DNA from: Bifidobacterium eulemuris
GTDB lineage: Bacteria; Actinomycetota; Actinomycetes; Actinomycetales; Bifidobacteriaceae
Direction of reading: 5' to 3'
NCBI RefSeq assembly: GCF_014898155.1
Contig: NZ_CP062938.1
Location: forward strand, 806,001 to 870,000
DNA length: 64,000 bases
Below the pieces are notes generated by a model, which saw nothing but the letters and a program-made list of their open reading frames with translations, made no database searches and was not told the DNA's origin. How positions within the stretch are numbered: position 1 is the first letter of the stretch; the number at the start of each line of letters is the position of its first letter. The translations under genes and the position numbers were made by a program. Shown one piece after another: positions 1-64,000 of the stretch.

Positions 1-660
1 GGATTCCACATCGTTGGCGAAATCGATATGCGCGTCCTCGGTGGTGATCTTATGCGCGTATTCCACGCCCTCATCCGGCTGAGGCGTGAATACGGCGGTT
101 CCCTCCCCCACGGCGGCCAGCGCTTCCACGTACATCGGCGCGCCGTCGGCCGCCAGACGGTCGAGCAGTTCGCCGGAGGTCTCGCGTCCGGTGAGCTCCA
201 CACTCATCGAAGCGATGACAGGACCGTCGTCCAAGCCTTCGCCGACTTTGAACACGTCGGCGCCGCAGGTGGCGTCGCCCGCCCAGATGGCACGCTGCAC
301 GGGGGCCGCGCCGCGCCACTTGGGCAGATTCGAGAAGTGCAGGTTGTACCAACCGAGCGGCACCGCGTCGAGCACCGGTCGGGGCAGGATGTTGCCGTAG
401 GCGATCACGGCCGCGATGTCCGCGTTCAACGCGCGCAAGGCCTCGAGGAATTCGTCGCTGCGGGGCTTGAGGTCGATTACCGGCACGCCGAGTTCGAGCG
501 CCGCGGCTTTGACCGGGCTGGGCATGAGCTTGCGGCCGCGCCCGGTGGGGGCGTCGGGGCGGGTGATCACGCCGACCACTTCGAAACGCGGGTCGGCGGC
601 GAAGGCCTTCAGGGACGGCACCGCCACGTCGGGCGTGCCGGCGAACACCAGTCTGAGCAT
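1..660 (-). CDS. fmt: Methionyl-tRNA formyltransferase, 3' part cut by window edge
   Basis: Formylates the amino group of initiator Met-tRNA in the cytoplasm, preparing it for translation start. The visible 220 codons begin [13 protein letters not shown], the usual N-terminal Rossmann start of the family. They include the [11 protein letters not shown] segment with the conserved RGAAP, which belongs to the formyl-folate binding region, and GVMAYGN-like [10 protein letters not shown]. The ATG at 660 follows an AAGGAGAAT ribosome site. The C-terminal tRNA-binding domain lies beyond base 1. The next gene upstream, a HAD hydrolase, ends only 8 bases away, so the two are probably cotranscribed after priA. 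Identification is firm; completeness cannot be judged. Confidence 0.93.
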
Positions 661-668
661 AATTCTCC

Positions 669-1373
669 TTACCGCACCGCGGGAATGCCTACGCCTGTGG
701 CGATCAGCAGTTCGCGCAGCTTCACCGGGTCCTGGAAGCGCACGCCGCGGATGCCGGCCTCGTTCGCGCCCACGATGTTCATCGCCTTGTCATCGATGAA
801 CACGGCCCCTTCGGCCGTGATGCCGAACTCCTGCAAGGCGCGCTCGTAGATGTCCTTATGCGGCTTGCGCATGCCGACGAAGCCGGAGACGATTTTGCCG
901 TCGAGCTCGCGCAGGATGTCGCACTGCTCCTCGGCCACGGAGAACAGTTCCTTCTCCCAGTTGCTCAAACCCCACACGCGCACTCCGGCGGCTTTCAGAT
1001 CGTTGACGAGCACGCGAGCGCCCGGCACGATGCCGGTCAGGGAGTCGCGGAAGTTCGCGATGTAGTATTCGAGGATGTCGGCCCACTTGTCGCCATGCGT
1101 GCGGCGCATCCACTCGATGCCCTCGGTGGTCGTCATGCCGCCGTCCATCATGTCGTTGCCGTCGTAGAAGCCGGAGATGTCGTTGTCGAGGAACTGGTCG
1201 ATGGTCTCCTGGCTGTAGCGGGGCACCAGCACGGCCGCCGGATCCCAGTAGATCAGCACATTGCCGAAGTCGAAGATCACGTCGGTGACGGGCTTGCCGG
1301 CGTTCGCCGCGGCCTCGCCATCCTCCACCATCACGTCATAGTCCATATCCGGCTCGCCGGGCCATCCCTTCAT
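669..1373 (-). CDS. HAD-superfamily hydrolase
   Basis: A 234-residue haloacid-dehalogenase-type phosphatase of unknown substrate. HAD motif I is present in variant form as [14 protein letters not shown] near residue 28 (Asp-x-Phe-Gly-Asn rather than DxDGT), as in the YihX-like subgroup. Motif II is GLSNW, motif III the Lys of [10 protein letters not shown], and motif [12 protein letters not shown] chose the ATG at 1373 because it follows AGGAGG with a six-base spacer; an open frame continues upstream but without a ribosome site. It lies between priA and fmt on the same strand. Family is secure, role is not. Confidence 0.85.
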
Positions 1374-1514
1374 GGTTTCCTCCTCAGTCGCACGGGCATA
1401 TATCCGCAACCATCGTCCCATGCCAAGAGGACGATTCGCAGGATGATTCGCGAGGGGCCGATTCGCAGAATCGATCCGTACAGCTGATTCACGCAACCGA
1501 TTCGCGCAACCGGC

Positions 1515-3785
1515 TCAGATCAGATCCTTGGGGTCGATCTGGAAGCGCAGCTCGCCGGGCTTGCGGGCGGCCACATGGCGGGCGACCTGCAGATGCAGCC
1601 GCCGGGCGAGTTCCCCGCGACGCGACCGCGGCACCAGCACCACCGCTTTGACGCGGTCGGCGGTGACCTCCAGCTCGCGCGCGTCCACCGTGCGCGGCGG
1701 CGGAATCGGCACCGGACCGAGCACGGCCGGCAGTTCCCTGCCGTCGGGGGCAGTGCATACGGCCATATCGCCGCCGTCCATCGCGCCGATGCTGAGCAGC
1801 AGCGAACGCACCGCATCGCGCTGCCCCCACACGCAGGCGGCGGTGACCACGGGCGGCAGTCCGATCTCGCCACGCTCCTCAACGTCTTTGGCGGCGAGCA
1901 GCGCGGAATTCCACATCATCATCGACTGCGCGATGGCGGGATCCGTCTCGCCGAGGATCAGTACCTGGCCGCCGCGCGAACGTGGCGCGCACGTGGCGGC
2001 CACGCGCATCCACGCGGTCAACGTGTCCACGCGCGCGTCCATGCCGGGCGAATACAGGCTGGTCCACGCGTCGAGAATCGCGACCGCGCTGTACTCGTGC
2101 CCGGCCGCGCCCTGCTCGTCGGTGACGGGGTTCACGCGCGGTTCGGCGCCGGGCGTGGCGATCACGATCATCCGTTGCGCGGTGATCTCGTGGATCACGC
2201 CTTTGGGCTGGCTGGGGCTGGAGAGCAGCATCGGCACGCCGCGGAACAGTTTGCGCAGCTCGTCCGCGGTGCCGGCCGCGCCCACGCGCACCACGCGCAG
2301 GCGTTCGCCTTTGCATCCCGGGCAGACCCAGTTCACCGCCGCCGCGCCGCACCAACGGCATCGGGGGGTGCGGTTGCCGGCCACCGTCGCCAAAGGGCCC
2401 GAACAGCGACGGCATCGCGCCTGACGATGGCATGCGGCGCAGCTCAACGCCTCGCTCACGCCGTCGGAGGGGATGGAGAACAGTACGGGGCCACTGTCGA
2501 GCGCCTGCCGGATGTTGTTCACAGCGGTGTGCGGCACGCGCGCGCCGATGGAGGGATCCGCCAGTCGGGCCAGTTCGTCGCGGTTGAGCCAACGCACCCA
2601 TGGCATGCGTTCCCGGGTCACCGTGGGCAGCGCGTGGATCGCCGTGGCAGGGCCGCCGGTGGCGGTGGCCGCGCCGATGCCTTCGACCTCCGCGTGGCTG
2701 ATGGAGCTGCGCGCGTTGGCGATGGCGACGAACACGCCGCCGTGGCGTTCGGCGCGCAGACGCAGCACGCCGCGGGCCTGGGCGTAGGGCATCATGCCGT
2801 CGGCCTGCTGGTAGGCGACGTCGTCGACGATGGCGAACAGGGCTGGGCCGTCGACCGGCGCGTACATGGCGGCGCGCGTGCCGATCACGCAGCGCACCTG
2901 TCCGATGGCGGTGGCGAAATAGGCGCGGTATCGGTCGGCGGGGGCGGTGGACGCGGTCAGCACCGCCACGTCGCCACGCCACGCGCCCATCCCCCGTTCC
3001 GACCGCTCGTCGTCCGCATGCGCGCCGTCCCCCACCCCCGCGGCGGGACCGAAAGGACGCAAGCCGAGTTCCCGCAGGGCGAGCATCACATCGCCCACCT
3101 CGCGCATGGTGGGCAGCACCACCACCGCGCCATGCCCGGCCAAATACGACTGCGCGATCATCCAGGCGACGCAGCGCGCCTGCTCCCCCATGCCGGGCAG
3201 CGAATCGAAGACGAACGGACGGAAACCCGTTCCCGCAAGCGCGTCGCGCAACATGTTCCACTGGCCGTATGAGGCCTCCAGCATCTCGCCGCGGCGTTGT
3301 ACGGCCTGGGACAGAATCGGGGAAGGCCTGCGATTGAAGGACGCGGCCAGACGCTGTTCGCGTTCGATTTTGACCACGCGCGGCGGCACCGCCAGACGCA
3401 GAATATTGGCCCGCGTGCCGCCGTACGCTTCGGCGATGGCGGTGATGTCGTCACGCATCGAGGCGGGCACCAGCACGTCGCCGCCGAGCACGCGTTCAAG
3501 ATAGCGCAGGGAGGACCTCGGCGTGTCACTTGTAGCGCTTCTGTCCCAAATCACGCCGTTGACGCGCTGGCCGCCGAAACGCACGCGCACCAACGCGCCG
3601 GGCACGGCCGTGTCCGAGTCTTTTTCGTCGATGAGATAGTCGAAGGTCTGCCCCAGATGCATGGCCTGCACGTCGAGCACCACATGGGCGACGGGGTCGT
3701 GCGCCGCCGGCGTGTGCTCCGCGGGCGCGCGGCGGCGCTTGCGCGGGGCCAGCCCGTCAAGCGCCAACTGCTCGGCGTCGCTCAT
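1515..3785 (-). CDS. priA: Primosomal protein N' (PriA), helicase-inactive actinobacterial type
   Basis: A 756-residue PriA homologue, expected to act in replication restart at stalled forks. The zinc-binding region is clear: CAACH, CRRC, CRWC and CPGC pairs lie about two thirds along the chain. The ATP-binding loop is not: the position expected for GxxGxGKT reads SLPGMGEQ, with no Lys-Thr, so ATP-driven unwinding is unlikely. This loss is a known trait of actinobacterial PriA. Of two nearby ATGs, 3785 has GGAGG at an eight-base spacing while 3791 is too close, so 3785 is preferred. It heads a minus-strand run with the HAD gene and fmt. Confidence 0.88.
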   Translation of the reverse strand: MSDAEQLALDGLAPRKRRRAPAEHTPAAHDPVAHVVLDVQAMHLGQTFDYLIDEKDSDTAVPGALVRVRFGGQRVNGVIWDRSATSDTPRSSLRYLERVLGGDVLVPASMRDDITAIAEAYGGTRANILRLAVPPRVVKIEREQRLAASFNRRPSPILSQAVQRRGEMLEASYGQWNMLRDALAGTGFRPFVFDSLPGMGEQARCVAWMIAQSYLAGHGAVVVLPTMREVGDVMLALRELGLRPFGPAAGVGDGAHADDERSERGMGAWRGDVAVLTASTAPADRYRAYFATAIGQVRCVIGTRAAMYAPVDGPALFAIVDDVAYQQADGMMPYAQARGVLRLRAERHGGVFVAIANARSSISHAEVEGIGAATATGGPATAIHALPTVTRERMPWVRWLNRDELARLADPSIGARVPHTAVNNIRQALDSGPVLFSIPSDGVSEALSCAACHRQARCRRCSGPLATVAGNRTPRCRWCGAAAVNWVCPGCKGERLRVVRVGAAGTADELRKLFRGVPMLLSSPSQPKGVIHEITAQRMIVIATPGAEPRVNPVTDEQGAAGHEYSAVAILDAWTSLYSPGMDARVDTLTAWMRVAATCAPRSRGGQVLILGETDPAIAQSMMMWNSALLAAKDVEERGEIGLPPVVTAACVWGQRDAVRSLLLSIGAMDGGDMAVCTAPDGRELPAVLGPVPIPPPRTVDARELEVTADRVKAVVLVPRSRRGELARRLHLQVARHVAARKPGELRFQIDPKDLI

Positions 3786-3920
3786 ACTCATGCCCTCCAC
3801 TGTAACGCGCGCGCATCGCCAATCACGCACGCATGGCGATCAGCCGGCGCGTTGCACACGCGTATTCGATGTTCCGCCCGCGAAACCATGCGAATTCATA
3901 CCGACTTTCATACGCTCTCA

Positions 3921-3961
3921 TGGCATCGCCCCACCCGAGATGCTCGGATGGGGCGATGCCA
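3921..3961 (-). terminator. Strong hairpin after metK
   Basis: A 13-bp perfect stem (TGGCATCGCCCCA with its complement) encloses a second small stem, CCGAG/CTCGG. It sits 25 bases beyond the metK stop codon and before priA. There is no long T run, so it may act as a bidirectional or weak terminator. Confidence 0.6.
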
Positions 3962-3985
3962 CGGTGCGCCGGTGGGGTTACTCCG

Positions 3986-5197
3986 CTAGCGCACTGCGGC
4001 TTTGAGCTCCTCGACCTTGTTGACGCGCTCCCACGGGAATTCCACGTCGGTGCGGCCGAAGTGGCCGTAGGCGGCGGTGCGTTCGTAGATCGGGCGCTTC
4101 AGGTCGAGCTCGTCGATGATCGCGGCGGGGCGCAGGTCGAACACCGCCCGCACGGCGGCGGCGATCTGGTCGCGGCTCACGCCGATCTCGGTGCCGAAGG
4201 TCTCCACGTTCACGCTCACCGGGTCGGCCACGCCGATCGCGTAGGCGACCTGCACCTCGACGCGGTGCGCAAGCCCGGCCGCCACAATGTTCTTCGCCAC
4301 CCAACGGGTCGCATAGGCGGCGGAACGGTCCACCTTGCTCGGATCCTTGCCGGAGAACGCGCCGCCTCCGTGGTGCGCGGCACCACCATACGTGTCGACG
4401 ATGATCTTGCGGCCGGTCAGTCCCGCGTCGGCGGCCGGCCCGCCCAGCACGAAGGAGCCGGTGGGGTTCACCAGCTGGCGGTAGGAGCCGTGCTCCACGC
4501 CGGCATCCAACGCCTCGTCAAGCACCGGATCGATCACATGCTGCTTCAGCTGGGATTCAAGCCATTCGTGGGTGGCTTCGGGGTCATGTTGGGTGGAGAT
4601 GAGCACCGTGTCCACGCGGCGGGGCGTGTTGTTCTCGTCGTATTCGATGGTGACCTGCGTTTTGCCGTCGGGGCGCAGATGCGGCACCGTGCCGTCATGA
4701 CGCACCTGGGCCAGACGATAGGACAGTTTATGCGCCAGATAGATCGGCAGCGGCATCAGCGTATCGGTCTCGTCGGTCGCGTAGCCGAACATCACGCCCT
4801 GGTCGCCGGCACCCTGCGCCTCGTAACGCTCCTCGCGAGAGGCGGCGGATTCACGCTCGCCGCTCAGACGGGCCACGCCTTGGTTGATTTCGGCGCTCTG
4901 CTCGCTGATGGCCACAAGCACGCCGCAGGAGTCCGCGTCCAAGCCGATGGCGGAGCTGGTGTAGCCGATGCGGCGCAGCACCTCGCGCACCTTGGCCTGC
5001 ACGTCCACATAGCCTTCGGAGGTCACCTCACCGAACACAAGGAAGGTGCCGGTCGCCGCGGAGGTCTCCACCGCGACGTGGGATTGCGGATCCTGTCGCA
5101 GCAGGTCGTCGAGGATCGCGTCGGAGATCTGGTCGCAGACCTTGTCGGGGTGGCCTTCGGTCACCGATTCGGCGCTGATCAGTCGTGGTTCGCTCAT
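3986..5197 (-). CDS. metK: S-adenosylmethionine synthase
   Basis: Makes S-adenosylmethionine from methionine and ATP; a 403-residue cytoplasmic enzyme of normal family length. The N-terminal signature [17 protein letters not shown] carries the conserved His and Asp for ATP and metal. The hexapeptide GAGDQG and the [22 protein letters not shown] segment, with its phosphate-binding Lys residues, are intact. The ATG at 5197 is followed directly by [11 protein letters not shown]. It is preceded by the rpoZ terminator, so it probably has its own promoter in the 60 bases between. Confidence 0.97.
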
Positions 5198-5260
5198 CTT
5201 GGGTCCTTATGTCTCGGGTGATTGCGCCAACATGCGACGGTTCGCCGGGCGTCATATGAA

Positions 5261-5297
5261 AAGGCTCGTGCCAGCCTTGGAGGTTGGCGCGAGCCTT
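5261..5297 (-). terminator. Terminator between rpoZ and metK
   Basis: A 16-bp stem (AAGGCTCGTGCCAGCC pairing with GGTTGGCGCGAGCCTT, with G-U pairs) is followed on the minus strand by four T residues. It lies after rpoZ and before metK and would separate the two units. Confidence 0.7.
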
Positions 5298-5421
5298 CAG
5301 GTTTGTTCGCTCCAGATTCCACGTCTCGTTGTACCCGATATCGGGCCGGTTGGCAATGGCGCACACCGGCCGATGCTATTGGTTGTTCCGATAGCCGGTT
5401 ATCAGGCGGAGACGACGGGCG

Positions 5422-5706
5422 TCAGTTGCCTTCGGACAGATCGTCCTCGCCGAGGGTCTCCTCCAGCAGGCCTTCGTCGATCTCGCGGAACGCGATGGAC
5501 AGCGGCTTCTCCTGGTTCTGGTATTCGACCAGCGGGCCGACGTTCTGCAGCAGGCCTTCGTTGAGCTGGGTGAAGTAGGAGTTGATCTGGCGGGCGCGCT
5601 TCGCGGCGAAAATCGCCAGCGCGTACTTGGAGTCGGCATGCTCCATAAGATCGTCGATGGGCGGGTTCGCAAGTCCGGTGGGGGTAGGCGCGGTGCCAAA
5701 AGCCAT
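5422..5706 (-). CDS. rpoZ: RNA polymerase omega subunit
   Basis: A 94-residue protein that helps assemble RNA polymerase by folding around the beta-prime C-terminus. The omega core is visible: [28 protein letters not shown], followed by an acidic C-terminus. The start at 5706 ([12 protein letters not shown]) follows GGAGAATAACACC; the open frame extends 33 codons further upstream but with implausible sequence and no ribosome site. Confidence 0.9.
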
Positions 5707-5812
5707 GGTGTTATTCTCCAAACAATAGGGAATCCATCTAATCCGAAGCAAGTATAGACGCGAGGGCCGACGCCGCGCAATATACGGCCATCCCGCACAT
5801 GACAAGCAGTCG

Positions 5813-5942
5813 GGATCCCTCGACTGCGCTCGGGATGACGAATAGCCACCCGCCCCTCGGCCCCGCTCGGGACGACGGAGAGGAACGCACCCTTCTCGTC
5901 ATCCCGAGCGGAGCGCGAAGCGCGGAGTCGAGGGATCTCACA
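5813..5942. repeat. Dispersed inverted repeat element, copy 1 (in the 5707-6020 gap)
   Basis: The left arm carries GGGATCCCTCGACTGCG followed by CTCGGGATGACG. The right arm carries CGTCATCCCGAGCGG and AGTCGAGGGATCTCA, so the two arms pair imperfectly around a roughly 55-base centre. The same design recurs at 26591-26694. The remaining bases of the 314-bp gap between rpoZ and ilvD show no gene. Confidence 0.7.
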
Positions 5943-6020
5943 TGGCGCGCAATACGCCCCGTCCCGCCATACGAATCGCGGGGAGGATTCGTGTCCCGCT
6001 GAGGCGATTGAATAGAGGGT

Positions 6021-7880
6021 ATGGAAATGCGATCTGCAAAAATCATGAATGGCCGCGTATTCGCGGGTGCCCGCTCCCTCTACCGCGCCGCCGGCGTCGA
6101 CGGCAAGGACTTCGGCAAGCCGATCATCGCCATTGCCAACTCCTTCGACGAGTTCCTTCCCGGACATGTGCATCTGAACAAGGTGGGCCGCCTGGTCGCC
6201 GAGGCCGTCAAGGCCGCCGGCGGCATCCCGCGCGAGTTCAACACCATGGCCGTGGACGACGGCATCGCCATGGGTCACACCGGCATGCTGTACTCGCTGC
6301 CCAGCCGCGACATCATCGCCGACACCGTCGAATACCAGGTGAACGCGCACTGCGCCGACGCGCTTATCTGCATCCCGAACTGCGATAAGGTCGTGCCGGG
6401 CATGCTGATGGCCGCGCTGCGCCTGAACATCCCCACCGTGTTCGTCTCCGGCGGCCCGATGGAGGCCGGCACCACTGTGCTTTCCGACGGCACGGTCAAG
6501 AAGAACACCGATCTGATTGACGTGATGTACGCCACCGCCGACGATTCCATCTCCGACGAGGACCTGCTCGCCTATGAGAAGAGCGTGTGCCCGACCTGCG
6601 GCTCCTGCGCCGGCATGTTCACCGCGAATTCGATGAACTGCCTGACCGAGGCGATCGGTCTGGCGCTGCCGGGCAACGGCACGATCCTCGCCTCGCACGC
6701 CTATCGCAAGCGCTTGTTCGAGGACGCGGCCAAGCAGGTGGTCGATATCGCCAACCGCTACTATCACGAGGACGACGAGTCGGTGCTGCCGCGTTCCATC
6801 GCCACCAAGGAGGCGTTCGAGAACGCGATGACCATGGACGTGGCCATGGGCGGCTCCTCCAACACCGTGCTGCACATCCTTGCGATGGCGCAGTCCGCCG
6901 ACGTGGATTTCACGCTCGACGACATCGAACGCATCTCGCACACCGTGCCCTGCATCTGCAAGGCCAGCCCCTCCGGCCAGTGGGAGATCTCCGACGTGCA
7001 CCGTGCCGGCGGCATCACCGGCATTCTCGGCGAGCTCGACCGCGCCGGCAAGCTGCACCGCAACGTCAGCTCGATCGATTACCCGACCTTGGAGGCGAAG
7101 CTCGCCGACTGGGACATCATGCGCGACACCTGCACCGACAAGGCCAAGGACCTCTACCGCGCCGCGCCGGGCCACATCATCTCCCCCGATCCGTGGACGC
7201 ACGAGACCCTGTTCGACGAGCTGGACTACGACCGCGAGAACGGCGCCATCCACGACATCGAGCATCCGGCCGTCACCGAGGGCGGTCTGGCCGTGCTGCG
7301 CGGCAACCTCGCCCCCGACGGCTGCGTGGTGAAAACCGCCGGCGTGCCCAAGGAGATCTGGACGTTCCGCGGGCCGGCGCTGGTCGTCGAATCGCAGGAG
7401 CAGGCCATCGAAGTCATTCTCAACGACACCCTGAAGCCCGGCATGGCGCTGATCATCCGCTACGAGGGCCCCAAGGGCGGCCCGGGCATGCAGGAGATGC
7501 TGTATCCGACCTCGTTCGTCAAGGGCAAGGGCATCGGCAAGGAGGTGGCCCTGCTCACCGACGGCCGCTACTCCGGCGGTTCCTCCGGCCTATCCATCGG
7601 CCATATCGCCCCCGAAGCCGCGAACAAGGGCCCGATCGCGCTGGTGCGCAACGGCGACATCATCAACATCGACATTCCGAACCGCAAGGTGGATGTGGAG
7701 TTGAGCGATGAGGAGCTCGCCCAGCGTCGCGCTGAACTGGAGGCCGGCGACGGATACCGCGCGCATCGCGACCGTCAGGTGAGCCAGGCGCTCAAGGCCT
7801 ACGCGGCCTTCGCCCGCTCCGCCGACAAGGGTGCCACCCGCGACCCCGAACTGATCAACCGTCTTTCGGGCCTCGCATAA
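6021..7880 (+). CDS. ilvD: Dihydroxy-acid dehydratase
   Basis: Dehydrates 2,3-dihydroxy acids to 2-keto acids in valine, leucine and isoleucine synthesis, using an iron-sulfur cluster. The 619 residues match family length. Cluster and metal ligands are visible in [10 protein letters not shown] and [22 protein letters not shown], and the C-terminal [20 protein letters not shown] active-site region is intact. ATG 6021 is very close to its AGAGGG site; ATG 6027 ([10 protein letters not shown]) is a reasonable alternative start. It stands alone on plus between divergent rpoZ and a degenerate repeat. Confidence 0.96.
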
Positions 7881-7908
7881 GCTGGTACAATGAGATTCGT
7901 CCTTCCAA

Positions 7909-8016
7909 GTCTGGTATGGGTCTGATTTATAGATCTGATATAGGCCTGCATGGATCTGATATAGATCTGACATAGGTCTGGAATAGGCTTGGGCATAGGT
8001 CTGGGTATAGGCCTGG
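7909..8016. repeat. Degenerate 11-12 bp tandem repeat after ilvD
   Basis: About nine to ten copies of a unit close to GGTCTGATATA follow one another, for example GGTCTGATTTATA, GATCTGATATA, GGCCTGCATG and GGTCTGGAATA. The array ends just before a strong hairpin. The flanking bases 7881-7908 and 8055-8140 show no gene. Confidence 0.7.
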
Positions 8017-8022
8017 ACGTAT

Positions 8023-8054
8023 AGAAGAGCCTCGCCATCGCGCGAGGCTCTTCT
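8023..8054. terminator. Hairpin terminator after ilvD
   Basis: A perfect 13-bp stem, AGAAGAGCCTCGC with its complement, and a six-base loop. It follows the tandem repeat and precedes the amidotransferase gene. The short T-rich tail suits ilvD transcription. Confidence 0.7.
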
Positions 8055-8156
8055 GTTATGTCCGCAGACGAACCTGCGCCGTAACAGCAAGCGCATAAAC
8101 TGATGCGAAACCTATAGAGGTTGCAACACCCCCGTCTGAAAAGAGGTGAGCTTCCA

Positions 8157-8954
8157 TTGCGCTCTGTGCGACAGTCGAAACGGCCCCTGCCGATTGTGGG
8201 CGTGGCTCCATTGTGGGATGACCGATTGGACAGTTTGTGGATGCTGCCCGGATATTTTGACGGCGTTATCGAAGCGGGTGGCACTCCGGTGATGCTGCCG
8301 TTGACCGATGACGGCGAACGCGTCGAACAGCTGGCGGATATGTGCGATGCGATTCTGTTCACCGGAGGCCATGACGTCGATCCCGCCCTGTATGGCGCGG
8401 CTCCGGGGCCGCATACCACAGAGTTATGCCCCGCCCGCGACCGCATGGAAACGCTGCTGCTGCGGGCGGCGCTCGAACGGGATAAGCCGGTGCTGGGCAT
8501 CTGCCGCGGCATCCAATTCCTCAACGCCGCGTTGGGCGGCACGCTGTGGCAGGATCTGCCTTCCGAACGCTCCTGCGAAATCGAGCATCACGGCAAACCG
8601 CCTTATGATCGCCCCGTGCACACGGTGCAGGTCGTTCCGGATTCGCCTTTGGCCAGCGTTCTTTGGAAGGAGCGGGATTCCGAACGGCAGCAGGACGAGC
8701 AGAGCGAGTGCGGTCCGTTCGATGAATTCCATCCGGCACCCTACACCTTGGCCGTGAACAGCTACCATCATCAGGGCATCGACAGGCTCGCGCCGTCGCT
8801 CGCCGCCATGGCCCACGCTCCGGACGGACTCGTCGAAGCAGTGTATATGCCGGGGAAGCAGTTCGTTTGGGCGGTCCAATGGCATCCAGAGTTCTCACAT
8901 CGGGTCGACGCCAACGCCCGCGCGATCTTCTCCGCGTTCGTCGCAAGCTGCTGA
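8157..8954 (+). CDS. Class I glutamine amidotransferase-like hydrolase (peptidase C26 / PuuD type)
   Basis: A 265-residue member of the gamma-glutamyl-gamma-aminobutyrate hydrolase family, expected to cleave gamma-glutamyl amides. The nucleophile elbow is VLGICRG with its Cys near residue 109. The second and third triad residues are in VQWHPE near the C-terminus, and FTGGHDVDP matches the family. No ATG lies near the N-terminus; TTG at 8157 follows AAGAGGTGAG at good spacing, while a TTG at 8121 has none. The gene is monocistronic. Confidence 0.85.
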   Translation: MRSVRQSKRPLPIVGVAPLWDDRLDSLWMLPGYFDGVIEAGGTPVMLPLTDDGERVEQLADMCDAILFTGGHDVDPALYGAAPGPHTTELCPARDRMETLLLRAALERDKPVLGICRGIQFLNAALGGTLWQDLPSERSCEIEHHGKPPYDRPVHTVQVVPDSPLASVLWKERDSERQQDEQSECGPFDEFHPAPYTLAVNSYHHQGIDRLAPSLAAMAHAPDGLVEAVYMPGKQFVWAVQWHPEFSHRVDANARAIFSAFVASC

Positions 8955-9028
8955 ACCGCGTGCGTCACCTGCTTGTGCGACGCCCATTCGTGGTGCGCTA
9001 CCTCGTGGCGCGACGCCTATTCGTGCGG

Positions 9029-9661
9029 TTATTCGCGCGGAATGCCGTATTCGTCGGCGATGACGTTCCATAAATCGGCGGCGGCCTTATCGACGGTCTC
9101 GTTGACGATGACGATGTCGAATTCCGGTTCGGCGGCGAGCTCCACCTTGGCGGTCTCCAAACGCTTGGCCTGCTGCTCCGGCGTTTCGGTGCCGCGTCCG
9201 ATCAGACGGCGCTTGAGCTCCTCGAAACTCGGCGGAGCGATGAACACGGTCACCACATCCAATCCAAGTTCGGCGGCACGTTCGCGCACACGTCGCGCGC
9301 CTTGCAGGTCGATTTCCAGAATCGTGGGCACGCCGGAGGCCAGATGCTCCTCGACAGGCCCGAGCGGAGTGCCATAATGCGCCATGCCATGCACCACCGC
9401 GGTTTCCAGGAATTCCCCCGCCGCTTCCTTGGCGACGAACTCGTCTTCGGTCATGAAGTGATAGTTCACGCCATCCACCTCGCCTGGACGGGGTTCGCGT
9501 GTGGTCGCGGACACCGACATCCAAATCTCAGGATGATCCTCGCGCAGTTTCGCCTCGACCGTGCCCTTGCCCACCGCGGTAGGGCCTGACAGCACGATTA
9601 GACGACCACCGGCATGGGAAAGACCGGCGATGTCGGACAGAGACTGGTTGTCGTTACGCAT
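9029..9661 (-). CDS. gmk: Guanylate kinase
   Basis: Phosphorylates GMP to GDP with ATP. The P-loop is SGPTAVGKGTV near residue 25, followed by the GMP-binding SVSATTREPRPGEVDGVNYHF segment (split here by motif) and a lid region; 210 residues is normal. It closes the carA-carB-pyrF-gmk run, 34 bases after the PyrF-family gene. Linking purine and pyrimidine nucleotide genes in one unit fits bifidobacterial gene order. Confidence 0.95.
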   Translation of the reverse strand: MRNDNQSLSDIAGLSHAGGRLIVLSGPTAVGKGTVEAKLREDHPEIWMSVSATTREPRPGEVDGVNYHFMTEDEFVAKEAAGEFLETAVVHGMAHYGTPLGPVEEHLASGVPTILEIDLQGARRVRERAAELGLDVVTVFIAPPSFEELKRRLIGRGTETPEQQAKRLETAKVELAAEPEFDIVIVNETVDKAAADLWNVIADEYGIPRE

Positions 9662-9695
9662 GATGGCACCTTATGACGGAGAAATAAATGTTCAA

Positions 9696-10730
9696 TCAGC
9701 GATGCGTTCCAGCGGAGGATGAGCCGGAGACCGGACCGGAGACAGAGCTGAAGGCCGGACCAGAAACCGAATCGGAGGCTGTGGCACGGGATGTATCGGC
9801 ATCGGAGGACGCGGCTTCGTCATCGGCGTCCATGGCCTCCATCAGCGCCTGACGCACGTCGAGCGCGATCGACTCGGTGGCGGCGGCCAAATCGGCGATG
9901 TCAGGCCCCTGCGAGGCGATCGACCGCGAAACGGTGACCAGCACATTGCCGCGGGTGCCTTTGAACACGGTTTTCAGATCCTCGGCCTCGGCGCCCTGCC
10001 ACCCGAATCCGGGGGAAAGGATGGGACCGGTGAACTTCGACGGATCGATGCCGGTCTCCTTGATCCACTTGCCGATGGTCGCGCCCACGATCAGGCCGAC
10101 CGAGCCCATGCCTTCGATGCCGACGTTATGCTTCTGCGCGGTGCTGGCGATGCCGAACGCCACCGTCTTGCCGTTGTATTCGCCACGTTGGCGGATCGCG
10201 CTTTGCAGGCTGCGCCCTTCCTCGTTCGAGGTCAGGGAGGCGATGAACACGCCGCGGCCGTTGTCGAGCGCGTCGTCGATCAGATTGGCCAGCGAACGCG
10301 CGCCGTAGTACGGCAGCAGGGTGATCGCGTCGGCCAGCAGCGGCGCGCCCGGCTTGAAATAGGCGTCGGCGATGGCGGAGATGGTGGTGGACAGGCCGCC
10401 GTGCAGGCAGTCCACGATGGTGATCATGCCCATCTGGCGGGCCGCGTACAGCACCCGTTCGAGCGCGGCGAAGCCTTTGGATCCGTAACGCTCGAACATG
10501 GGCATCTGGAATTTGACGGCGGCGGCGCGTCCGTTCGCGGCCTGCAGCATACGCATCGCGAACATCTCCGCGCCGTCGGCGTCGACGTTGTAGCCCCAAT
10601 CGGTGAGAAGCTTCCTATGCGGGTCGATGCCGACGCATAGCGGCCCGTATTTGGCCATGGAATTGCTCAGACGCAGTCCGAAATCGGAGCGCAGCGCCCG
10701 GATCTCCTCACTGGTTGGTGCCGTGGTCAT
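9696..10730 (-). CDS. PyrF-family protein (type 2 OMP decarboxylase fold) with altered active site
   Basis: A 344-residue homologue of type 2 orotidine-5'-phosphate decarboxylase, the last step of UMP synthesis. Overall family features are present: GIDPH at the N-terminus, VKFQMPMFERYG, LLPYYGARSL, TSNEEG and the PGFGWQG phosphate-binding loop. However, the catalytic D-x-K-R-G-D motif expected in the second beta strand reads VDCLHGGLSTT, so the catalytic Lys and the second Asp are replaced by Leu and Gly. A Ser/Ala/Glu-rich tail of about 40 residues follows. The stop of carB lies one base upstream, so the genes are translationally coupled. It may be inactive, altered in function, or backed by a second pyrF elsewhere. 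Confidence 0.8.
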   Translation of the reverse strand: MTTAPTSEEIRALRSDFGLRLSNSMAKYGPLCVGIDPHRKLLTDWGYNVDADGAEMFAMRMLQAANGRAAAVKFQMPMFERYGSKGFAALERVLYAARQMGMITIVDCLHGGLSTTISAIADAYFKPGAPLLADAITLLPYYGARSLANLIDDALDNGRGVFIASLTSNEEGRSLQSAIRQRGEYNGKTVAFGIASTAQKHNVGIEGMGSVGLIVGATIGKWIKETGIDPSKFTGPILSPGFGWQGAEAEDLKTVFKGTRGNVLVTVSRSIASQGPDIADLAAATESIALDVRQALMEAMDADDEAASSDADTSRATASDSVSGPAFSSVSGPVSGSSSAGTHR

Positions 10731-10731
10731 G

Positions 10732-14115
<3,384 letters not shown>

Positions 14116-14116
14116 A

Positions 14117-15313
14117 TCACTTACCTTCCTTGTTGCTCTTCATAAGATCAACGAAACGGTCGAACAGATAGGCGGCATCGTGCGGGCCGGCCGCGGCCTC
14201 CGGATGGTACTGCACGGAGAACGCGGGGATGTCCACGCACTGCAGGCCCTCGACCACGTCGTCGTTCAAGTCGATATGGCTGACGAACACCTTGCCGTAC
14301 TTGCCGTGTTCGTGCGGGGCGGGCACCGGGTCGCCGATCGGAGCGTCGACGGCGAAGCCGTGGTTGTGGGCGGTGACCTCGACCTTGCCGGTGGTCACGT
14401 CCTTGACTGGCTGGTTAATGCCGCGGTGGCCGAACTTGAGCTTGTAGGTGCCGAAGCCGAGCGCGCGGCCGAGCAGCTGGTTGCCGAAGCAGATGCCGAA
14501 GAACGGGTAGCCGGCGTCGAGCACGCGGCGCAGCAGCTCCACCTCCGGATCGGCCTGCTCGGGATCGCCGGGGCCGTTGGAGAAGAACACGCCATCGGGA
14601 TGCAGGTCCTCCAGCTCGTCGAAGGTGATGGTGGACGGCACGACGTGCACGCGGCAGCCGCGTTCGGCCATGCGGTGCGGGGTCATCGCCTTGATGCCCA
14701 GATCCACGGCGGCGACGGTGAACAGCGGCTCCTTGCCTTCGAATTCGCCGGCCGGATCGATGGTGTAGGTCTCGTTGGTGCTGACCTCGTCGTACAGGCT
14801 CAGCCCCTGCATCTGCGGGGTGGTCTTCACGTCGGCCAGCAGCGCGTCGATGGTTTTGGGCGCGCCGGACTCGTCGAGCAGCGCCTCGCCGGAGTAGATG
14901 CCGGCGCGCATCACGCCCGCCGAACGCAGGTGTCGTACCAGTTTGCGGGTGTCGATATGGCTGATGCCGACGATGCCCTGCGCGACGAGATCGTCGTCGA
15001 GGCTGCCGGTGGCGCGCCAGTTGCTCACATTCGGACTGGGATCGCGCACCACATAGCCGGCCACCCAGATACGGGCGGACTCGGGGTCCTCCTGGTTGAT
15101 GCCGGTGTCGCCGATATGCGGGAAGGTCTGCACGACGATCTGGCGGTCGTAGCTGGGATCGGTCAACGTCTCCTGATAACCGGTCATGCCGGTCGCGAAC
15201 ACGATCTCACCGGTGGTCCTGCCCAACGCGCCATACGGCTCGCCGACATAGACCTGCCCATCCTCCAACACAAGAACTGCATCATCCTGCGAATAATTCG
15301 CGTTCTGGCTCAC
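14117..15313 (-). CDS. carA: Carbamoyl-phosphate synthase small (glutaminase) subunit
   Basis: Hydrolyses glutamine to supply ammonia to CarB. The class I amidotransferase triad is visible: the nucleophile Cys in [12 protein letters not shown], and His and Glu in SVQYHPEA. The GTG at 15313 ([12 protein letters not shown]) follows AAGGGGG at a proper distance and gives 398 residues, the usual length. An open frame continues 35 codons upstream through the nusB terminator and is not credible. It leads the carA-carB-pyrF-gmk operon. Confidence 0.95.
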
Positions 15314-15386
15314 CAAAGCCCCCTTGTCGATTTCGGGTATTCGTACCAAGACTAGCGGCCGGCGCAGACGCTGCGACCGCTCAAAA

Positions 15387-15416
15387 GAACGCCTCCCGTG
15401 TTGCGGGGAGGCGTTC
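15387..15416 (-). terminator. Terminator between nusB and carA
   Basis: An 11-bp perfect stem (GAACGCCTCCC with its complement) is followed on the minus strand by TTTTGAG. It sits immediately after nusB and shows that carA is transcribed separately. Confidence 0.8.
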
Positions 15417-15426
15417 ATACAAACAA

Positions 15427-15966
15427 TCAGTCGGCCGTCTCTTCGGACGGCTCGGACACCGGATCTGCGGATGCGGACGGGTCCGTCCGCTCATCCGAAT
15501 CGGATGGTTCGGATGCGTCGGACGCATCGGACGCGTCATCCACATCCTCCGCAGCGGCCACGGGATGATCCTTGGCGTGGCACACGGCGGACAGCAATCC
15601 GTGGATGAAGGCCGGCGAATCGTCGTCGCTCAGCGTTTTCGCCAACGACAGCGCCTCGTCGATGGCCACCTTGTCGGGAACCTCCTCGTTGAAGAGGATC
15701 TCCCACACGGCGATGCGCAGGATGTTGCGGTCCACAACCGCCATGCGACGCACCTTCCAGCCGGTGGAATGCTCGTCCAGAGTGGCGTCGATGTCGCGGC
15801 CGTGCTCGGCCACGCCGCGTACGATCTCGATGGCGTATTCGGGAAGCGGCGTCTGCGCGCCGGGCTCCTTGATGCGCTCCTCAAGCAGCGACGTGAAGCT
15901 CTGCGACTTCTCGTCCGCCTCATACAGCGTGTTCAGAGCCCTTTTGCGAGCGGTGGAACGTGCCAT
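15427..15966 (-). CDS. nusB: Transcription antitermination factor NusB
   Basis: NusB binds boxA RNA with NusE (S10) to support antitermination of rRNA operons. The 179 residues begin [21 protein letters not shown], the family's first helix. The [40 protein letters not shown] core (split by motif) is intact, followed by [10 protein letters not shown] roughly 35-residue acidic Asp/Ser-rich tail extends beyond the usual end, as in some actinobacteria. It lies 93 bases after efp on the same strand, a conserved pairing. Confidence 0.94.
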
Positions 15967-16059
15967 GAATGGCTTTCTCCTTGTGTAGTCGTCCGTGCGG
16001 TGGTCGTTCGCGCGTCCGCTTTCGCGGCGCGTGATGCGAGTGGGTCAGATGACCGGCGA

Positions 16060-16635
16060 TCAGCCGTTTTCGCGGCCGGTGTAGGAACCGTCGGTGGTGT
16101 TCACCTTGACGCGGTCGCCCTCGTTGATGAACAGCGGCACCTGGATCTCGGCGCCGGTCTCCACGGTGGCGGGCTTGGTGCCGGCGTTGGAGCGGTTGCC
16201 CTGCAGGCCCGGCTCGGTGTGGGTGATGGTCAGCACCACGGAGCCCGGCAGCTCGACGGACAGCGGCACGTCGTTGTTGAACGACACGATGCAGTCGGTG
16301 CCTTCGAGCAGGAACTTGGCCTGGTCGCCCACGAGGGTCTTGGGAACCATCACCTGGTCGTAGGTGGTCATGTCCATGAACACGAAGTTGTCGCCGTCCT
16401 CGTAGGAGTACTGCAGCGTGCGGTTGTCCACGGTTTCGAAGTCGATCTTCATGCCCGCGTTGAAGGTCTTGTCGACGATCTTGCCCGAGAGCACGTTCTT
16501 GAGGGTGGTACGCACGAAGGCGGGGCCCTTGCCCGGCTTGACGTGCTGGAACTTGGTGACGGCCCACAGCTGGCCGTCAAGGTTCAGGACGGAACCGTTC
16601 TTGATGTCATTGGTAGTCTGTGCCACTTGAGTCAC
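16060..16635 (-). CDS. efp: Elongation factor P
   Basis: EF-P rescues ribosomes stalled at proline runs. It has 191 residues: a KOW-like N-terminal domain, then two OB folds. The tip loop reads KPGKGPAF, the palindromic PGKGP form seen in actinobacterial EF-P that works with an unmodified Lys; no modification enzyme gene is nearby. The C-terminal signature [20 protein letters not shown] is complete. It pairs with nusB downstream. Confidence 0.96.
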
Positions 16636-16890
16636 CTTAATCTACTGGCCGCATAGGGCCGACCTCTTAAAAAATGCCTTGCCAATTATGCCATATCCCC
16701 TAGAACTCCTCGTCTCCGGCCGGAGTATCCCCGACTCGCCGCCCTCACGCGCCGCGTCACCGCCCCGCCACCGGGCCAGTCATTCTAAGCGGAGAACGTT
16801 CTTCCTACCATCCCAAGCGGAGGGCGTATCCCTCAGTTGACGGTTTGCTAACCCTGCCGGCTAACCTTTAGTCCCCACCGCATACCTCTT

Positions 16891-17252
16891 AGCGTGGATG
16901 AAACGACAGCTAATAGCGATTCATCCACGCTAACAGTCGCGTCAGCGTGGATGAATCGTCAATAAGTAACATGTCGGCCACGCTCGGCATGCTCACTGTG
17001 GATGGAACGACAGTAATCTACGATTCGTCCACGATAAAGGACATGTCAGCGTGGACGAATCGACAGCAAATGCCATATCATCCACACTCAATATGTCTAG
17101 CGTGGTCGAAATGGCAGTGAGTCACGATTGGTCCACAATGACAACTGCGTCAGTATGGATGGATTGACAGTTAGTGACGATTCTCCCACGCTCAACGAAC
17201 CTCATCGTGGATGAATCACCAGTATGTGTGAAACGCCCCACGCTCATGCAGC
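16891..17252. repeat. Seven tandem imperfect palindromes of ~52 bp (in the 16636-17349 gap)
   Basis: Units start at 16891, 16944, 16995, 17048, 17099, 17152 and 17204, so spacing alternates 53, 51, 53, 51, 53, 52. Each begins near AGCGTGGATGAATCGACAG and ends near CGATTCATCCACGCT, so every unit can fold back on itself. Odd and even units form two subtypes with different 3' ends. The block lies between the tuf terminator and efp. The rest of the 714-bp gap (16636-16890) has no gene and a few GCGGAG-type remnants. Confidence 0.85.
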
Positions 17253-17274
17253 CTTGCACAAAGGCGCTATACGA

Positions 17275-17307
17275 CGAGACCCCAGCCCGAAAGGGACTGG
17301 GGTCTCG
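17275..17307 (-). terminator. tuf terminator
   Basis: An 11-bp stem, CGAGACCCCAG with its complement, around a loop. It lies 43 bases beyond the EF-Tu stop codon. The T run is poor. Confidence 0.65.
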
Positions 17308-17349
17308 CGAACGCTACGTTCTAGCGCGTGTCAGATCCGCTGATGGAAA

Positions 17350-18549
17350 TCAGGCGAGGATCTTGGTGACACGGCCGGAGCCGACGGTGTGGCCACCCTC
17401 GCGCACAGCGAAGGTCAGGCCTTCCTCCATAGCGATGGGCTGGATCAGCTCAACGGTGAAGGTGGCGTGGTCGCCCGGCTGCACCATCTCGACGCCCTGC
17501 GGCAGCTCGATGACGCCGGTCACGTCGGTGGTACGGAAGTAGAACTGCGGACGGTAGTTGGAGAAGAACGGCGAGTGACGGCCGCCCTCGTCCTTGGTCA
17601 GCACGTAGACTTCACCCTCGAACTTGGTGTGCGGGGTGACGGTGCCCGGCTTGGCCAGAACCTGACCACGCTCGACATCGGTACGGTTGATGCCGCGGAG
17701 CAGCAGACCGGTGTTGTCGCCGGCCTCGCAGGCGTCCATGGTCTTGTGGAACGTCTCGATGGAGGTCACAGTGGTGCTCTGGGTCTCGCGGATACCGACG
17801 ATCTCGACCGGGGAGTTGACGGCCAGCTGGCCACGCTCCACACGGCCGGTCACCACGGTGCCACGGCCGGAGATGGTGAAGACGTCCTCGATCGGCATCA
17901 GGAACGGCTTGTCCAGATCGTGGGTCGGGGTCGGGATGTACTCGTCGACGGCGTTCATGAGTTCCTTGACGGACTCAACCCACTTGTCGTGGTTGGGCTC
18001 TTCGTCGTGCAGGGCGCCGTAGGCGGAGGTGTGGATCACCGGGCAGTCGCGGTCGAAGCCGTTCTCCTCGAGGAGGTCGCGGACTTCTTCTTCGACGAGC
18101 TCGATGAGCTCCTCATCCTCAACCATGTCGCACTTGTTCAGGGCGACGAGGATGCGCGGCACGCCCACCTGGCGGGCGAGCAGCACGTGCTCGCGGGTCT
18201 GGGCCATCGGGCCGTCGGTGGCGGCCACAACGAGGATGGCGCCATCCATCTGAGCGGCGCCGGTGATCATGTTCTTCACGAAGTCGGCGTGGCCCGGGCA
18301 GTCCACGTGGGCGTAGTGACGCTCAGCGGTCTGGTACTCGATGTGGGCGATGTTGATGGTGATACCACGCTGCTGCTCTTCCGGAGCGGCATCGATCTGG
18401 TTGAAGTCGTAAGCCGGGTTGACATCCGGGTACTCTTCATGCAGCACCTTGGAGATGGCCGCGGTCAGGGTGGTCTTACCGTGATCGACGTGGCCGATGG
18501 TGCCGATGTTAACGTGCGGCTTAGTACGCTCGTACTTTTCCTTTGCCAT
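17350..18549 (-). CDS. tuf: Elongation factor Tu
   Basis: Delivers aminoacyl-tRNA to the ribosome as a GTP complex. At 399 residues it shows G1 GHVDHGKT, G3 DCPGHADF, G4 NKCDM and the EF-Tu beta-barrel domains ending [13 protein letters not shown]. It is the last gene of the str operon, 134 bases after fusA, with a hairpin in that gap that may adjust its level or mark a separate tuf promoter. Confidence 0.98.
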
Positions 18550-18618
18550 TACTTTGTCCTCCTGGACGTTTCGTAGGTTTACTGGGTTTCTGGGTTTCGT
18601 GCCACATTGGTGCCAGAA

Positions 18619-18654
18619 CCCAGTCAGCGGTACAACATACTACCGCTGACTGGG
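18619..18654 (-). terminator. Hairpin between fusA and tuf
   Basis: A perfect 14-bp stem, CCCAGTCAGCGGTA with its complement, and an eight-base loop, followed on minus by TTCTGGC. A partial terminator or mRNA-processing point is likely, because tuf is needed in excess over fusA. Confidence 0.65.
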
Positions 18655-18683
18655 GACTGATGCCACCTTTGCGGCTACGCGTG

Positions 18684-20810
18684 TCACTCGCCGCGCTGGG
18701 CCTTGATGATTTCCTCGGAGACGCTCTTCGGCACCTCGTCGTAGGAATCCATCTGCATGGTGAACATGGCGCGGCCCTGGGTCTTGGAGCGCAGGTCGCC
18801 GATGTAGCCGAACATCTCGGACAGCGGCACCTTGGCGTCGATGACCTTCACACCGGTCGCGTCGGACATCTTGGTGATGTTGCCGCGGCGCTGGTTCAGA
18901 TCGCCGATGACCTCGCCCATGTAGTCTTCGGGCGTACGCACTTCGACGGCCATGATGGGCTCGAGGATGACCGGCTTCGCCTTGGGAGCGGCCTCCTTGA
19001 AGCACATGGAGCCAGCGAGCTTGAAGGCCATTTCCGAGGAGTCGACCGGGTGCATCTGGCCGTCGGTGACGGTGGCCTTGACGCCCACGACCGGGAAGCC
19101 GGCGAGGATGCCGGATTCCATGGCTTCCTTGACACCGGCCTCGATCGGGCCGATGAACTCGTTGGAGATGTGGCCGCCGGTGACGGCGTTCTCGAACTCG
19201 AAGGTCTTGCCCTCGGTGGTGTCGAGCGGCTCGAAGTTCATCAGGACCTTCGCGAACTGGCCGGAACCACCGGTCTGCTTCTTGTGCGTGTAGCCCTGGT
19301 CCATGACGGCCTTGCGGATCGTCTCGCGGTAGGCGACCTGCGGCTTGCCCTGGTTGCACTCGACCTTGAACTCACGGCGCATACGGTCGACGATGATGTC
19401 GAGCTGGAGCTCGCCCATGCCGGCGATCAGCGTCTGGCCGGACTCTTCGTCGGTGGAGACCTGGAAGGTCGGATCCTCTTCGGAGAGCTTGGCGAGGGCG
19501 ATGCCCATCTTCTCCTGGTCGGCCTTGGTCTTCGGCTCGACGGCCACCTGGATCACGGGATCCGGGAAGGTCATGGAGTCGAGGGTGATCGGAGCGTCGA
19601 GGGCGCACAGGGTGTCGCCCGTGGTGACGTTCTTCAGGCCCACGAAGGTGTAGATGTTGCCGGCCGAAGCCTCGTCCACCGGGTTCTCCTTGTCGGCGTG
19701 CATCTGGAAGATCTTGCCGACGCGCTCCTTCTTGGAGCGGGTGGAGTCGAGCACGGAGTCGCCCTGCTTGACGGCGCCGGAGTAGACGCGCACGAACACG
19801 AGCTTGCCGTAGAACGGGTGGGTGGAGATCTTGAAGACCAGAGCCGAGAACGGATCGGACTTGACCGGCTTGCGGTCGATCTCAACGGTTTCGTCCTTCG
19901 GATCGTAGCCCTGGATGGCGGGCACGTCCTCGGGGCTCGGCAGGTAGTCGATCACGCCGTCGAGCATGGGCTGCACGCCCTTGTCCTTGAACGCGGAGCC
20001 GCAGAAGACCGGGAAGGCTTCCTTGTTGATGGTCAGCTCGCGGACACCGGCGCGGATGTCCTCCTTGGACAGGTCGCCGTCCTCGAAGAACTTGTTCATC
20101 AGGTCGTCGTTCGCCTCGGCGGCGGCCTCGACCAGCTGCTCGTGGTATTCCTGGGCCTTGTCCTTGAGGTCGTCCGGGATCTCGGTGGTGTCGTACTTGG
20201 CGCCGAGCTCCTCGAGGCCGTTCCACACGTAGGCCTTCATCTCGACCAGGTCGACCACGCCGGTGAACTCGTTCTCGGAGCCGATCGGCAGCTGCATGAC
20301 CAGCGGGGTGGCACCCAGCTTGTCCTTGATGGTGTCGACAGAGTAGTAGAAGTTCGCGCCCAGCTTATCCATCTTGTTGATGAAGCAGATACGCGGAACG
20401 CCGTACTTGTCAGCCTGACGCCACACGGTCTCGGACTGGGGCTCCACGCCTTCCTTGCCGTCGAACACGGCCACGGCACCATCGAGCACGCGCAGGGAGC
20501 GCTCCACCTCGGCCGTGAAGTCCACGTGGCCGGGGGTGTCGATGATGTTGATCTGGAACTTGTCCTTGGTGTCGTGGGACTGGCGGCTCCAGAAGCAGGT
20601 GGTGGCGGCGGACTGGATGGTGATGCCGCGCTCCTGCTCCTGCTCCATGAAGTCCATCGTCGAGGCGCCGTCGTGGGTCTCGCCGATCTTGTAGTTCTTA
20701 CCGGTGTAGAACAGGATGCGCTCGGTGGTGGTGGTCTTACCGGCATCGATGTGCGCCATGATGCCGATGTTGCGGACGTGGTTAAGGTCCGAAAGCACCT
20801 CTTCAGCCAT
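18684..20810 (-). CDS. fusA: Elongation factor G
   Basis: Translocase GTPase of 708 residues. G1 is [10 protein letters not shown]3 DTPGHVDF, G4 NKMDK, and domain IV includes [17 protein letters not shown]. It follows rpsG by 30 bases in the str operon and is of normal length and composition. Confidence 0.98.
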
Positions 20811-20840
20811 TGTTTTTCCTTAAACTTGTGGTTCGAGTGA

Positions 20841-21311
20841 TTACCAGCGGTAATGGGCGAAGGCCTTGTTGGCTTCGGCCATCTTGTGGGTGTCCTCGCG
20901 ACGCTTCACGGAAGCGCCGAGGCCGTTGGAGGCGTCGAGGATCTCGTTGGCGAGACGCTCGGCCATGGTCTTCTCACGACGGGCGCGGGAGAAGTCGGTC
21001 AGCCAGCGCAGCGACAGGGTGTTGGCGCGGGCGGGCTTCACCTCGACAGGCACCTGGTAGGTGGCGCCACCGACACGGCGGGAACGCACCTCGAGGGACG
21101 GACGGATGTTGTCCAGCGCGCGCTTGAGCACGGCCACGGGCTCCTGGTCGGTCTTCTCCTTGACCATATCGAGCGCGGAGTAGACGATGTCCTCGGCGAT
21201 CGACTTCTTGCCGTCGAGCAGAATCTTGTTGATGAGCTGGGCCACCACGGTCGAGCCGTAGATCGGATCGGGCAGCAGCTGGTGCTTCTTAGCGGGTCCT
21301 TTACGTGACAT
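20841..21311 (-). CDS. rpsG: 30S ribosomal protein S7
   Basis: A 156-residue S7, which nucleates the 3' domain of 16S rRNA. It begins [19 protein letters not shown] and holds the family segment [14 protein letters not shown], ending FAHYRW. Five bases separate it from rpsL. Confidence 0.97.
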
Positions 21312-21316
21312 ATCTC

Positions 21317-21688
21317 TTACTTCGCCTTCTTTGCTCCGTACAGGGAACGACCCTGCTTGCGGTCCTTGACGCCCTGGGTATCGAGCGCGCCACGCACGAT
21401 GTGGTAGCGCACGCCCGGCAGATCCTTGACACGGCCGCCGCGCACGAGCACGATGGAGTGCTCCTGCAGGTTGTGGCCCTCGCCCGGGATGTAGGCGGTG
21501 ACTTCGATGCCCGAGCTCAGACGCACACGAGCGACCTTACGCAGAGCCGAGTTCGGCTTCTTCGGGGTGGTGGTATACACACGGGTGCACACGCCGCGGC
21601 GCAGCGGGCTGCCCTTCAGGGCCAAAGTCTTCGACTTCTTCGGCTTGGCCTGACGTCCCTTACGGACGAGCTGTTCAATCGTAGGCAA
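21317..21688 (-). CDS. rpsL: 30S ribosomal protein S12
   Basis: A 123-residue decoding-centre protein. [11 protein letters not shown] opens it. The streptomycin-related Lys positions are wild type in [13 protein letters not shown] and in the [10 protein letters not shown] segment. First gene of the str operon. Confidence 0.98.
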
Positions 21689-21921
21689 CTTGAATTCTCC
21701 GATTCAGTGGTTTCTCTTGGCTTCGTGAGGCCGCCGCACCGCAGCCACACTTCCCCTTGCCTCCGAGACCCTATAGGTCCGAATCGGAAAAGATAGCCAC
21801 TGTCCACCGGCCCGATGGCCCGCTGTCCTCCAACCGCCGCATTACTGCGTGGCTCTCGCCGGACGGGCGGGATATCCCAACGCGCACGCCTGTCACATAA
21901 GGCATGCCGCTGGCACACACA

Positions 21922-21950
21922 AATATCTATGATACACGCGCCTCGGACAA
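21922..21950 (-). promoter_or_regulatory. Candidate promoter of the str operon (in the 21689-22000 gap)
   Basis: On the minus strand TTGTCC is separated by 17 bases from GATATT, four of six matches to the -10 consensus, about 235 bases before rpsL. The rest of this 312-bp gap has no gene that I can support. Confidence 0.35.
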
Positions 21951-22000
21951 TGGCTCGCCGGGCGGCCGAGGCGACTGCCGACCGGCGAGCTAAGGCCGGG

Positions 22001-25000
22001 TCAGAACCGAGACCTGACGGATGCGGCGACGGTACGGCGGTGCTTGAGCCAGGCCGCCACGCCCAACGCCGCCACCAGCAGGGACGGCACGATCACCTTC
22101 ATCAGCCAAGGCTTGGTACCGGTCAGCGGCAGCTGCGACACCGGCGGATAGATCGAGCCCGTCGTCGTGTACTGTGCGTACATCGTCTTGTCAGCGGCAG
22201 CATCGGTGATCACCACTTGATCCCCGGCATTATATGTTGAGGTGGGGTTGGTGGATGCGTCGCCCCAGATTTTGCCGTCTGTGCCGCCAAGCTTGACGGT
22301 TTGGGTGCTGTACAGATCTTTCACCGTCCAAGTGAGCGTGCCTTCGACGGCGTTGGCCGATAGCTGTGCCGCAGGCAACTGATACTTGTCATACAAGTAC
22401 TTGCCTGTGTGCTGCACGCTCTGCGCGGCGTCCAGCTTCGGGTTCGCAATCGACACCTGATTGAATCCTATGCCGTCCCTATTCGTGTTGTATTTCACCT
22501 TCTGCTCGTCGGTCAGCACTTGCCGGTACATCGCGCAGGTCAGGTAGCCGTCCGTGCTCGGATTGGTCGCCGTCTTGGGGCTCATCCGATTCAGATCGTT
22601 CATGGCCTTCCAAGCGGCTTTGTTCACATCCGTCTCGTCGGCGAGCAATTGGTCCGACGTTTTGGTGCTGACCAGCTTGTAGGTGACACCGCTGACAGTC
22701 AGATCATCTTGAAGCACCGTGGTGTAGTCGTAGGTACTGGCTATCCAACCTTTGTCATAGGTGGCGGCCAGCGGCACAATATACGTCATATCCACGGTGT
22801 AGTTCGACAACTGGTCACTGAGTTCAGTCCATCCATAGCCGCCGTCCGCACTGTAGGTCTGCGTGTAGGCCCGTCCGAACTTGGCTGTGGAGGTCTGCAG
22901 CGATGCGTCTTGCGACCATTGGGCCACCAGCATGATGCCGTCGGCGTTCGCGGGCATCATGCTCATGAGTTTGGCCAATGGCACCCGTTCGCCGTTCTGC
23001 AGCAGATTGCCGGCATAGCCATTGCCTGTGGTGAACACCTCTCCCTGATCCACGGTGCACGAACTGGTGTCGGTATTCCAACTGCACCAATGGGGGTTCC
23101 ATCCATGGAAATACCATGCGCCGTCTTCGTCGCTAGCGCGCTCCGGTTTTAGATAATTCACCTGCATGGATGCCGTCGACACATCCACGCCCGCCAAGCC
23201 CAAGGTCATATCACTGGGAACCGTGTTGGAGTCCACTCCGCTCTCAGGCGCATCGTAATGCACGTAATAGGTGACCATATCCGCCGTGATATTCAACGTC
23301 AACGGCTGCCATGCGGCATAATAATCGTCATTAGCGGTACCCGCATTTCTGCCGGAAATATATTGGACACTAAGTCGGCAAGTCAGCCATACTGTGGAAT
23401 CCGGGAATGTACCCTGCACGCAATAAACCCCATCACCACTAGCATTCTGCCACACCTTCTCATTAGCAGCGTTTCCAGGATCCTCGTTTGCAAATTTGGC
23501 AGCCTGAATTGAAGAGGAGGTGTCTTGCGGATAGCTGAAATCCAACTCTGTATCTAGGTGATACTTAGAGAAACTGATTTTAAGGTTCGAATAGCCGGAC
23601 AACGTTTTCATACGGAAATACTTCACGTCATTGTTCGCAGTCCAACCTGCACTATAGATGCCGGAGGTAGGGGTCCACTTGTCGTTCAAATAGGTCTGCA
23701 CATCCGACACGCCGGACTCACCACCGAGCAGCACGGCGCGGTTTGTGGTCCACGCATAGTTCACTTGCACCTGCATATCAGTGCCGACGTTCTCGATGAC
23801 GATCAGATATGGCGTTGAACTCAGCGCGTTCGTGGGTGCGATTCTGTCCACGTTCGTATTGTCATAGTCACCATAACCGCCAAGTCGCGGAGAATAATTA
23901 CGCCAGCGGGCGGCCATCTCGCAGACGGTAACGATCGCGCCGCTCAACGCACCGGTCGTCAGTTCCTGGGTCGCGCACTGCGTGCCGTTTTGCCAGTCAG
24001 CGGACGTCATCACCTCTCCACTGTGCAGTCCATTACTTCCGGACTGTCCTGGCTGGCCCTTCCACGAGGGAATCGCGACTTTCTCCGAGGTGACGTCATC
24101 TCCCGCGCATGCGTTGGTCGCGGAACCCGCAGTTGATAGGGCGCATACGGTCAGACTGGCCATAATCTGTGTGGAGCCTTGCCTGAGTCGATTCTTATTG
24201 TTGCCAGATTGATTCGCGACATACCACGTATCCACGTACGAGACCAGAGCCACCGTGCCACCAACACCCACGCTGTCATTCAACGATGTCGTTGAAACAA
24301 GCTCAGATTGGGTCCGCAGATATGTCGCAGTATTGGACGTTGTCATCCCCGTTTTGGCGGAATCATTGCGAACGGCAGTACCAGATGTCGCGCCGTTGCC
24401 GAGAGCGGCACCGTTGATGGCGTCATTAAGCTGAGTGACGAACCCTTCACTATTGCGGTCGGCATTGGCATTCTGCCCGTCCCACTCATACCGACTGCTC
24501 TCAGTTATACTTCCGCTGGGATTGCTGGCAGTGATGCCATTGAATTCGTCATAAAGTCCCCTGATCTCACTGGCAGAGACGCGGTTGCCGGTATTGGCAG
24601 CAGGCAAATAGGCTCGTGCCCACACACGGGAACCGCCACCGTTTCGCCCGGCCGACCAGCTTGAAGGGGTTGTTTCAATTGCCTCAGGCGTCACTTTCGC
24701 ACCGACGGTAACCGTCGAAGAGCCTGCGGTCATCGTTTCGCGCACGATGATGGTCATCGTGTTATCCCATTTGGTAACGTTCGGGGCGCTGTCAGTTGCT
24801 GTCGCGCTGCTGGTCAGCGTCTGCGTAAGCCCATCGTCGGCTGCGACCGCGGTCGTGGTCTTCTTGGTCACAGTCGCATTGGCCGTGGTGTCCTGACTGA
24901 AAATCAGATTGTCGCTAGTCAGATACGCGCTCACATTAGCGTTGCTGCAATCCGCGATCGCTTCGGGCACGACATAGACCTCCAACGTGCTTGCCACGGT

Positions 25001-26068
25001 GGATTTGCGCACGGTGTAGGTGATGCTGCCGTCCGACCTCGCCGAGGAGGTGCCGCTGCCCACGAATTCCAAGCCATTCAGCAGTTCGGCGCTCATGCCC
25101 GTGACATCCGGATCGGTTGTGCAGTATCGGAACACCGATGTGCCCGCGCTGGAGAACGACACCGCGATGGACACCTTGCTGTCCTTCGAGGGCAGCCTGG
25201 TCAACATGCACTTGTTCGAGTCATCAGCAGTAACCCAAGGCTTGCACTGGTTGAAATAGTTGGTTTCCAGCGTCGTCGTACCGAAATTGTGTTCTGTGCT
25301 CGTCTTCGTGTCGTCGTAAGGCATCACATACACATCGTTGCCAATCTTGCCCATCCATGCGATGCGCGTACGCAGCTGGCCGTTATAGGTGATCCACACG
25401 CCGTTGTATTCATAGCCGGTGGATGGCAACTTGACCTGGCTCAAATCGGTGATATTGTCTGATGAAAAACAGTTTTGCAGCACCCATGACGCGCCGTCAG
25501 CGCCACTGACTTGCTTCTCCTCCAGCAGATACGCATCCAACACGCTGGCGCTATCCGGCAGAATGAAACGGCCGCATTCGAACTTGGCTGATGCGGTGGT
25601 TTGAGTCGAGGTGCCATCATATGGGCTTTTGACCGCGAATGAATAGGTACCGTCATCGTTCCGTGTGACGTAGGCTTCGTTGTTGTCGAGCCACAGATGC
25701 ACACCAGTCACCGCGTTCGAGGTGTCTGTTCTGAACTCCTTACGCGCGGCTATGCTCTGCTCGGTAGAATCAGCGGGAGCAGTAGCTTCCGCATTGGCAT
25801 CCTCCCGAATCTCTGTTGCCTCAATCTTCGTATACGACGAGGCGTCAGTGGGATCCCATTCGTCGGCATTCGCAAGCGTATCGGTTTGGTTTTGGTCTGT
25901 GGTCTGCTCGGTCTGCGCGCTCGCACTGCCGTCGGACTCCTCGGCATTGGCGACCACCGCCCCTTGGAAGACGCCGGCCAGCATCGCCAGCGCGCATACG
26001 GACGGCACCGCCTTGCGCATCACCACGCATGCCGCTTCACCGATAGTCCGCAGCCAACGAGTATTCAT
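22001..26068 (-). CDS. Large sortase-anchored surface protein (LPLTG)
   Basis: A 1,355-residue exported protein. The ATG at 26068 follows GAGGGG and gives a positively charged start, a hydrophobic core and a likely cleavage site after VANA, followed by a Ser/Thr/Glu/Gln-rich mature start. The C-terminus is a standard cell-wall sorting signal: SQLPLTGTKPW, a hydrophobic span and KHRR. The middle is rich in Asn, Thr, Ser and aromatic residues. A stretch near residues 950-1060 ending WYFHGWNP ... MLVAQWSQD resembles InlB-type beta-grasp repeats. No sortase or pilin gene is adjacent. Parts of the gene (about 23290-23640) are visibly AT-richer than the neighbours, suggesting acquisition. Function is unknown; adhesion is an inference from architecture. 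Confidence 0.8.
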   Translation of the reverse strand: MNTRWLRTIGEAACVVMRKAVPSVCALAMLAGVFQGAVVANAEESDGSASAQTEQTTDQNQTDTLANADEWDPTDASSYTKIEATEIREDANAEATAPADSTEQSIAARKEFRTDTSNAVTGVHLWLDNNEAYVTRNDDGTYSFAVKSPYDGTSTQTTASAKFECGRFILPDSASVLDAYLLEEKQVSGADGASWVLQNCFSSDNITDLSQVKLPSTGYEYNGVWITYNGQLRTRIAWMGKIGNDVYVMPYDDTKTSTEHNFGTTTLETNYFNQCKPWVTADDSNKCMLTRLPSKDSKVSIAVSFSSAGTSVFRYCTTDPDVTGMSAELLNGLEFVGSGTSSARSDGSITYTVRKSTVASTLEVYVVPEAIADCSNANVSAYLTSDNLIFSQDTTANATVTKKTTTAVAADDGLTQTLTSSATATDSAPNVTKWDNTMTIIVRETMTAGSSTVTVGAKVTPEAIETTPSSWSAGRNGGGSRVWARAYLPAANTGNRVSASEIRGLYDEFNGITASNPSGSITESSRYEWDGQNANADRNSEGFVTQLNDAINGAALGNGATSGTAVRNDSAKTGMTTSNTATYLRTQSELVSTTSLNDSVGVGGTVALVSYVDTWYVANQSGNNKNRLRQGSTQIMASLTVCALSTAGSATNACAGDDVTSEKVAIPSWKGQPGQSGSNGLHSGEVMTSADWQNGTQCATQELTTGALSGAIVTVCEMAARWRNYSPRLGGYGDYDNTNVDRIAPTNALSSTPYLIVIENVGTDMQVQVNYAWTTNRAVLLGGESGVSDVQTYLNDKWTPTSGIYSAGWTANNDVKYFRMKTLSGYSNLKISFSKYHLDTELDFSYPQDTSSSIQAAKFANEDPGNAANEKVWQNASGDGVYCVQGTFPDSTVWLTCRLSVQYISGRNAGTANDDYYAAWQPLTLNITADMVTYYVHYDAPESGVDSNTVPSDMTLGLAGVDVSTASMQVNYLKPERASDEDGAWYFHGWNPHWCSWNTDTSSCTVDQGEVFTTGNGYAGNLLQNGERVPLAKLMSMMPANADGIMLVAQWSQDASLQTSTAKFGRAYTQTYSADGGYGWTELSDQLSNYTVDMTYIVPLAATYDKGWIASTYDYTTVLQDDLTVSGVTYKLVSTKTSDQLLADETDVNKAAWKAMNDLNRMSPKTATNPSTDGYLTCAMYRQVLTDEQKVKYNTNRDGIGFNQVSIANPKLDAAQSVQHTGKYLYDKYQLPAAQLSANAVEGTLTWTVKDLYSTQTVKLGGTDGKIWGDASTNPTSTYNAGDQVVITDAAADKTMYAQYTTTGSIYPPVSQLPLTGTKPWLMKVIVPSLLVAALGVAAWLKHRRTVAASVRSRF

Positions 26069-26590
26069 GAGTCGCCCCTCGATTACCAATCGCCATTCCG
26101 TGCAGTGCGCCAATAGACATACTGTCAACAAAACAATACCCCCTTGTCGCGATATCACGGGGCGATTCTACGAAAAACACAACACGCAAAATACCTGAAA
26201 CGACGCCGTTTTTATCACTTAATCCCAGCTCAGCACCCCCTACATGCCGAGTAAAGAACCCCCTATTGCAGAACTAGTCATACACTGCGATCACATCGAA
26301 CACCGCGTCACAACCCCACACAGCAGGTGGCCCCGGGGAGACCATGTCACCCGGGGCCACCGCTATCGGGGAAGGAGGGAGATTTTCCGTTTCGCCACAT
26401 CCACTTGTTCTGTGTTATCTTTGCTCTGCTCTTCTTGTATATCCGCTGCGGCCCGGCCTCTTTGCCGTACTACCCTTGCCGCTTCCAGCACTTTCAGTAT
26501 AGCTCGCGATCACGCGAAACGCCAATCCGCAGTAAGGGAAAACAGTCTCCCCAACATGCCCCTCTCAAATGGAATCCGCTCCCCTCTCAG

Positions 26591-26694
26591 GTCATCCTGA
26601 GCGAAGGCGGAGCCGCAGTCGAAGGATCTCACGCCTGCCAGCCCGCCAACAGTCATGAGATCCTTCGACTCCGCTGCGCTCCGCTCAGGATGAC
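26591..26694. repeat. Dispersed inverted repeat element, copy 2 (in the 26069-26766 gap)
   Basis: The left arm has GTCATCCTGAGCG and AGTCGAAGGATCTCA. The right arm (26656-26694) has TGAGATCCTTCGACTCCG ending CTCAGGATGAC, its inverse. It is the same family as 5813-5942. The rest of this 698-bp gap between the divergent surface-protein and glycosyltransferase genes shows no gene. Confidence 0.75.
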
Positions 26695-26766
26695 GGTGAA
26701 AGTAACACTCTTCCGCTCAGGACGGCGAGAAGAGCGAAGCGGAGAGGCCGGGAGTAGTATGGAGCA

Positions 26767-27933
26767 ATGCTTAAGAACGCGTCGGAACATGTCGAGCAGC
26801 CGCTGACCATCGCCTTGGTGGTCGATTCGATCGGCAACCAGGGCAACGGCACTTCGAACTCGGCCCTGCAATGGGCTTCGGAGCTGGAACGGCAAGGCCA
26901 TCATGTGCGGCTGGTCGGAGTCGGAGCACCGGAATATCCGGCCCGCGTGAACAAAGTGCCGTTGGTCTCCTGGGTGGCGGCCAAACAGCAAATGCAGTTC
27001 GCCGAGCCGAGCGATACCCTGTTCCGCACCGCGTTCGCCGGCGCGGACGTCGTCCATATATACATGCCGTTCAAATTCGGCCGCCGCGCCGCCAAAATCG
27101 CGCGTGACATGGGCATCCCCGTCACTGCCGGATTCCATCTGCAACCCGAGAACGTGCTGTATTCGGCCGGGCCGCTGCGCCACATCCCCGGCATGCAGAA
27201 CCTGCTCTACCGCCTGTTCCACCTGTGGCTGTACCGGCGCGTCGACCATATCCACACCCCCACGGAGATGACCGCGAGCCTGCTGCGTTCCCACGGATAC
27301 CGCGGCACGCTGCATGTGATCTCCAACGGGTATTCGCCACGCTTCGAGGCGCGCGAGCCGCTCAGCGCACAGGAGGCCGTGCGCATGCCCCTGCGCATCG
27401 TCGCCTCGGGACGGTTGGCCCATGAGAAGGACCAGATCACCCTGATCAAAGCCGTGTCCATGAGCCGCTACGCCAGCGACATCCAGCTCATCATCGCCGG
27501 CACCGGGCCGTTGCGGCGTTACCTGCAATTCCGCGCCGACCTGATGCTGGCCCGCAAGGCGCAGATTGGCTTCCATAGGAACTCCGACATGCCTGCACTG
27601 CTGCGGTCGTGCAACCTATTCGTGCACTGCTCCATCGCCGACATCGAATCGGTGAGCGTGATCGAGGCCATGGCCTGCGGCCTGGTGCCGGTGATTGCCG
27701 CCTCCGAGCTCAGCGCGGCCAGCCAGTTCGCGTTGCTGGACGAATCGTTGTTCCCCGTGCGCAACGCGGCCCTGCTGGCCCGGCGTATCGACTGGTGGTT
27801 CGATCACCCCGAGGAGCTGGCGGCATGGGGTGCCCGGTACGCCGAACACACCGAATCGCATTATTCGGTGGAGTCCTCCGTGCGCCGCTTCGTGGCCATG
27901 GAGCGCGAGGCGATCGCCGACGCCGCCAAATAA
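26767..27933 (+). CDS. GT-B fold glycosyltransferase (GT4-like)
   Basis: A 388-residue cytoplasmic glycosyltransferase, sugar donor and acceptor unknown. The N-terminal Rossmann half opens TIALVVDSIGNQGNGTSNSA; the linker NGYSPRFE starts the second half; the nucleotide-binding part shows ASGRLAHEKDQITLIKA, IIAGTGPL and the E-x7-E-like segment ESVSVIEAMACGLVPV. Such enzymes build glycolipids, cell-wall glycans or exopolysaccharide. It is alone on plus. Confidence 0.85.
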   Translation: MLKNASEHVEQPLTIALVVDSIGNQGNGTSNSALQWASELERQGHHVRLVGVGAPEYPARVNKVPLVSWVAAKQQMQFAEPSDTLFRTAFAGADVVHIYMPFKFGRRAAKIARDMGIPVTAGFHLQPENVLYSAGPLRHIPGMQNLLYRLFHLWLYRRVDHIHTPTEMTASLLRSHGYRGTLHVISNGYSPRFEAREPLSAQEAVRMPLRIVASGRLAHEKDQITLIKAVSMSRYASDIQLIIAGTGPLRRYLQFRADLMLARKAQIGFHRNSDMPALLRSCNLFVHCSIADIESVSVIEAMACGLVPVIAASELSAASQFALLDESLFPVRNAALLARRIDWWFDHPEELAAWGARYAEHTESHYSVESSVRRFVAMEREAIADAAK

Positions 27934-28042
27934 CGGAACGGCAATGCCCGGCAACCGACGTCCGGCAGGCTGCGATACGTCGCGACGAGCCAATGAGACC
28001 CATGCACCGCACGTGAATCGCGCGATTGCGGGTCTGATCGGC

Positions 28043-28166
28043 CATTCACCGCCCGACATGCGTAGACAGCGCGAGTGTACCGCACATTCACCACCCAGCA
28101 TGCACAGACGACGGGACGCAGGATCAGCGGACATCGTGGACCGTTCACCACCCAGCATGCGTGGAC
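28043..28166. repeat. Three direct repeats of ~25 bp before ltaE
   Basis: The motif CATTCACCACCCAGCATGC recurs, slightly changed, from 28043, 28085 and 28142, spaced 42 and 57 bases. It occupies the 239-bp gap between the convergent glycosyltransferase and aldolase genes. Confidence 0.6.
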
Positions 28167-28172
28167 GACGGA

Positions 28173-29198
28173 CTAGAGCAGCGCGATCAGCTGGTCGACC
28201 TGTTCTTCGGTCGTGGCCCAACTGGTGCAGATACGCATCACCGTATGCGTGTCGTCGGCCTTCTCCATGAACCCAAGCCGCACGTCGCGCTCCAAACGCT
28301 CGATGGTCGGCCGGTCGAGGGTGACGAAAATCTGGTTCGTCGGCGCGTCGAAGGTGAGCGTGTAGCCCTTCTCACGCAGCGCGGCGCGGATGCGGTCCGC
28401 CGCGACGTTGGCGTTGCGGGCGATGCGAAAGTACAAATCGTCGGTGAACAGCGTGTCGAACTGCAATCCCAACAGCCAGCCCTTGGCCAGCAGTGCGCCA
28501 TGCTGCTTGATCAGGGTGAGGAAATGCTTGGGCGTATTGCCGCGCGTGAACACCACGGCCTCGCCGAACATCGCGCCCACCTTGGTGCCGCCGATGTAGA
28601 ACACGTCGGCGATGGCGGCCAGATCGGGCAGGGTGATGTCGCAGCCGGTGGAGGTCAGGCCGTACCCCAGACGCGCGCCGTCCACGAACAGCGGCATATC
28701 GTATTTGTGGGCCACGGCGGCGAGCGCCTCCAGCTCGGCTTTGGTGTACATCGTGCCGTATTCGGTGGGCAGGGAGATATAGACGCAGCCGGGGAAGACC
28801 ATATGCTCATGGTTGGCGTCCGCATAGAACGTGGCGCAGTAGTCGTCGAGCTCGCGCGCGTCCATCAGACCGTTGTGGTGCGGCAGGGTGAGCACCTTGT
28901 GCCCGGCGTATTCGATCGCGCCGGCCTCATGCACGTTCGGATGGCCGGATTCGACCGCCACCACACCGGCCCAGGCCGGGGTGATCGCGTCGATGACGAC
29001 TTGATTGGCCTGTGTGCCGCCGGCCAGGAACCATACGTCCGCGTCAGGGCTGCCGCACGCCGCTTTGATCTTCTCTTGGGCGGATACGCAGATCTCGTCC
29101 GAACCGTATCCCGGATACAGGTTCTCCGAGGTGCGTTCCAACGCCTCAAGAATGGCGGGATGCGCCGCGCGCGAATAGTCGTTCTCAAAAGCCAGCAT
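28173..29198 (-). CDS. Threonine-aldolase / beta-eliminating lyase family PLP enzyme
   Basis: A 341-residue fold-type I PLP enzyme of the low-specificity threonine aldolase family, which splits L-threonine or allo-threonine to glycine and acetaldehyde. Family marks are the N-terminal NDYSRAAHPAILEAL, the FVDGARLGYGL segment with the PLP-binding Asp, and the Schiff-base Lys in FYIGGTKVGAMFGE. It is close to the usual 340-350 residues. The exact substrate is not set by sequence. Confidence 0.85.
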   Translation of the reverse strand: MLAFENDYSRAAHPAILEALERTSENLYPGYGSDEICVSAQEKIKAACGSPDADVWFLAGGTQANQVVIDAITPAWAGVVAVESGHPNVHEAGAIEYAGHKVLTLPHHNGLMDARELDDYCATFYADANHEHMVFPGCVYISLPTEYGTMYTKAELEALAAVAHKYDMPLFVDGARLGYGLTSTGCDITLPDLAAIADVFYIGGTKVGAMFGEAVVFTRGNTPKHFLTLIKQHGALLAKGWLLGLQFDTLFTDDLYFRIARNANVAADRIRAALREKGYTLTFDAPTNQIFVTLDRPTIERLERDVRLGFMEKADDTHTVMRICTSWATTEEQVDQLIALL

Positions 29199-29347
29199 CG
29201 AAGGGCTCCTCCCAATCCATACGTCCGTATTTTTCGCCCGGATTTCGCGCTCTCGCCCCGAAATCGCACTCCCCCAACTCTACCCCGCCACCAGCGCGGA
29301 TAGTTCGTTCGACGCTTTCGCGTAATCCAAACTGGCCGCCGGCGGAT

Positions 29348-29539
29348 AACTGCGTTAGTGGTAGTGTCTGAAGAGGTTTGCGGAGGTCGATCTGCGTTAG
29401 CGGTAGTGCCTTTTCGAACCAGCGGCGTGTATAAACCGCAGAATACCGGGCTTGCTAGATGAGGCAGGAACGATAAGGCACTACCGCTAACGCAGATCGA
29501 CCTCCGCAACCCCACAAATCCACTACCGGTAACGCAGAT
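29348..29539. repeat. 65-bp inverted repeat pair beside the prophage (in the 29199-29929 gap)
   Basis: Arms at 29348-29412 and 29475-29539. The inner 35 bp (29378-29412 and 29475-29509) are perfectly complementary and the outer parts are similar. Each arm holds two copies of a core near CTGCGTTAGCGGTAGTG, so the core appears four times. A 62-base centre has no open frame. It could be a miniature element or a large RNA hairpin. Confidence 0.85.
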
Positions 29540-29550
29540 AGGGGTTGGAC

Positions 29551-29593
29551 TAAGTGACCAATGTGGGTCGGGTTAAGTGACAAAATGTGGGTC
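29551..29593. repeat. Two direct copies of a ~20-bp motif
   Basis: TAAGTGACCAATGTGGGTC at 29551 and TAAGTGACAAAATGTGGGTC at 29574 lie in tandem between the inverted repeat and the tRNA terminator. They look like the leftover end of an inserted element, but no transposase is present. Confidence 0.5.
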
Positions 29594-29672
29594 TTAAATC
29601 CGATGTAGGACGTTGCCGCGCAACGCGTGTCGCATCGTTTATCAAACGTTTATCAAATCGAAAACGGAAAAA

Positions 29673-29700
29673 CCCCTCTTGGAATATCGTCCAAGAGGGG
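29673..29700 (-). terminator. Terminator of the original tRNA-His gene
   Basis: A perfect 10-bp stem (CCCCTCTTGG with its complement) is followed on the minus strand by five T residues. It lies 31 bases beyond the CCA end of the tRNA-His fragment, as expected for the pre-integration tRNA gene. Confidence 0.8.
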
Positions 29701-29730
29701 CTTAATCGTTGGAAACACTGGGTTTCCTAG

Positions 29731-29775
29731 TGGGGTGGATAACGCGGCTCGAACGCGCGACCTTCTGAACCACAA
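29731..29775 (-). other. attL: 3' half of tRNA-His(GTG)
   Basis: Read on minus, it holds a TTGTGGT anticodon loop (GTG at 29773-29771), the AGGTC variable loop, a GCGCG/CGCGT T-stem around TTCGAGC, an acceptor strand TATCCAC, discriminator C (typical of tRNA-His) and CCA. Upstream of the loop the sequence no longer fits a tRNA, so only the 3' half is here. This is the usual footprint of a tyrosine integrase using a tRNA 3' end. The reconstituted tRNA should lie at the other prophage end. Confidence 0.85.
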
Positions 29776-29867
29776 TTATCTGCTACACTGTTTTTCACAC
29801 TTCGAAAACTCAGCATTTAAGCGAAAGAAACGTTGAAATTCCAACGCTTTTCCTATACTTGGAAAGT

Positions 29868-29915
29868 ACATACCCAATACTTACTGGGTATGTATTTGTC
29901 AATCATTTGTCAATC
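29868..29915. promoter_or_regulatory. Hairpin and tandem 11-bp repeats before the integrase
   Basis: An inverted repeat ACATACCCA/TGGGTATGT (29868-29876 and 29885-29893) is followed directly by two exact copies of ATTTGTCAATC (29894-29904, 29905-29915), ending 14 bases before the integrase ATG. They could be integrase arm sites or an operator controlling int. Confidence 0.45.
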
Positions 29916-29929
29916 GAAGGCGGCGTGGA

Positions 29930-31354
29930 ATGTCGAAGAGAAGCGTCAACGGCGCATACAAACCCTTCAAGACGGAAAGCGGCGTCTGGCTAGGGGCCGT
30001 CGAGAACGGAAGATACCCGAACGGGCGCAAACGCTACAAGTACGCGCGCGGCAACAGCAAACAGGAATGCCGCACGAACATGGTCGCACTCAGGGAATCC
30101 CTCAAGAAGGGACTGCCCGTCAACAGTTCAGACACACCAAGGTTCGGCGAATACGCCGACCGATGGCTGGAACACAAGTTCAACGAGGTGCGACGCAAGA
30201 CCTACGAAAGCTACATGACGGTGAACGCACGCCACCTCACGCCCCTGCGCCCGTACCCGCTGAACGAAATCACGCCCGGCATGGTGCAGAGCCTCATCGA
30301 CAACGCGAAGTCGTACACGCAACGCGGAACGGAGAACGGTCCTGCGGGCGTATCGCTGAAGGAGAAGATTCTTACCGTCGTGAAACAGGTCTACGAAATG
30401 GCCGTAAGGGACGGTCTCGTGAACCATTCGCCGGTCGTGGCGATCACGATAGGCAAGACGAAAGACATGCAGTACGAACTCGAACGACAAGCCGAAGCCC
30501 AGTCGTTCAGCGCGGCCGAACTGATGATGATGCTCCAAATCGCCGACAGGATGCCGGTGGAACAAGGGGCGATATGGTGGTGGCGTCTGCTCACAGGCAT
30601 GAGGCAGATGGAGATACTGGGAGCGCAATGGTCGCACCTGCGCACCTACACCGACACGATGGACGTTCTCGAACAGCACGAGGTCGAAAAGACCGTCGAT
30701 TTCACCGACGAAAACGGCATCGTCAGACAGGGTACCATCACGACGACGGAGACCATACCGGTGAAGCGAAAGATGACGGTCGGTGAATACACGGTCGAAT
30801 GGCAGCTCAACGAGGCGGCGAGAGTTCACGGCTGCGGTGAGCCGGACGTGGACGGCGTATATCCATGCGGATACAAGAAGGCCGCGTTCTGCGACTTGAA
30901 GCAATGGAGGCTGCCGGACAACTATTCCTTCGTTGAATTGCAGGGGCGGTGGATCCTCGCGCGACCGAAGTCGAAGACCGGCAAGAAGGTGCCGATCATC
31001 CCCATGCTCGCGGCGAAGATGCGACAGTACGAGAAAGCGACCCGTGATTGGCCCAATCCTCACGGGCTGATATTTAGACGGCCGGATGGAACGCCTCTCG
31101 GCCCGAAAGAGGACAGCGCAGGCTTCGACAGGCTGATGGAGATGAGCGGAATCGACCCCGAGCTCCACAGAGGGCACGGCACACGTCATGCGATGGTGAC
31201 GCTGCTCGCCCAATGCGGCGTCGATTTCCAGCTCATCAAGGAAATCGTCGGCCATTCGTCAGACGCGATGGTCGCCCACTACCGTCATGCGGGATCGGGC
31301 GAACGACTCCGTGCGATGGAGCGAGTCGGAGAACGGTTGAATCTTACCTCCTAG
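29930..31354 (+). CDS. int: Phage integrase, tyrosine recombinase family
   Basis: A 474-residue enzyme that integrates and excises the prophage at tRNA-His. It has an N-terminal AP2-like arm-binding segment (about residues 10-55), a SAM-like core-binding domain (about 70-170) and a catalytic domain. Catalytic residues: Arg in TGMRQMEIL, Lys in KSKTGKKVPI, His-x-x-Arg in HGTRHAM, His in GHSSDAM and the nucleophile Tyr in AHYRHAG. An insertion between the first Arg and the Lys carries three Cys (CGEPDV, PCGYKK, FCDLK). It faces into the prophage next to attL. I found no excisionase beside it. Confidence 0.95.
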   Translation: MSKRSVNGAYKPFKTESGVWLGAVENGRYPNGRKRYKYARGNSKQECRTNMVALRESLKKGLPVNSSDTPRFGEYADRWLEHKFNEVRRKTYESYMTVNARHLTPLRPYPLNEITPGMVQSLIDNAKSYTQRGTENGPAGVSLKEKILTVVKQVYEMAVRDGLVNHSPVVAITIGKTKDMQYELERQAEAQSFSAAELMMMLQIADRMPVEQGAIWWWRLLTGMRQMEILGAQWSHLRTYTDTMDVLEQHEVEKTVDFTDENGIVRQGTITTTETIPVKRKMTVGEYTVEWQLNEAARVHGCGEPDVDGVYPCGYKKAAFCDLKQWRLPDNYSFVELQGRWILARPKSKTGKKVPIIPMLAAKMRQYEKATRDWPNPHGLIFRRPDGTPLGPKEDSAGFDRLMEMSGIDPELHRGHGTRHAMVTLLAQCGVDFQLIKEIVGHSSDAMVAHYRHAGSGERLRAMERVGERLNLTS

Positions 31355-31373
31355 ATGCCATACAAACGACGAA

Positions 31374-31410
31374 AAGCCCCTCCCCAAGCATCATGCTCAG
31401 GGAGGGGCTT
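31374..31410. terminator. Bidirectional terminator between int and holin
   Basis: An 11-bp stem AAGCCCCTCCC with its complement lies between two convergent genes. Both sides can end transcripts. Confidence 0.75.
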
Positions 31411-31449
31411 CATCGTTCAGAGGTTTATGTCGTTCAGACGGTCAGGCGT

Positions 31450-31725
31450 TCACGCGGTCAGGGGGCTCTTGCCGTCGTCCGCCTCGGGCACGCCGGCGAC
31501 GCTTGTCAGCACGCTCAATACGGCGGCGAGGGCGGCGGCTCCGGCCACCATGCCCCACTGCACGTCTCCGATGGCGACGACCGTGGTGCCGATGGTCGCG
31601 ACCGCGGTCTGCGCGGCGGTCTTGACCGCGCGCACGAACGCGGCCTTGCCCCATGAGACGATCCTCTCCGCCTCGCTTCCGGTGATGACGTCCTCGATGT
31701 CGAGATTTCCGTCGTTCTCAGCCAT
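31450..31725 (-). CDS. Phage holin (r1t-like)
   Basis: A 91-residue membrane protein that should form holes in the cytoplasmic membrane at the end of the lytic cycle. Two hydrophobic segments are seen: about residues 36-55 ([17 protein letters not shown]) and 58-78 ([21 protein letters not shown]). A polar charged N-terminus precedes them. The layout [13 protein letters not shown]...GDVQW matches the r1t holin family common in actinophages. The start follows AAGGAA. It lies directly after the endolysin gene. Confidence 0.85.
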
Positions 31726-31778
31726 AATCTGTTCCTTTCAATCAACGTGGTTCGTCAGCGTTCCGAATGGATGGGTGG

Positions 31779-32486
31779 TTACTTGTTGAGGGCGAGATAC
31801 CATTCGCCCGACTGCGTGCCGATGGCGATATAACGGGTCTTGCCTGAACCGCCCTTGTAGCGGCCCCACAGGTAGCCGTCCGCGTACACGCCCCAGCCTT
31901 CGAGGTTGACCGTCTGGCCCTTCTTGTATTGGGCCACGGTCGCACCCTTCACGGTCGGCTGGTCGCGCACGTTCAGCACGTCCACCACGCACCGGTAGTT
32001 TCCGGCGACGACCACCGGATTACTGGACGCGCTATTGCCGTTGGATGCGGTGGTGCCTCCGCCCACGTCCTTCTTCGGACGGAAATACCCGAGCAGGCCG
32101 CTCTTCGTCAACAGCGCCTTCTTCGTAGCGCCCGGATTCTGCGTCAAACAGTAGAGACTGTTGCCCCTGTCCTCCAACACGATCGCGACGTGCGAATCGG
32201 GATAGGCGGCACTATTGTCCGCCCAGAACGCCACATCACCCTTACGGGCCGACTCACCCGCCCCCAGCTTGGAGAACGCCGCCTGCAGCTGGGGCTGACG
32301 GCCGTATGTCGAATAGTAGACGCTATCGGCCAGACCACTGCCGACCATCGTGTTCGTGGCCGACTGCGGCACGCCGCACACATCCTGCGCATAACGAGAC
32401 CACAAATCCCAACACTGGCCTCCATAGGCTCCGTCCACGTCCACGACGCGACCGTTATACGTGTTTACGAACTGATCCACATTCAT
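31779..32486 (-). CDS. Endolysin: CHAP amidase/peptidase with SH3b domain
   Basis: A 235-residue lysin that would cut host peptidoglycan. The CHAP domain spans about residues 1-140 with the catalytic Cys in GGQCWDLW (near 25) and His in DSHVAIV (near 98). A Gly/Ser/Asn linker follows. A C-terminal SH3b cell-wall binding domain has VLNVRDQPTVKGATVAQYKKGQ. There is no signal peptide, so release depends on the holin. The start has an AAGGAG site. Confidence 0.93.
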   Translation of the reverse strand: MNVDQFVNTYNGRVVDVDGAYGGQCWDLWSRYAQDVCGVPQSATNTMVGSGLADSVYYSTYGRQPQLQAAFSKLGAGESARKGDVAFWADNSAAYPDSHVAIVLEDRGNSLYCLTQNPGATKKALLTKSGLLGYFRPKKDVGGGTTASNGNSASSNPVVVAGNYRCVVDVLNVRDQPTVKGATVAQYKKGQTVNLEGWGVYADGYLWGRYKGGSGKTRYIAIGTQSGEWYLALNK

Positions 32487-32506
32487 TGTTGTTGCTCCTT
32501 AAATAC

Positions 32507-32692
32507 TCAGGTGGATAATGTGAACACCGTCCACGTGATAAGACACGCGGCGGCATAGGACCCCGTAAGGGTGAGAAGAAGAACCAGAAGCGCGCACAAC
32601 AAGCGCTCCCACAAGCGGTCACGGCGGGCATCCTCCACCGGGTCATCCCGCGGCGGCGGACGTTTACGCCGACCATTCCAATGCCTCGGCAT
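32507..32692 (-). CDS. Small single-span membrane protein in the lysis module
   Basis: A 61-residue protein with a strongly basic N-terminus (RHWNGRRKRPPPRDD) and one hydrophobic span (LLCALLVLLLTLTGSYAAACLITW). The AAGGAGGCATT site before ATG 32692 is strong. Next to endolysin and holin it may be a second holin, an antiholin or a spanin-like factor; sequence alone does not decide. Confidence 0.7.
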   Translation of the reverse strand: MPRHWNGRRKRPPPRDDPVEDARRDRLWERLLCALLVLLLTLTGSYAAACLITWTVFTLST

Positions 32693-32752
32693 AATGCCTC
32701 CTTAAATGGGTTAGCCCACCGGTTTGCGCCGGCGGGCTGTGAATACAAGACC

Positions 32753-32778
32753 GGTCCCGCCCGTGATCGGGCGGGACC
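32753..32778 (-). terminator. Terminator after the fibre gene
   Basis: A perfect 11-bp stem GGTCCCGCCCG with its complement and a four-base loop, six bases beyond the fibre gene's final stop codon. It separates tail and lysis transcripts. Confidence 0.75.
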
Positions 32779-32783
32779 GTGGG

Positions 32784-34010
32784 TTAGAGGATGGTTTGCG
32801 TGAGGCTCACGTCATCGACGCGCACCACATTGTCCGTGATGATGCGCAGGAGCATAACGTCCGCCTCCTGCGCGGGGATGTCCACCATGCTCTCGTGCCA
32901 GTTGAGCCCATCGCCGGACGTGAAGAGTATCCGCGTGAGATGCTGCACGTCCGGCCCGACCTCGACCGCGAGTGTTCGTTCGGAGTTGTAGTGCGCCGAC
33001 CACAGGGTAAGACGCAAGGGCACACCCGTCGGCACCTTGACCGTCTGGTCGAAGGACGCCGCACGCCCACCCTGCGAGGAACGAAGCATCCAATCGCCCG
33101 AATGCGGGGCGATCCAGTCCGCGTCTGCAGCGCCGACCACGTTCGAATCGTTGCCGGCAGTTTGCGTCCAACCGGTCAGGTCGCCGGACTCGAATCCGCC
33201 GTTAACGAGAAGCTCCCCCGATTCTGGGTTTGGCCCGTCGGCGAGCTTGACCAGCACGGGCCGGATGGTGACTTCCCCACCGTCGGAGGAAAGGCCCCTG
33301 CGGACCACGGCGTTGTACGTGTTCGCGGGCAGCCACGACCGGGAGTTATACCTGCCGTACTCGCACGCATACTTCGTGTTGTCCGTGACGCCGACCGTGG
33401 TGTCGGAATAATCACCATCGACCGTGGTCGCCTCCATGGAATACCAGCCGGCCTCCAACGCAAAAAACGTTCCGACGCCGTTGTATTGGTTCGAGCCCGT
33501 GTTGGTGCCGCCGACCATGCACGTGCCGTCATGGTTGTTGACGAACGTCACGCCGTCGACGGTTCTGTCGGGAAGCTCGTCGACGGGGAAGAGGTTATGG
33601 TCGTCGAACTCAACGCCCCCCCCCCAGAGCGAGGCGGGAATGAGAACGGGCTCGTAGCGCCCTTCCGGCCACGTGCCGAGCGGAGGGCAGACGAACCGCG
33701 CGCGCATGCGGGTGTCCTGGGCGAGCGTGATCTTCTGCGCGTTGACGCTGAAATACGCTATGACGGCGTTCGTGTCGGCGTTGCGGAACTCGCACGTCGG
33801 ATTACGGCCCAGTCCGTCGATGTCGCGGAAGTAGTGCACGTAATCCCCCGCCGGCAGCGTGATTATCTCGCTTTCGGCGACTATTATCCACCAGTCGCCG
33901 TTGGTGCTGGTCCCGCCCGACGAGAAGGTGCCGTCGCCGTTGTCGGTGAACGTCACTCCATTGACGGTGGCACTATCCGTGTGGGGGAAGAGATTGAGGC
34001 TAACCGCCTG
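32784..34010 (-). CDS. Distal part of the phase-variable tail fibre (out of frame at present)
   Basis: About 409 codons that continue the fibre gene but in another frame from the G11 tract at 34011-34021. There is no start with a ribosome site: the first GTG is at 33956, preceded by sequence that reads VSLNLFPHTDSATVNG in frame, clearly the beginning of a module. It holds two sister modules (LNLFPHTD...VNGVTFTDNGDGT and HNLFPVDE...VDGVTFVNNHDGT) and a final jelly-roll, carbohydrate-binding-like module (NGGFESGDLTGW ... VRVDDVSLTQ). A second in-frame tract (G10, 33616-33625) encodes Gly-Gly-Gly between modules. Loss of one G at 34011-34021 would join this to the upstream gene as a 961-residue protein. 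Confidence 0.85.
   Translation of the reverse strand, partial: QAVSLNLFPHTDSATVNGVTFTDNGDGTFSSGGTSTNGDWWIIVAESEIITLPAGDYVHYFRDIDGLGRNPTCEFRNADTNAVIAYFSVNAQKITLAQDTRMRARFVCPPLGTWPEGRYEPVLIPASLWGGGVEFDDHNLFPVDELPDRTVDGVTFVNNHDGTCMVGGTNTGSNQYNGVGTFFALEAGWYSMEATTVDGDYSDTTVGVTDNTKYACEYGRYNSRSWLPANTYNAVVRRGLSSDGGEVTIRPVLVKLADGPNPESGELLVNGGFESGDLTGWTQTAGNDSNVVGAADADWIAPHSGDWMLRSSQGGRAASFDQTVKVPTGVPLRLTLWSAHYNSERTLAVEVGPDVQHLTRILFTSGDGLNWHESMVDIPAQEADVMLLRIITDNVVRVDDVSLTQTIL
33616..33625 (-). repeat. G10 tract 3 in the fibre gene
   Basis: Ten C on plus, read as TGG-GGG-GGG-GGC on minus (Trp-Gly-Gly-Gly). One extra G gives CGT-TGA, an immediate stop; one fewer gives a stop about 23 codons later. Confidence 0.9.
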
Positions 34011-35670
34011 CCCCCCCCCCCGCGACGACCTCGCCCGGCTCCCACGTCGTTACCACTGTGCCAATCTCAAGCTGTGGATGGAGAACCACATCGACACTTG
34101 CTGGAGCGCTGCCGCTGCGAATCCGAAACTCAATGGACGAGAAGTCATCCGGCATCGTGAATCGCGTCGATCTGCTCTCGTATGAGAAACTCGTATCCAC
34201 AGCGGCTGCGCCGCTTGTGGTCTTCACGACGATGCTGCCCAGCAATGCGCCTGCCGGAGCGTCATAGACTCCACCGGAGAGCGTATAGGTCGCGCCCGGT
34301 TGAAAGAGAGCGTTGTCAAGGAACCATCTCACACCGCCCCACGAACCGACAGCGGTTCCCGTGATATGGACCCCGCCATCGTCCAACACCGTGCATGTCA
34401 GACCGTTTTCCGTGGCGTCTCCGTATCGGAGGAGGTTTGTGCGTAAATCAATAGCCCCCCCCCCGTTCGTTTCCGAAATCGGGCGGATGTATTCCGCGGG
34501 CGCGGTGTCGCCGGACACGAGATACGGCTTCACCGGCTGGCCGAAATTCCAGAACTGCACCTCGGCCGTGGCGTCGGCGACATCCTCGGCGATGGTGATG
34601 GTGCGGCTCGCGCCGCCGTTGACTATCTCCGTGCCCATGCCCGTGCCGGACAATACCACCGTGCCGCTCGGGGCGAGATTGCCCATCGTGTACGTGCCGG
34701 CCGGCAGGCTCACCTGATTCGACCATACGGCCTTGTCGCCCGCAGCCAATCCGGTGGCGGTCAGACCGTCAGCCGCCACGGCCACGCTCTTATCACCGTC
34801 AGCGACAGGGCCGACGCTCAGGAGATTGACCGCAGCGATGACTCCTTGGTCCAAATCCGTCACGTCCGGACGCTGCCAAGCGGTCGCAACGTCCCCGGCT
34901 TCGAGCTGGAGCTTGTAGGCCACTCCACCTTGGTCCGTATTGTTGTTAATCATTCGCAGATTCAGCGAAATGGTTCCGATCACGTCGGGCAAGGTGAAAG
35001 TGTCGCGTTCCTTAGCCTCCTCGCCGGAAAGCAAGTCCGTCCGGCCGACAGTAACCCCGTCCACATAAATCCACGTCTGAATATTCCTATACCCGTCAAC
35101 CTTCGGATTCTGAGAAAGCGTATACGTTCCTCCGGGAACGAACTTGCTTTTATCGAGATCCCATTTGACGGTCTGCCATGTCTTGGTGGTGGTGCCGGTC
35201 AGCGTGACCGCGCCCTCACCGTCCACGCCGACCGTCACACCATCGGTCTCGGCGACAGGACCGTACTGCAGCAGGTTGCGGGACAGGGGTTTCGGCAGGA
35301 CGGCGGTACCGTAGGCTCGCGCCTTCGCGCCCGCCGTGGTGCAATCCACCACCGACACAATCTGACCCTCAGCGCCGCTGACCTCACCGCTCTCGGGCCA
35401 GTCGGTCCAACCGTCCGCTTTACGGCACACCGTGTCATACTCCACGATCGGTTCGGAACCGGCGTCGGTGATGAGATAGCGGCGATGGCATTTCGCCATG
35501 ACCGACTGTTCGACCATCAACGATTGACCGTCCACGCGGGCCATGACCCGTATGAACAAGGCGGGGAAACGGTACGGCCACACCATCAGCCCGTTGTACA
35601 AAGCGTTGACCTGCACGCCGTTCATCAGGGGCGGCGATTCGATCAGCTTGCCATTGAGATACGCGGGCAT
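34000..35670 (-). CDS. Tail fibre / host-recognition protein, proximal part (ends at the G11 tract)
   Basis: 556 residues in the present frame. It starts with about 130 residues likely to attach to the tail. Repeating modules follow, each opening NLL and carrying a pattern like GTYTLS ... QLE-G ... T-W; these look like carbohydrate-binding jelly rolls. ATG 35670 overlaps the upstream stop (TGATG) and has AGGAGG. A G10 tract (34455-34464) encodes Gly-Gly-Gly between modules near residue 403. The chain ends GEVVAGGGAGG-stop where the G11 tract (34011-34021) shifts the frame. Related module sequence resumes after the tract. Receptor binding is inferred from position and architecture. Confidence 0.85.
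   Translation of the reverse strand: MPAYLNGKLIESPPLMNGVQVNALYNGLMVWPYRFPALFIRVMARVDGQSLMVEQSVMAKCHRRYLITDAGSEPIVEYDTVCRKADGWTDWPESGEVSGAEGQIVSVVDCTTAGAKARAYGTAVLPKPLSRNLLQYGPVAETDGVTVGVDGEGAVTLTGTTTKTWQTVKWDLDKSKFVPGGTYTLSQNPKVDGYRNIQTWIYVDGVTVGRTDLLSGEEAKERDTFTLPDVIGTISLNLRMINNNTDQGGVAYKLQLEAGDVATAWQRPDVTDLDQGVIAAVNLLSVGPVADGDKSVAVAADGLTATGLAAGDKAVWSNQVSLPAGTYTMGNLAPSGTVVLSGTGMGTEIVNGGASRTITIAEDVADATAEVQFWNFGQPVKPYLVSGDTAPAEYIRPISETNGGGAIDLRTNLLRYGDATENGLTCTVLDDGGVHITGTAVGSWGGVRWFLDNALFQPGATYTLSGGVYDAPAGALLGSIVVKTTSGAAAVDTSFSYESRSTRFTMPDDFSSIEFRIRSGSAPASVDVVLHPQLEIGTVVTTWEPGEVVAGGGAGG
34011..34021 (-). repeat. G11 tract 2: the current frame break in the fibre gene
   Basis: Eleven C on plus. 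With G11 the frame reads GCA-GGC-GGT-TAG and stops. With G10 (or G13) it reads CAG-GCG-GTT-AGC and continues into the next module. With G9 or G12 it stops about 19 codons later. Confidence 0.9.
34455..34464 (-). repeat. G10 tract 1 in the fibre gene
   Basis: Ten C on plus, in frame as Asn-Gly-Gly-Gly-Ala. One extra G gives TAT-TGA, a stop two codons later; one fewer gives TGA about 19 codons on. Confidence 0.9.
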
Positions 35671-36923
35671 CACGCCTCCTTCGCATCGGTTCCGTCAGCC
35701 TCGTCGGCCGGGGTAGTGTCCTTCGTTTCGGTTTCGGCGGGTTCGGCGGCGGTCGCGTCGGAGTCCGGGTTCACGTCGGCATCGGCGTTCATGTCGGTGG
35801 TTTCCTCACTGTCCGTGCCGGTGGTCTTATCGGCCTCCGTGTCCGGTGCCACGCTGGTATCCGTGTCGGCGTTCGCGTCGCCATCCGCGTCGCCTTCCGT
35901 TTCGGTGCCTGTTTCGGTGTTCGTTTCGGTATCCACGCCGGTGTCCGTTCCGGTATTCGAGCCGGTTTCCGTTTCGGGCTGGGATTCGCCATCGTCAGGC
36001 ACCGTCACATCCCCGGCGTCACCCGTCTCACCGGTCTCACCGGCGTCTCCGGTCTCGCCACCGTCCCCGGTCTCACCGGTCTCGGGAAGCACCGTCGGCA
36101 CACTCGCCGCCGCCGCGTCAATCGCAGCAGCCGCGGTCGAAGCCTTCGACTCCACATCCGAAACGGACTCACTGATACGATTCGCCGCCTCAGTGGCCGC
36201 GGTCTCCACCGAAGCCGCCTGCGTGCCCATCCCATCAACCAACTCGTCGGCACGCTTCGTAGCGGTCTGCGCATACGACACCGCCGCCGCGCTCAAACGC
36301 CCGACCTCATCGGTCTTCGCCGCGACCGCCGCAGCATCCTGCGTCGTCTTCTGAACGATGCTCGCGGACTGATTCGCGACAGTCTGCGACTCATTCGCGG
36401 CCGACTTCGCCGCCACGGCAGCATCCTCAGCCTCACTCCGAGCACGCAAAGCGAACGCCACCGTCTCGTTCAACATGGTCGCCGTGCCATCCTCACCGAA
36501 GAACACCAACACGTTCGGAAACTGCGCGCTCAACGCCGCCGCCTCCACCGAATCCGCCGCATACCGCACCTTCAGAATGTCGGAATTATCCACCAACGCG
36601 GACGGAACAAGAGTCTTCGGATCCACATCCACGAGATCCACATACTCCAACAGCGCCTCCGACTCCGGCACCTCCACATACCGGTCGTAAGCCTGCGGCG
36701 TGTCCGCCAACTCCGTCACACGCCACACGAACCCATTGTTCGACGTGGGCAGCAAATCCACCGTCGCCTGACCATCCGCCAACGCGATGTCGAAACCCTG
36801 GGCGACGACCACGTTCTTCGCCGCGTCGTAATGGCGACGCACCGGCGAGAAACGCAGCCTACCCACCGCCGCCTCCGTACCGCCATCAACAGGCACGCGG
36901 ATGCTGACATGAATGTTCGTCAT
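35670..36923 (-). CDS. Tail/baseplate protein with coiled-coil and acidic low-complexity tail
   Basis: A 417-residue protein. Residues 1-150 form a folded domain (TNIHVSIRVPVDGG ... GEDGTATMLNETVAFALRAR) resembling upper-baseplate fibre N-termini. Residues about 155-270 are Ala/Glu/Gln-rich and likely coiled coil. A short collagen-like run of Gly-Glu-Thr-Gly-Asp triplets follows (about 280-302), and the last 110 residues are almost only Asp, Glu, Thr, Ala, Gly and Ser. The start has AAGGAGG; its stop overlaps the next start (TGATG), so it is translated together with the variable fibre and may be its shaft or adaptor. Confidence 0.75.
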   Translation of the reverse strand: MTNIHVSIRVPVDGGTEAAVGRLRFSPVRRHYDAAKNVVVAQGFDIALADGQATVDLLPTSNNGFVWRVTELADTPQAYDRYVEVPESEALLEYVDLVDVDPKTLVPSALVDNSDILKVRYAADSVEAAALSAQFPNVLVFFGEDGTATMLNETVAFALRARSEAEDAAVAAKSAANESQTVANQSASIVQKTTQDAAAVAAKTDEVGRLSAAAVSYAQTATKRADELVDGMGTQAASVETAATEAANRISESVSDVESKASTAAAAIDAAAASVPTVLPETGETGDGGETGDAGETGETGDAGDVTVPDDGESQPETETGSNTGTDTGVDTETNTETGTETEGDADGDANADTDTSVAPDTEADKTTGTDSEETTDMNADADVNPDSDATAAEPAETETKDTTPADEADGTDAKEA

Positions 36924-36925
36924 GA

Positions 36926-37369
36926 CTAATCCTCCTTAATAACGGGAATGGAATCTTTACCGCGGATGTCCTTATGGACGGCCGCTATCGTCTCCGGCGC
37001 TACATCGGCGCGCAGCTCGTCAGGCAGAGCCGGTTTCGGATGACGCGCCAGAAAATCCGGATTCACCAGCTCGCAGAAATCCTGCAGCCAGTGGAACAAG
37101 CGCCGCGTATAGGCGACGCTTTTGAAATACCGCTCCTGCACGGTCTCCAAATGCGTGATCTGCGACTCCTGATAGTCCAATTGGTCACGCAACGGTTGCA
37201 CGACATCCTTCGTGAGGATGTCCGTAGCCATGCGCGCCACATCGGCCGCGTCCTTCCTGCGACTGGACCACGCGCCTATCAGTCCGCCGACGCCGCCGCC
37301 GCTGACCAATGCGACGATGACGCTGGTCCAGAACTCGTTGGACGAAAACAATTGCTGGAAAGGCGGCAT
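36926..37369 (-). CDS. Phage protein with one membrane span and a coiled coil
   Basis: A 147-residue protein. One hydrophobic segment lies near residues 14-34 (SVIVALVSGGGVGGLIGAW), followed by a basic stop and a likely coiled coil (DQLDYQESQITHLETVQERY). The start follows GAGGGG. It sits between the receptor-type gene's terminator and the fibre genes. The fold is holin-like or Bhl-like but I do not recognise it. Confidence 0.7.
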   Translation of the reverse strand: MPPFQQLFSSNEFWTSVIVALVSGGGVGGLIGAWSSRRKDAADVARMATDILTKDVVQPLRDQLDYQESQITHLETVQERYFKSVAYTRRLFHWLQDFCELVNPDFLARHPKPALPDELRADVAPETIAAVHKDIRGKDSIPVIKED

Positions 37370-37403
37370 CTGCCCCTCGCTTTCAAAGAAAAGTAAAGAA
37401 AAA

Positions 37404-37419
37404 CCCGCCTATTGGCGGG
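37404..37419 (-). terminator. Terminator just outside the invertible segment
   Basis: Stem CCCGCC/GGCGGG with a four-base loop, followed on minus by TTTTT. It lies five bases beyond the left inversion site, so it can end transcripts from either orientation of the switch. Confidence 0.8.
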
Positions 37420-37423
37420 AACA

Positions 37424-37439
37424 TAACGGGCGTTATCGG
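37424..37439 (+). repeat. Left inversion site
   Basis: TAACGGGCGTTATCGG, containing near-symmetric arms TAACG and CGTTA around GG. Exact inverse of 38050-38065. Confidence 0.85.
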
Positions 37440-37440
37440 T

Positions 37441-37788
37441 AGTGACTGGACGATGCCGCGGCAGACCACACTCACCGGCTATCCAACCTCCGGAGGGTTC
37501 GCCCGGTTCGACCTCCGACGCATGGGCGACCTCGTATGCTGCTACTCCACGATGAACAACATCACCGGCGACGGATTCAATTCCTTGAACCTGACCGTTC
37601 CCGTTGGATGGAGGCCCCCGCACGGCGAATTGCCGCCTGTTCTGATGCGCACCGACAGAACGGCGAACGAGGTCGTACTGAACGTGGACACCAACAACGG
37701 CTACAAAATCACCTACTACAGCGGCATATCCACCGTGAACACCTACCACACGGGCTTCGGCCTATGGAAGACGCACGACTACCTGTGA
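37441..37788 (+). CDS. Silent alternative C-terminal cassette B of the receptor-binding protein
   Basis: 115 codons open from the left inversion site to the stop at 37786-37788, on the opposite strand to every neighbouring tail gene. The first ATG (37453) has no convincing ribosome site, and the frame runs open through the site upstream, so this is not an ordinary gene. The sequence (RRMGDLVCCYSTM ... LTVPVGWRPP ... VVLNVDTNNGYKITYYSG) follows the pattern of phage fibre-tip beta domains: a strand, a GWRP turn, then V-N-D/N-G-Y-K-I. After inversion it would replace cassette A and give a 199-residue protein. Confidence 0.8.
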   Translation, partial: SDWTMPRQTTLTGYPTSGGFARFDLRRMGDLVCCYSTMNNITGDGFNSLNLTVPVGWRPPHGELPPVLMRTDRTANEVVLNVDTNNGYKITYYSGISTVNTYHTGFGLWKTHDYL

Positions 37789-37790
37789 TT

Positions 37791-38300
37791 TCACGCGGTG
37801 CGTATCCATGCGTGGTACGTGTGGTCGCCGACCCTGAGACACCATTGCTGCGCGGCGGTGTTGTTGAACTCGTACAACTGTATGTTCTGCCCGCTTGATA
37901 ACACAGCGCTTTCGATGTCGATCGCATAGCCGGGGTCGTACGCGCTCACGATGTTGACGTACGCTATGGCCCACGTGCCGTGATAGCCGACGGATTCCGG
38001 CGTGACGCCATCCTGGAGCCATATCAGTTGCCCTATGTTCGCGAGTGAGCCGATAACGCCCGTTACGACGGAGATACGCCGGCTCGTCTCGACCACCACA
38101 CGCGACCCCACACGCACACCCAAACACGCGGTCGTCATCGGAATATCCTCCAACGAACCACCCTGCACGCTCACCGTGCAACGCGCGTTCGACACGGCCG
38201 TGACCGTGCCCAACGACACGACCGGCACCTCCACGTTCTCATCGTCCAATTCCTCCGCCAGCAACCGGCCAGCACGGGCGACATCCATATCCGAAACCAT
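37791..38300 (-). CDS. Receptor-binding-type tail protein with exchangeable C-terminus (cassette A in place)
   Basis: 169 residues. Residues 1-84 form a constant part (VPVVSLGTVTAVSNARCTV ... GVRVGSRVVVE), a small beta barrel like OB-fold baseplate proteins. Residues 80-84 (TGVIG) are encoded by the inversion site. The rest is cassette A. Its YAIDIESAVLSSGQNIQLYEFN and QQWCLR match a ricin-B-type lectin repeat with its Q-x-W end. The start at 38300 follows GGGAGG. It lies after the baseplate-type gene and before a terminator. A carbohydrate-binding role is inferred. Confidence 0.82.
   Translation of the reverse strand: MVSDMDVARAGRLLAEELDDENVEVPVVSLGTVTAVSNARCTVSVQGGSLEDIPMTTACLGVRVGSRVVVETSRRISVVTGVIGSLANIGQLIWLQDGVTPESVGYHGTWAIAYVNIVSAYDPGYAIDIESAVLSSGQNIQLYEFNNTAAQQWCLRVGDHTYHAWIRTA
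38050..38065 (-). repeat. Right inversion site
   Basis: On minus TAACGGGCGTTATCGG, identical to the plus-strand site at 37424-37439. It lies within codons 79-84 of the receptor-binding gene. Confidence 0.85.
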
Positions 38301-38326
38301 GAAACCTCCCTACGAAATCCCTTGTC

Positions 38327-39433
38327 CTATGAGGGACGCTGATACATACGCGCCTCGGTCTGCGTGGGAATGCCCGCATCCAATTCGATATGCTGCGAAC
38401 GAACCGCATACTTGCCCGACACGCCACCCGTGGGATACTCGACCTCCACCGCGTCGCTGATCGTGCAAGGCGCGTAAGCGTGCGTGAACGTCACACGATG
38501 GATGACCGACTGGCTCGTGCGCAACAACTCACGCGCCTTCGACTCCGCCAACGCCTTCCCCTGCGCGTCCGTCTTGACCGACTCCGGAATGCTCGAATAC
38601 TCGACCGTCGTGCCCTTCCTACGACCCAACGACACCGTGCTCCACCGGCTCTTCGGATCGGAATCCACGACGATGCCCACATACTCACGGTCCGTGTCGT
38701 AATAGATGACCTTCACGACGTTCTTCACACCGGAAGTGTCCAACTCGTCGGTCATCTCCGCCAGAAACGTCGCGTTCTCACCCTCCACGAAACTCCACGC
38801 GGGCTGACGGTCCGAAGGCTCCGCATACGGGGCGAACACGACCTGCCCATACGGATTCGTGCGAGCGTTCCAAAACCCCGCCAAATCCAACAAATCGTTC
38901 ACCGCGTCCAACTTGCTCGACCCCCGGCCGGGATCCTTGTCCGACCGCAAACCGAACGTCCAATTCTCCTTCAACACATACGAGCCGGGATCATAGGCGG
39001 CGACCTGCAAACCAGCCTCACGGCATATGCGGGCCGCGCAGTCCACCGCCTTCAACCCCTTGCCCATCGTGATGGGATTCTCGAACATGTCATCCGCGAG
39101 ATCCTGCAACAGCCCGGACAGTTCGATCTGCGACTGGCTCTCCGAACCGTTCACCGCACGCGACGGAATCGACGGCTCGAACGTGCCCAACGGCACCGAC
39201 TCGACACTGCCGTCATGCCATTCGCAGTCGGCCCACACGCGCAGCCAATCCGTACCCAAATCCAACGAACCCTCGTACACGATCGACCCGGACTCCGTGA
39301 CGCTCGTGTCCTGATTGCGTTCGATGCTGCCGCCCGTGAGCACACGGTCCAACACGGCAGTCTCTTCATACGAGCCACGCTTCACGCGCATCACCCGATA
39401 CGCCACCTCATACGGTTTCGACCAATCAGCCAT
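38327..39433 (-). CDS. Minor tail / baseplate-type protein
   Basis: A 368-residue protein resembling the distal hub or upper-baseplate proteins of actinobacterial siphophages (DUF5047-like N-terminus YEVAYRVMRVKRG...). Segments such as GSIVYEGSLDLG and PLGTFEPSIPSRAVNGSESQ fit tail-hub beta domains. Its ATG overlaps the upstream stop (TAATG). Placement after the FN3 protein and before the receptor-binding gene supports a role at the tail tip. Confidence 0.75.
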   Translation of the reverse strand: MADWSKPYEVAYRVMRVKRGSYEETAVLDRVLTGGSIERNQDTSVTESGSIVYEGSLDLGTDWLRVWADCEWHDGSVESVPLGTFEPSIPSRAVNGSESQSQIELSGLLQDLADDMFENPITMGKGLKAVDCAARICREAGLQVAAYDPGSYVLKENWTFGLRSDKDPGRGSSKLDAVNDLLDLAGFWNARTNPYGQVVFAPYAEPSDRQPAWSFVEGENATFLAEMTDELDTSGVKNVVKVIYYDTDREYVGIVVDSDPKSRWSTVSLGRRKGTTVEYSSIPESVKTDAQGKALAESKARELLRTSQSVIHRVTFTHAYAPCTISDAVEVEYPTGGVSGKYAVRSQHIELDAGIPTQTEARMYQRPS

Positions 39434-42264
39434 TACCTCACCGGTTCCTCCCATGCGAGCTGCGTCAAATCGACCGCATACTCGATATCCTTATATTCCG
39501 TGGTGTCCACGGCCCATTCCTGATCGACCTTCGCATACCAGCGCAACCCGCTCGGCTCCCGATACCATGCGTACGTGTAGGCGTCCGCCGTCGCCACAAG
39601 CCGCGAATACAACGCCGAATCCCATTCGAACAATCCGCGCACCGTCGCCGTCGATTGCAGTTGGCGCATCGAATAGCTGACCGGCAGCGTGTTGTCGCCG
39701 CGCGCGAAATGCATCTCGCTGGACGCATGCACGCGATTGTGACGCGCGCTCATATTGAATCCGAGCGTCACGGCCACGCTCGCGTCACGGCCGAAGTTCA
39801 AAATCCCGTAATGGGCTTCGACACGCGCCTCTTGCGTGATGTCGCTCACCGCTCCCGACTCCGCCTGGGCGACGATGCGATACGAATAGTCCGTGTTCAA
39901 CGGCGGCAGACGGTCGATCGTCGATTGTCCGTCAGACAGGTTCCCGTCGAGCAGCAGTTCGGAAGCGTCCGGCATGACCCGATACACGAGGATGCGCCGC
40001 GTCGGCGGCACGTCCGCGCCGGAACCGAACAGGACCGTCAGATGCGCCGCGTAAGCGTCGTCATACGTGACCGACACGCGCGGTTCGGGCGGAGCCACGA
40101 ACAGTACGGGCGCGTCGGAACTCACCGTGCTCGACAGCGTGCTGCCGCCACGCACCGTCAGTCTGAACGTCAGCAGGTCCCCATCCAACGGAAGGAACAT
40201 GCCCGACGTGACCGTGAGGCTCCGCGCCCCGGCGTCCACGCGCGTGGAGAACACCACATTGCCGGAACGCACGATCTCCAACGACTGTTCCGAAACGCCC
40301 GTATCGTCGAGCACGCTCCACGCGACCGTGAACGGACTCTCCTGTATCTCCGTCAACGGGCCGGTGATGACCACGTTCGGAGGGTCGGCGACCGTGACCG
40401 TGGTCAGCGTGGACCATTCGCCCCAGTCGGCGTGCACGCCCTTCGTGCGGACACGGAACGAATACTTGCCTATCACCGAGGCCGTGACCGTCGTGGACGT
40501 GGCCGTGCCGTTGAGGTCGATGGTCGTGGTCGTGCCGTCCGGATTCGTCAGCTCGCCCTGCGCGGCCGACTGGCCCGACCCGTCGGGATGGTTCGGCGTC
40601 CACGCGACGCGCACGGTCGAACCCGTCGGCCATGCGCTGCCGTTGGCCGGCGCGGTGATGGTCGGCGCGAGCGGAGGCGTCGCCGTCATCACCTGATTCG
40701 ACGTGGTGTACGCCGAATAGAGGACGCCCTTAGACGAGTCGTCGCCGTAGATGGGGCGTGTGGCGCGGGCGCGGTACGTGACCTGACCGGCCGGAGCGTT
40801 CGTGTCGGTCCAATGCACGGTGCCCGAAGACCACGAGCCGGTATGCACGAGCGTCCACGAGCCGCCCGCCGCGAGGCGTTCGATCTGGAAGCCGTTCGCG
40901 TAGCTGCCGGAACAGTTCACGCCGACCTGCACGCTCGTGTTCGACGCCTTCACCGCCGTGACCGTCGGAGCCTTCGGCGTGGTGTAGATGACATCATGGC
41001 CGACGTGCGTGCTGTCGCCGGCCGCGTTACGCGCGTAGACCGCGCACTGCCAGCGCGTGTTCGCCTGCAGATTCGTGAACCGGTAGTTGATGGTCGTACC
41101 GGACAGGTAGACGGGCGTGCCGCCCTGATCGGCCCACTGGCCCCAGTCCGCACCGCCCGACGAACGCCGCTCCGCGAGGATGATCTGACTCCACGGCTTC
41201 GACGCGCCCGCGTTCGCCGCACTCTGCCACGACACGCTGATCGCGCTGTCCGACTCGCGCGTGAACGTCACGTTCTTCGGCGGGTCCGGCGTAAGCGTCG
41301 TCGTGATGCTGCCCGTCGCCGCGTCCGAGGAATGGACGCTGCCGCCCGACCAGCCTATCCACGTGTACTTGATGGCATACTGGCGGGCCATGTACCGCAC
41401 CGTGCCGCCTGGAGCCGAATTGTCGGTCCATTCCACGTCGGGCGCGGACAATCCTCCGGCGACGAGCGTCCAGCCGCCGCCGTTCGCGCTGCGGTAGATG
41501 TCGGTCGTGTTCGTCCACCGTGTGGTGCCCTTCACGCTGACCTTCACGCTCGTGTCGCCGGTCTTCGTCGCGCTGATCGTGGGCGCGGCGGGCGTCATCT
41601 GCACCCAGCCGAGATTCACATGATCCGACTCGCCCGCCCTGTTTTTGGAGTACACGGCCAGATAGTAGCGGTGGTTCGCGGAGAGTCCCGTGAAGCTATG
41701 GCTCGTCGCGGACCCCGACAACGTGGTCAGATGACCCCAACCGTTCTGGCTGCCGGCCCCGTCGCACGTCTGGATATCGACCATGACGTTCGCCCACGGT
41801 TTGAACGCGCCCGCGTTAGCCGCCGACTGCCACGACATGTTGATCTGCGTGTCGCCCGAAGTCGCCACCGACACGTTCTTCGGCGCGTCGGGCTTGCGGC
41901 AGGTCTTCGCGCCGGTGAACACCTGACAGCTCGCCGAGCTCGTACCGGCCTGATAGCCGGTCGTGGTCATCGACGCGCTCACCGAAACATTCCTGTCCGT
42001 ATCGGCCTTCGCGACCACGAAATCATAACGGCGGATAGTGGCCTCGCCGTTCGTGCTCGTCGAAGCGGTGCCGCTCCACGAATCCTTCTGCCCGTTGCAG
42101 TTCAGACTCACCGAACAGTTCATGCCGGAGTGGTACCAGTTATTCACCGACTGGAAGCGCGTCTCGACTCGAATCGTATCCGTCGTGTCCGTATACGCGA
42201 TGACCCACGCCGCCAAATGCAAACGCCACGCACCATATTGAATCGCACCATAACCGTCGGCCAT
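39433..42264 (-). CDS. Large minor tail protein with fibronectin type III repeats
   Basis: A 943-residue structural protein. An N-terminal domain of about 120 residues is followed by about five FN3-like repeats starting near residues 126 (DAPKNVSV), 230 (AAPTISATK), 328 (DPPKNVTFT), 430 (KAPTVTAVK) and 535 (LAPTITAPA). Several repeats share SWQSAANAGA-KPW. A C-terminal tail-tip domain ends WEEPVR. ATG 42264 follows GGAGG. Such proteins decorate siphovirus tail tips and can bind cell-surface glycans weakly. Confidence 0.85.
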   Translation of the reverse strand: MADGYGAIQYGAWRLHLAAWVIAYTDTTDTIRVETRFQSVNNWYHSGMNCSVSLNCNGQKDSWSGTASTSTNGEATIRRYDFVVAKADTDRNVSVSASMTTTGYQAGTSSASCQVFTGAKTCRKPDAPKNVSVATSGDTQINMSWQSAANAGAFKPWANVMVDIQTCDGAGSQNGWGHLTTLSGSATSHSFTGLSANHRYYLAVYSKNRAGESDHVNLGWVQMTPAAPTISATKTGDTSVKVSVKGTTRWTNTTDIYRSANGGGWTLVAGGLSAPDVEWTDNSAPGGTVRYMARQYAIKYTWIGWSGGSVHSSDAATGSITTTLTPDPPKNVTFTRESDSAISVSWQSAANAGASKPWSQIILAERRSSGGADWGQWADQGGTPVYLSGTTINYRFTNLQANTRWQCAVYARNAAGDSTHVGHDVIYTTPKAPTVTAVKASNTSVQVGVNCSGSYANGFQIERLAAGGSWTLVHTGSWSSGTVHWTDTNAPAGQVTYRARATRPIYGDDSSKGVLYSAYTTSNQVMTATPPLAPTITAPANGSAWPTGSTVRVAWTPNHPDGSGQSAAQGELTNPDGTTTTIDLNGTATSTTVTASVIGKYSFRVRTKGVHADWGEWSTLTTVTVADPPNVVITGPLTEIQESPFTVAWSVLDDTGVSEQSLEIVRSGNVVFSTRVDAGARSLTVTSGMFLPLDGDLLTFRLTVRGGSTLSSTVSSDAPVLFVAPPEPRVSVTYDDAYAAHLTVLFGSGADVPPTRRILVYRVMPDASELLLDGNLSDGQSTIDRLPPLNTDYSYRIVAQAESGAVSDITQEARVEAHYGILNFGRDASVAVTLGFNMSARHNRVHASSEMHFARGDNTLPVSYSMRQLQSTATVRGLFEWDSALYSRLVATADAYTYAWYREPSGLRWYAKVDQEWAVDTTEYKDIEYAVDLTQLAWEEPVR

Positions 42265-42306
42265 ACGAGCCTCCTCACGACAATCGGAAAAGAAAGAGAA
42301 AAACGA

Positions 42307-42332
42307 ACGGGGAGAACACACGTCCTCCCCGT
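42307..42332 (-). terminator. Hairpin between tape measure and FN3 gene
   Basis: Stem ACGGGGAG/CTCCCCGT followed on minus by TTCGTTTTTCT. It lies seven bases after the tape-measure stop. Confidence 0.7.
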
Positions 42333-42338
42333 CCCACG

Positions 42339-45300
42339 TCAGCGCATACGACGCTGACGCCCCACATACGCGACGAGCCGATCGACCAACTCCATCGCCT
42401 GAGCGTCGGAACCGACGCCCACACCGTTCACCGTCACGCTGTAATTCGATGTCGAAGCGCGCTCCATACCCGGAACCTCGACCTTCACCACCGGATTCAC
42501 CGTCACGTTCACCATGCCCTCGACCGCCTTAACACGCCCGCCATCGGCATACGCGAAGGAATTACGCCGATACGAGAGCGCGGTCGCGCTCGGCCTCGAA
42601 CCATCCGGAACATCCCCGTACCGGTTCACATAGTCGAACCAGCCGCGGCCGTACTTCGCATCCAGCTTCTTCAAACTGGCCGCGCGAAGCACCGCCTCAC
42701 CGTTCGACAGCATCGCGGGAATCGAATCCGACGTGGACGTGCCAGCACCGTAGATACGACCGCCCGTAGCGGCCTGCACGGTGCCCGACGAACGGGTGAC
42801 GATATCCACGTAGCGGGTCGCGAGGATGCTTCCGTTCGTGTTCGCGATGTTGCGGAACACGTTCCACACATTCGAATCATCGCCCAGCACGCGGCCCCAA
42901 GGCTGTGAGATCGTGCGCTTGTCATACCAAGCGGTATCCTGGAACGCCTTCCTCGCACTGTTGTTCTCACCCTTGACGCGACCCCACGGTTCGGAGATCG
43001 TGCGCCCGTCATACGCGGCGGTATCACGGAACGCCTGACGCGCCCCGTTGTTCTCGCCCAGCACGCGGCCCCAAGGCTGTGAGATCGTGCGCTTGTCATA
43101 CCAAACGGTATCCTGAATCGCCCGGTCGGCGGACGACCATTCACCCTGAACGCGCGCCCAAGGTTCCGAAACGGTCACGCCATCATAGGCGGCGGACGCT
43201 TGGATGGCCGTGTTGGCACCGTCCCATTCGCCCTGCACGCGAGTCCAAGGCTCGGCAATGGTCTTCCCGTCGTAGGCGCGCACCTCATCCATACTGTCGA
43301 ACGCGGGCTGGTTGTCCGCTTCGATGATGAAGCTCACGCCATTCGCAAGAGGAACCTTGTTTTTCTCAATGGTGTCCATCTTTTCGCTGGCGTTGTCGAC
43401 CGCGTCCAATATCCACTGAATCTGCTTGTCAGTCAGATTCAGCTCGGACAGTTCCTCACGGACCTTCTGCATCCGCTCTTCGGCGGTACCACTGCCGTTG
43501 AGCAGCCATTCGTAGGTCTTCTGGCTCATGCCGAGTTTCTGGAGATTCTTCTCGACGTTCTCCGTCTTCCACAATGCGTCGCCGTCGGCGTTGAGCAGCA
43601 GAGTGACCGCCCTGTCGGACAATCCCTTGTCCTTGAGCGCGATGACCTGTTCGATCTTGCCTGAAGCGAGATCCTCGGCGTCAAGCGTGGTCGTGTACTT
43701 TTCGTTCTCGAACTCCAAGCCCAGCTTATCGGCATCGGACTTCTTGATCCGCACCTGATCGCCATCGGCGTCCAACACGGTCACGTAATCCTTGCCGGTG
43801 AGCTTCTGCAGCTCGTCGTACACCTGCTCGGTGCTTTCGATGGCCCCCGAGTTGATGCCTTCGAGGACCGTCTGGAACACGGCCGTATTGCCCTCTTCGG
43901 GGAATATCGCACGCAGATAGCTCAAATATTGGGTGAGCGTCTGCTTCGATTCCTCAGCCTCGGCCTTGAACAGGGTCGTCACCTCTTCCGGGGTGAGACC
44001 GTACACCTTCTGCAACTGTTCGGCGGCTTCTTCCGGCACCTTGAACGCGGTCGCGGTGTCGTACAGCTGTTTCGCGAGTTCCTGCTGCTTCGCGTTCACA
44101 TCGTCCACCGAAGCGCCCGACGCGACCATGCTTTCCAACAGGTCATGCCCGGATTCGCCAAGGTTCGCGATGGCCTCCTGAGCGTACCGTCCGGCCTCGC
44201 TCATCACGTCGAACGAGCCGGTCACGCCGCTGATGGCGTTCGCGGTCTCATCCCACACGTGCTCGCCGTTGGCGACCAGCTCCTGAACGTGCGATATCGC
44301 GTCGCCCATATTCGAGTAGGTTTCGCCGTAGTCGCTCATTGCGTTCAGCAGGTTCTTCTGAGCGTCCGCCTGACGTTGGCTCCATTCCGTCGCGATCTGC
44401 TGCGCCTTGGAAAGCATCTCCTGACGCTGCGCCGTCGTGCCGAGAATCACACTCAACGCTTCGGCGCTCTCACCCGCATCAATCAGCTCGTCCGCGTACT
44501 CCGCGGTATAGCCGTTGGCGACGGCGACCTGCTCCCAATTCTCCCGATACTGCTTCTCGTTCTCAGCCAAAGCGTTCGACAGCTTCTCAGCGGCCTTCGC
44601 CTGCTTCGTCATACTCGGGAAAATCACATCGAGAATCGTGTTGCCGTAATACGTTCCGGCCTGAGCCACGTCAGCGAGATGCGCTTGCAGATTCTCGTAG
44701 GCGGTGCCGCCTTCCATGACGATGTTCGCGAGGTCCTGCGTGGAATAGCCAAGCTCCTTCGCCGCGGATTCGGCATCATCGAAACCGGTGCGCAGGTCGT
44801 TCAACCATGCAAAACCGGTCTCTCCGAAGTCCGTGTTCTCGAAGTTCGCCTGAATGGCCTTGCCCACAGCGCCGATGCCGTCCGCCGCGGCCTGCGCGGA
44901 ATCGGGTATCTCACGCATCGCCGAAGCCAGTTCCTCGGACGCCTGCTTCGTGGCCGACGCCTTGCGGTTGTAGTCCGCGTACGCGGTGATGGCCATTCCC
45001 ACACCGGCCGTGATGGCCAGACCCGCGCCACCTCCGAACGCGGACAGCAAAGCGCTGCCAGCGCCCTTAGCGGCCGCGCCCATCTTGCCCATCACGCCGG
45101 TCGCGTCCTTAACGCCGTTGGTCACGTTCTGCAGAGACGGGTGAGCCGCCACGAAACCATCCACGGCGTACCGCATGCTCAGAATGGTGTCGGTGGTGTC
45201 CACGCCGAGTTCGGCCAACGCCCTACGATATTGGATCGACTGAAGGGTGCTCTCCATCATGCCGGTTTTCAATGCGTCGAACGCATTGATGCCGGCCTTG

Positions 45301-47678
45301 CCGAACGTGGCGTACAAGCCGATAGCCGCTTGAATGGGTTCGGGCAACGCAGCGAACGCATCCGCCACGGCACCCGCAGCGGTCGCCAACGATTCGATGA
45401 GCGGCGCGGACGCGCGCAGCGTGTTCGCGAACGTGCCGCCGAACGTGCTGGACAGTTTGCCGACCATCGTCAACAGTTGGTCGAACATATCGGACGAGTC
45501 ACCCACAGCGTCGAACACCTGCGTGAAGCCCTCGCGCACGCCGGAACTGAAGTTCCTGACGCCCTGTTCGGAATTGCCCAACACGCGGCTGATGTTCTTC
45601 GCCGCGTTGCCGATGATGTCGCCCGAATCGCCGAACACCTGCCTCGTCGCGTCCCGCAGCTCATACGCGGCGTCGCCGATAGCGCCAAACGAGCCGCGCA
45701 TGTTGTCCTGCGCGTCCTGCGCTCCCTTCGACCACGCCTTCAACGTCTCTTGGAACTTGGCCGACTGCACCGCGTCGTTGGCCTTGTGGATCGCGTCGGC
45801 GAAGCCTTCCAAGCCGTTCTCTTCGGCGGCGAGCGTGCCGAACGTGCCGGACAGTATGCCACCCAAGTCCTTGATGCTGGACTTCAGATAGCCGGCCTGT
45901 TCGATCACGCCTTCCATGGCCTGCGTGATCGCGCCGGTCTCACGCGCGCGCTCCACCCAGTTCGCGAACTGTTCGGCCAGATCGGACATGTAGGCGGCGG
46001 CCCTCGGCAGATACTGCGACGTGGTGTCACCCAAGTCGAGCATCGCCCTCGCCGCGTCACTGATGCCGGGCGACAGTTCGCCCACGGCCTTCTCTGTATT
46101 TTGGAAGATTCCTTCCAAGCGACTCAGGCTTGTCTCCTGCGACACGAGGTCAGCTAAACCCGCGGCGGCCTCGCCCTCGGCCTTCGCGACGTTAACCAAG
46201 CCGGTACGCAGTTTCCCGTCGATGGTGTCGGCCATCCGGTAGATCGCGTCACGCGACTCGTCCCAGAACGCCGTGCCGACCTCGGATTGCAATCCGTTGA
46301 GCTTCGTCTTCGTGATGTCGAACTCGTCGCCCGCGGTCTTGACCGCCGCGTACACGCCGTAGCCGGCCGAAGCCAATCCGCCCAACACGGCGGGAGCGGC
46401 CAGCGCGGCCTTGCTCAGGCTCACAAGGCTCGTGCCGACGCCGCCGACGGTGCGGCCCAGGTTGAGCGCACCAGCGCCCAACGTGGTCATGGCCGCGCCG
46501 ACGAGGCTGAGCTTCGGCACCACGTCGTCGAGTTTGTCGAACGTGTTCACGAGCTTGTCGAACTGGTTCTGCACGCCCTTCAGACCGGTGGCACCGGACG
46601 TGATGCCGTTGAGTATCTTGCCCAAGTCCGTACCACGGAAGCGGGCGAAGACATCGATGGTGCGGGGGCGGGTGAAATACGCCAGATGCGCGCGCGCCGT
46701 CAGGGTCTCGATATCGAGATCCATCTTCAGCTCGTCGTTCTTCTTCTGGAAGTCCTTGATGCGTTCCTCGGCGCGGCGCATGTCGAGGTCGAGATTCGTC
46801 TCGAACACGTAGTCGGGATCGCGCCTGACTATCTCAGCCGTCTCGCGAAGCCGTTTGATAAGGTCTTCCTGATCGAGCTGGATGCTCGCCGGGATGTCCA
46901 CATGGGTGGCGTTCAACCGGCGGAGCCGACGTTCAAGACGGTCAGCGCCCTCTTCATAGAAGCGCACGCGGGCCGCGGTGCTGTTCACCTCCCTGATGTC
47001 GCGCATCGTCCGTTCAAGATGGTTCGCGACGTGCTGGTAGGACGAATCGTCCAACTCCATACGCACCTTCGCGGCGGACACCTTGCCGTCGTTGAAGTCG
47101 GCCACGAGCTTGTCGAGACGCTTGCGAATGTCGGTAGCGGCCTGCTGGTCGAGCAGATTGTCCGCGCCCAACGGCTTGAGCCTCAGAATGGCCCGCTGGT
47201 AGTCGTCCAACAGTTTGACGCGGCGCTTCGCCTCCGTCTCAAGAAGCCGCGACTGCTCCTTGGCGAGCTTGTTCGACTTGTCGAGCAGCTTGTTGTAGTC
47301 CTCGACGCCCTGCTCGTTCTTGTCCCAATACTTCTGCCAGCTGAGCTTGCTGCGCGTCTCGTCCAGCTCCTTCGACACCTTGTCGAGCTGTCTGAGCATG
47401 TTCTTCGCGTCCAGCTCGGGCGACACCTTCGCATCGTCCAAGTCCTTGATGATGCGGTCGATCTTCCTGCTGTCGCCCTTGAACTCCACATCCACATCGA
47501 CATCCTTCGAGTCGATGCGTTTCATCTCCGCGGACACGCGGGTCGTGTCGGGCACGAACCCGACCTCGACCTCGGGATTACGACGATGGAGTTCGCCGTT
47601 CAACCGCGCCCAGAACAACGTCGTGTCGGGAACGATATCGACGCCGACCTGACCGGCGCTCAGCAGATTTCCGGCCAT
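42339..47678 (-). CDS. Tape measure protein
   Basis: A 1,779-residue protein that sets tail length and helps DNA entry. The largest gene of the prophage, placed right after the tail chaperones. It starts AGNLLSAGQVGVDIVPDTT at ATG 47678. The N-terminal third is coiled coil. Two hydrophobic stretches lie near residues 420-470 and 900-940. The C-terminal part has five 29-residue repeats (see the repeat entry). At roughly 1.5 angstrom per residue a tail of about 270 nm would follow, so a siphovirus. Confidence 0.95.
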   Translation of the reverse strand: MAGNLLSAGQVGVDIVPDTTLFWARLNGELHRRNPEVEVGFVPDTTRVSAEMKRIDSKDVDVDVEFKGDSRKIDRIIKDLDDAKVSPELDAKNMLRQLDKVSKELDETRSKLSWQKYWDKNEQGVEDYNKLLDKSNKLAKEQSRLLETEAKRRVKLLDDYQRAILRLKPLGADNLLDQQAATDIRKRLDKLVADFNDGKVSAAKVRMELDDSSYQHVANHLERTMRDIREVNSTAARVRFYEEGADRLERRLRRLNATHVDIPASIQLDQEDLIKRLRETAEIVRRDPDYVFETNLDLDMRRAEERIKDFQKKNDELKMDLDIETLTARAHLAYFTRPRTIDVFARFRGTDLGKILNGITSGATGLKGVQNQFDKLVNTFDKLDDVVPKLSLVGAAMTTLGAGALNLGRTVGGVGTSLVSLSKAALAAPAVLGGLASAGYGVYAAVKTAGDEFDITKTKLNGLQSEVGTAFWDESRDAIYRMADTIDGKLRTGLVNVAKAEGEAAAGLADLVSQETSLSRLEGIFQNTEKAVGELSPGISDAARAMLDLGDTTSQYLPRAAAYMSDLAEQFANWVERARETGAITQAMEGVIEQAGYLKSSIKDLGGILSGTFGTLAAEENGLEGFADAIHKANDAVQSAKFQETLKAWSKGAQDAQDNMRGSFGAIGDAAYELRDATRQVFGDSGDIIGNAAKNISRVLGNSEQGVRNFSSGVREGFTQVFDAVGDSSDMFDQLLTMVGKLSSTFGGTFANTLRASAPLIESLATAAGAVADAFAALPEPIQAAIGLYATFGKAGINAFDALKTGMMESTLQSIQYRRALAELGVDTTDTILSMRYAVDGFVAAHPSLQNVTNGVKDATGVMGKMGAAAKGAGSALLSAFGGGAGLAITAGVGMAITAYADYNRKASATKQASEELASAMREIPDSAQAAADGIGAVGKAIQANFENTDFGETGFAWLNDLRTGFDDAESAAKELGYSTQDLANIVMEGGTAYENLQAHLADVAQAGTYYGNTILDVIFPSMTKQAKAAEKLSNALAENEKQYRENWEQVAVANGYTAEYADELIDAGESAEALSVILGTTAQRQEMLSKAQQIATEWSQRQADAQKNLLNAMSDYGETYSNMGDAISHVQELVANGEHVWDETANAISGVTGSFDVMSEAGRYAQEAIANLGESGHDLLESMVASGASVDDVNAKQQELAKQLYDTATAFKVPEEAAEQLQKVYGLTPEEVTTLFKAEAEESKQTLTQYLSYLRAIFPEEGNTAVFQTVLEGINSGAIESTEQVYDELQKLTGKDYVTVLDADGDQVRIKKSDADKLGLEFENEKYTTTLDAEDLASGKIEQVIALKDKGLSDRAVTLLLNADGDALWKTENVEKNLQKLGMSQKTYEWLLNGSGTAEERMQKVREELSELNLTDKQIQWILDAVDNASEKMDTIEKNKVPLANGVSFIIEADNQPAFDSMDEVRAYDGKTIAEPWTRVQGEWDGANTAIQASAAYDGVTVSEPWARVQGEWSSADRAIQDTVWYDKRTISQPWGRVLGENNGARQAFRDTAAYDGRTISEPWGRVKGENNSARKAFQDTAWYDKRTISQPWGRVLGDDSNVWNVFRNIANTNGSILATRYVDIVTRSSGTVQAATGGRIYGAGTSTSDSIPAMLSNGEAVLRAASLKKLDAKYGRGWFDYVNRYGDVPDGSRPSATALSYRRNSFAYADGGRVKAVEGMVNVTVNPVVKVEVPGMERASTSNYSVTVNGVGVGSDAQAMELVDRLVAYVGRQRRMR
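42843..43281 (-). repeat. Five 87-bp (29-residue) repeats in the tape measure gene
   Basis: Consensus YDGRTISEPWGRV-GE-N-AR-AF-DTA. Units two apart are nearly identical at DNA level: the stretch at 42891 recurs at about 43065 (174 bp = two units), so two alternating subtypes exist, with YDGRTISEP and YDKRTISQP. Confidence 0.85.
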
Positions 47679-47718
47679 GGAAGCACCGCCTTCGCGAGAA
47701 TGAGGGAATATGAGAAAA

Positions 47719-47737
47719 CCCCTCGAAATTCGAGGGG
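47719..47737 (-). terminator. Hairpin upstream of the tape measure gene
   Basis: Stem CCCCTCG/CGAGGGG followed on minus by TTTTCTCATATT. It lies 41 bases before the tape-measure start. Confidence 0.7.
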
Positions 47738-47825
47738 CTGAAAGAGAGAAGAACCGTTCCAAAAGGTTCCAAGCAGCCCCGCAACCGTGGTTGCGGAACC
47801 GCTTCAAACCGGAACGAAAAGGGGG

Positions 47826-48745
47826 CTAGTCGGCCAAACCGTTGCCGCCCCACATCGCCAGCATCGTCTCGTACAGTTCGTCGAAACCCATGCCCGCGGT
47901 CTTGACCACGCCCGAACGCCTACGCTCCGACGGGGGTTCCACGCCGGGCGGGAAAATCATGTCGGGCTTCGTCTTACCGTCGCCGCCCAACCGGGCCAAC
48001 TGCACGCGGATGACCTCAAGCATGTTCGCCACATCCAACAGCAGCATGTTCGTCTGCGAATAGCCGAGCCACCCCAGTTGACGACGCGCGGCGTTCCCAC
48101 CGCCGTTCGGGGACAAGGGATGATGCTCCATCATCCACGCCCGATACAGGCTCCCGTCATACCCCTCCAACCCGTCCAACAGGTCGCACAGATACGAGGG
48201 GTCGTAATCATGCAGAATCAACGGCAGGTCGAGATTGTAGAAACGGCGGAAGTCCGCCGTGACCTCTATTCGGCAGTCTCGAAGCGCACCTTCGAGGCGC
48301 TGGATTTTCCCAGTGCGCGCTCATAGAATCGGGTCAGCAGCAGCATCAGATAGAACATGTCCACCGCGGTGCGGCCCTTCACCCACGTATGGTAGGCTTC
48401 CTCGCTCACGGCGATGGACTCGTAGAAATAGTTGGCGTATTCGATGGTCTCGGCGACGGCGATGACCTCCGCGGTCGCATCATACGAATCGGTATGATCG
48501 CCGCCCAACGCGCCCATCTTATCCAGCAGGTCCGCGCGCTCCTGCACGTGCGCGCGCATGACCGCGAAACGAGCCGAAACGGTCGGCGAGAAATCAGCGG
48601 CCTGCACCATATCCGGCACGCCCTCGAACAGAGGATTCCCCTTCAGTTCGTTCCACGTCTCGGGGAACGTGTTCGAAGCCTCCGTCTCCACGGCTTCAAC
48701 GTTCTCAATGTTTTCGGTGCTCTTAGCGGTGTTCTTCGCAACCAT
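47826..48745 (-). CDS. Tail assembly chaperone GT, made by -1 frameshift
   Basis: A predicted 306-residue fusion: G residues to the GGGAAAA heptamer (48305-48311), then the -1 frame IQRLEGALRDCR ... FRRFYNLDLPLIL ... ending at 47826. The T part has no start with a ribosome site (its first candidate is a TTG at 48221) and its frame stays open back across the end of G. The FRRFYNLDLP segment is typical of T domains. It should assist tape-measure assembly. Confidence 0.85.
48266..48745 (-). CDS. Tail assembly chaperone G
   Basis: A 159-residue protein between the major tail protein and tape measure, the fixed position of G in long-tailed phages. ATG 48745 follows GGAGGAACAATC; a longer open frame upstream overlaps the major tail gene and is not credible. 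Helical, with WNELKGNPLFEGV at the front and FYLMLLLTRFYERALGKSS before the slippery site. It ends ten or so codons beyond that site. Confidence 0.85.
   Translation of the reverse strand: MVAKNTAKSTENIENVEAVETEASNTFPETWNELKGNPLFEGVPDMVQAADFSPTVSARFAVMRAHVQERADLLDKMGALGGDHTDSYDATAEVIAVAETIEYANYFYESIAVSEEAYHTWVKGRTAVDMFYLMLLLTRFYERALGKSSASKVRFETAE
48305..48311 (-). promoter_or_regulatory. -1 ribosomal frameshift site GGGAAAA
   Basis: In frame G it reads G-GGA-AAA, the X-XXY-YYZ form. The -1 frame then continues 160 codons into the T domain. Confidence 0.85.
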
Positions 48746-48795
48746 GATTGTTCCTCCATGAAAAGAAAATCCTCCATGAAACGAAAGAAAGGGAA

Positions 48796-48835
48796 TCCCA
48801 CGGCGGGCGCATGGAGGAACGCCGCGGCCGTGGGA
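48796..48835 (-). terminator. Hairpin between major tail protein and G
   Basis: Stem TCCCACGGC/GCCGTGGGA with a 22-base centre, followed on minus by TTCCCTTTC. It may lower G and GT relative to the major tail protein. Confidence 0.5.
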
Positions 48836-48849
48836 GGAATCAGGAACCG

Positions 48850-49473
48850 TCAGGCCGCGAGCGCGGTCTGCGGGTACAGCTTGACGGAAGTGGTCTTGCC
48901 GGACTTGTCCTTCGGCAGCGCGTCGGACGTTTTGATCGTGCCGGACACGCCGTATTCCACGAAGCCGTCGTCGCCGCTGCTCAGGGCGGGAAGGTTGCTG
49001 AACGTCAGGTCCACGTTGGGCATGAGGATCGCGAACTTCTTGTTGATGTTGGTGTCCTTGAACAGGATGAGCACGGCGTACGGGTTGTTGGACTTCTCCA
49101 AGCTGAGGGCGACTCCGCCGTCGGTGTCCACGACGCCGTTGTAGATCAGTTCGAGGCTCGCCGCGTCGCCCTGCACCGAGTTGAACGTCACCGTTCCGGT
49201 GGTTTCGTCGTAGCGGGTGCGGAACTGGGCCTTGAGCCATGTGGACAGTTCCGTCGCGTCGCCGCCGTCCAAAGCGAACTCGGGCAGCGTGTCGTTGGAC
49301 GTGTGGCCGATGTTGGACCACAGGTCGTCGTCGGTGCCGAGGGTTTCCACCTCGATGTCGAACTGCTTGAGCAGGGACACGGCGGGAATGTTGCCGGCCT
49401 TGGAAATGAAGATCGCGCCTCGCGTTGAGGACAGTACGTCGTTGTCGTGGATGCCGATGGGATCGACTGCCAT
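48850..49473 (-). CDS. Major tail protein
   Basis: A 207-residue beta-rich protein of the tail tube. ATG 49473 follows AAGGAGTTCATC. It starts AVDPIGIHDNDVLSSTRGAIFIS. GTVTFNSVQGDAASLELIYNGV is tube-protein-like. Position between tail terminator and G fits exactly. Confidence 0.85.
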   Translation of the reverse strand: MAVDPIGIHDNDVLSSTRGAIFISKAGNIPAVSLLKQFDIEVETLGTDDDLWSNIGHTSNDTLPEFALDGGDATELSTWLKAQFRTRYDETTGTVTFNSVQGDAASLELIYNGVVDTDGGVALSLEKSNNPYAVLILFKDTNINKKFAILMPNVDLTFSNLPALSSGDDGFVEYGVSGTIKTSDALPKDKSGKTTSVKLYPQTALAA

Positions 49474-49504
49474 GATGAACTCCTTCTGGTATGCCGCAAT
49501 GGGA

Positions 49505-49537
49505 AAGCCCCGAAACCGTCGGATGGTTTCGGGGCTT
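49505..49537 (-). terminator. Hairpin upstream of the major tail gene
   Basis: A perfect 13-bp stem AAGCCCCGAAACC with its complement, seven-base loop, 31 bases before the gene. Confidence 0.7.
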
Positions 49538-49586
49538 CGTATGCGGAGAGTGGTTTTGGAAAAGGGAAAGAATATCGGGGCCACGC

Positions 49587-50108
49587 CTATGCGGGCATGG
49601 TCGTGTTCGTGGGGGACGCGGCCTGAACGAGTTTCGTGCTGGTCCGCGCCGTGATCGTCTTGCTGGTCGTCATGTCGCCAGCGCTTATCTTGCGGAAGCC
49701 GGGATTGTCCACGAGACGGCCGACCTTGCCATGATCGGTGGGTTCCTCATACGGCCATGAGGCTATCCGACGGTTCAGCAGGGCGCTGATGCGCCGGCAG
49801 CGCATGGGATCGCTGCTGAGCACGGTCAGCGAGAGCGTGAACCGCCATATCCACGCTTTGAGGTTCCAGTCGGGCTGTTCGGGCGCACCGCACGAGTACA
49901 ACACCACGTCATGGTCGAGCAGCAGGGATTCCGTCGCCGGATCGATTTCGGACTGGACGACCACGTTCGGCAAGCCCGCCGCGTCGAAGTCGATGCGATG
50001 GAGCATGTCGTACACGAGCGCATCCGCGTCCAAATCCTCACGGATGCTCAAATCCACGGTCTCGACGCCCACGCGCACCACATTGAGGTCACTATCCGAC
50101 TGCCGCAT
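49587..50108 (-). CDS. Probable tail terminator / tail completion protein
   Basis: 173 residues with no catalytic motif. The mixed sequence (VETVDLSIREDLDADALVYDMLHRI ... WNLKAWIWRFTLSLTV) and position between the neck protein and major tail protein fit a tail terminator. It overlaps the upstream gene by 17 bases, so the two are coupled. Confidence 0.65.
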   Translation of the reverse strand: MRQSDSDLNVVRVGVETVDLSIREDLDADALVYDMLHRIDFDAAGLPNVVVQSEIDPATESLLLDHDVVLYSCGAPEQPDWNLKAWIWRFTLSLTVLSSDPMRCRRISALLNRRIASWPYEEPTDHGKVGRLVDNPGFRKISAGDMTTSKTITARTSTKLVQAASPTNTTMPA

Positions 50109-50451
50109 ATTTCGCCTCGCTCATGATGAACAAGCCCGGCATCCAAGCGCGCGGGCTGCGGATTCCATACTTGTTCTCCAACCATTTGTTGAAGTAGCCG
50201 AACTCCAAATGGCCGGCGACCTGACTGCCGTCACGACCCGTGACGCTCATCACGACCGCATGGTGGATGCCCACGCCGTGCACGCTGATGTCGATACGGT
50301 CGGCCACGCTCGAATGCTTCGCCTTCGCGTCCGCCAACGCCTTCGCCCTGGCGGCGACCTTCAACGCCTTCGGACGCGTCACCTCGGCACCGAACGCCAG
50401 CGCGACCTCGATGTTCAACTGCTTCTGTGGTTTGAGCTTCACGTACCCCAT
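50092..50451 (-). CDS. Neck protein (HK97 gp10-like)
   Basis: 119 residues starting GYVKLKPQKQLNIEV at ATG 50451; a longer upstream frame overlaps the previous gene and is unlikely. AGHLEFGYFNKWLENKYGIRSPRAW recalls the gp10-like family, whose members end with an RP-x-x-x-PG segment (here RSPRAWMPGLFI). Confidence 0.7.
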   Translation of the reverse strand: MGYVKLKPQKQLNIEVALAFGAEVTRPKALKVAARAKALADAKAKHSSVADRIDISVHGVGIHHAVVMSVTGRDGSQVAGHLEFGYFNKWLENKYGIRSPRAWMPGLFIMSEAKYAAVG

Positions 50452-50963
50452 ACGCGGCTCCCTTCGGGAATCGCAGGCGGGTCGATCCTGTTGCGCGCCA
50501 ATTCGGGCGCGTAGACGCGTCGCGCCTGCATCTCCCAATGACGGGCCACGTCGGTCGAATGCGGCATGTCCACGGGTGAACCGTCCACCTGCCAACAGGA
50601 GCCGTCAGCGGTCCAGAAGCGCGTGTAGATGTCCCCGTGCCATTCCGGCGCGAGAACCTTCACCATGTTCACCTCACGCAGACCGCCCGTGCTCGTCGGC
50701 GTATCATCCTGCGCCCAGTTATCCGAGAACACGCTGTTCTTCTGCGTGCGGCCCTCCACCGAGCAGTAGCAGCCGAACACCTCACCGGTCGGCGTGACCC
50801 GCGTCCCATACGGAGTCTGCTCGAACGAGGTCAGCTCCACCACGATCAGATCCCTGTACAGCAATGTGTCCGGCACCGTTTCGGGCACGTCCACACCGTC
50901 GTACAGGCCACCGCCGCCCAACGAGGTCATATCCTCGCCGTCGTATAGGAAACCGCCCGCCAT
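50439..50963 (-). CDS. Probable head-closure protein
   Basis: 174 residues, no recognised catalytic motif. RDLIVVELTSFEQTPYG and the CYCSVEGRTQ segment are beta-rich. Lies between the head-tail adaptor and neck gene and overlaps the latter by 13 bases. Confidence 0.6.
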   Translation of the reverse strand: MAGGFLYDGEDMTSLGGGGLYDGVDVPETVPDTLLYRDLIVVELTSFEQTPYGTRVTPTGEVFGCYCSVEGRTQKNSVFSDNWAQDDTPTSTGGLREVNMVKVLAPEWHGDIYTRFWTADGSCWQVDGSPVDMPHSTDVARHWEMQARRVYAPELARNRIDPPAIPEGSRVWGT

Positions 50964-50965
50964 GC

Positions 50966-51400
50966 TTATCCTCCGAAGCCAGTGTCGAAGCCCATGCTGA
51001 TGGTTCCGATGCGACCGGACGACCCCGAATATCCGTTCAACAACGCTCGTTCGCCCTTGGAAATGAACAGGCGCGGAGACGGATCGTAGCCCGGAGTGTT
51101 CGACTGCGGGTCATGCTCGGTGTACGAGTACGACCCGTTCGATTCGGTTTTCATCCGATGCCAGCGTGCGACGCGCATCACCATGTCGCACACCACACCG
51201 GCGAACTCGTCCTCCGTGAGCCGCCCGGCACGCAAACGCACCGACGCCGCCGGACATTCGGACACCGCGAGCGCCGCGGCGAGCCTGCATTCGCGCAACA
51301 CCCATTCGGTCGGCAGTCGTTCGTCGAACAGTTCGGGTTCGACCAGTGCGGCGACGCGCATGTGCTTGAGCCAGTCGATGTTTTCGATGTTCGCAGCCAT
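50966..51400 (-). CDS. Head-tail connector (gp15/gp19-like)
   Basis: 144 residues, mainly helical at the N-terminus (WLKHMRVAALVEPELFDERL). The C-terminal SPRLFISKGERALLNGYSG matches the gp19/gp15 connector family of actinophages. Placed directly after the major capsid gene. Confidence 0.75.
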   Translation of the reverse strand: MAANIENIDWLKHMRVAALVEPELFDERLPTEWVLRECRLAAALAVSECPAASVRLRAGRLTEDEFAGVVCDMVMRVARWHRMKTESNGSYSYTEHDPQSNTPGYDPSPRLFISKGERALLNGYSGSSGRIGTISMGFDTGFGG

Positions 51401-51412
51401 GCGCGTCTCCTT

Positions 51413-52477
51413 TTACAGAACGGTCGCCTTGAGCGTGCTGTTCGACTGGATGAGCACCGGCAGTGCCGTGGCCGTGGCGTACGCCTCGTAGCCGGGCGTA
51501 CTGGCGGCGATGTCCGTCACCAAGCCGACCGGGCCGGCGTCGTGTTCGCGGCTGATGCCGTTGGCCTTGGCCTTGGCTTCGGCGGTCGGACCGAGGGCCG
51601 TGTAGCCCATGTCGGTTCCGCCGAGGTCGGGCAGCAGCAGAACCGTGTCCTCCGGGAAGAACGACTTGACGCCACCCGGAAGCTGGATCTTCTGCGCCTG
51701 CGCGTACTTCTTGTACACGTCATCGACGATGAGAATGTTGTCGATGCCGGCCATCTGCTGCATGACGTTGCGCACGACGTTCTCGCCGACGAGGTTGGGC
51801 AGCGTGTCGCCCTGACCTTGGAACGCGTAGCGGATGATGACGGGGTTCGCCTCAAGGGCGCGCATGACCTTGCGGGTCATGAGCATCACGGTCGGCGCGT
51901 AGCCGTCAACCGCGTCGATGACATCGGCCCACAGGCGGGTGTCGGCCACCGGGTCGCCGTCGACGTTCCACTTCTGCGCGGCCGTGACGGTCAGGGATGC
52001 GTCGCGCTGGTAGTCCCAAGTGGCCTTCACGTCATGCTCGTCAACGGACAGCGCGGCGTCCACCGTAACGGTCACACGGGCGCGCTCCAAACGGAACGCG
52101 AGCTCCTTGCCGAGCTGCAGGAAGTATTCGCGCAGAGAGTCCGCGACGTTGCTTCCGTTCAGATCGACCTTGCCTTCGGCGATGTCGTATTCACTGATGC
52201 GCATGCGCTTACGCAGCGGCAGCATCTTCGTGTACGCGATCTTCTCGCCGCCCTTGGTCTGACCGTATTCGGCCTCGGCGTCCCAAGCACCGAAGTGCAT
52301 CTCGTCCTCTTCGGGACGGGCCTGATTCGGAATCCAATCGACGCGCAGGCCGGTCGGATTGTTGATGTCGGGAAGCACCTGAGAGAACGGCAACTGGGCC
52401 GTCACCGTCTGGTAGGCTCCCAACACGATGCCGGACGCTTCGGCCGGCGTGATGAAGTCCTGATTGATAAGGGCCAT
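51413..52477 (-). CDS. Major capsid protein (HK97 fold, GpE-like)
   Basis: 354 residues. FITPAEASGIVLGAYQTVTAQLPFS is a typical N-terminal arm without long delta domain. ISEYDIAEGK and RLERARVTVTVDAAL match lambda E-type capsid proteins. The C-terminal strand PVGLVTDIAAS completes the fold. A separate scaffold gene precedes it, and a terminator-like hairpin lies 27 bases before its start. Confidence 0.88.
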   Translation of the reverse strand: MALINQDFITPAEASGIVLGAYQTVTAQLPFSQVLPDINNPTGLRVDWIPNQARPEEDEMHFGAWDAEAEYGQTKGGEKIAYTKMLPLRKRMRISEYDIAEGKVDLNGSNVADSLREYFLQLGKELAFRLERARVTVTVDAALSVDEHDVKATWDYQRDASLTVTAAQKWNVDGDPVADTRLWADVIDAVDGYAPTVMLMTRKVMRALEANPVIIRYAFQGQGDTLPNLVGENVVRNVMQQMAGIDNILIVDDVYKKYAQAQKIQLPGGVKSFFPEDTVLLLPDLGGTDMGYTALGPTAEAKAKANGISREHDAGPVGLVTDIAASTPGYEAYATATALPVLIQSNSTLKATVL

Positions 52478-52503
52478 CGTGTTTCCTTCCTAATATGAGA
52501 AAA

Positions 52504-52521
52504 CCCGCCATGGAAGGCGGG
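52504..52521 (-). terminator. Hairpin upstream of the major capsid gene
   Basis: Stem CCCGCC/GGCGGG followed on minus by TTTTCTCATATTAGG. The flank AATATGAGAAAACCC is shared with the hairpin before the tape measure. Confidence 0.7.
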
Positions 52522-52543
52522 TTGTTTACGTTGGTTCGCTGGC

Positions 52544-53230
52544 CTACTTGGCGAGAGCGCCGGACGCGCGCAGCGACGCGAGCAGCGCGTTGAACTGGGT
52601 GAGCAGCGTGTCGGAGGTCGCGTCATCGACCTTCGCGCCCATCTTCACCAGACCGGCCTTGGATGCGGTCGCATTGGACGCGGCTGCGGGGATGGTCGGC
52701 TTGTCCTGCACCTGATCCCAAGTGACAGAAGCCGTGGAAGCGCCTCCCTGACCGGAAAGCACGGTGACAGCGCCGCCCGCCTCCTTGTCGTAGTCGAGGA
52801 TCAGACCGGCGATGGAGGTGCCGTCGGCAAGGGTGACGGGCAGCTTGCGCTTGTTGATGACGGCCATGTAGCGCACGCCGGTGGTCACGATGGGCTGCTT
52901 GACGCCCTTGCGTCCGAACTCGACCTTGAGCTGGCTTTCGAGGAAGCCGGCCACGCCGTTCTGACGGCCGTCGGTGGCGTTCGGATCATACGGACCGTAA
53001 TAACCGCTGTCGGCGCGGGCGACCGGGATGCCGGAACGCAGCCAGCCAACGGTGTCGGTGTCGGTCAGGGAAGCCCAATACAGGCTTTCGTTGTCGCCTC
53101 CGAGGAACAGGTTCACGTCGAACGTGGCTTCCTGAATCCCATCCGTGATGCGGTTCAGCAGCCAATCCTGCTTGTCCGCGGGGGCGGCGGAGTTCTCGTA
53201 CTGCACGAGATTGTTGGCGGTTTCTGCCAT
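52544..53230 (-). CDS. Capsid decoration / head fibre protein
   Basis: 228 residues. Residues 1-150 resemble a decoration protein (LFLGGDNESLYWASLTDTD). A linker then leads to VTWDQVQDKPTIPAAASNATASKAGLV and LLASLRASGALAK, the pattern of head-fibre proteins known from phi29-like and other phages. Position just before the capsid gene equals that of lambda D. Confidence 0.8.
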   Translation of the reverse strand: MAETANNLVQYENSAAPADKQDWLLNRITDGIQEATFDVNLFLGGDNESLYWASLTDTDTVGWLRSGIPVARADSGYYGPYDPNATDGRQNGVAGFLESQLKVEFGRKGVKQPIVTTGVRYMAVINKRKLPVTLADGTSIAGLILDYDKEAGGAVTVLSGQGGASTASVTWDQVQDKPTIPAAASNATASKAGLVKMGAKVDDATSDTLLTQFNALLASLRASGALAK

Positions 53231-53234
53231 GGTT

Positions 53235-53834
53235 TTACTCCTTCTTAGTGTTGGTGTTTGGCGCGCAATGCTTGACCGCGTAGTCGTACCCGGACTTCTC
53301 CGTGCCCTTTGCGGGCGGAGTCGGTTGGGGCATTCCCTTGCTCATCACGCGCTGGGAGATGGGCGACGGGTTGTCGCCCGACTGTGTGTGGGATTCGTCG
53401 GGCTTGCCCGTTTCGGGTTCGGCGGCGACGTTGACGGGATTGATTCGGGAATACGCTTCGGCCCACGCCTTGATGCCGTCGGGGGTGGTCTCCTTGCACA
53501 GGGCTTCGAATGCCTCGTCGCTGATTTGCGGATAGGCGGCCTGCGCCTCGAGACGTGCGATACGCGCGTTGGCGGCGGCGAGCTGCGACTCCACTTCGGC
53601 GGTCTTGGCTTCGGCGGTTTCGGCGCGTTTCCTGTTCTCGACCTTCTCCGCCTCGTTCTTCCTGCTGAGGGTGCGCCACTTCGCGGCCTCGTCGGTCAGA
53701 CCTTCCGCATCCTCGGACCGGTCCGGCTTCTTGGCCGTGTCAGGCTCGTCGGTATGGGTGGTATCGTCGTTGCCGGTTTCCGGCTCAGCCTTCTCGACGG
53801 TTTCCGTCTTGTCGGGTTCTTCGATTCCAGACAT
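53235..53834 (-). CDS. Scaffolding protein
   Basis: 199 residues, highly charged. The centre (WRTLSRKNEAEKVENRKRAE ... QLAAANARIARLEA) is a long coiled coil typical of capsid scaffolds; the ends are disordered. Immediately precedes decoration and capsid genes. Confidence 0.85.
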   Translation of the reverse strand: MSGIEEPDKTETVEKAEPETGNDDTTHTDEPDTAKKPDRSEDAEGLTDEAAKWRTLSRKNEAEKVENRKRAETAEAKTAEVESQLAAANARIARLEAQAAYPQISDEAFEALCKETTPDGIKAWAEAYSRINPVNVAAEPETGKPDESHTQSGDNPSPISQRVMSKGMPQPTPPAKGTEKSGYDYAVKHCAPNTNTKKE

Positions 53835-53855
53835 TTGTATTCCTTTGCTTTTGTG

Positions 53856-54947
53856 TTATGCGGCCTTGTCAAGCAGGGCCGTGACTTGGTTGAGCATGGA
53901 GCGCTGGTACGCCCACGCTTGGTTCAGATGCGACGACGGTTTGAACACGTATGTTCTGCCTTCGTATCTGAACGAGACTTCTTTTCCGCCGTCGCGAACC
54001 TCCTTGTAGTGTTTGGAGAATTCGATGGCGCGGTTTTTCATGCGTTGAAGCTGTTCGACGGTCGTCGCCCTGTCGGGCGTACGCCATTCCTTCGATTCGA
54101 CGCCGGGTACCGGATTGTCCGTTTCCCTCGCCTCGGCCGCGGTGAGCACCGGACCGAGTTCCCCGTGCGATATCGTCTTGACTCGCACGTTCACGAGGTC
54201 TTCGGCCTTGTTGCTTCCGGCTTCCGCGTAGAGGCGGTCGAGGTCTGCCTTGTTCAGGTCGAGTCCGGGATCCTCGTCTGAGCCGGCCGGCGCGACGCCG
54301 CATTTGCAGCGCACGTGCAACGGCATGAGGTTCGCGGTGGAATACCACCGGTCCGCGGCGACGATGCACAGGCCGCATGAGCCGGACTTCGACAGTTCGG
54401 GATGCAGGACGCGCCTGTATGAGAGGACCTTGCTGCCGCGGTAGCGGTCTATAGTGGCCTGCGTTCCGGCCATCTGCACGTCTATTGACGACGTGGCGTC
54501 GATGCGGCCCAACGCGGCCTGTATCCACTCGCTCACCGTCTCATAGGCGGCATCGTCCGAGGAGGGCCATTCGTCCGGTCTTACGGACGGATTCTTGACG
54601 GCCTCGCTTCGATACGAGTCGGCCGGACGCGCGGCCACGAGCCATGGGTCCGTGTTCACGCGCGGATACACGAGCTGCTGCACGACGCCCTGCGGCAATT
54701 GGCCTATGAGTCGCAGCGTCTGGTCGGCGTATTCGATTCCCGCGCGTCGGGCGGCGGCGACCATCTGCAGTTCGAGCATCGCCGTGCGTGATGCCGCGCC
54801 CATGACCACCGCGTCGTTCCACCAGTCCTGCGGCGTGAGGCTCAGCCACATCTTCCGGCATGCGGCCACGTACGTCTCCACGAGCTGGCTGTGCAGCTGC
54901 TGCTGCATGTCGCTCAGCTGCGCTAACCGTGTCGTCGCCGACGCCAT
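53856..54947 (-). CDS. Minor capsid protein, MuF/VG15-like
   Basis: 363 residues. The MuF-type core has CGLCIVAADRWYSTANL and LHVRCKCG, with four Cys able to bind metal. A C-terminal region (NRAIEFSKHYKEVRDGGKEVSFRYEGRTYVF) may be a small extra domain. The start overlaps the portal stop. MuF proteins sit at the portal and may be ejected with DNA. Confidence 0.8.
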   Translation of the reverse strand: MASATTRLAQLSDMQQQLHSQLVETYVAACRKMWLSLTPQDWWNDAVVMGAASRTAMLELQMVAAARRAGIEYADQTLRLIGQLPQGVVQQLVYPRVNTDPWLVAARPADSYRSEAVKNPSVRPDEWPSSDDAAYETVSEWIQAALGRIDATSSIDVQMAGTQATIDRYRGSKVLSYRRVLHPELSKSGSCGLCIVAADRWYSTANLMPLHVRCKCGVAPAGSDEDPGLDLNKADLDRLYAEAGSNKAEDLVNVRVKTISHGELGPVLTAAEARETDNPVPGVESKEWRTPDRATTVEQLQRMKNRAIEFSKHYKEVRDGGKEVSFRYEGRTYVFKPSSHLNQAWAYQRSMLNQVTALLDKAA

Positions 54948-56536
54948 CAGAACGCCTCCGGAAGACCATCGTCAACGGCCTGCATGTCATCCGTCCCCAG
55001 CGTTCCCACGTCCCATCCGGTGGCGGGCGTCGCCGCCGCCGACGTGGCAGGCTGCGCGCCCGTCGTGACGGGCTGTAGATTGAACTGGTCGCTCAGACGG
55101 TTCATGTCGTCCTCGGCGATGTCCTGCGCCGTGAATCCATACGAGTGGGTGAGGATCGTCTTGCGGGACTTCAACCCGGTCGAATATTCGAGCTGGGCGG
55201 CTTGGGCGAGTTCAAGCTGGGAAGTCGTGTCAACCGGCTTCCACATCATCTCGAAATCCGCGTCAGCGGCCGAAGCGTCGCCGTCAAGCACCATGGCCAT
55301 GCGAAGCATGAGCGTGATCGCGTCGGCGGCGAGCATGTTCAGATTCTCGACCTTGAACTTCAACCCCTCGCGTTTCAGGTCAGCGCCAGCCGCCGAACCC
55401 TGCACGTCGGGGCTGAGCACGTCCAGCGGAATGCCGGACGTGGCCGCGAGCTGCTTGATGTCGCCGACGATGTTGGCCTGCAGAGAGGTCGTTTCCGTGA
55501 CCTGCGACTCCCACACGTCCACGCCTTCCGGCAGATTCCACATCGCCGCGGGAGCCATCCTGAAAGCGTTCGAATAGTCGATTGGGTCGCCTGCGTTCAC
55601 CTGTCCGGACAATACGAGCGGATCGTCCTCCGCATACGCCTGCGGCAGTTCGCCCTTGAGGGCGCGCTGGCGGAACGCCTGCATCATCGTGATGCACAAC
55701 CGGTCGAACAACTGCCGGTCGATACGCTTCAACGTGGGAAGATGCGGCTCGAACAGCCCTTTACCGTCAGGCGTCGAATACTGGACGATGGGAAGAGAGC
55801 CGCATCGGAGCGCGTAGTCGAAATCGTTGTTCTCGTCGCCTTCCCATTCCCAATCGTTGCCGGGGTCCCATTCCTTGTTGTCATCGAGTATTTTGTCGAT
55901 CCCCTCATCGTCCGATTCGGCGAGCAGGGAACGGGATTCCGCTTCGCGCACCGCGGTCCGCGAATACACTTTCACCGGATAGCCGCTATCGTCGCGGGAG
56001 AGCCTGAACAAGTCCATGCACTCCCGCTGGTTCATGGCGTCGAACGTATACATGACGGCGCTGTCTCCGTCGTCGCTCATCACGCATTCCCACGGGCTGA
56101 CGGACCTGATATACCGACCTCCCATGCCTCTGCCGACGTATCCGTAGGCGCAGCCGTAGTCGCCGGCGTCGGGGAACGTGTCGCGTCGCAGCATGGTCGC
56201 CATCCTGCACCTGCGATACATGCCGTCCACCGCTTCGCTCTCCGAATCCTCGTCACCTATGCGGCGGAAACCATTCGGCTGCTGATGGTCCGTCACCGCC
56301 TCGCTGATGCGGCGGGCCAGATTCAACGAGCCGAAATGGCGTATCTTCTGATACACGGGTGCCGCATCGGGATCCACACCCTGCGGGACGCTCGACTCGT
56401 CCACCATCTCGCGCCCGTCCTTGAACGCCTTCAATTCGGCGAAACGCGGAATGTTGCGGCCGAGCTGGCGGGCCAGATTCGTGAGAACGAAAGCGTCCTC
56501 GGATTCCTCCTGAACGACCAGATTGGAAGCGTCCAT
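54947..56536 (-). CDS. Portal protein
   Basis: 529 residues, SPP1/HK97-type portal size. NLARQLGRNIPRFAELKAFKDG and IVGDIKQLAATSGIPLDVLSPD are characteristic. It lies directly between the large terminase and MuF genes. ATG 56536 follows AGGAAGGAACGGTC. Confidence 0.88.
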   Translation of the reverse strand: MDASNLVVQEESEDAFVLTNLARQLGRNIPRFAELKAFKDGREMVDESSVPQGVDPDAAPVYQKIRHFGSLNLARRISEAVTDHQQPNGFRRIGDEDSESEAVDGMYRRCRMATMLRRDTFPDAGDYGCAYGYVGRGMGGRYIRSVSPWECVMSDDGDSAVMYTFDAMNQRECMDLFRLSRDDSGYPVKVYSRTAVREAESRSLLAESDDEGIDKILDDNKEWDPGNDWEWEGDENNDFDYALRCGSLPIVQYSTPDGKGLFEPHLPTLKRIDRQLFDRLCITMMQAFRQRALKGELPQAYAEDDPLVLSGQVNAGDPIDYSNAFRMAPAAMWNLPEGVDVWESQVTETTSLQANIVGDIKQLAATSGIPLDVLSPDVQGSAAGADLKREGLKFKVENLNMLAADAITLMLRMAMVLDGDASAADADFEMMWKPVDTTSQLELAQAAQLEYSTGLKSRKTILTHSYGFTAQDIAEDDMNRLSDQFNLQPVTTGAQPATSAAATPATGWDVGTLGTDDMQAVDDGLPEAF

Positions 56537-56548
56537 GACCGTTCCTTC

Positions 56549-58423
56549 CTAGTAGAGCCTTCGCGGCGCTGCCTTCGGTTTCGCTTTTTCCTCGGCCAGT
56601 TCCAAGTACTTGCATCGCGCGTGGTAGGCGAGCACGCCCGCCATGCACGCGTCGATCTTGTCGGGACTGTTCGGCGTCTCCTTGAAGATGAGATAGCCGA
56701 AGCTGCGTTCGCGGCGGCGCGCGTTACGGAAATGGTTCACCAGCCGCGGGTCCGCCAGAAGCGCTATATCGCCCTTGACGTGCGGTCCGGTCGGCTTCTC
56801 GTACGGGTAGCGGAAGCCGGTGTGCGCGTTCTCCAACGCGCGGTGCATGTCATGCGTCCAACTGTTCGTCCAGAACTTGATCTTGTCGCCGCTCTTGCGC
56901 GGACCGATCTTGAGCTGTTTGTCGTAGTCCGACTCCCAGCCGCCGATCATGCTCTCGAAACGGGCGGCGTCGGCGAAGAAACCGACCACGTTGTAATGCT
57001 CAAGCATCCAACGCGCCTTCCCGTCGAATGAATCACGGTCCACACGCCATGTAGCCTTCTCCGGCCCGTCAGGACACTGCTGCAGTTTGATGAGGAACAG
57101 CATCCCGTCCTTCACCCTGCATCCGACCAACGCGGTTGAATCGTCCGACACGGAACCATCGAAGCCCAACGTGATGGGCTCCTTCGGAGAGATGATGGAC
57201 TGCCAAGCGTCGTCGAGCTTGAAGTTCGACTGAGCTGCGCTCATCTCGTCCCTGTACAGCAGGTGCGATTGGATGTCGGACTCCGTGAGCCATGAGTCGT
57301 GCACGCTGGAAAGGTTGTTCATGTAGTAGCGGATGGAATCGGCCGGATCGGAGTCCGGCTGATAGATCTGGTCCATCTGCCCGTTCAGGTCGATCCACCC
57401 GTCCTTCGACGGGCCAAGCTCGCCATCCCAATACGAATGCCCCTCGGCGTCGAAACCGTTCTCATCCAACACGGTCATGCGCCCGTCGGGGAGAATCAGA
57501 TAATCCTTCCCGTCATCGCTTTTCGCCGAAGCGCCGTACGCGACCTGCAAGGCCCGCAACGTTTTCTTCTCGTCGGCGAAATCCTCGATGTCGAGGTTCG
57601 CGTACACATGGTCGAAGTAGATGCCCGAACGATGCCTGACCTTGCCCGACGCGGTGTCCCAAGCGTACTTGTACGAGGATTCGGCCACGGAATCCTCACC
57701 CGGCCGGTACATGGTGGATGTCTCCAATATCCACGGGTCGGCATCGCCCTTACGCTTGCCAAGGTTGCGTTGCACCGTCTTGTACATGTTGCGCAGCTTC
57801 GGAGTGTTGTACAGGTGCGTTTCGTCACAGCAAGCGAACGTCTCCAAGCCGCCGTCCTTCGACGCCGCGCCGGACGTGGACGGAATGATCTCGCCGCCCT
57901 CCGGCAGACCGATGCGGGTGCGCCCCACGTCCAAGCCGACGCCCTTGAGCTGGCTCAACGGGCCTTCGTCGCAGTTGTAGTAGATCGAATCGAAGATGTT
58001 GCCCGTCTGCCCCTCGGCGGTCGCCAAGCAGATGATCTCGGGCATCTGCACCATACGACCCACCGGCTCGCCAGGACGGTAATGGTATGTTTCCCCTAGA
58101 AACTCGTACGTCTCGCCCTCTTCGGCCCAATGGTCGAACCTGCACGGGGCAAGACCCTCGAAAGCCGCGGTGCCCGCAGCCTTACCGCTTTTGTTCTTGC
58201 CCTTGGCACGCGAATAGAACACACGGTTGAACCGGCGTGAACCCGTTTTGGTCAGCGCGTAGGCGTTCAGCATGAACACCGTCTCGTCCATGTCGAACCG
58301 TTCAGGCAAACCCACGCCGCCACCGCGCCCAACACGGAAGAACGTCTCGATCCACCAGACCGCAAACCAACCCATCGAACGAGACAGTTCCTCGCCTTGA
58401 AGGTTCGGAATGCGGTCATGCAT
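56549..58423 (-). CDS. terL: Terminase large subunit
   Basis: 624 residues; packages DNA into the prohead by ATP hydrolysis and cuts it. The N-terminal ATPase has a basic Walker A variant (SRAKGKNKSGKAA near residue 72) and a Walker B-like CCDETH. The C-terminal nuclease begins near ITLGFDGSVSDDSTAL with its metal-binding Asp. The start overlaps the small-subunit stop (TGATG) and has GGAGGTGG. Confidence 0.92.
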   Translation of the reverse strand: MHDRIPNLQGEELSRSMGWFAVWWIETFFRVGRGGGVGLPERFDMDETVFMLNAYALTKTGSRRFNRVFYSRAKGKNKSGKAAGTAAFEGLAPCRFDHWAEEGETYEFLGETYHYRPGEPVGRMVQMPEIICLATAEGQTGNIFDSIYYNCDEGPLSQLKGVGLDVGRTRIGLPEGGEIIPSTSGAASKDGGLETFACCDETHLYNTPKLRNMYKTVQRNLGKRKGDADPWILETSTMYRPGEDSVAESSYKYAWDTASGKVRHRSGIYFDHVYANLDIEDFADEKKTLRALQVAYGASAKSDDGKDYLILPDGRMTVLDENGFDAEGHSYWDGELGPSKDGWIDLNGQMDQIYQPDSDPADSIRYYMNNLSSVHDSWLTESDIQSHLLYRDEMSAAQSNFKLDDAWQSIISPKEPITLGFDGSVSDDSTALVGCRVKDGMLFLIKLQQCPDGPEKATWRVDRDSFDGKARWMLEHYNVVGFFADAARFESMIGGWESDYDKQLKIGPRKSGDKIKFWTNSWTHDMHRALENAHTGFRYPYEKPTGPHVKGDIALLADPRLVNHFRNARRRERSFGYLIFKETPNSPDKIDACMAGVLAYHARCKYLELAEEKAKPKAAPRRLY

Positions 58424-58872
58424 CAGCCACCTCCGTTAACGACCCTCAATCCCAACGCGGCGGCGCGCACATGGTTCACACGCTCGTTACGAGCGCCCTG
58501 AGTGTCCGACAATCCAGTGGACGCGGCCATATCGTCAGGCTGCGGCGCATCGAACTTCAACGCCTGACGCGCGGCCGGACTGCCACCGAACAACGCCTCG
58601 CGCATGCGAATCTCCGAAGCCAGAATGGCGCTAGGACGCCTATAGAAGAGATCCTTGATGAACATCAGATCCTGCAGCGCATACCAGTCCGGTTCGGTGC
58701 CCATACGCTGCGCCTGCGGACTCGTCCGCCACGCCTCATACTCCTTGACGGTGCGCTCCAACCATTCCTCTCCGTCAGGCCGCGTGGACGGCAGATTAGG
58801 GCCGCGTTTCTCACCGTCGCTTCTCAGCACGGGAATCGCGCCCTTCTTCGACTTTCTTCCGTTTCCTGCCAT
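58423..58872 (-). CDS. terS: Terminase small subunit
   Basis: 149 residues. ATG 58872 (AGNGRKSKKGAIPV) follows GGGAGGTG. It contains a helical DNA-binding-like centre (WLERTVKEYEAWRTSPQAQ) and is directly coupled to terL, the normal arrangement. It starts inside the end of the zinc-ribbon gene. Confidence 0.8.
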   Translation of the reverse strand: MAGNGRKSKKGAIPVLRSDGEKRGPNLPSTRPDGEEWLERTVKEYEAWRTSPQAQRMGTEPDWYALQDLMFIKDLFYRRPSAILASEIRMREALFGGSPAARQALKFDAPQPDDMAASTGLSDTQGARNERVNHVRAAALGLRVVNGGG

Positions 58873-59398
58873 CGGACACACCTCCCTTGCAACGCCTATG
58901 CACCGGCACACGATTCGACAACGCCGGCACCCCTCCCATATCGACCGGCACAAGCCACTGCGAAGACAAGCCATCCGGATCGAACACATCAACCTCAACA
59001 TCGATGGCACCACCGCACACGGCGCACAAACCATCGGAACGGTCGAACACCTGCATGTCCGTGAACGGCTCCACCACCACCGGCGCGCCATCCACGCTCG
59101 CGGCGCTCACAGGCGCGACGAACAGCTTCGTGCGAGGATTCTTCGGATACCGTTCCGCATCCATCCTGTTCAACCGCAAATACCGCTGCCTGCAACGATG
59201 CGAGCAATACAACTGGTCGGAACGCTTCGGCTCGAACCACTGATGACAGGCGGCGCACAACCGCTGGCGAGACAACTCAACAGGCGCGCCGTTCCTGCGC
59301 GCCATATCGTAGTGACGCCTGCACAAGCCTTTGGAACACACCGGACCGCCGCAACCGGCGACACCGCACATCAGAGGAAGGCCGGGTGAGAATACCAT
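58811..59398 (-). CDS. Zinc-finger, HNH-like phage protein
   Basis: 195 residues with paired Cys motifs: CGVAGCGGPVCSKGLCRRHY, CAACHQWF, CSHRCRQRY and CAVCGGAID ... VHRRCKGG. These should bind two to three zinc ions. The last pair with the intervening DPDGLSS resembles a reduced HNH nuclease. ATG 59398 has AAGGAG; a coupled ATG at 59371 is possible. It lies between the HNH nuclease and terminase, so a packaging role is inferred. Confidence 0.7.
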   Translation of the reverse strand: MVFSPGLPLMCGVAGCGGPVCSKGLCRRHYDMARRNGAPVELSRQRLCAACHQWFEPKRSDQLYCSHRCRQRYLRLNRMDAERYPKNPRTKLFVAPVSAASVDGAPVVVEPFTDMQVFDRSDGLCAVCGGAIDVEVDVFDPDGLSSQWLVPVDMGGVPALSNRVPVHRRCKGGVSDGRKRKKVEEGRDSRAEKRR

Positions 59399-59703
59399 CG
59401 CTTCTCCTTCCGACGCTCACGATACTTAGCGCGCGCGTCGGCCGACTCCAACTCCGTCTTATACGAATGATGCCAGTGGCACAACGCCCACAGGTTCTCA
59501 GGCGAATCATCATCAGGCATACCGTTCTCGGCACGCTCCTTGTGGTCCACCTCATTCGACGGGGCCAAGCATTTGCTCTCCACCCCGAACTCATCCTTGA
59601 CGGGCCACTGGCACCGCCAGCCATCCCGTTCCAAGATCATCTGACGGGTGCGCGGCCACGACGGGTCGAACCGCTCCTTACGACGACTGCTCGACCACGC
59701 CAT
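59371..59703 (-). CDS. HNH endonuclease
   Basis: 110 residues starting AWSSSRRKERFDPSW at ATG 59703. The HNH motif is EVDHKERAENG ... SPENLWALCHWHHSYKT, with a Cys pair (WRCQWPV) ahead. In long-tailed phages an HNH protein next to the terminase is often required for cos cleavage. Confidence 0.88.
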   Translation of the reverse strand: MAWSSSRRKERFDPSWPRTRQMILERDGWRCQWPVKDEFGVESKCLAPSNEVDHKERAENGMPDDDSPENLWALCHWHHSYKTELESADARAKYRERRKEKRWYSHPAFL

Positions 59704-59865
59704 AACCACCCCTTTAAGAACATGCGCGCCCGGCTCCACCGTCAACAGAAATGGAACAATGGGATATCGAGAGACATGGGCACAAGGGCGCGCACATAAA
59801 CAGGACCGGCCGGCCGCTGACGAACCACACGTTATTCCGTTGTTGATTCACCGGCCAATCCCAAG

Positions 59866-59950
59866 CGGACGGTGCGAGATTTGAACTCGCGGACACCGAA
59901 GCGTCAGCACCTTAGCAAGATGCCGCATTAAACCACTCTGCCAACCATCC
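59866..59950 (-). tRNA. tRNA-Ser(GCT), phage-encoded
   Basis: Acceptor GGATGGT pairs with ACCGTCC, the anticodon loop is TTGCTAA on a GCATC/GGTGC stem, there is a long variable arm, and the T-loop TTCAAAT is present. CCA is not encoded. It reads AGC/AGT codons. Confidence 0.85.
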
Positions 59951-59955
59951 AAGAG

Positions 59956-60026
59956 CACACCGAGAGAGAATCGAACTCCCGCTTGCGGTTTTGGAGACCG
60001 CCATCCTACCACTGGACCACCGGCAT
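59956..60026 (-). tRNA. tRNA-Trp(CCA), phage-encoded
   Basis: Anticodon stem GCGGT/ACCGC with loop CTCCAAA, T-stem GGGAG/CTCTC with loop TTCGATT, acceptor ATGCCGG/TCGGTGT with several G-T pairs. CCA is not encoded. Confidence 0.8.
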
Positions 60027-60144
60027 ACAGGCACCGCCCAAAAGACGATGCCAGAGACTCCCTCCACAACCCGTGGATGAGCTAATGCAAGGATCGCCGC
60101 GGCGACCCAGGAGACCCAGTTCTGCAACTAGGCAGACGGGCAGA

Positions 60145-60215
60145 GCACCGAGCGGGAATCGAACCCGCACCATCAGCTTGGAAGGCTGAGACGCTACCAT
60201 TACGCCACCAGTGCA
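60145..60215 (-). tRNA. tRNA-Gly(TCC), phage-encoded
   Basis: Acceptor GCACTGG/TCGGTGC, anticodon loop CTTCCAA on TCAGC/GCTGA, T-loop TTCGATT on GCGGG/CCCGC. No encoded CCA. I see no further tRNA in 60027-60144. Confidence 0.85.
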
Positions 60216-60382
60216 TTCCGGCCCACTTATTGTGTCGCGCCGACCGGAAGGCCCGCCCCGTATTACGCGCCAGTTGCACCAAGGCTGTCAACTTTAGGAA
60301 ACCCACGCCCCTTCGACAGGGCAAGGCCGGCACTCGACGCGTCCGCCCGCCGTTCCCGCGACGAGCAGATACACGCCTATCG

Positions 60383-60456
60383 AGGCAAGGGCGGGACTCG
60401 AACCCGCGACACAACCCTTACGAGGGGAATGCTCTAGCCATCTGAGCTACCAAGCC
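60383..60456 (-). tRNA. tRNA-Thr(CGT)-like, degenerate
   Basis: D-arm (GCTC/GAGC), T-arm (GCGGG TTCGAGT CCCGC) and loop CTCGTAA (anticodon CGT) are clear. But the acceptor (GGCTTGG/CCTTGCC) and the anticodon stem (TTCCC/GGGTT) each have two T-T oppositions. It may be a damaged or unusual tRNA. Confidence 0.6.
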
Positions 60457-60545
60457 GAAGAACATTGATACGACCGCTACGCCATCCCATCAACATCCGA
60501 CAAGCGTAAGCGTACTCAGGAACCGTGTTGCCGCAAACGTTGCAC

Positions 60546-60574
60546 AATATAGGCGAGTTACGTTGCATGGAATA
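60546..60574 (-). promoter_or_regulatory. Candidate promoter of the tRNA/late operon
   Basis: On minus a TATATT box at 60551-60546 lies 17 bases after a weak TATTCC. Two CGTTGCA repeats flank it. It points at the tRNA array and packaging genes. Confidence 0.35.
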
Positions 60575-60706
60575 GATCGCCGAACGCCCGGTTTTTGACA
60601 TGTGACGGATAGCTCAAAAAGTCTGGGGAACGCATTCAGCGTCAGAACCAGAGGCACAGCGGCCTCGGTCCGAACACCCGGGGGGAGCCTCCCCCACCCC
60701 GTTATT

Positions 60707-60880
60707 GATAACGATTCTCTTTATCGTGGCTGTTCTTACCGATATTGGTTATCGTTATCTCTCTATACGCCCTCGCGTGCGCCTCTGTGAGCGTGCTTGC
60801 GCCTCTGTCTGCCTCTGTGTGCGTGTCAGTCTCTGTAAGCGCGTCTATGCGCCGTCTATGCGTGTCTGTGTGCCGTCTGC
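60707..60880 (+). repeat. Short repeats in the 60457-61311 control region
   Basis: GATAACGAT at 60707 and its inverse ATCGTTATC at 60751 frame a 35-base centre. From about 60777 a pyrimidine-rich run repeats TGCGCCTCTGT and GTGTGCGTGTC-like units. No credible gene is seen in this 855-bp gap between divergent late and early units; it is the likely control or origin region. Confidence 0.5.
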
Positions 60881-61005
60881 CGTGATCGTCGCCCTGGCTA
60901 TCTGTCTCGCCTATCCACGTCGCCCTATCCGTCTGTCTCGCGTCGCGTTTTTGTGTTGCGACACGCCGATAGATGCCAGTGTTTGCAACGTTTCTCAGTC
61001 TCAGC

Positions 61006-61034
61006 TTGCGCTACAGTACTGTAGCGTGTATAGT
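61006..61034 (+). promoter_or_regulatory. Early promoter with palindromic operator
   Basis: TTGCGC and TATAGT are separated by exactly 17 bases. A perfect 16-bp palindrome GCTACAGTACTGTAGC (61010-61025) fills most of the spacer, where a repressor would block polymerase. It reads toward the XRE gene and early region. Confidence 0.6.
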
Positions 61035-61280
61035 CGTAATTACCGCAAGGCAGACAGCCAAACGGAACGGGACACCTCAGACGGTGAGAGAGTCGGAGGC
61101 AGACGGTCCCAAAGCTTGAGAACTGAACAGTGGATATCACAGAGACGCAAGCGACTGCTTCGGTGTCGGCCGGCATCCTCACCGGTCGGGACGTTGAACG
61201 CTTGCTGAGTGGTTAAGGTTGCGCGGTTTCCGCCATGGAATTGGCCCGCGCGTGAATGAGTTTGATACTGGGTATGATTG

Positions 61281-61307
61281 TTCCCACCTGACATAGTGAG
61301 GTGGGAA
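61281..61307 (+). promoter_or_regulatory. Inverted repeat covering the XRE ribosome site
   Basis: TTCCCACCT and AGGTGGGAA (nine pairs, nine-base loop). The 3' arm contains the GAGGTGGG ribosome site of the gene starting at 61312. A TATGAT box lies just upstream (61273-61278). It could be an operator or an mRNA hairpin that hides the start. Confidence 0.5.
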
Positions 61308-61311
61308 TGAT

Positions 61312-61542
61312 ATGGGACTTAGGGAATTGCGAGAGAAACGCGGACTGACCCAACAGCAGCTAGCCGAACGTGTCGGCACCACTCGCGGACGCATTAGCGC
61401 CTACGAGATTGGTGCGATTCCGGCTGAGAATATGACGTTAGGCACGTCGCTTAAGATTTGCGACGCCTTGCGGGTCAGTAATCCGCGCAAACTTGTTGAG
61501 GACTCTATGGAGAGTCCAAAAGAAAACAAGCCTACTGAGTAG
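61312..61542 (+). CDS. XRE-family helix-turn-helix regulator
   Basis: 76 residues. The HTH covers about residues 3-57: LRELREKRGLTQQQLAERVGTTRGRISAYEIG (motif split). A short polar tail follows, with no cleavable domain, so it resembles Cro or a small repressor rather than a full CI. First gene after the operator-bearing promoter, ended by a terminator. Confidence 0.88.
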   Translation: MGLRELREKRGLTQQQLAERVGTTRGRISAYEIGAIPAENMTLGTSLKICDALRVSNPRKLVEDSMESPKENKPTE

Positions 61543-61610
61543 GTTGTGTGTGCCCTTTGGCGCTTCGGGTCTCTTTATGGGACGTGGGGCGCACTGTGGG
61601 GTGAATGAAT

Positions 61611-61643
61611 AACGCGGCTAGAGCTGGTACCTCTAGCCGCGTT
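61611..61643 (+). terminator. Terminator after the XRE gene
   Basis: A perfect 13-bp stem, AACGCGGCTAGAG with its complement, seven-base loop, then GTGTTTG. Confidence 0.75.
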
Positions 61644-61726
61644 GTGTTTGCCCTGAAAACTGAATGCGAATACAAGTTTTGAGGCGTGGTAGATTCTATC
61701 ACGCCTCACAAGGAAGTGAGGTAATC

Positions 61727-61891
61727 ATGACCAAAGAGGACATGTGGGACGCACTGCGCGAACGGTACGGCGTGTCTGAGCAGACTTTGCAAGTGGTGAC
61801 GGATATCAACGGCTTCAGCGAGGACACCATGTGTGACGTGCTGTACGCCGTATCCGGCTACCGGTATTTCGGTCAGGAATCTGACGACTGA
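61727..61891 (+). CDS. Small acidic early protein
   Basis: 54 residues from ATG 61727 (TKEDMWDALRERYGVSEQ), preceded by GAAGTGAGG. Compact and helical, rich in Asp and Glu. A longer open frame upstream lacks a ribosome site. Terminators on both sides isolate it. Function unknown. Confidence 0.65.
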   Translation: MTKEDMWDALRERYGVSEQTLQVVTDINGFSEDTMCDVLYAVSGYRYFGQESDD

Positions 61892-61905
61892 CCGTCTGTA
61901 GCGTC

Positions 61906-61926
61906 GCGGGGCGCTTCGCACCCCGC
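61906..61926 (+). terminator. Terminator after the small early gene
   Basis: Stem GCGGGG/CCCCGC followed by TTTG; a second short GCCCG/CGGGC stem lies just after. Confidence 0.6.
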
Positions 61927-61998
61927 TTTGCCCGTTCGGGCGTTATTCCAAACAAACATTCTGATCAATCCGTCTATCTGCTAGGGGGTAGTGTAATC

Positions 61999-62589
61999 AT
62001 GCGTAGATTCGTTGGCGCTGTTGTGGCGCTGTCGTTGGTGGTGTCGGTTGCCGCGTGCGGCGAGGCTGACGCGTCGGGGCCGGTGGTGTCTGAACCGGTG
62101 GTGGCGGCTCCCGCACCCGAGCCGGAACCCGCGCCGGAACCTGAACCTGAACCGGTGTCGGAGCCCGCGCCCGCGCCGGAGCCGGAACCCGCGCCGGTGC
62201 CGTCCGTTGAGGAATTGGCGGCGGCTGTGATTCGCGGCGAGTACGGGAATGGTCAGGCGCGTAGGGACGCGCTTGGGGACCGGTACGACGAGGTTCAGGC
62301 GTTGGTGGATTCGCTGATGCCCGCACCCGCGCCGGTGGTGGGGTCCGCGCCGGTTGCCGCGCCCGTCGTCGTTGAGCCGGCGGTTCCGGAACCCGCGCCT
62401 GAGCCTGAGCCGGTGGCGTCGTCGCCTTCGGCTGCGGGGATTCCGGCGTGCGTGTTCGAGGATGGTTCAGACCCGGCCACCGGCGATTATATGCCGGTGT
62501 GCTATTGGGATGGTTTGACGATGGGCAACGGTGCGGGCGCGTCCTATGTGCTTGTGGACGGTGTGCCGGTGGACGGTTGGGCGTGGTGA
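61999..62589 (+). CDS. Prophage lipoprotein with a CW_7 cell-wall binding repeat
   Basis: 196 residues. RRFVGAVVALSLVVSVAACGEA is a lipoprotein signal with lipobox VAAC. Two Pro/Glu/Ala-rich spacers flank a single CW_7 (Cpl-7-type) motif, SVEELAAAVIRGEYGNG ... YDEVQALVDSLM. A 50-residue C-terminal part with two Cys (IPACVFEDG, PVCYWDG) ends the protein. So it should be membrane-tethered outside and bind peptidoglycan. The start has AGGGGGTAG. Superinfection exclusion is a plausible role by analogy with lipoproteins of other temperate phages, not shown here. Confidence 0.85.
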   Translation: MRRFVGAVVALSLVVSVAACGEADASGPVVSEPVVAAPAPEPEPAPEPEPEPVSEPAPAPEPEPAPVPSVEELAAAVIRGEYGNGQARRDALGDRYDEVQALVDSLMPAPAPVVGSAPVAAPVVVEPAVPEPAPEPEPVASSPSAAGIPACVFEDGSDPATGDYMPVCYWDGLTMGNGAGASYVLVDGVPVDGWAW

Positions 62590-62768
62590 GCGTGTCCGAT
62601 CGTCAGACGTTGGTGGCGGCGGCTGTGATGGCCGTCGCCTTTCTTGTTCTCGCCGCGTCGGGTGTTGTCGGCGCGGCCGATTATTGCGAGGCGTCCGTAG
62701 CGGACGGCAGCAGTCCTTTTACGACGGTGGCCCAATGTCGGGCCTACTACGAGGAAAACGAGGTGTGA
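62586..62768 (+). CDS. Small exported or membrane protein
   Basis: About 60 residues. The hydrophobic segment LVAAAVMAVAFLVLAASGVVGAA is followed by a short domain with two Cys (DYCEAS, AQCRAYY). The GTG start overlaps the lipoprotein stop; GTG 62592 is an alternative. Probably coexpressed with the lipoprotein at the envelope. Confidence 0.65.
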   Translation: MSVSDRQTLVAAAVMAVAFLVLAASGVVGAADYCEASVADGSSPFTTVAQCRAYYEENEV

Positions 62769-62769
62769 G

Positions 62770-63096
62770 ATGGCCAGGTGTTGGTATGCGGCGTATTGGC
62801 CGTTTGGTGTGGGCGTGCGCCACAGCGAGGATAACTCGCCGGTGTGCAGCGTGCGCGTGTTCGATTCCAAACAAGAGCGTGACGCTTGGGTGGACGCTGA
62901 CCGGTTCGACCAGAATTGGCATCGTTCGGCCGAGTCGCGCGGGTTCGTGCTGCCGCTCATGCGGTCTGATTTGAATTTCCATAATCGCGCCCTGTATGAG
63001 GGGTGGGATGTCGGTGGCCGTCATTACGGGGATGGTGAGCTTGTGGCCGCGTGGCGTGCCATGCGTGAGGAGGAGATGGCTTATGTCGGCTTCTGA
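62770..63096 (+). CDS. Hypothetical early phage protein
   Basis: 108 residues, rich in Trp, Tyr and Arg (CWYAAYWPFGVGVRHSEDN). It is soluble, with no motif I recognise. GAGGTGTGAG precedes ATG 62770. It overlaps the next gene by 14 bases. Confidence 0.65.
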   Translation: MARCWYAAYWPFGVGVRHSEDNSPVCSVRVFDSKQERDAWVDADRFDQNWHRSAESRGFVLPLMRSDLNFHNRALYEGWDVGGRHYGDGELVAAWRAMREEEMAYVGF

Positions 63097-63364
63097 GCTT
63101 GACGATGATGGTTGCGAGGCTGTCGCGCCCGAAGTGGTTCAGGCGATGGTGGAGCGTGTGGACTCGCGTCTGATGCCGGTGTCGCGGTTCGGTGGTTTCG
63201 AACCGTGCGAGTGGGTGTATCGGATTGGCGGGTTTTTCGGCGGGTATGTGACCGAGGCCGAGTGGGATGGGGCGTTCGCCGGTGAGCCTGAGTGGGCTGA
63301 GGCGACGTACTTGTCGGAGACCGGCGCGTTCGGCACCGAGGCCGACGATAGGGGGTATGCGTGA
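63083..63364 (+). CDS. Hypothetical early protein, paralogue 1
   Basis: 93 residues from ATG 63083 with GAGGAGGAG upstream. The core MVERVDSRLMPVSRFGGFEPCEWVYRI, then a tyrosine/acidic region EAEWDGAFAGEPEWAEATYL, matches the gene at 63508. Function unknown. Confidence 0.7.
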   Translation: MSASELDDDGCEAVAPEVVQAMVERVDSRLMPVSRFGGFEPCEWVYRIGGFFGGYVTEAEWDGAFAGEPEWAEATYLSETGAFGTEADDRGYA

Positions 63365-63495
63365 TGCTGCCTGAGTCGGTTGTGGTGTCGGGTTTGCCTG
63401 TGGCCGTGGCCTACGCCTCATACGCTGAGGCGCACGGCCACACGGTGGGCGTGGAACGGTATGGGCGCGCGAAATGGCGCGTGTCGATTAAATGA
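63364..63495 (+). CDS. Very small early protein (43 residues)
   Basis: ATG 63364 overlaps the previous stop (TGATG). The sequence begins LPESVVVSGLPVAVAYASYAEA and ends RYGRAKWRVSIK. Close coupling and spacing to the next gene support translation; nothing indicates function. Confidence 0.5.
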   Translation: MLPESVVVSGLPVAVAYASYAEAHGHTVGVERYGRAKWRVSIK

Positions 63496-63507
63496 GAGGG
63501 AGCGGTC

Positions 63508-63855
63508 ATGGTTTTGACGGAACAAATGGTGGAGGAGATGGTTGGGCGTGTTGACGCCCGGCTGTATCCGTTGGCGCGGCGTGGCGGTTTCGAGCCGTGC
63601 GAGGGCATCTACCGTCTTGGGGACTGGGGCTATGTCCGTGAGGATGATTATCTGGCCGCTTTCGAGCCTGAGCCCGAGTGGGCTGCGACGGTGTACATGC
63701 TGGACGGGAATCGTCCCGATGAGGCCGGCGAGTGGTGCCGGCTGTACAACACGGGCGGCGTGGACGCTTTGGACCGTCGTCTGACCGACTCGTTCATACG
63801 TGAGGACCCCGATTGCGTGTTTTACACGACGGCCAATGATGATGGGAGTTGCTGA
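63508..63855 (+). CDS. Hypothetical early protein, paralogue 2
   Basis: 115 residues. MVGRVDARLYPLARRGGFEPCEGIYRLGDWGY and AAFEPEPEWAATVYM align with the gene at 63083, with an extra C-terminal 35 residues. GAGAGGGAGC precedes the start. It arose by tandem duplication. Confidence 0.7.
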   Translation: MVLTEQMVEEMVGRVDARLYPLARRGGFEPCEGIYRLGDWGYVREDDYLAAFEPEPEWAATVYMLDGNRPDEAGEWCRLYNTGGVDALDRRLTDSFIREDPDCVFYTTANDDGSC

Positions 63856-64000
63856 TGGTTGTCAAGACCGGTTTTTGGGTTAATCCCGGCAATACGCGCG
63901 TGTTGTGGGCGCGTGACAACGGTTCCGACAAGCGTTCTGAGCTTTGGGAACTGTTCGACAATTTCGATAGCTATGAGTGGCGGGACGTGCGCGGCGCGCT
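63855..64000 (+). CDS. Hypothetical early protein, cut by window edge
   Basis: ATG 63855 overlaps the previous stop (TGATG). The visible residues begin VVKTGFWVNPGNTRVLWARDN. Continues past base 64000; not recognised. Confidence 0.55.
   Translation, partial: MVVKTGFWVNPGNTRVLWARDNGSDKRSELWELFDNFDSYEWRDVRGA

What the first reader, a model, noticed from the sequence alone, without database searches (positions are those of the whole stretch)
37424..38065. Invertible DNA switch exchanging the C-terminus of a tail receptor-binding-type protein
An exact 16-bp repeat TAACGGGCGTTATCGG lies in opposite orientations at 37424-37439 and 38050-38065. The right copy is inside codons 79-84 of the minus-strand tail gene (Thr-Gly-Val-Ile-Gly). 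The left copy starts an open frame on plus that reads the same residues in the same frame and continues 115 codons. The two C-terminal cassettes end tail to tail with 2 bp between stops. A plus-strand reading frame without ribosome site in the middle of minus-strand tail genes is explained only if the segment flips. Inversion would give an intact 199-residue variant. DNA inversion of phage tail genes is established (Mu Gin, P1 Cin, and I recall an RBP shufflon in other bifidobacterial prophages); this two-cassette form needs comparison with those.
Basis: partly seen in the sequence, partly recalled or inferred. Interest (0 to 1): 0.95.

Follow-up and report, generated by a model that had tools for sequence, protein, structure and literature searches.

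The report
Phage tail switch using host Xer
A virus dormant in a Bifidobacterium chromosome carries two interchangeable tips for its tail protein on a stretch of DNA that can probably be flipped, and the flip points look like the site at which the host's own chromosome-separation enzymes cut, a kind of site that these bacteria also seem to use to switch their sugar coats.

Summary
In detail: an exact 16-bp inverted repeat (37424-37439 / 38050-38065) flanks two convergent C-terminal cassettes, and both copies read T-G-V-I-G in frame. It is very probably an invertible receptor-binding-protein (RBP) switch of a ~60-kb prophage at tRNA-His. New here: each repeat copy is a dif-like Xer site, CCGATAA-CGCCCG-TTAYG. 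That pattern occurs at five places in the host genome: the probable dif (spacer TGTACG), these two, and an inverted pair around a polysaccharide cluster (CGGCCG). Of 112 Bifidobacterium genomes, 11 carry two or more such sites with the same non-dif, G/C-only spacer. Two pairs of species show the segment between sites inverted, with breakpoints at the sites. In one of these genomes the only tyrosine recombinases detected are XerD and an XerC-like protein, with no serine recombinase. The prophage has no invertase beside the locus. Best explanation: host XerC/XerD flips the RBP cassettes in trans, as part of a wider Xer-driven surface-switching system. Flipping of this locus was not observed: both available copies have one orientation. 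RBP inversion in bifidophages is known (Rin, and a second locus without a recombinase). The Xer/dif assignment appeared in none of my literature listings.

The parts
37422..37439 (-). Left dif-like crossover site CCGATAA-CGCCCG-TTATG (minus-strand reading); a 28-bp site would span 37416-37443, with the XerC-type arm towards cassette B and the XerD-type arm towards the terminator-like hairpin
38050..38067 (+). Right dif-like crossover site CCGATAA-CGCCCG-TTACG; a 28-bp site would span 38046-38073, with the XerC-type arm towards cassette A and the XerD-type arm inside the constant part
38049..38300 (-). Constant N-terminal part of the RBP-type gene (codons 1-84), homologous to the N-terminal domain of proteins at the same place in related phages
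37791..38048 (-). Cassette A, the C-terminus read in the present orientation (85 aa; weak ricin-type lectin similarity, under the curated cut-off)
37426..37788 (+). Cassette B, silent alternative C-terminus, in frame with the left crossover site; similar to the C-terminal part of PHROG 3971
37404..37419 (-). Terminator-like hairpin followed by a T run, just outside the left site; could end the RBP transcript in either orientation (inferred; one such site found, 1.1 expected in shuffles)
38327..39454 (-). Tail protein gene directly upstream of the RBP (PHROG 1887)
29930..31354 (+). Prophage tyrosine integrase, the only tyrosine or serine recombinase match found in the prophage
29681..29776 (+). 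Left copy of the 96-bp direct repeat bounding the prophage; the right copy is outside the window, overlapping tRNA-His (window scale 89686-89781)

Best explanation
The locus is a two-state DNA switch in a Bifidobacterium prophage. Recombination between the two inverted dif-like sites flips the ~610-bp segment and swaps cassette A for cassette B behind the constant N-terminal domain of an RBP-type tail protein. No invertase is encoded beside it. The enzyme is most likely the host's XerC/XerD pair, which would bind the CCGATAA and TTAYG half-sites and exchange strands across the 6-bp spacer CGCCCG. The spacer is identical in the two phage copies and different from that of the probable chromosomal dif (TGTACG), so the sites should recombine with each other and not with dif. 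The host uses the same class of site, with other G/C-only spacers, at polysaccharide loci. Shown: anatomy, site match, matched spacers, no phage invertase found, and inversion at sister sites between species. Inferred: that this pair flips, that XerCD does it, and that the result changes receptor binding.
For: Pattern CCGATAA-N6-TTAYG hits 5 places in the own genome, 0 for the reversed control; two are exactly the two repeat copies. In the prophage part of the window no other place scores as dif-like under the filters used. Over 112 genus genomes 108 match. Of the 86 genomes covered by the printed rows, I count 70 with the exact spacer TGTACG; in 16 of the 18 single-contig genomes among them the probable dif (TGTACG or a one-base variant) lies at about 0.45-0.57 of the contig (some sizes rounded). 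A published suggestion for an actinobacterial dif is CACGCCGATAATGCACATTATGTCAAGT (PMC3025954, passage). With G/C-only spacers: 31 sites in 14 of 112 genomes against 1 control hit; 28 of the 31, in 11 genomes, share their spacer with another site of the same genome. G040/G060 and G021/G031 show the segment between sites inverted relative to collinear flanks; a TTACG half-site like the phage's right copy occurs in the G040 and G060 pairs. G031 has 2 tyrosine recombinase matches and 0 serine recombinase matches; the two are XerD (359.8 bits, cut-off 329.6) and an XerC-like protein, 74% and 60% identical to those of this host. The host has both. The prophage has only an integrase. Rare Val codons build the site inside a conserved protein motif.
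Against: No flipped copy was found: the genome and the single IMG/VR record have the same orientation. The phage XerD-type arms match the dif arm at only 7 and 6 of 12 positions, against 11 and 9 for the own polysaccharide sites. The locus is about 420 kb from the probable dif, so XerCD would presumably have to act without the usual FtsK activation. The XerC-like host protein scores below the curated XerC cut-off (309 versus 335 bits). None of 14 other viral tail loci (some are near copies of each other) or 4 related prophage tail loci has a dif-like pair, as far as the fetched stretches reach. Most genomes with such sites have further tyrosine recombinases (5 to 14 matches in 10 of the 11 searched), so only G031 isolates the Xer pair. 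Structure predictions of both proteins failed (pLDDT 31-32), so the receptor-binding role rests on position and weak domain hits.
Confidence: 0.74

Rival explanations
1. Inversion switch driven by the prophage's own tyrosine integrase (29930-31354).
For: It is the only recombinase match in the prophage. The att repeat happens to share the 8-mer GATAACGC with the site.
Against: The shared 8-mer lies in the tRNA-His part of the repeat, and the att repeat lacks the CCGATAA-N6-TTAYG pattern. The site class occurs at polysaccharide loci, including in G031, whose only two tyrosine recombinase matches are the Xer pair.
Confidence: 0.07
2. Inversion driven in trans by another host or mobile recombinase, such as the 287-aa Xer-like protein at G000 1667868-1668728.
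For: The protein exists in the own genome. Trans-acting invertases were proposed for the second bifidophage locus (PMC6109161).
Against: G009, G031, G040 and G060 carry the sites but show only 2 weak matches each to that protein. G031 has only the Xer pair and no serine recombinase match. G009, G040 and G060 do have other tyrosine recombinases (5, 9 and 5 matches), so they exclude this particular protein, not every other one.
Confidence: 0.08
3. A frozen relic: the segment once inverted or was acquired as a duplicated half-gene, and no longer flips.
For: Both available records have one orientation. Protein searches found no other member of either cassette (within that tool's word and length limits).
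Against: Both frames are open with phage-like codon use. The two sites are identical over 16 bp and still fit the dif core.
Confidence: 0.1
4. Chance repeat and spurious plus-strand frame.
For: 16-bp inverted pairs within 1 kb arise at about 0.05 per window in resamples, and this window has a second, unrelated one.
Against: In-frame placement at both ends and codon score, PHROG match of cassette B, dif-core match in both copies.
Confidence: 0.01

Closest known systems
Rin shufflon of bifidobacterial prophages (Bb423phi1, Bl157phi1, Bl30698phi1; PMC6109161)
   Same: Bifidophage RBP gene with a constant N-terminus and exchangeable C-termini on inverted cassettes, next to tail genes.
   Different: Rin has its own tyrosine recombinase beside the locus, several cassettes and 11-bp rix sites (TTCCCTAACCC). 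Here there are two cassettes, no adjacent recombinase and dif-like sites. A relative of our tail locus (L183) has a Rin-like arrangement: TTCCCGTAACCC repeats plus a phage-integrase-family gene.
Second inversion locus of Bb423phi2 / 689b-1 (PMC6109161, section read)
   Same: About 500 bp, a small gene and the 3' end of its neighbour inverted between two prophages, no recombinase flanking it.
   Different: Its reported 8-bp crossover CAGGGTTA does not contain the dif-like motif. A trans enzyme was proposed but not identified.
Gin/Cin/Min tail-fibre inversion of Mu, P1 and p15B
   Same: Works the same way: inversion exchanges tail-protein C-termini.
   Different: Those use a serine-family invertase (as PMC6109161 states); no serine recombinase match lies in this prophage.
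eps2A/eps2B promoter inversion of B. breve UCC2003 (PMC4155821, passage read)
   Same: Inverted repeats between divergent polysaccharide operons in Bifidobacterium, like the host loci found here.
   Different: Its invertase is described as not yet identified; I did not have its repeat sequence to compare.
Xer-using mobile elements (CTXphi, VGJphi, gonococcal genetic island; PMC5357621, passages read)
   Same: Mobile DNA exploiting host XerC/XerD at dif-like sites; the gonococcal island also has a conserved XerC arm and a divergent XerD arm.
   Different: They use Xer to integrate at dif, not to invert a gene segment.

Membership tests
Phage RBP / tail-fibre inversion switch | Inverted crossover sites flanking alternative C-termini in frame with one constant N-terminus | tested here: met
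Phage RBP / tail-fibre inversion switch | Both orientations observed | tested here: inconclusive
   One orientation in each of the two records at hand; no reads available, so this is absence of evidence
Rin shufflon | Adjacent rin tyrosine recombinase gene | tested here: not met
   Nearest tyrosine recombinase match is the integrase, about 6 kb away
Rin shufflon | rix repeats TTCCCTAACCC | tested here: not met
   Site is CCGATAACGCCCGTTA
Gin/Cin/Min serine invertase systems | Serine (resolvase-family) invertase in the phage | tested here: not met
   The only PF00239 match in the genome is at 83496, outside the prophage
Xer/dif-type site | Two half-sites matching the local dif arms around a 6-bp spacer | tested here: met
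   Inner half-site pattern matched in both copies; over 12 positions the XerD-type arms match only 7 and 6
Xer/dif-type site | Identical spacers in the recombining partners | tested here: met
   CGCCCG in both; probable dif has TGTACG
Xer/dif-type site | Recombination by XerC and XerD | not testable with these tools

The most novel reading that the evidence does not exclude
Bifidobacteria run a widespread phase-variation system on the housekeeping XerC/XerD recombinases, using dif-like sites whose spacers differ from dif so that each set recombines only with itself. Host polysaccharide loci and, in this prophage, the receptor-binding protein are both switched by it, so that the coat and the phage tip that may recognise it are flipped by one host enzyme pair.
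Probability: 0.6. Interest if true: 0.9.

Novelty: new variant of a known kind. Interest (0 to 1): 0.8.

Why it matters
If true, a phage has outsourced the switching of its receptor-binding protein to the host's chromosome-dimer resolution enzymes. It would also name a candidate for the missing invertase of bifidobacterial polysaccharide switches, described in a 2014 review as not yet identified (PMC4155821), and offer a kind of answer for the second bifidophage inversion locus without a recombinase (PMC6109161). The spacer rule (same within a set, different from dif) is simple and directly testable.

Tried and rejected
Integrase as invertase: the att repeat (96 bp at tRNA-His) lacks the site pattern. 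Third Xer-like recombinase as invertase: only weak matches in several genomes that have the sites. Relatives of the switch: whole-protein scans of viral contigs with the RBP and with cassette B found only this strain's record, and the protein database gave only the query's own cluster for each. The genus genome search did find weak matches to the RBP in 12 other genomes: 2 to the N-terminal part (G058, G067) and 11 matches in 10 genomes to the lectin-like part of cassette A, E 4e-5 to 5.5e-4, inside frames of 857 to 1917 aa. The exact 16-mer in viral contigs gave 6 stretches; the TTAYG pattern occurs only in this strain's own record. Two of the other five (L095, L096) have a partial inverted match of 9 or 11 bp within 2 kb, not followed up. 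Fifteen viral loci found with the tail-protein alignment include this prophage's own record; none of the other 14 has a dif-like pair. Structure prediction of both proteins was too poor to use, so no fold search was run. The own genome's replication origin was not located; skew around the probable dif changes sign only weakly. The sequence of the Bb423phi2/689b-1 locus could not be fetched, so its site was compared only from the paper's 8 letters.

Prior-art searches (ten in all): none of the listings that I saw describes XerC/XerD-driven inversion in Bifidobacterium or of a phage tail gene. Searches listed only 20 of 58 and 20 of 25 papers, and only open-licence PMC papers are covered. Papers: PMC6109161 outline with abstract, section 8 whole and passages; PMC4155821, PMC3025954, PMC5357621, PMC11892184 and PMC13343947 passages only; others from search listings.

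Full report
What is there. The window lies at 806001-870000 of a single-contig 2.92-Mb genome, a Bifidobacterium judging by the named relatives of its XerC-like protein. A prophage is bounded by a 96-bp direct repeat at 29681-29776 and, outside the window, 89686-89781 on the window scale, the right copy overlapping a tRNA-His gene. Its tail genes run on the minus strand. Directly after the tail protein 38327-39454 comes a 169-aa RBP-type protein (37791-38300). The exact inverted 16-mer lies at 37424-37439 and 38050-38065 and nowhere else in the genome. The right copy is inside codons 79-84; the left copy opens cassette B, in the same frame and the same residues. Two bases separate the two stops. 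Cassette B has no stop in 116 codons, GC3 0.82 and the best codon score of six frames. It resembles the C-terminal part of PHROG 3971 (E 5e-5). Its first ATG lacks a ribosome site while the RBP start has one. A terminator-like hairpin follows the left site on the minus strand; one such site was found in the 1.5 kb scanned, 1.1 expected in shuffles.

The crossover sits on a protein domain boundary. Related tail loci in other prophages and viral contigs carry homologs of the N-terminal 84 residues. In the seven stretches that I translated (two identical), five end in TG[VI]LA and two in IIGILA; the latter two proteins stop right there and the others continue into different C-termini. Here the motif reads V-V-T-G-V-I-G and is written with GTA (2.2% of 555 Val codons in the 15 prophage genes counted) and GTT (9.0%). 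These codons supply the TAA and TTA of the DNA site.

The repeat is a dif-like site. Read in the other direction it is CCGATAA-CGCCCG-TTAYG. A published suggestion for an actinobacterial dif is CACGCCGATAATGCACATTATGTCAAGT (PMC3025954, passage). In the own genome CCGATAA-N6-TTAYG occurs five times, with none for the reversed control: once with spacer TGTACG (421557, the probable dif), the two phage copies with CGCCCG, and an inverted pair 17.3 kb apart with CGGCCG. That pair encloses a polysaccharide gene cluster: of seven genes tested inside it, five gave Pfam families of polysaccharide synthesis or export (glycosyltransferases, flippase, capsule synthesis, chain length) and two gave none. 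In the genus, 108 of 112 genomes match. The printed rows stop at G085; of those 86 genomes I count 70 with exactly TGTACG. In 16 of 18 single-contig genomes among them the probable dif (TGTACG or a one-base variant) lies at about 0.45-0.57 of the contig; the exceptions are G000 and G041. I did not check where those contigs start.

Sister sites invert. With G/C-only spacers (a restriction that I chose after seeing the first list) there are 31 sites in 14 of 112 genomes, against one control hit. Of these, 28 sites in 11 genomes share their spacer with another site in the same genome; three genomes have a single site. In 9 genomes two such sites lie on one contig, and each of the nine has at least one neighbouring pair in opposite orientation (the own genome two); G021 also has two copies in the same orientation 31 kb apart. 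In G009 and G027 the sites lie on different contigs. Genes tested beside the sites include glycosyltransferase or polysaccharide families in G000, G021, G031, G040, G053 and G070; in G054 and G072 the tested gene has DUF1972 with glycosyltransferase hits under the cut-off; the G053 segment itself holds two ATPase-type genes. The G060 locus is collinear with that of G040. One G027 site lies next to a restriction-enzyme gene. G009 and G028 were not tested. In G040 and G060 the right flanks are collinear (94% over 2314 bp) while the segment between the sites aligns inverted (89% over 265 bp). In G021 and G031 the 244-bp segment and its flank likewise have opposite relative orientation, with breakpoints at the sites. 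These are comparisons between species, so they show that inversion happened, not how often.

Which recombinase. The own genome has five tyrosine recombinase matches and one serine recombinase match. Only one, the integrase at 29930-31354, is in the prophage. Two are an XerD (over its curated cut-off) and an XerC-like protein (best hit XerC, below the cut-off). Among 11 genomes with sites that were searched, G031 has just two tyrosine recombinase matches and no serine recombinase match. These two are an XerD over the cut-off and an XerC-like protein, 74% and 60% identical to those of this host. G060 and G021 have five tyrosine matches each and no serine match; G040 has nine and two, one of the two under the cut-off; the remaining seven genomes have 5 to 14 tyrosine matches and were not searched for serine ones. 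G031 is a draft estimated 99% complete, so a missed gene cannot be excluded. With the site resembling dif, XerC/XerD is the economical choice. A site with a conserved XerC arm and a divergent XerD arm, as in the phage, has a precedent in the gonococcal genetic island (PMC5357621, passage).

Against. Nothing available shows the phage locus flipped: the only other copy, an IMG/VR record of the same or a nearly identical strain, has the same orientation. The phage XerD-type arms match dif at 7 and 6 of 12 positions. Four related prophage tail loci and 14 other viral loci (some near copies of each other) lack dif-like pairs as far as the fetched stretches reach. One of these, L183, has repeats TTCCCGTAACCC and an adjacent phage-integrase-family gene, a Rin-like arrangement at the same place. 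The receptor-binding role is inferred from position, from weak lectin similarity of cassette A (E 0.0045, under the cut-off; weak genus matches) and from the parallel with known switches. Structure predictions were unusable.

Comparison with what is known. RBP inversion in bifidophages is published: the Rin shufflon with its own tyrosine recombinase, and a second ~500-bp locus without a recombinase for which a trans-acting invertase was suggested (PMC6109161, section read). This locus works like these. It is not a Rin system (no adjacent rin, other sites) and not a Gin/Cin/Min system (no serine invertase). It resembles the second locus in layout, but that locus's 8-bp crossover does not show the dif motif. 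The B. breve eps2 promoter inversion is attributed to an unidentified recombinase (PMC4155821, passage). None of the listings of my ten literature searches describes Xer-driven inversion in Bifidobacterium or of a phage tail gene. I therefore file it as a new variant of a known kind: a phage RBP switch that very probably borrows the host's XerC/XerD.

Noticed in passing
L032 1547-18863 (own genome 2314547-2331863): Inverted dif-like pair with palindromic spacer CGGCCG around a 17.3-kb polysaccharide gene cluster of the same host: a candidate large Xer-driven host inversion.
   Followed up: partly
L066/L067, L073/L074: Short segments between divergent operons, with glycosyltransferase genes beside them, inverted between related Bifidobacterium species at dif-like sites: likely invertible promoters.
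   Followed up: partly
L082 5502-5519 and L083 5858-5875 (G027): A dif-like site set with spacer CGCCGC, one copy next to a type I restriction enzyme R-subunit-like gene: possibly a switch outside polysaccharide loci.
   Followed up: no
L183 9094-11384: A related phage (tail protein about 53% identical) has TTCCCGTAACCC inverted repeats and an adjacent phage-integrase-family gene at the same position: a Rin-like shufflon.
   Followed up: partly
L095, L096: Two viral contigs with the exact 16-mer of the site have a partial inverted match (9 or 11 bp) about 0.5 and 1.9 kb away.
   Followed up: no
window 29378-29509: 35-bp exact inverted repeat with about 62 bp between the arms, just outside the prophage's left end.
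   Followed up: no
window 59865-60456: Four tRNA genes (Ser, Trp, Gly, Thr) inside the prophage.
   Followed up: no
window 35680-36088: 12-bp and 9-bp repeat arrays inside the tail gene 35670-36923 (weak collagen-repeat hit, under the cut-off).
   Followed up: no
window about 33615: The IMG/VR copy of the prophage matches the window through the switch but falls out of register from here on, suggesting an insertion or deletion between the two assemblies.
   Followed up: no
own genome 1667868-1668728 and G041 C1 1390715-1391575: A 287-aa Xer-like recombinase identical in two species, so probably on a mobile element.
   Followed up: partly
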